Positions 1 to 15,754 of a DNA stretch of 15,754 bases are shown here, piece by piece. This stretch comes from Spirochaetaceae bacterium (GTDB taxonomy: Bacteria > Spirochaetota > Spirochaetia > Treponematales > Treponemataceae): positions 1 to 15,754 of the forward strand of contig JAITMZ010000022.1 in the NCBI GenBank assembly GCA_031290725.1. The letters are read 5' to 3'. Made by a program: the position numbers and the translations under genes. Position 1 is the first letter of the stretch; every line of letters begins with the position of its first letter. The notes beneath the pieces are model-generated. The model worked only from the letters and a program-made list of their open reading frames with translations. It had not been told where the DNA came from and ran no database searches.

Positions 1-669
1 AAAAGTGCGGGTCCGTTCGGGGAAGAAAAATTTGGGATCATAGTAATCCCGAACGATGGGATAGCGTTCCTGTTTAGTTTCCACCCGCAGCCCCACGTCG
101 ATGGTGTTGTCCGCGAAGGGAATGGACAGCTCCTTCATGAAGCGGCGTAAAAAATCGAAACCGTGTCTGCCGGGGGCCACGATAAGGTTGCCGTAGGACA
201 CCTCGCGCTTTGTGGTCACCGCCACCCGCTCTTTTTCCTGTGCCGTCACCAGGGATTCGTGGAAGGCAATCTCCACCTGTTTTTTCGTCAGGTCCGCGGT
301 GAGTTTTTTTATCAGCCGGATGCCCCCGTCGGTACCCAGATGGGACTGACGGATTCGCAGAAGTCTCACGTCGATCCGTTCGGCCCGTTTGGTGTAGATG
401 TCCAGGTTGGCCTGTTTTAAAATCTGGGGGCAGAGAAATTCTTCGATGCGCGTCAGGTACCGGGCGGCCTGGTTTTCGGTCCAGTATTCCAGGGGAAATC
501 CCACCGGAAAGGTGAAGTTCATCTTGCAGTCGTTACGAAGCCCCCCAGCGGATATGTCCGCACTTTCCAGTATCAACAGCCTGGCATCGGCCTTTTTTTC
601 CAGGATGGCAAAGGCTGCGCCCAATCCTGCGGGGCCTGACCCAACGATCACACAGTCAAAGTGTTCCAT
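1..669 (-). CDS. FAD/NAD(P)-dependent oxidoreductase, COG2509-like, N-terminal part (C-terminus beyond window)
   Basis: The reading frame stays open to the left edge, giving the first 223 residues of a flavoprotein. The start of the protein shows a Rossmann dinucleotide-binding motif, GSGPAG at residues 10-15, with the acidic end of beta-2 at E35 (LILES). A second nucleotide-associated segment, APGRHG, lies near 165-170. Near the cut end the run YDPKF followed by TRTF resembles the uncharacterised FAD-dependent dehydrogenase family COG2509; this assignment is from memory of the family and the substrate is unknown. The start at 669 is chosen because a TATACT hexamer sits exactly six bases upstream and there is no Shine-Dalgarno site. 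The gene lies 14 bases after the TPR-protein stop, so it may also be read through from that operon. Flavoprotein call is secure, subfamily moderately so. Confidence 0.85.
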   Translation of the reverse strand, partial: MEHFDCVIVGSGPAGLGAAFAILEKKADARLLILESADISAGGLRNDCKMNFTFPVGFPLEYWTENQAARYLTRIEEFLCPQILKQANLDIYTKRAERIDVRLLRIRQSHLGTDGGIRLIKKLTADLTKKQVEIAFHESLVTAQEKERVAVTTKREVSYGNLIVAPGRHGFDFLRRFMKELSIPFADNTIDVGLRVETKQERYPIVRDYYDPKFFFPERTRTF

Positions 670-675
670 GGAATC

Positions 676-704
676 AGTATACCCTACCATACGGATTTAA
701 GCAA
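676..704 (-). promoter_or_regulatory. sigma70-like promoter of the flavoprotein gene, leaderless type
   Basis: Read on the minus strand: -35 TTGCTT (699-704), 17-base spacer, -10 TATACT (676-681), then six bases GATTCC and the ATG at 669. The predicted +1 is the first base of the start codon. The promoter lies in the last codons of the upstream TPR gene. The -35 is weak; the -10 and spacing are good. Confidence 0.55.
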
Positions 705-2804
705 GTCCAGGATGGCTGGAAGGCGTTGCACAGGGTTTTCCGGGGAACGCACGTCGGTGACCGTGATGGGCACCATGGGTTCCACCGAAGCCTCAAAAAT
801 TGGCGCCGAGGGCAGCGCGGCGGATTCGCCCGCAGTAGGGGCGCTACCGGGAGCGGCGGCTGTGGGCGTGTTATTGCCGTCGGGCGCAACGGGAGCCCTA
901 GCGAGGGGCGCGGCGACATCCTGCATACCAAGCCGGTCGTAGAATCCGGCGGGCTTAAAGAAGCCGGCAGCTATTCCGTCCCCCACCGTACTCACCGTGA
1001 TGCTTCCCAGCCGGTCGGCGTCGTTGTATTTCATCCCCGGCGCGGCATCCCTCGGCACCAGGGCGCCGGATTTGATCACCGTGAATTCCGTGCCGACAGT
1101 GATACCCTCGGTTCGGCCCAAATCCACCAGCACCTCGGTGCTGTTCCGGGCGATCACCCGCCCGTAAACCGGCAGGATACTGCGGATGGCATTGGCCGAA
1201 TAGAGCAGCGCCGACGACAGGCGGTTGCTGCCGGTGCGGTATACCGCAATTTTTTTGATTTCCGCGCCGGTTTTTCCCGAATACACCGTGCCCGTGAGGG
1301 TGAGTTCCCGGTCATTTTCCTCGTAGGACAGGACGGAGAAGTAGTGCAGATTGGCGGTGCGGGCTTCCCGGAAAGCGCTGGAGTACAGCGTTACCGGCTG
1401 GCCCATGGTGACTGCGCTGATGTTCAGGGTGCCGGACAAAAGGCTCGCCAAGGCGTCCGCCACGATACGGTCGGCGTCTTCATGGCGGAGCTGGACCTTT
1501 TCCGCGCGATAATACACGCCGATTTTCCAACGTTTTTTGTCCAGCCTCTCCTGATCAACCCCCCACTTCCGGTCCAGAGAATCGGCAAGCATCGACTCCA
1601 GCCCCTCCAGGCGATCTTTCTCTGCGGTGGTGGGCGTGCCCTGGGCCGCGACGATTTTCAGTTCCCCCAGATAGCGCTCCATGAAACCCGATGCCCTGAA
1701 GGTCTCGGCATAGCCCCGATGTGCATCCATGTCCGCCGGGTTCAGACGAAGGGCAGTTTCGTATTCCGATTGGGCCTGGTACTGCAAAAAAGACGCCCCA
1801 TAGCTTTGTGCCTGGCGGACGTGAAATGCCGCCAGTTCTCTGCGCCGGGGGTCGTCGGCCGGCAGCAGTTTGAGGGCCGCCTTCTCACATTCCGAGCGGA
1901 TTAACTCGTCCTCAGGAAAAATCGACTGCGCCTGATACAGGGTGGCCAAGGATTCCGCCCCCTGTCCCAGCTTTGCCTGGCTCAGGGCTTTGATCTGCCA
2001 CACCGATACGCTGTGGTGTCCCTGGGCAATTTGTCGGTCGCAGATATCCACCACATCCCGGTACTGTTCCCTGCGATACAGCGCCAGCAGGAGCAATTCG
2101 TATGCCCGGTGAAAATTTTCGTTCAGCGTGATAGCGAACCGGGCGTGGGTTTCCGCATCCGCCAGATCACCGCGCTCCAGGGACAGGTAGCTCGCCAGGT
2201 AATGCACCTGGGGCTCCCCGGAATGGTAACGCATGGCCTGGGTTATGTAGTTTTCCGCCACATCCAGTTTTCCCAGGTTTGCGGACACCAGGGCCAGGGC
2301 CAGAAGGATCCGCCGGTTGTCGCTTTGGCGTTTCAGGGCTTCCAGGTATGTCTGTTCCGCCCCGGATATGCGGCCGTGGAGCAAATCCAGTTCCGCCAGA
2401 CCGAATCGCGCGTCGATGCTGTTGGGATAGGTCTTGAGCACCGCCCTGAACAGCGTCTCCGCTTGGAAGATTTTTTGCTGCCCAATATAGTTGAACCCCC
2501 GCATGGTCATGATGTCGCCGTTGGCACGGGAGTATTTTTCGGCGTTTTCCAGGTAATTCAGGGACAGTTCATAGTCCTCCAGGGCATAGGCACATTCACC
2601 CAGGGCAAACCAGGCGTCCCCGAAGGACGGATTGACAAGCAGCGCCTCCTGGAATTGTTCAGTGGCACCGAAATAGTCCTGCATGGTCTGAAGCTGCCTG
2701 CCCCGCTCATAATACCCCATCACCCGCCCGGCGCTTTGTGCGGACAGGGACGGAACCCACGGCAGCGTGAGTATCAACAGCAGCAGCAACGTCCGGTATT
2801 TCAT
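684..2804 (-). CDS. periplasmic TPR-repeat protein with C-terminal FlgT-C-like domain
   Basis: A 706-residue protein with a Sec signal peptide (MKYRT, hydrophobic run, SLSAQS, cleavage near 22-24). Residues about 30-380 form a series of tetratricopeptide repeats, visible as regularly spaced A/G/Y positions in helical pairs such as WFALGECAYALEDYE and ARFGLAELDLLHGR. Residues about 425-545 look like a mixed alpha/beta domain. Residues about 547-625 (GRVIARNSTEVLVDLG, then EGITVGTEFTV) resemble the C-terminal domain of FlgT-type periplasmic proteins. An Ala/Pro-rich linker (632-670) and a short tail follow. The start is preceded by a G-rich site (GGGGGTGGG). It lies 19 bases after the CBS-protein gene, matching my recollection of T. 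pallidum TP0648 beside tlyC. Role unknown; a scaffold in the periplasm or envelope is inferred. Confidence 0.85.
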   Translation of the reverse strand: MKYRTLLLLLILTLPWVPSLSAQSAGRVMGYYERGRQLQTMQDYFGATEQFQEALLVNPSFGDAWFALGECAYALEDYELSLNYLENAEKYSRANGDIMTMRGFNYIGQQKIFQAETLFRAVLKTYPNSIDARFGLAELDLLHGRISGAEQTYLEALKRQSDNRRILLALALVSANLGKLDVAENYITQAMRYHSGEPQVHYLASYLSLERGDLADAETHARFAITLNENFHRAYELLLLALYRREQYRDVVDICDRQIAQGHHSVSVWQIKALSQAKLGQGAESLATLYQAQSIFPEDELIRSECEKAALKLLPADDPRRRELAAFHVRQAQSYGASFLQYQAQSEYETALRLNPADMDAHRGYAETFRASGFMERYLGELKIVAAQGTPTTAEKDRLEGLESMLADSLDRKWGVDQERLDKKRWKIGVYYRAEKVQLRHEDADRIVADALASLLSGTLNISAVTMGQPVTLYSSAFREARTANLHYFSVLSYEENDRELTLTGTVYSGKTGAEIKKIAVYRTGSNRLSSALLYSANAIRSILPVYGRVIARNSTEVLVDLGRTEGITVGTEFTVIKSGALVPRDAAPGMKYNDADRLGSITVSTVGDGIAAGFFKPAGFYDRLGMQDVAAPLARAPVAPDGNNTPTAAAPGSAPTAGESAALPSAPIFEASVEPMVPITVTDVRSPENPVQRLPAILDLLKSVW

Positions 2805-2823
2805 CCCACCCCCGTTTCCGCCG

Positions 2824-3621
2824 CTACTCGGGGTTTTCCTGGCGGCGGATCACCTTGATCACGTTCACCTTGTGACCTTCCATGTCCTGTACGATGAAGT
2901 CAAAGTCATTCCAGGAAACTTTTTCATATTTCGCCGGAATTTTTCCGAAGAGGTCAAACACAAAGCCCCCCAGGGTGTCGAATTGCTCCTCCGGGAAGGG
3001 GGCGCCCACGGTTTCCTTCAGGTCTTCCAGGTTCACCCGGGAGTCGCAGAGCCACACCGTGTCCCCCACCTGTACGATGTCCTCCCGCTCGTTGTCGAAT
3101 TCGTCCTGAATGTCCCCCACGATTTCCTCGATGATGTCCTCCATACAGACGATCCCCGAAACCCCGCCGTATTCATCTATGGCGATGGCGATGTGCACGT
3201 GGCGCCGCTTGAATTCCCGCAAAAGCCCGTCGATGCGTTTGGATTCGGGCACAAAAAAGGCTTTTCGGGCAATTTTTTCCAGGTCCACCTCTTCGTGGCG
3301 GGCAAAAGCCGATATCAAGTCTTTCACGTAGAGCACGCCGGTCACGTTGTCCATGGACTCGCTGTACACCGGGAAGCGGGAATGTCCGCTGGCGGAGATT
3401 TTTTCTATCAATTCATCGGTGGGAGTGTCCACCGGGATAAAATCTACGTCTATCCGGGGAATCATCACCTCCTTCACCGACGTTCGGGACAAATCCTCGA
3501 TGCCGCGGATCATATCGCGTTTTTCTTCCAGCGCCTCCAATGCGTCCCGCGAGGATAAGGCACCCGGGGCATCGTCCCCCCCGGTTTCGCGTTTTTTAAT
3601 AAACCCTTGCAAAAAACTCAT
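2824..3621 (-). CDS. tlyC: CorC/TlyC-family CBS-pair protein without membrane domain
   Basis: A 265-residue soluble member of the CorC/HlyC/TlyC family, the group called YbeX/CorC beside ybeY in enterobacteria and TlyC 'hemolysin' in spirochaetes. The family is linked to magnesium or cobalt homeostasis and to ribosome maturation; the haemolysin label is historical. Residues 51-56 hold the signature EVMIPR, followed by two CBS domains (about 55-110 and 118-172) that include SRFPVY, GVLYVKDL, IAIDEYGG and GIVCMEDI. Residues about 185-262 are the CorC_HlyC transporter-associated domain, with FDTLGGF at 214-220. There is no DUF21/CNNM membrane domain, normal for this subgroup. The gene follows ybeY by 46 bases, and a hairpin repeat lies between them. 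The start is preceded by AAAGGGTGG. Confidence 0.92.
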   Translation of the reverse strand: MSFLQGFIKKRETGGDDAPGALSSRDALEALEEKRDMIRGIEDLSRTSVKEVMIPRIDVDFIPVDTPTDELIEKISASGHSRFPVYSESMDNVTGVLYVKDLISAFARHEEVDLEKIARKAFFVPESKRIDGLLREFKRRHVHIAIAIDEYGGVSGIVCMEDIIEEIVGDIQDEFDNEREDIVQVGDTVWLCDSRVNLEDLKETVGAPFPEEQFDTLGGFVFDLFGKIPAKYEKVSWNDFDFIVQDMEGHKVNVIKVIRRQENPE

Positions 3622-3640
3622 ACACCACCCTTTAGGGACA

Positions 3641-3667
3641 CGCCGATTAGCCTCAATTTAATCAGCG
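3641..3667 (-). repeat. short palindromic repeat, copy 1, between ybeY and tlyC
   Basis: Two nine-base arms, 3641-3649 and 3659-3667, pair with one exception; on the minus-strand transcript the exception is a G-U wobble, so a nine-pair hairpin with a nine-base loop can form directly after the ybeY stop codon. The same core, differing at about three positions over 28 nt, occurs at 15142-15174, again at a stop codon. No T-run follows, so it is not a standard intrinsic terminator. Confidence 0.6.
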
Positions 3668-4153
3668 CTACCCCGGAGATATTATATGATAGTCCGAAAA
3701 TAATTGCAATAGCGTTTCCTGGATTTTCAGCATGGACGCCTCTTCCGCGCCCTCTCCCAGCACCGCGCCCCCGTGGTCGTGGCCCGCCAGATGCAGCACC
3801 CCATGCACCAGAAGCCGCTTGAGCTCCTCGTCCCGGCTCACCGCGAACTCCGCCGCATGGGATGCCAGGGTATCCAGGCTGATGACGATGTCCCCGGCAT
3901 TATACCAGCAGACACCGTCATCTCCGGTGTAGGTCTCACCCAGGGCGAAGGAGAGCACATCCGTGGGGCCTTCCACGCCGCGGTATCGCGAATTGAGGCC
4001 CGCGATGAAAGGGTCGTCACAAAAAAGCACCGACACTTCCCACCCGGTTATCCCCTGGTGGTACAGCACCCCGGCAATAAATTTCCTGACAGCGGCACCG
4101 GACAGACCCGGGGTACTCGGTAACAAATGGGTTACGGCTATTCGATTTTTCAT
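3668..4153 (-). CDS. ybeY: endoribonuclease YbeY / rRNA maturation factor
   Basis: A 161-residue protein of the UPF0054/YbeY family, a zinc metalloprotein needed for 16S rRNA 3'-end maturation and ribosome quality control. The metal-binding motif is complete: HGVLHLAGHDH at residues 117-127, with the three histidines H117, H121 and H127. The upstream family motif TDVLSF is at 64-69, followed by GDIVIS at 87-92. Length is typical of the family. The pairing with a CorC/TlyC gene downstream is the widespread bacterial arrangement. The start has no Shine-Dalgarno site and sits only about 11 bases from a possible -10, so the leader may be very short. C125 of the usual GYDH/GHDH form is histidine here, which is common. 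Confidence 0.97.
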   Translation of the reverse strand: MKNRIAVTHLLPSTPGLSGAAVRKFIAGVLYHQGITGWEVSVLFCDDPFIAGLNSRYRGVEGPTDVLSFALGETYTGDDGVCWYNAGDIVISLDTLASHAAEFAVSRDEELKRLLVHGVLHLAGHDHGGAVLGEGAEEASMLKIQETLLQLFSDYHIISPG

Positions 4154-4164
4154 CGAATAAGGGT

Positions 4165-4194
4165 ACCATAAAAACGTACAAAAAAAGCGTACAA
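4165..4194 (-). promoter_or_regulatory. possible promoter of ybeY
   Basis: Minus strand: TTGTAC (4189-4194), 18-base T-rich spacer, TATGGT (4165-4170). The predicted start of transcription is about five bases before the ATG at 4153. The match is moderate. The rest of 4154-4254 holds only a weak C/G-rich hairpin (about 4212-4229) after the barrel gene, with no T-run directly following. Confidence 0.4.
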
Positions 4195-4254
4195 CAGTCT
4201 CATTGCCCCTTCCCCACGATTGACGGGGGTGTTCATCGGCGTGCGTGCATCCGC

Positions 4255-5538
4255 TTACTGCGCCGCTTGCTGGTCGAATGCCGCATCCATGCCGGCCTGG
4301 GCTTCTTCAGCCGCGGATTCGGCGCTTTCCAGGGCGCTGGGGGCCGGACCGGAGGCCGAAGATCCGCCCCGTTTGTTCGCGATGACCCCCACCAGGGAGT
4401 TTTTGGTCCAGGCAAATTGCTTGGTTTTTGCCTTGGGGCGCCAGGACAGGCCCAAGTCCAGCACATAGGTGGACATGCTCCCCGGTTCTAGCCCCAATTC
4501 CTTGCCGTACATGGCAAAGTCGAAGTTCCAGGAACCCAGCCTGAGGCCCAGACCCACCGCAGGGAGCATTTCGTTCATCCCCACCCGCAGGGCGATGCGT
4601 TTCAGGAATTGCGCCTCCGCACCCAGGGACAGGCCCAGAGCCGGGTTGCGCTTGGTGTAATCATCGGAGGTGAACAGCAGGCCGATGTCGTGGTAGTCCA
4701 TCATCACGTGGACATCCGCGATGTGCCGCACCCAGGGCAGGTGATAGGCGGTGCCGATGTTTGCGGAGAAGGGCACCGTCCAGTTGGAAGGGGCCTTTTT
4801 GTCCGCCATGTCCGCCACGGTGACGCCCCGGGTGAATACGTCGTCAAACACCAGGGCCGCCGACAGGTCTTCCCGCCAGATGTACATAAACCCCAGGTCA
4901 AGCCCGCCGCCCATAATCATCGGGATGGTGGAATCGTCCGCCACCTTCATGAAGTCGCTCATGGCGTCCAGGGCGTTGGCGTCGATGGACGTCATGCTGC
5001 GGCCGAAACCCTTCACCCCAAAGCCCGCATTCACCCGATGGAACCGGGTGTCCAAAATTTTGAAGGCCATGCCGTACTTGGCCACCACGTCCACATTCAA
5101 GCGGGCTTCCACATCGGTGTCAGCGAGCTTCGCGTCGAAAGAGACCCGGTTAAACAGCCCGTAGCCCAAGCCGTTCCCGGCGTAGCCAAAGGCAATGGGA
5201 AACCGCAGGTCAAGCCCGAAGGGGATTTTGCCGCCGGACTCCTTTGAAAAATCTCCCAGCTTGCCCGTCACATCCCCGCCGCCGCTGACAATGTCCAGAA
5301 TTTTGAAGGTGTCCCCGATCAGGGCCGGAGAAAATTGCAGGATACTCCACTCCCGGGCGGTCATGAGGGCCGCGGGGTTCACAAAGAGGGCGTAGATGTC
5401 GTCGGTCCAGGCCACGTGGTGCCCCCCTCGTCCCGCGCTGGCGGTGGAGGGCAGGGTGAAGGACGCCATGTCCTCCGCAGCCAGGGGCGCCAGGGCCAAA
5501 GTTACCAGTAGTATGGTAGAAAGAATACGTTTTTTCAT
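4255..5538 (-). CDS. FadL/PorV-like outer-membrane beta-barrel protein
   Basis: A 427-residue exported protein. Residues 1-21 form a Sec signal peptide ending LAPLAA. After this come an N-terminal stretch with GGHHVAW and the NPAAL motif at 54-58, then alternating hydrophobic and polar strands rich in glycine and aromatic residues, as in the FadL/PorV-like barrels that Treponema has in several copies (UPF0164 family, from memory). Examples of strand-like segments are FGYAGNGLGYGLFNRVSF and GGGLDLGFMYIW. The last ~45 residues are an Ala/Ser/Glu-rich tail not expected to be part of the barrel. Its ATG overlaps the TGA of the upstream lipoprotein gene (ATGA), and GGGAGAA lies just before the start, so the two are translationally coupled. 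Barrel topology is inferred; the transported substrate is unknown. Confidence 0.8.
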   Translation of the reverse strand: MKKRILSTILLVTLALAPLAAEDMASFTLPSTASAGRGGHHVAWTDDIYALFVNPAALMTAREWSILQFSPALIGDTFKILDIVSGGGDVTGKLGDFSKESGGKIPFGLDLRFPIAFGYAGNGLGYGLFNRVSFDAKLADTDVEARLNVDVVAKYGMAFKILDTRFHRVNAGFGVKGFGRSMTSIDANALDAMSDFMKVADDSTIPMIMGGGLDLGFMYIWREDLSAALVFDDVFTRGVTVADMADKKAPSNWTVPFSANIGTAYHLPWVRHIADVHVMMDYHDIGLLFTSDDYTKRNPALGLSLGAEAQFLKRIALRVGMNEMLPAVGLGLRLGSWNFDFAMYGKELGLEPGSMSTYVLDLGLSWRPKAKTKQFAWTKNSLVGVIANKRGGSSASGPAPSALESAESAAEEAQAGMDAAFDQQAAQ

Positions 5539-6227
5539 ATTATTTCTCCCAAAATTTCATTGATCGGGCCGCCAAAGGTATCCGACCCGCGCAGTCCCTG
5601 CGCCGCAGCCCAAATAAAGTTTCTTATACCCATACCTGCGGTGGGTGCGCCGCTCCAGCCATCAGAATAGTCTTCCATCGTGTCATCGCCCATGTCGGCG
5701 ATAACCAGGGTGGCGAAGAGGAGCACCAGATCGCTTTCGTTCACCGAGGCCAGAAAATCACTGCTGAAGGCATTGTTGGACAAAGCGGAATCCAGGACGA
5801 TTTTCAGTTCGCCGCTGATTTCGTCCACGTGATTACCCTTCGCGGAGGCCTTTATGGTGTCCAGAAGGTCTTCCACTGTAGTTTTTGTCGTGTCCTTCGC
5901 GATAAGCCCCACGTTTTCCAGTATCAACTTTGAGATTCCGGAGCCTTGGTTGGCCGCCCGTACCGCCGTGACCTGCAACGCCGGGCTCCAGCCCCCCCCT
6001 CCCATGCCTGCAATTTTTGCCAGGATCGTCCGGGACAACTCCGGGTCGCCCCTTGCGGCCCTCACCAGCGCCGCCGCATTGGAGGACGTCACCTTTACCT
6101 TGCTGGGGTCCCGTTTGGCCCCTTCGCCCCAGGAACTGGTAAAAAACTCGGTACAGGACGACAACATCACCACCCCTATCCCCAAAACAAAGAGGATTTG
6201 CATTATTTTTCCACGCTTCTTTAACAT
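5535..6227 (-). CDS. lipoprotein of unknown function, coupled to the FadL-like barrel
   Basis: A 230-residue protein starting MLKKRGK, with a hydrophobic segment and the lipobox LSSC, so the acylated cysteine is C25. An in-frame ATG at 6239 is longer by four codons, but the GGGAG that would serve as ribosome-binding site for the 6227 ATG (five-base spacing) lies inside that extension, so 6227 is preferred. The mature part is Ala/Ser/Leu-rich and probably helical, with a glycine run (GMGGGGW) encoded by a tract of eight G. I recognise no domain. The gene starts a two-gene operon with the outer-membrane barrel that follows, overlapping it by four bases, which suggests a joint role at the outer membrane. 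Confidence 0.82.
   Translation of the reverse strand: MLKKRGKIMQILFVLGIGVVMLSSCTEFFTSSWGEGAKRDPSKVKVTSSNAAALVRAARGDPELSRTILAKIAGMGGGGWSPALQVTAVRAANQGSGISKLILENVGLIAKDTTKTTVEDLLDTIKASAKGNHVDEISGELKIVLDSALSNNAFSSDFLASVNESDLVLLFATLVIADMGDDTMEDYSDGWSGAPTAGMGIRNFIWAAAQGLRGSDTFGGPINEILGEII
5992..5999 (-). repeat. poly-G tract (8 G on the coding strand) inside the lipoprotein gene
   Basis: Eight consecutive C on the plus strand, G8 in the coding direction, encode part of the GGGG run of the lipoprotein. G tracts of this size are prone to slippage, and poly-G tracts are known to vary in length in Treponema pallidum. Confidence 0.6.
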
Positions 6228-6232
6228 AAAAA

Positions 6233-6237
6233 CTCCC
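6233..6237 (-). promoter_or_regulatory. ribosome-binding site deciding the lipoprotein start at 6227
   Basis: GGGAG, followed by TTTTT and the ATG at 6227. It overlaps an alternative in-frame ATG at 6239, which has no such site of its own. Confidence 0.7.
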
Positions 6238-6249
6238 ATTCCGTATATT

Positions 6250-6267
6250 TTTGGTTACAAAACCAAA
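6250..6267 (-). promoter_or_regulatory. hairpin or operator at the transcription start of the lipoprotein-barrel operon
   Basis: Perfect seven-base arms TTTGGTT (6250-6256) and AACCAAA (6261-6267) with a four-base loop. The predicted +1 lies near 6264, so the element is either a hairpin at the very 5' end of the transcript or a dyad operator. Confidence 0.5.
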
Positions 6268-6270
6268 TTC

Positions 6271-6299
6271 AGTGTAGCACAAAATTAGCGGAACGTCAA
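6271..6299 (-). promoter_or_regulatory. strong sigma70-like promoter of the lipoprotein-barrel operon
   Basis: Minus strand: -35 TTGACG (6294-6299), 17-base spacer, -10 TACACT (6271-6276), with an upstream TG making an extended -10. The predicted leader is about 37 bases and carries a proper Shine-Dalgarno site. Confidence 0.8.
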
Positions 6300-6337
6300 G
6301 GAAAACGGCGAAAAAATACAAAATATTTATCCGGTGC

Positions 6338-6366
6338 TGGACTTTTTTTAGAAAAATCAGTATACT
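6338..6366 (+). promoter_or_regulatory. sigma70-like promoter of the TPR-like lipoprotein operon, leaderless type
   Basis: -35 TGGACT (6338-6343), 17-base spacer, -10 TATACT (6361-6366), then GAAACC and the ATG at 6373. The predicted +1 is the A of the start codon. Together with the minus-strand promoter at 6271-6299 it makes a compact divergent promoter region. Confidence 0.65.
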
Positions 6367-6372
6367 GAAACC

Positions 6373-7410
6373 ATGTGTGTGAAAAAAGCAGGCTGGCTGT
6401 TTCTCGTCCCTGTGCTGCTTCTGTGTTCCTGTGGCGAACGAGGCCGCCAGGTTACCGTTAAAAATAACAATGCCTATTTAACCTCGATTTTGCAGAAACG
6501 AGACTTGGACATCGAAAGCCGCTACACCGCCATGAACACCATGGCCGGCAACCTGTTCGCCGCCAGGGATTACACCCGGTTGATACTGTTTTTGACCGAT
6601 CATGTAGAAAAATCCCCGGATGACGAATTTAACGCCTATTGGCTCCTGCTGACCGCTTATGCCTATCTGGAAACCGATTCCAGCCCGGTGGCGGAATACT
6701 ACTTCGACCGAATTATCAAAACCTGCGGGGATCTTCAGGTGAAGGGCGAATCGCTGCACTTTATCTGCCTGCGAAACCTGGTAAAAATCAGTAACAGTCC
6801 GCAGAACCGCATCGCTTATTTCGACGAGCTGATCCGCCGGTTTCCGGACAAAATTCGTGCCGCCGAGCTATACTTTCATCTGGCCAGGGAATACGAAAAG
6901 CTGGGGGAATGGGACATGGCGCTCAAGACCTACGCCCTTTTTGCCAGCCTGCCCGGCGCCGCGGATATACAGATCCCCGGCATTTCCGACCCCTATCGCT
7001 ACGCCCGGAACCTGATCACCTTCAATGAATCCTCCAAAAACCGGACCTTTCACAGTCTGGACGAGCTTGCGGAAGCGGTGAAGATGGCTCTGGCGAACTA
7101 CAACTACGCCGCCCTGGACCGCTATCGTTCCGGCGTGAACTTTTTCGCTATGTCCTGGAAACAGGACGAAAACGACACCAACAGCCAGCGGACATTCTAC
7201 ATCCGTACTTTTATGATGGGCCGAACCATCCATTTTTCTCAGGAGCTGGACGAATCCTCTAATCCCAACGAGGCGTACCTGCGCACCTGGGGCTGGAGCC
7301 AGCAGAACACGGCGTGGTATTTTTACTTCAGGAAGATAAATTTTCCTGTGGACCCGGAAATTCACGGTAAATGGGAATGGGCGGGCATATATTTTGGAGA
7401 AAAATTGTGA
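6373..7410 (+). CDS. TPR-like helical lipoprotein
   Basis: A 345-residue lipoprotein. The leader MCVKKAGWLFLVPVLL ends in the lipobox LCSC, so C20 is the probable acylated cysteine. Residues about 45-200 carry repeated helical pairs of TPR character (for example ELYFHLAREYEKLGEWDMALKTY at about 160). The C-terminal ~120 residues are rich in Trp, Phe and Tyr and look like a separate compact domain; I do not recognise it. No Shine-Dalgarno site precedes the ATG, which lies six bases after a -10 hexamer. A GTG two codons in is the only nearby alternative. The gene is first in an operon with an MltD-type transglycosylase and an OmpA-C protein, so a role in peptidoglycan or outer-membrane organisation is inferred. 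Confidence 0.85.
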   Translation: MCVKKAGWLFLVPVLLLCSCGERGRQVTVKNNNAYLTSILQKRDLDIESRYTAMNTMAGNLFAARDYTRLILFLTDHVEKSPDDEFNAYWLLLTAYAYLETDSSPVAEYYFDRIIKTCGDLQVKGESLHFICLRNLVKISNSPQNRIAYFDELIRRFPDKIRAAELYFHLAREYEKLGEWDMALKTYALFASLPGAADIQIPGISDPYRYARNLITFNESSKNRTFHSLDELAEAVKMALANYNYAALDRYRSGVNFFAMSWKQDENDTNSQRTFYIRTFMMGRTIHFSQELDESSNPNEAYLRTWGWSQQNTAWYFYFRKINFPVDPEIHGKWEWAGIYFGEKL

Positions 7411-8354
7411 TTTGCCGCCGATATTATAAAAAGGAAAAAGCGGAGAAACTGAAGGTGAGACGTGTAATTTTATCCCTGTGCATGAGCCTGACGGTATACC
7501 TGGTCTGTGCCATGCCCTTTGGTCACGGCGAGGATGTTCGCTATGATCAGCGGGACTTCATGGAGTTTTTTGACAAACTGCAAACCTCCGCCGTCGCCCG
7601 GCAGGACATCGGCATGAATATCCCCGACAATGGGTTGATACACAAGTATCGCACCCAGTATTCTTCGGGCTGGGGCTACAAGTGGCTGGCCCAAACCCTG
7701 GAGAATGGAGCCTTGTACCGCGCCTATACGCGCCAAAAGCTTGCCGAATACGGCCTTCCCGCTTGCCTGGAATACCTGCCGGTTATCGAGTCAGGATTTA
7801 ATCCCAACGCCCGCTCCCGGTCCGGTGCTGTGGGGCTGTGGCAGTTCATGGAAAACAGCGTCGCCAATTATCTGGTGAAAAACGAAACGGTGGATGAACG
7901 CTACAACCCCTGGAAATCCACCGATGCGGCCCTGAGAAAATTGTCCGCCAATTACCAGCAGTTTGGCGACTGGGCGCTGGCGCTGGCGGCGTATAACCTG
8001 GGGGCCGGGGCGGTACAAAGGGCACTGGACAAATCCGGGGACAAGGACTACTGGTCCCTGGTGGAAGCCGGCCTGCTTCGGGAACAGACCGTGCAGTACG
8101 TGCCAAAATTCCTGGCGGTGGCGGACCTGGTGATGAATTCGGGGTATTACGGGCTGGTTTTCCCCGATGTCACCGATGCCGGCGGGGTTGTACCGCCTGA
8201 GGAACAACCGGTCTATGTAGTGCAGGAGGGAGACACCCTGTGGGGCATTTCTCGGCGGCACAATGTTCTCCTGACGGAGCTGTGCCGGGTAAATAATCTG
8301 GACGCAGCCGGTCTTTTGACTATTGGGAAGGTGCTTAATTTGCCGATAAAATAA
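7407..8354 (+). CDS. MltD-like lytic murein transglycosylase with LysM domain
   Basis: An exported peptidoglycan-cleaving enzyme: it cuts the MurNAc-GlcNAc bond with formation of 1,6-anhydro-MurNAc. Numbering from the GTG at 7407, the SLT domain spans about 110-220, with the catalytic glutamate E128 in VIESG, then GLWQFM (143-148) and AAYNLG (194-199). One LysM domain (about 269-313: YVVQEGDTLWGIS to KVLNLPIK) binds peptidoglycan. The GTG at 7407 has GGAGA eight bases upstream and overlaps the preceding stop (GTGA). A second GTG at 7455, also with GGAG, would give a more classical signal peptide (MRRVILSLC), so the true start is open between these two. The in-frame ATG at 7371 lies inside the upstream gene without a ribosome site. 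The protein is short compared with E. coli MltD, which has extra LysM domains. Confidence 0.92.
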   Translation: MICRRYYKKEKAEKLKVRRVILSLCMSLTVYLVCAMPFGHGEDVRYDQRDFMEFFDKLQTSAVARQDIGMNIPDNGLIHKYRTQYSSGWGYKWLAQTLENGALYRAYTRQKLAEYGLPACLEYLPVIESGFNPNARSRSGAVGLWQFMENSVANYLVKNETVDERYNPWKSTDAALRKLSANYQQFGDWALALAAYNLGAGAVQRALDKSGDKDYWSLVEAGLLREQTVQYVPKFLAVADLVMNSGYYGLVFPDVTDAGGVVPPEEQPVYVVQEGDTLWGISRRHNVLLTELCRVNNLDAAGLLTIGKVLNLPIK

Positions 8355-8355
8355 T

Positions 8356-9720
8356 ATGCGAAGCCCAGTTGTTTTGTGTGTTTCCCTGACGGCGATTCTC
8401 TTTTCGCTGCCGGCGGCGCTATTCGCGGGGATCTTCGACAGCGGCGCCCTGTCTGCCGCCAGTTTCATCGACTGGACGCAGCATACCCTCACGTCTGATC
8501 TGTCCCTGGATATGCGGGCGGCGGGGCTTGCCATGCCTGCGGGAAAAAATTCCGCCCGGGCCGCCGTCATCAGCCGGATACCCGCGCTGCTCAAGGATGC
8601 GGTGCTGTCCACCAATGTGGATTCGGAGACCCAGCTTGGGGATATGGTTAGCCGGCGGGGACTGAATCTGGAAGACATATCCCAGATCATCGACAGCGGG
8701 AAACAATCCGTGGGGCACTTCAGCCTGGATGGAAATACCTTTTTCATAACCCACCGGCTGAATCTGGAATCCCTGTACACTCCTCTGGTGCGGCACCGGG
8801 TGCCCTACACCCCTAAAACGCCCCTGGAGCAGACCGCCACCCGTCCTTACACCGGCATCCTCATCGACGCGCGGGGAATGTTGCCGGTTCAGGGAGAATT
8901 CATCAGCGCCCGGGGGGAAGCCTGCTTTTTTCCAAAAATTTGGGACGAAACCATGGATTTGCTCTACGAGCGGGGCATGATGGACGTGGAAGGGGCGAAA
9001 AAAAACGGCATCGCGGGATATGATTATTCCAGCGATGAAGGGCGATACCGAAGCCGCATCGGAGCAAATCCCCTCAGAATTATCGCACGGAAAATTTTCG
9101 GGCTGAACCACACTGACCCGGTAATATCCCGGGAAGACGCCCTGAAGATACTGTCGTCTTCGGAAAATCTCACGCTCCTGGAAAACGGACGCATCGTGAT
9201 CTTGCTGGACGAGGATATACTGCGGCATCCTGTCGCGGTAGCGGACAAGGACATGAATTACTGGGTCAACTACGGTAAAATGCGGGACCGCCTGCTGGAG
9301 GTAACCCCGCCGGTGATCCCCGAAGATACCCATCGGGGCATCGAAATATCCATCCAGGAACTCAAATTTCTGCCCAACCTGACGGAACTGCTCCCGGAAG
9401 AACGGGAACGGCTGAGCATCATCGCCGACACGCTGCGTCCCTTTATCGGCGACGACTATACCATCCGGGTGGATGGCCACACCGCGGATATCGGCGAGCC
9501 GGGAGCGGAGATGAACCTGTCGCTGCAGCGTGCGGAGACGGTGGTACGGGAGATGGCGGCCAGAGGAATTCCCCTGGAGCTTTTTACCTGGCAGGGCCAC
9601 GGCGGCACCCGGCCGCTTTTTGACAACACCCCGGCGGAGGGCAGGTCGCAAAATCGCCGGGTGACCATCCTGGTGGGCCCCCGTACCATCCAGGAGCGCC
9701 GAAATTGGGGTGGAGACTAA
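8356..9720 (+). CDS. OmpA-C domain protein with LPP20/FlgP-like central segment
   Basis: A 454-residue exported protein with a Sec signal peptide (residues 1-24, ending LFAG). Residues about 329-440 are an OmpA-like peptidoglycan-binding domain: TIRVDGHTA (369-377), LSLQRAETV (388-396) and QNRRVTI (432-438). Residues about 165-290 begin TGILIDARG and resemble the LPP20/FlgP family, which typically carries a G-(L/V)-(V/I)-x-D-A-R-G motif; this is a likeness by eye. Residues 45-150 are less recognisable. The ATG is one base after the transglycosylase stop (TAA-T-ATG), with no clear Shine-Dalgarno site, so it is probably coupled. Likely tethers the outer membrane or an envelope complex to peptidoglycan. 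Confidence 0.88.
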   Translation: MRSPVVLCVSLTAILFSLPAALFAGIFDSGALSAASFIDWTQHTLTSDLSLDMRAAGLAMPAGKNSARAAVISRIPALLKDAVLSTNVDSETQLGDMVSRRGLNLEDISQIIDSGKQSVGHFSLDGNTFFITHRLNLESLYTPLVRHRVPYTPKTPLEQTATRPYTGILIDARGMLPVQGEFISARGEACFFPKIWDETMDLLYERGMMDVEGAKKNGIAGYDYSSDEGRYRSRIGANPLRIIARKIFGLNHTDPVISREDALKILSSSENLTLLENGRIVILLDEDILRHPVAVADKDMNYWVNYGKMRDRLLEVTPPVIPEDTHRGIEISIQELKFLPNLTELLPEERERLSIIADTLRPFIGDDYTIRVDGHTADIGEPGAEMNLSLQRAETVVREMAARGIPLELFTWQGHGGTRPLFDNTPAEGRSQNRRVTILVGPRTIQERRNWGGD

Positions 9721-9725
9721 TCGGG

Positions 9726-9754
9726 TTGACAGAAATGTACCGCATCGATACAAT
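9726..9754 (+). promoter_or_regulatory. near-consensus sigma70-like promoter, leaderless type
   Basis: -35 TTGACA (9726-9731, perfect), 17-base spacer, -10 TACAAT (9749-9754, five of six), then ACCGGT and the ATG at 9761. It begins six bases after the stop of the OmpA-C gene. The predicted +1 is the A of the start codon. Confidence 0.8.
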
Positions 9755-9760
9755 ACCGGT

Positions 9761-10669
9761 ATGATCGCGGTGGACAGGTATGTAAAACAATGCCGGGGCA
9801 TCGGCATATGTGCGGCGCTTATTTTGGTCGCTGTGGCGCTGCCCGCAGAGACAGCTTTGTCAACTTCCTTTGCATTTCCCGGCGCGATCACCTTCCTGCA
9901 GCGCAGCCGGGGTTCCACTCCCTGGCTGTATCCCCGGCCCCGTATGCCCAGCTCTTGGGACGGCCGCACCTATCACCTGTATATGGGTGTGCGGGGCGGG
10001 ATGGGTCTGCCAACTCTGGAAGGCAAATCCCTCCTCGCAAACGAATATAACTCTAATTTTTCCATAATGACGGAGACAGGTTTCGTTTTTGGCCTGCATT
10101 TTTTTATTCCGGTTTATAGGTTTTTCGCCTTCCAACTGGAGGGGAACTATGAAAATCCGGGAACAAGCACGTGGGCCCGTGATGGCGGCCAAAGTGTTGT
10201 TTTGGGAAAAACCGGTGGAGACGAAAAAAGCGGTTCCCTGCTGACAATTCCGCTCCTCCTGGTGCTGCCCCTGGAGTCTTCCGGCAAGTACCTGCACCTT
10301 TTTGGCGGGGGATACGTGAGTCTGCCTCTGGAAGTACAGTCCTACTCCATAAAAGGAGACGATGACGTGCAGGTTACATCGGGAGAAGTGACCCTGAGTC
10401 CAGTTTTCGGGTGGACGGTGGGATTGCGGGTCGGGTTTCGGTACAAAAAATTCAGCCCTTTCCTGGACGGCCGGTATAGCCGCGACCTGAACGCCTTCAC
10501 CGGATCCGGGGTTGCGGGCAGCTCCGGCGAGCTCTATCGGCGGGACATCATTTTTCTGTCTCTGGGGGTGGAGGTAGGACTCATCCGCTGGCGGGTGAGG
10601 CGGCCCAACCCTCCCGCCAATGCCACACCGGCTTCGTCAGGGCGCTCGGGAAAGGCTCTGGGCGCGTGA
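9761..10669 (+). CDS. outer-membrane beta-barrel protein (OMP_b-brl-like)
   Basis: A 302-residue exported protein. The signal sequence runs to about residue 28 (LILVAVALPAE). The mature part has about eight amphipathic strands ending in aromatic residues (for example YHLYMGVRGGMGL, FFAFQLEGNYEN, YLHLFGGGYVSLPLEV, GWTVGLRVGFRYKKFSPFLDGRYSRDL), consistent with the small outer-membrane beta-barrel superfamily. The start is set at 9761: an ATG at 9710 lies inside the OmpA-C gene, would place polar residues before the signal peptide, and is upstream of the promoter. The last ~25 residues (after RWRVRR) are a low-complexity Pro/Ala/Ser tail encoded within the 89-bp overlap with the convergent radical SAM gene. 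Ligand or function unknown. Confidence 0.82.
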   Translation: MIAVDRYVKQCRGIGICAALILVAVALPAETALSTSFAFPGAITFLQRSRGSTPWLYPRPRMPSSWDGRTYHLYMGVRGGMGLPTLEGKSLLANEYNSNFSIMTETGFVFGLHFFIPVYRFFAFQLEGNYENPGTSTWARDGGQSVVLGKTGGDEKSGSLLTIPLLLVLPLESSGKYLHLFGGGYVSLPLEVQSYSIKGDDDVQVTSGEVTLSPVFGWTVGLRVGFRYKKFSPFLDGRYSRDLNAFTGSGVAGSSGELYRRDIIFLSLGVEVGLIRWRVRRPNPPANATPASSGRSGKALGA

Positions 10670-11561
10670 AGTCCGGGAGCCACTCCTTGCCGGCCCCCAA
10701 TTCCTGATAATAGAGATGCGCGAAGTCGTATGCCTCCAGCAGGTCCGTAATGTCCCCATATTCCTCCGGGGAGACGGCCCGCAGGGGCACCGCACCCCCC
10801 GCCGTGGAGGCACCCTGGCTCAGCGCCGGTATCGGAGTGAACTGGGTCATCACCGAGACGATTGCCCGGTCGTCGACCCGACCCTTGAGCCAATCCAGTA
10901 CGGCGGCGGTGTCTTCCAGCCGACTGGGCAGCGCCAGATGCCGCACCACCACCCCGGACAACAGGTTTCCCACCGGGTCGAACTGAAGCGGTGCGCGGGC
11001 AACACACCATCGAATCGCTTCTTTCGCCGTTTCCGGGTAGTCCGCCGCCGCGAAGAAAGCCGCGCTCACCGAGGGGTTCAGGGTTTTCAAGTCCGGCAGC
11101 CAAATGTCCACCACCTCCGCCAGCAGGGTGAGCATCTCCGTGGTTTCGTAGGCCGATGAGTTCCAGCACACCGGGATTGTCAGGGATGCGCTTTTTGCCG
11201 CCGCCAGGTAGTCCGCCAGCACCGGGACGGCGTGGCTTCCCGTCACCAGGTTGATGTTCTGTGCCCCCGCGTTTTGCAGAGTCAGACACAGGCGGACAAA
11301 ATCAGCCTGCGATACCGGGGCGCCCATGCCGCGCTGGGAAATCTGGTAGTTCTGACACTGGGCACAGCGCAGATTGCAGCCCGTGAGGAAAATCGTCCCA
11401 GACCCGCCGGTGCCGGTGAGGGGCGGCTCTTCGCCGAAGTGCAGCCCCGCCCAAGCGGCCCGGAGCGCCGCACCTTCGCCGCAGATGCCCGCCGCGCCGT
11501 TCCCACGAAGGGTGCCGCAGCACCGGGGACAACACGTACAGGGGGAATACAAAGCAGTCAT
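10581..11561 (-). CDS. PflX-like radical SAM protein (COG1313)
   Basis: A 326-residue iron-sulphur protein. Residues 62-69 are the radical SAM motif CNLRCAQC (C62, C66, C69), which binds the [4Fe-4S] cluster that splits S-adenosylmethionine. Ahead of it is a cysteine cluster C8, C11, C15, C27 in a CxxCPRxCG...GxCG pattern, typical of COG1313 'PflX' proteins related to pyruvate formate-lyase activases. The target of this family is not established. The start at 11561 is chosen because TATACT lies exactly six bases upstream and a longer in-frame ATG at 11627 is outside the promoter and adds 22 unrelated residues. The C-terminus (LPDF, VWHW) looks conserved and overlaps the convergent barrel gene by 89 bp. 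It stands alone, transcribed away from the lipoprotein/CNNM operon. Confidence 0.9.
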   Translation of the reverse strand: MTALYSPCTCCPRCCGTLRGNGAAGICGEGAALRAAWAGLHFGEEPPLTGTGGSGTIFLTGCNLRCAQCQNYQISQRGMGAPVSQADFVRLCLTLQNAGAQNINLVTGSHAVPVLADYLAAAKSASLTIPVCWNSSAYETTEMLTLLAEVVDIWLPDLKTLNPSVSAAFFAAADYPETAKEAIRWCVARAPLQFDPVGNLLSGVVVRHLALPSRLEDTAAVLDWLKGRVDDRAIVSVMTQFTPIPALSQGASTAGGAVPLRAVSPEEYGDITDLLEAYDFAHLYYQELGAGKEWLPDFTRPEPFPSALTKPVWHWREGWAASPASG

Positions 11562-11567
11562 GCCGGC

Positions 11568-11596
11568 AGTATAGCGCGGACATGCGAAAAATGCAA
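11568..11596 (-). promoter_or_regulatory. sigma70-like promoter of the radical SAM gene, leaderless type
   Basis: Minus strand: -35 TTGCAT (11591-11596), 17-base spacer, -10 TATACT (11568-11573), then GCCGGC and the ATG at 11561. The hexamers and spacing equal those of the divergent promoter at 11839-11867. Confidence 0.75.
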
Positions 11597-11616
11597 CGTA
11601 CGCTGCCCCCGGGCCG

Positions 11617-11817
11617 GCAGTTCTCATTTACAAAAAAATTCTTACCGCGAAACCGCATGGTGCAACGCAGCCTCCGCGAGGGGCGGAGTTTCCAGCGAAA
11701 AGATAGGGGAAAAGTGACTTTTATTCCTGAAAACTTCTTCGACTTCTCGCGAGAAACTCCGTTGCGCCATGCGACTTCGCGGTTAAATTCCTTTTATTTT
11801 TTGTAAAAGAGAATTGC
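11617..11817. repeat. 201-bp imperfect palindrome (MITE-like element or structured RNA)
   Basis: Outer arms 11617-11637 and 11797-11817 are inverted copies matching at 19 of 21 positions and contain TTACAAAAAA. Inner arms 11644-11667 and 11760-11783 match at 21 of 24. Further in, 11686-11692 pairs with 11753-11759, and 11695-11702 with 11743-11750 (one wobble). The left half carries an extra local hairpin, CTCCGC (11672-11677) with GCGGAG (11683-11688), which competes with the long-range pairing. The whole can fold into one long stem. It fills most of the 323-bp gene-free stretch between the radical SAM and lipoprotein genes. No target-site duplication or coding gene is evident; a 74-codon ORF across it looks accidental. 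Confidence 0.75.
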
Positions 11818-11838
11818 TGCTTTTGGCGATGCGGGGCA

Positions 11839-11867
11839 TTGCATATTTTTTTTAACTGTATTATACT
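11839..11867 (+). promoter_or_regulatory. sigma70-like promoter of the thioredoxin-fold lipoprotein/CNNM operon
   Basis: -35 TTGCAT (11839-11844), 17-base spacer, -10 TATACT (11862-11867). Predicted +1 near 11874, giving a leader of only about 11 bases that still holds AGGAG (11875-11879). Confidence 0.8.
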
Positions 11868-11884
11868 TTTGGCTAGGAGTAATG

Positions 11885-12889
11885 ATGAGCAAATCTACAA
11901 AATTGACAGGGGTAATTCTGGTTTTCGCCTCGGCTGCCCTGCTGTTTTCGAGCTGTGCCACCAAACCGGTCTGGATTTCGGACTATACCGAGGCCCAAGC
12001 CTTGGCGCAAAAGGGTGGGAAAAAGATTTTTCTCCTTTTTACCGCCGATAATCCCGACGATGCGGAAGCCCTGGAGGTACGAAAAAATGTTTTCGATTCA
12101 CCGGAGCTGACAAAGGCCATCAAAAAGACCTATGTGTCGGTGAACATTGACTTTTCCGAGGCACGGTACACCGCTGCGGAGGCTTCCGGGGATGCCGATG
12201 AAAAGCAGACCGCCTCCGCCGCCGAAGCCGCCCGTCTGCTGGAGCGGGACAATGGGGTGGCCCAGAAATATTCTGTGGAAGCGGTGCCCGTGATATACCT
12301 GCTCACCAATGACGGATACGTTCTGGGGGTGATTGACGTGGACCCGGAGGTAAAAACCGCCGCCGCCCTGCTCGCCCTGCTTGACGCCCAGGCGGAACAG
12401 GCGGACAAAATCGCCGCCTTGATCGCCCTTGTCGGAACTGCGGAGGGCGACGATAAGGTGCGGGCTATCGGCGATCTCTTTGATGCCACCGACCAGCGCT
12501 ACCGGGCGCTTCTCCTGGACCATATGCGTACCGCCCTGGCCCTGGACAACGACAATTCCACCGGGGTCATCGGCAAATTCGTGTTTATCTCTGCCTACTA
12601 CGACGCCATCGACTCCCTCACCGCCGGTGACCTTCCCGGAGGTCTGGAAAAACTACGCACCGCTGCGGCCAACCCGGCCCTGGCTCCGCCGGAAAAACAG
12701 GAAGCCCTGTATTGGATAGCCAACTTCGCCGCCCAAACCGGCTTGGGCACCAGGGATGAAGTGCTGGACTATCTACAGCAAGCCTTCGACGCCGCTCCGG
12801 ACAGCGAGGCTGCACCCTACATTCTGCAGGTCATCGACCAGGTGAAGGCCATGCCCGCCCCGGAAGACTCGGGGGGGAGTCCGGGGTAA
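11885..12889 (+). CDS. thioredoxin-fold lipoprotein lacking the CxxC active site
   Basis: A 334-residue lipoprotein with the relaxed lipobox FSSC (C24). Residues about 30-165 match the thioredoxin-like layout: W30...YTEAQALAQKGGKKIFLLFTA, a helix with VFDSPEL, YVSVNIDF, then the cis-proline region VEAVPVIYLL with P135 and a final strand GVIDVD. Where active relatives have CxxC, this protein has ADNPDDAEAL (54-63); C24 is its only cysteine there, so it should be redox-inactive. Residues 165-330 are Ala-rich and helical, TPR-like. AGGAG gives a five-base spacing to the ATG at 11885; an ATG one codon earlier (11882) is too close. It heads an operon with two CNNM/CBS membrane proteins one base downstream. 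A chaperone or partner-binding role is inferred. Confidence 0.85.
   Translation: MSKSTKLTGVILVFASAALLFSSCATKPVWISDYTEAQALAQKGGKKIFLLFTADNPDDAEALEVRKNVFDSPELTKAIKKTYVSVNIDFSEARYTAAEASGDADEKQTASAAEAARLLERDNGVAQKYSVEAVPVIYLLTNDGYVLGVIDVDPEVKTAAALLALLDAQAEQADKIAALIALVGTAEGDDKVRAIGDLFDATDQRYRALLLDHMRTALALDNDNSTGVIGKFVFISAYYDAIDSLTAGDLPGGLEKLRTAAANPALAPPEKQEALYWIANFAAQTGLGTRDEVLDYLQQAFDAAPDSEAAPYILQVIDQVKAMPAPEDSGGSPG
12866..12881 (+). promoter_or_regulatory. hairpin with G-only loop just before the first CNNM gene
   Basis: GACTC (12866-12870) and GAGTC (12877-12881) flank six G. The hairpin covers the end of the lipoprotein gene and ends nine bases before the CNNM ATG at 12891, leaving CGGGG as the only ribosome-site-like sequence exposed. 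It could tune translation of the downstream gene. Confidence 0.35.
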
Positions 12890-12890
12890 T

Positions 12891-13910
12891 ATGGACGACG
12901 GCAAACCCCCGCCTGCGGGAATTCTGGGCCCGTCCCTAGTCTTGACAGGCACCATTACCCTGATATGCCTTCTCACGGCTCTGTCCATGCTGTTTTCTGC
13001 AGCGGAGAGTGCTTTTTTGTCCATCAACACCCTGCGGGTGCTGGTCTTGAAGAAGAATCGTCGTGCCCTCAGGGTGGCCGCCCTGCTGGAACACCGGGAC
13101 CGTCTGCTGAACACTTTTCTCATCGGTAATAATCTGGTGAACATCGCCCTTACGTCATTCACCACCATGCTGGCCATGCGGCTGTGGGGGAATGTGGGAA
13201 TCGTCGTGGCGGTGGCGGCAAGCACGGTGTTTCTCCTGGTGGTGGGCGAGATTATCCCCAAGACCATCGGCACGCGCTGCCCCGAGGTCACGGCATTTGC
13301 TCTGGCACCGGCGATCAGTTTTTTTGCCATCCTGTTTTCCCCCGTGGCCCGCTGCTTCACGGGGATAGCCCGGTTTCTGGCTCGTCTCTTGGGCATATCC
13401 CTGAAAAAAACGCCGGCATCTTTTACCGAAGAGGAGATCAAAAATTGGATTGAATTGGGTGAAGAGGAGGGCGTGCTGGCATCCGGGGAGAAGCGGATGA
13501 TGCGCCGGGTGTTCGCTTTCACCGACTTGGCGGCGCGGGACGTGATGGTGCCCCGGGTGAAGATGTTCACCGTGTCCTACGGGATCACTTGGGAAGCGGT
13601 GTTGGCTCTGGCGGAACGCACCCGGCTGTGGCGTTTCCCGGTCTGCGGCGACGGCGGCATCGATGACATCCGGGGGGTGCTGTATATGCAGGATTTGCTG
13701 CCCTTTGCGGACCGGCCGACGGAGTTTTCCGTGAAGAAGGTAATGCGGGAGGCGATGTTCGTCCCCGCCACCAAGAAGATGTCGGCGGTACAGCGGACAC
13801 TGCGAGAAAACCGGCAGGGCATGGCGATTGTGCTGGATGAATACTTCGGTACCAGCGGTTTGCTCACCGCCCGTGACATCGCCCGCACCATTTTCGGGGA
13901 AACCCTGTGA
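12891..13910 (+). CDS. CNNM (DUF21) membrane protein with CBS pair, lacking the CorC_HlyC domain
   Basis: A 339-residue inner-membrane protein of the CNNM/CorC family, associated with magnesium or other divalent-cation transport. The DUF21 domain spans about 15-170 with three to four membrane helices and the family motifs FSAAESAFLS (35-44), LIGNNLVN (77-84) and VGEIIPKT (118-125). A CBS pair follows (about 215-335: DVMVPR, FPVCGD, GVLYMQDLL, VPATKKMS, IVLDEYFGTSGLL). It ends straight after the second CBS domain, without the C-terminal CorC_HlyC domain seen in its neighbour. The ATG lies one base after the lipoprotein stop. It overlaps the next gene at TGATG. The adjacent full-length paralogue makes a heteromeric pair plausible, since CNNM proteins act as dimers. 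Confidence 0.92.
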   Translation: MDDGKPPPAGILGPSLVLTGTITLICLLTALSMLFSAAESAFLSINTLRVLVLKKNRRALRVAALLEHRDRLLNTFLIGNNLVNIALTSFTTMLAMRLWGNVGIVVAVAASTVFLLVVGEIIPKTIGTRCPEVTAFALAPAISFFAILFSPVARCFTGIARFLARLLGISLKKTPASFTEEEIKNWIELGEEEGVLASGEKRMMRRVFAFTDLAARDVMVPRVKMFTVSYGITWEAVLALAERTRLWRFPVCGDGGIDDIRGVLYMQDLLPFADRPTEFSVKKVMREAMFVPATKKMSAVQRTLRENRQGMAIVLDEYFGTSGLLTARDIARTIFGETL

Positions 13911-15154
13911 TGCGCCTGCTTTTGCCGGTGGTCTGTCTGGCAGTGCTGGTGGCATTGTCGGCCTTCTTTTCGTCCTCAGAGACGGCGTTTTTGTCCCTGT
14001 CCAGGGTGGCGCTCCGGGGGATGCAGAAACAGAACGATCTCCGGGGCCGCCGCGTGGCGGAGATGCGCGCCAACCTGAACAGCCTGCTCACCACAATTCT
14101 CATCGGCAATAACCTGGTGAACAATTTGGCCAGCGGCATCGCCACGGGCATCGCGGTGGATATCGCCCCGGGCGGCTCGGACGGCGGGGCCATGGCCGCC
14201 ACGTTAGCCACCGTGGTCATGACCTTTGTGATCGTCCTGTTCGGCGAGATTTTGCCAAAAACCATCGCCGTCTACCATGCGTCCCGCATTGCCCGGCAAA
14301 ACAGCGCCCTCCTGCAGGGCTTCCGCATTGTTCTTCGGCCCTTTGCTGCGGTCTTCAGCGTGGTGACCAACGGCGTGGCCAGCCTGGCAGCGCGAATTCC
14401 CCGGCAGCAACTGGTTACCGGCGAAGAATTGCAGGCCCTGATCGAATTGGGCAGCCAGGAAGGCACCCTGGAAAGCCGCGAAAAGGAACTGTTGAACCGC
14501 ATTTTCCGCTTTCAAGACCTGCGGGCGGAGCAGATCATGCGTCATCGTTCCACCGTACACGCCGTACCCGCCGGTGCGGACCGACGGCAGATTATTACAG
14601 CCTTCACCCAAAGCGGCTATTCCCAACTCCCAGTCTACGATGGTGCCCCGGACAACTATGTGGGTCTGCTGGACTTTCGTGACATTCTGTTGTCCAGGGA
14701 CATCGAACCCCGGGCACTGCATTTTATCCCCGGCACCATGACCGCCGCGTCGCTGCTTCAGCTATTCAAGGCCGGGGATTTTCATTTCGCTGTGGTGGTG
14801 GACGAACACGGGAGCAACCTGGGGATCGTGACGCTGAACGACGTGCTGGACTCGGTGCTGGGGCGCCTGGTTGGGGCGCAGTCCAAAGCGGTGCGTGCCC
14901 TGGGGGACAGCAGCTTCACCGTGCCCGGCAGCCTGACCCTGACAGAATGTAACGAACTGTTCGGCCTGCATTTGACCTCGGAGTTTTTCACCACCCTGGG
15001 CGGCTGGCTCCTGGAGCGATTCGACGCTCTCCCCGAGGCCGGCCAAATCTTGCATCACCGGGACTGCGCATTCACCATAGAAACCCTGTCCGACCAGCGA
15101 ATAACCACCGTGCGTGTCGACCGGGATTCCGCCCCTGCTGCAAGCGCTGATTAG
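13910..15154 (+). CDS. CNNM (DUF21)-CBS-CorC_HlyC membrane protein
   Basis: A 414-residue full-length member of the CNNM/CorC (HlyC/CorC) family. DUF21 covers about 1-170 with FSSSETAFLS (20-29), LIGNNLVNN (64-72) and FGEILPKT (111-118). CBS domains lie at about 214-265 (SGYSQLPVYDG, GLLDFRDIL) and 272-322 (VVVDEHGSNLGIVTLNDVL). The CorC_HlyC domain follows at about 330-406 with TTLGGWLLERF. The start at 13910 (TGATG) overlaps the preceding stop by one base; GGGGAA about eight bases upstream is the ribosome site. A GTG one codon earlier is an alternative. The stop codon lies inside the left arm of a perfect 12-bp palindrome. Expected role: cation efflux or uptake regulated by nucleotide binding to the CBS pair. 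Confidence 0.94.
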   Translation: MRLLLPVVCLAVLVALSAFFSSSETAFLSLSRVALRGMQKQNDLRGRRVAEMRANLNSLLTTILIGNNLVNNLASGIATGIAVDIAPGGSDGGAMAATLATVVMTFVIVLFGEILPKTIAVYHASRIARQNSALLQGFRIVLRPFAAVFSVVTNGVASLAARIPRQQLVTGEELQALIELGSQEGTLESREKELLNRIFRFQDLRAEQIMRHRSTVHAVPAGADRRQIITAFTQSGYSQLPVYDGAPDNYVGLLDFRDILLSRDIEPRALHFIPGTMTAASLLQLFKAGDFHFAVVVDEHGSNLGIVTLNDVLDSVLGRLVGAQSKAVRALGDSSFTVPGSLTLTECNELFGLHLTSEFFTTLGGWLLERFDALPEAGQILHHRDCAFTIETLSDQRITTVRVDRDSAPAASAD

Positions 15155-15174
15155 CTTCAAGTTAATCAGCGCTT
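15142..15174. repeat. short palindromic repeat, copy 2, overlapping the stop of the second CNNM gene
   Basis: Perfect 12-base arms, AAGCGCTGATTA (15142-15153) and TAATCAGCGCTT (15163-15174), around a nine-base loop. The TAG stop (15152-15154) lies in the left arm. The core is shared with 3641-3667. No T-run follows on either strand, so if it works on RNA it is more likely a 3'-end stabiliser or a REP-like element than an intrinsic terminator. Confidence 0.7.
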
Positions 15175-15200
15175 CCCTAGGCGGGGGAGTGGGCGGGCAG

Positions 15201-15226
15201 TACAAAAATAATAATAATTAATAATC
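15201..15226 (+). promoter_or_regulatory. A/T-rich UP-element-like stretch
   Basis: A run of A and T (ATAATAATAATTAATAAT type) ends about nine bases before the -35 at 15235. It stands out from the GC-rich surroundings and may raise promoter strength through the RNA polymerase alpha subunits. Confidence 0.4.
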
Positions 15227-15234
15227 AAAACCTC

Positions 15235-15263
15235 TTGACAGTAGCAAAATTACATGCTATACT
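15235..15263 (+). promoter_or_regulatory. near-consensus sigma70-like promoter of the TRAP binding-protein gene
   Basis: -35 TTGACA (15235-15240, perfect), 17-base spacer, extended -10 TGC-TATACT (-10 at 15258-15263). Predicted +1 near 15270, leader of about 69 bases. Confidence 0.88.
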
Positions 15264-15273
15264 TGTATACAAG
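15262..15273 (+). promoter_or_regulatory. 12-bp palindromic operator over the transcription start, GntR/FadR-type
   Basis: Perfect palindrome CTTGTATACAAG, spanning about -8 to +4. Regulators of the GntR family (FadR/FCD group) bind sites of the form T-GT-xx-AC-A, and such regulators often control TRAP transporters. Its place over the start site fits repression relieved by a ligand. No regulator gene is in the window. Confidence 0.6.
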
Positions 15274-15279
15274 ATAAGC

Positions 15280-15295
15280 GCGGGGATTGCCCCGC
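15280..15295 (+). promoter_or_regulatory. leader hairpin 1 of the TRAP gene
   Basis: GCGGGG (15280-15285), loop ATTG, CCCCGC (15290-15295): a six-pair all-GC stem about ten bases from the predicted transcript start. Confidence 0.5.
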
Positions 15296-15296
15296 A

Positions 15297-15311
15297 CCGG
15301 CAGTTTGCCGG
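15297..15311 (+). promoter_or_regulatory. leader hairpin 2 of the TRAP gene
   Basis: CCGGCA (15297-15302), loop GTT, TGCCGG (15306-15311): a six-pair stem one base after hairpin 1. No T-run follows, so it does not look like an attenuator terminator. Confidence 0.5.
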
Positions 15312-15326
15312 ATATGAGTTTATGGT

Positions 15327-15334
15327 AAGGAGAG
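15327..15334 (+). promoter_or_regulatory. strong ribosome-binding site of the TRAP gene
   Basis: AAGGAGAG with the SD core AAGGAG at 15327-15332, six bases before the ATG at 15339; the best Shine-Dalgarno site in the window. Confidence 0.75.
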
Positions 15335-15338
15335 TTCT

Positions 15339-15754
15339 ATGAAAAAAACTCTATTGGTAGCGGCGATGACGCTTGCGGTGGTCCTGATGGGATGCCAAAA
15401 AAAAGAAAGTGCGGCAAGCGCACCTGCAGCAGCGGCTCCGGCGCAAAAATTCGCCCTCAGCATTTCACACATCGTGAATGAAGACAATTCCTGGCACAAG
15501 GCCAGCCTTTTCTTCAAGGAACAGGTGGAAAAGCAGTCCGGCGGCCGGATTGAGGTAAAAATTTACCCCAACAGCCAGATCGGCACGGAGATCGACGGGA
15601 TCAATTCCATCATTTCCAATGCCGGGGACGTGGATATCATCTTCACCGGTGAATCCCTCCAGAGCACCATCCCTGAGATGGGGGTCATCGGCGTGCCCTA
15701 CATGATCGCCGGCTACGACCACGAGAAAAAAGTGGTGGAAGGCCCCGTGGGCAA
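15339..15754 (+). CDS. TRAP transporter solute-binding protein, DctP family, lipoprotein (C-terminus beyond window)
   Basis: The first 138 residues of a binding protein for a tripartite ATP-independent periplasmic transporter, which uses ion gradients to take up organic acids or similar solutes. A lipoprotein leader ends in LMGC (C19), followed by an Ala/Pro-rich linker. The mature fold starts FALSISHIVNEDNSWHKA, then GRIEVKIYPNSQIGTEIDGI, GDVDIIFTG and VPYMIAGYDHEKKV, all in the order typical of DctP proteins. The frame is open at the right edge; membrane subunits are expected downstream. In T. pallidum a TRAP system is preceded by the TPR lipoprotein TatT (from memory); here the gene has its own promoter and no TatT directly upstream. 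Confidence 0.95.
   Translation, partial: MKKTLLVAAMTLAVVLMGCQKKESAASAPAAAAPAQKFALSISHIVNEDNSWHKASLFFKEQVEKQSGGRIEVKIYPNSQIGTEIDGINSIISNAGDVDIIFTGESLQSTIPEMGVIGVPYMIAGYDHEKKVVEGPVG

Follow-up and report, generated by a model that had tools for sequence, protein, structure and literature searches.

A stretch of 15,754 nucleotides from a Spirochaetaceae bacterium (the window) carries four genes in which a promoter −10 box lies six bases before the ATG, and these very probably exemplify a regular class of leaderless genes, built on ordinary housekeeping (sigma-70-type) promoters placed against the start codon. The position of the boxes, their promoter nature, the pyrimidine at −1, the specificity for ATG and the recurrence in relatives all emerge from sequence statistics. 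Leaderless starts would make up about a third of the recognisable promoters and about a tenth of the genes in the sampled part of the genome, and leaderless initiation looks unusually common in this uncultured treponeme.

The window is contig 95 of a genome bin that is 74% complete and has 1,337,817 bases in 213 contigs. Contigs picked by number (L021-L080; 60 of the 213, 377,517 bases, GC 0.558) served as an unbiased sample, kept separate from 20 further contigs of the bin that had been selected by motif. Start codons of the bin were assigned by a crude home-made caller from the coding score alone, and dinucleotide shuffles, Markov-shuffled sequence, reversed patterns and neighbouring gaps provided the null models. 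Judged by the HlyC-like protein of the window, its nearest named loci come from records of Treponema and Spirochaetaceae, gut bins in many cases, with identities of at most 83%.

All four sites consist of a TAYAMT hexamer exactly six bases before an ATG and a −35 hexamer at a spacer of 17, the whole sites spanning 9726-9763 (+), 6338-6375 (+), 704-667 (−) and 11596-11559 (−). They are given below with the genes they precede and, for contrast, with two genes having a Shine-Dalgarno site.

9726..9731 (+): −35 TTGACA, spacer of 17 to the −10
9749..9754 (+): −10 TACAAT, six bases (accggt, pyrimidine at −1) before the ATG at 9761-9763; score 7.9, lowest of the four
9761..10669 (+): outer-membrane beta-barrel gene (PF13568, E=1.7e-7; N-terminus signal-peptide-like by eye)
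6338..6343 (+): −35 TGGACT
6361..6366 (+): −10 TATACT, six bases before the ATG at 6373; model score 13.9
6373..7410 (+): lipoprotein-like gene (MCVKKAGWLFLVPVLLLCSCG, by eye) downstream of a putative leaderless promoter; no Pfam family matched
699..704 (−): −35 TTGCTT
676..681 (−): −10 TATACT, six bases before the ATG at 669; model score 20.1
1..669 (−): FAD/NAD-binding oxidoreductase gene, cut by the contig end, predicted leaderless start MEHFDCVIVGSGPAG (PF07992, E=1.3e-6, from residue 4)
11591..11596 (−): −35 TTGCAT
11568..11573 (−): −10 TATACT, six bases before the ATG at 11561; model score 17.2
10581..11561 (−): radical SAM protein gene, predicted leaderless start MTALYSPCTCCPRCC (PF04055, E=1.9e-9; the query had one extra upstream codon)
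15235..15341 (+): leadered gene, TTGACA-17-TATACT (−10 at 15258-15263), Shine-Dalgarno AAGGAG at 15327-15332, ATG at 15339; score 21.3
11862..11884 (+): TATACT at 11862-11867, Shine-Dalgarno AGGAG at 11875-11879, ATG at 11882; score 17.8

The initial annotation had described TTGACA, a 17-base spacer, TACAAT and six further bases leading to the ATG of the barrel gene, with no Shine-Dalgarno site before it, and had reported the same geometry at 669, 6373 and 11561. These observations stand: the coordinates at 9726-9731, 9749-9754 and 9761-9763 are exact, no Shine-Dalgarno site is seen before 9761, and spacer and gap are 17 and 6 at each of the other three genes, with poorer −35 hexamers (TGGACT at 6338, TTGCTT at 704, TTGCAT at 11596). 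The choice of 9726 as the best example holds if the E. coli consensus is the yardstick, but not under a model of the genome itself: a matrix trained on 33 sites from other contigs scores 669 at 20.1, 11561 at 17.2, 6373 at 13.9 and 9726 at 7.9, the weakest of the four and below the working cut-off of 11 (set with a sister matrix of the 33-site matrix). Within the window the pattern TAYAMT-N5-Y-ATG has four matches, exactly at these four genes, against a mean of 0.04 and a largest count of 1 in 200 dinucleotide shuffles. The longer pattern TTGACA-17-TATAMT-6-ATG with up to three mismatches has five, where shuffles reach 2 at most and 0.23 on average; the fifth match, at 15235, has no ATG there and is the promoter of the gene with the Shine-Dalgarno leader.

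The barrel gene at 9761 is itself probably leaderless. It may instead be read mainly as part of an operon from the upstream OmpA-family gene, with TACAAT being a chance occurrence or a minor promoter. This is the less likely reading. In its favour, the OmpA-family gene has the same direction, its stop codon ends at 9720, only 40 bases from 9761, and at a cut-off of 8, next to the headline score of 7.9, the model yields 187 matches in real and 44 in shuffled sequence. Against this operon reading, the perfect TTGACA, the spacer of 17, the gap of 6 and the pyrimidine at −1 all fit a leaderless start, and a read-through mRNA would present the ATG at 9761 with no visible Shine-Dalgarno site. A protein search with the barrel protein returned only itself, and the single remote match found among the 59 other genomes of the family sample yielded no comparative support for its start. 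As for the other genes, that at 6373 has a 59% orthologue in one of two congeners, the radical SAM gene has no match in the two congeners, and for the gene at 669 a longer open reading frame begins at 690, i.e. upstream of the −10 box. The spacer gattcc of the 669 site is found identically at G006:C182, which seems a coincidence, the G006 gene there matching a gene of contig L052 instead.

Two further places in the window may be recorded. At 4151-4165 (−), TACCCT lies six bases before the ATG of a gene that we take to be YbeY-like, with G at −1 and a promoter score below 8. At 6276-6225 (−), a strong promoter (score 19.9, TACACT) leads an open reading frame listed from 6239; a Shine-Dalgarno-like GGAG stands right behind that ATG, and the true start is therefore probably the ATG at 6227.

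In the whole bin TATACT-N6-ATG occurs 67 times, against one match of the reversed pattern. When TATACT is followed to the next ATGs in the 60 unselected contigs, a gap of 6 is found 17 times, a gap of 7 ten times and a gap of 9 eight times, with 0-7 occurrences at each of the other gaps up to 40; the ATG opens a long open reading frame (80 or more amino acids, or 40 or more if cut by the contig end) in 15/17 cases at gap 6 and 10/10 at gap 7. No TATACT peak at gaps 6-7 is seen in these contigs for GTG, TTG or ATC, and in this test of start-codon preference ATG alone is enriched. The smaller excess at gap 9 has a pyrimidine at −1 in only three of its eight sites in L021-L080.

The scan that the initial annotation had proposed, TANNNT gaps against shuffled upstream regions, was run on the same 60 of the 213 contigs and found the gap-6 enrichment: the box stands at gap 6 before 13 of the 159 ATG starts assigned by the crude caller, with 2.26 in shuffled upstream regions, and at gaps 6-7 before 22, with 4.49 in dinucleotide shuffles. 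Neither count was reached by any of 300 shuffles, and the TANNNT-led excess after subtraction of the shuffle mean is about 11% of the 159 starts. The claim of a regular leaderless class is thus strongly supported, with the amendment that the gap is not always six, seven being nearly as common (17 versus 10 for TATACT; 19 versus 15 for the promoter model described below). Loose TANNNT gap counts over all ATGs are too noisy to be used alone. TATAAT has no gap-6 peak in the bin; therefore the class is here one of TATACT.

That A+T-rich upstream regions and an abundance of boxes should have given this spacing by chance is next to impossible. TANNNT alone is common, but matches are much scarcer in shuffles, with the reversed pattern and at neighbouring gaps, and the sample has a GC content of 56%. 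Chance as the origin of the whole class is refuted by these controls, single sites excepted.

A logo was built from 45 sites, each a TATACT at gap 6 or 7 leading into an open reading frame of 60 or more amino acids, taken from all fetched contigs and the window, and the −35 region played no part in their selection. It displays TTG at a spacer of exactly 17 (T in 42, T in 36 and G in 36 of the 45), preceded by C in 30/45, and an extended TGTGN before the −10. A weight matrix derived from 23 training sites (window and the 20 motif-selected contigs), leaving out the spacer and the start codon, was then run on the 60 unseen contigs, where at a score of 11 it finds 111 promoters, against 14 in Markov-shuffled sequence. 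With their own −35 at the right spacing, and with a model that performs on unseen contigs, the boxes mark real promoters. As to what follows these 111 promoters, 34 are leaderless in layout, 45 are followed by a Shine-Dalgarno-led start and 32 by neither. Gaps to the ATG of a long open reading frame are 6 in 19 cases, 7 in 15, 8 in two and 9 in four; pooled, gaps of 0-5 account for four, of 10-29 for 20 and of 30-59 for 29. The distances from promoter to Shine-Dalgarno start range from 6 to 276, all except two being at least 19.

Some upstream regions are alike: a repeated stretch precedes three of the 34 leaderless model matches, and another pair agrees at 26/40 positions. A repeated promoter (aacc-cttgaca-gcgggg-like ... 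TATACT) precedes ATGs in L003, L027, L028, L064 and L069 (contigs 9, 102, 103, 179 and 184 of bin G000); in three of these five copies a contig end is no more than about 250 bases away and the N-termini are similar (MRSVNAL, MRSVSAL and MSTVSAL). The copies may be those of a cassette at which the assembly breaks.

A special sigma factor or regulon, in place of a general promoter, might be suspected from the predominance of TATACT over TATAAT. It is nevertheless very improbable, in that promoters without an abutting ATG carry the same hexamer (TATACT in 48/74, compared with 26/37 with the ATG) and the sampled leaderless genes are of mixed function. The same −10 with and without an abutting ATG therefore points to a general promoter in a different place. 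Pfam families were found in 17 of 20 leaderless genes scanned (of 34), and include adenylosuccinate synthetase, DNA polymerase III gamma/tau, glycine cleavage T, MoaA-like and RlmL-like proteins, two UvrD-type helicases, ABC transporters, a sulfate permease and peptidases. Since functions are so mixed, with many housekeeping genes (dnaX-, purA-, gcvT-, moaA- and rlmL-like), the sampled genes are not one regulon.

RNA polymerases prefer a pyrimidine at −1 and a purine at +1. The base before the ATG is a pyrimidine at 63/67 gap-6 sites of the bin and, in the unselected contigs, at 16/17 sites with gap 6 and 10/10 with gap 7, compared with 70 of the 113 ATGs led by a Shine-Dalgarno site and with 41% of the ATG triplets present in the full set of fetched contigs of the genome. 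Among 46 strong promoters without an abutting ATG, a pyrimidine-purine (YR) step falls on bases 6/7 after the box in 23, and in 4-16 at ten other positions, although over all 74 such promoters the lead of bases 6/7 is slight (26 versus 24 and 23). Transcription would thus start at the A of the ATG, as suggested by the −1 pyrimidine and, more weakly, by the YR steps at bases 6/7 of the other promoters.

Whether the abutting ATG is also used by the ribosome is a separate matter, as the promoters could be real and give short leaders, with translation beginning further down, at a codon that has a Shine-Dalgarno site of its own. Start predictions frequently err, and those for the bin are crude, yet such a reading is improbable. 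At the abutting position ATG alone is enriched, not GTG, TTG or ATC; it opens a long frame in 25/27 cases; and in five orthologue pairs the proteins align from residue 1 with the layout kept. Furthermore, four of the 20 leaderless genes encode proteins whose Pfam domain, counted from the predicted start, begins at residues 3-7, and the abutting ATG is therefore supported independently. The lack of Shine-Dalgarno sites (0/14 leaderless candidates, against 68/145 other starts) was dropped as evidence for the class because the position of the box itself mostly forces it: a TATACT placed artificially at gap 6 or 7 of the 145 other starts left only five or none with a Shine-Dalgarno site. The 3′ end of the 16S rRNA has an intact anti-Shine-Dalgarno sequence; therefore, both initiation routes should work.

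Taken in order, the preferred leaderless scheme would run as follows. The promoter would comprise a −35 (C)TTG(A/C)NN, a 17-base spacer ending in TGTGN and a −10 TATACT, with the A of the start codon as the seventh or eighth base after the −10. RNA polymerase would initiate on that A, aided by the pyrimidine at −1 (a YR initiator), giving an mRNA that starts 5′-AUG, the −10 box occupying the usual place of the Shine-Dalgarno site, and the ribosome would begin directly at the 5′-terminal AUG. The same promoter would serve many other genes with a Shine-Dalgarno leader. In this scheme, the actual 5′ end of the RNA and initiation on a bare AUG are what we infer from the sequence.

The layout recurs in relatives. 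TATACT-N6/7-ATG is found 63 and 79 times in two congeners, against nine and 14 reversed matches, respectively. In one of them (G026), the same sixteen bases TATACTCCCTCGCATG recur in contigs 59, 71, 105, 106 and 134; the two copies inspected open into different reading frames, and a repeated promoter-plus-start cassette therefore seems likely there. Over 296 genomes of the phylum, the strict pattern TTG-N20-TATAMT-N5-Y-ATG was compared with a control. The bin has 45 matches versus 0 (33.6 per Mb) and the 49 other genomes of the family 740 versus 24, with 48/49 above control and a median of 5.4 per Mb; the small family member G020 has none. Family f3 (seven genomes) has 157 versus 2, of which 100 in the 3.1 Mb of G185, a member of the same order with nearly the density of the bin, the six other f3 genomes having 5-13. 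Families f2 and f4 (four genomes) have seven versus 0, and f6 (32 genomes) six against 20 in the control, i.e. 0.14 per Mb and below control. High counts are also found outside the taxonomic class, for instance in G103 (36 versus 0), G194 (34 versus 1) and G210 (29 versus 0); the leaderless class therefore extends beyond Treponemataceae.

A sample of G185 (231,941 bases) has the peak at gaps 6-7, the −1 pyrimidine and the spacer of 17, and in 80 named loci (1,340,380 bases) TATANT with a −1 pyrimidine occurs at gap 6 28 times, with about 3.9 expected from farther positions. For the orthologue test, a small one, 56 candidates were queried and 11 pairs passed the filter. TANNNT at gap 6 or 7 is kept in six of the 11, two of these six being TATACT sites on stretches fetched for TATACT matches. 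The five pairs without the layout comprise three Shine-Dalgarno starts (two of them remote, at 34% and 26%), the window gene at 6373, whose orthologue is ambiguous, and one chance site, this last a box inside a conserved coding region that was rejected as a leaderless start.

Leaderless genes with a −10 box adjoining the start codon are known from Deinococcus and mycobacteria; the arrangement is common to both these and the present genome, the phyla being different and the share of genes larger there. Zheng et al. 2011 (PMC3160421) defined leaderless bacterial genes by TANNNT about 12 bases before the start, significant against dinucleotide shuffles, and the genes described here resemble their TA-led genes in the position of the box and in exceeding shuffles. 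They reported six of 18 Spirochaetes genomes as positive, with a mean of 3.9% (1.8-6.9) of genes, the species not being named in the main text, whereas here the class would amount to about a tenth of ATG starts, with a TATACT −10, a sharp −35 at a spacer of 17 and a −1 pyrimidine. In Leptospira interrogans, of the same phylum, dRNA-seq mapped about 440 genes to start sites no more than 10 bases from the start codon, the distance being less than 2 in about half of these (PMC5243855). Start sites were mapped there and are deduced from sequence here; the account of the Leptospira leaderless genes gives no common motif except sigma-54 (PMC5243855), unlike the sharp −35 and −10 of the present class. 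For Borrelia burgdorferi, a single sentence states that leaderless mRNAs are frequent (PMC10618245). In Nakagawa 2017 (PMC5397173), six Spirochaetes have a mean of −3.25 on a component whose positive values are read as a leaderless or S1 signal, so that, as far as that figure goes, no phylum-wide leaderless signal is indicated.

The view of the initial annotation that such a class is not well described in spirochaetes must accordingly be narrowed in the light of the Zheng genomes, the Leptospira mapping and the Borrelia remark. For Treponema, a search of the open-access literature turned up no report of leaderless mRNA; of two candidate reports, PMC9200625 uses the word of peptides and PMC12687308 has it in a reference title. 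What is new here is a predicted dense leaderless class in Treponemataceae, with its extremes in this genus and a few further lineages of spirochaetes, and it is a known way of starting genes, not a new mechanism.

The chances are about even that leaderless initiation is an old, general second start route in Treponemataceae, expanded several-fold in this genus and independently in the G185 lineage, with the −1 pyrimidine selected, locking RNA polymerase onto the A of the ATG, and the layout kept while the surrounding sequence turns over. Gene callers modelling leaderless transcription reportedly exist, Lomsadze's of 2018 among them. Where a caller depends on Shine-Dalgarno sites, about a tenth of the starts in such genomes may be misplaced, and the −1 pyrimidine is a simple mark by which leaderless starts may be called from sequence alone. 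The range of strict-match densities within one taxonomic class (33.6 per Mb in the bin, a median of 5.4 in its family and 0.14 in f6) offers a natural series for the gain and loss of leaderless initiation.
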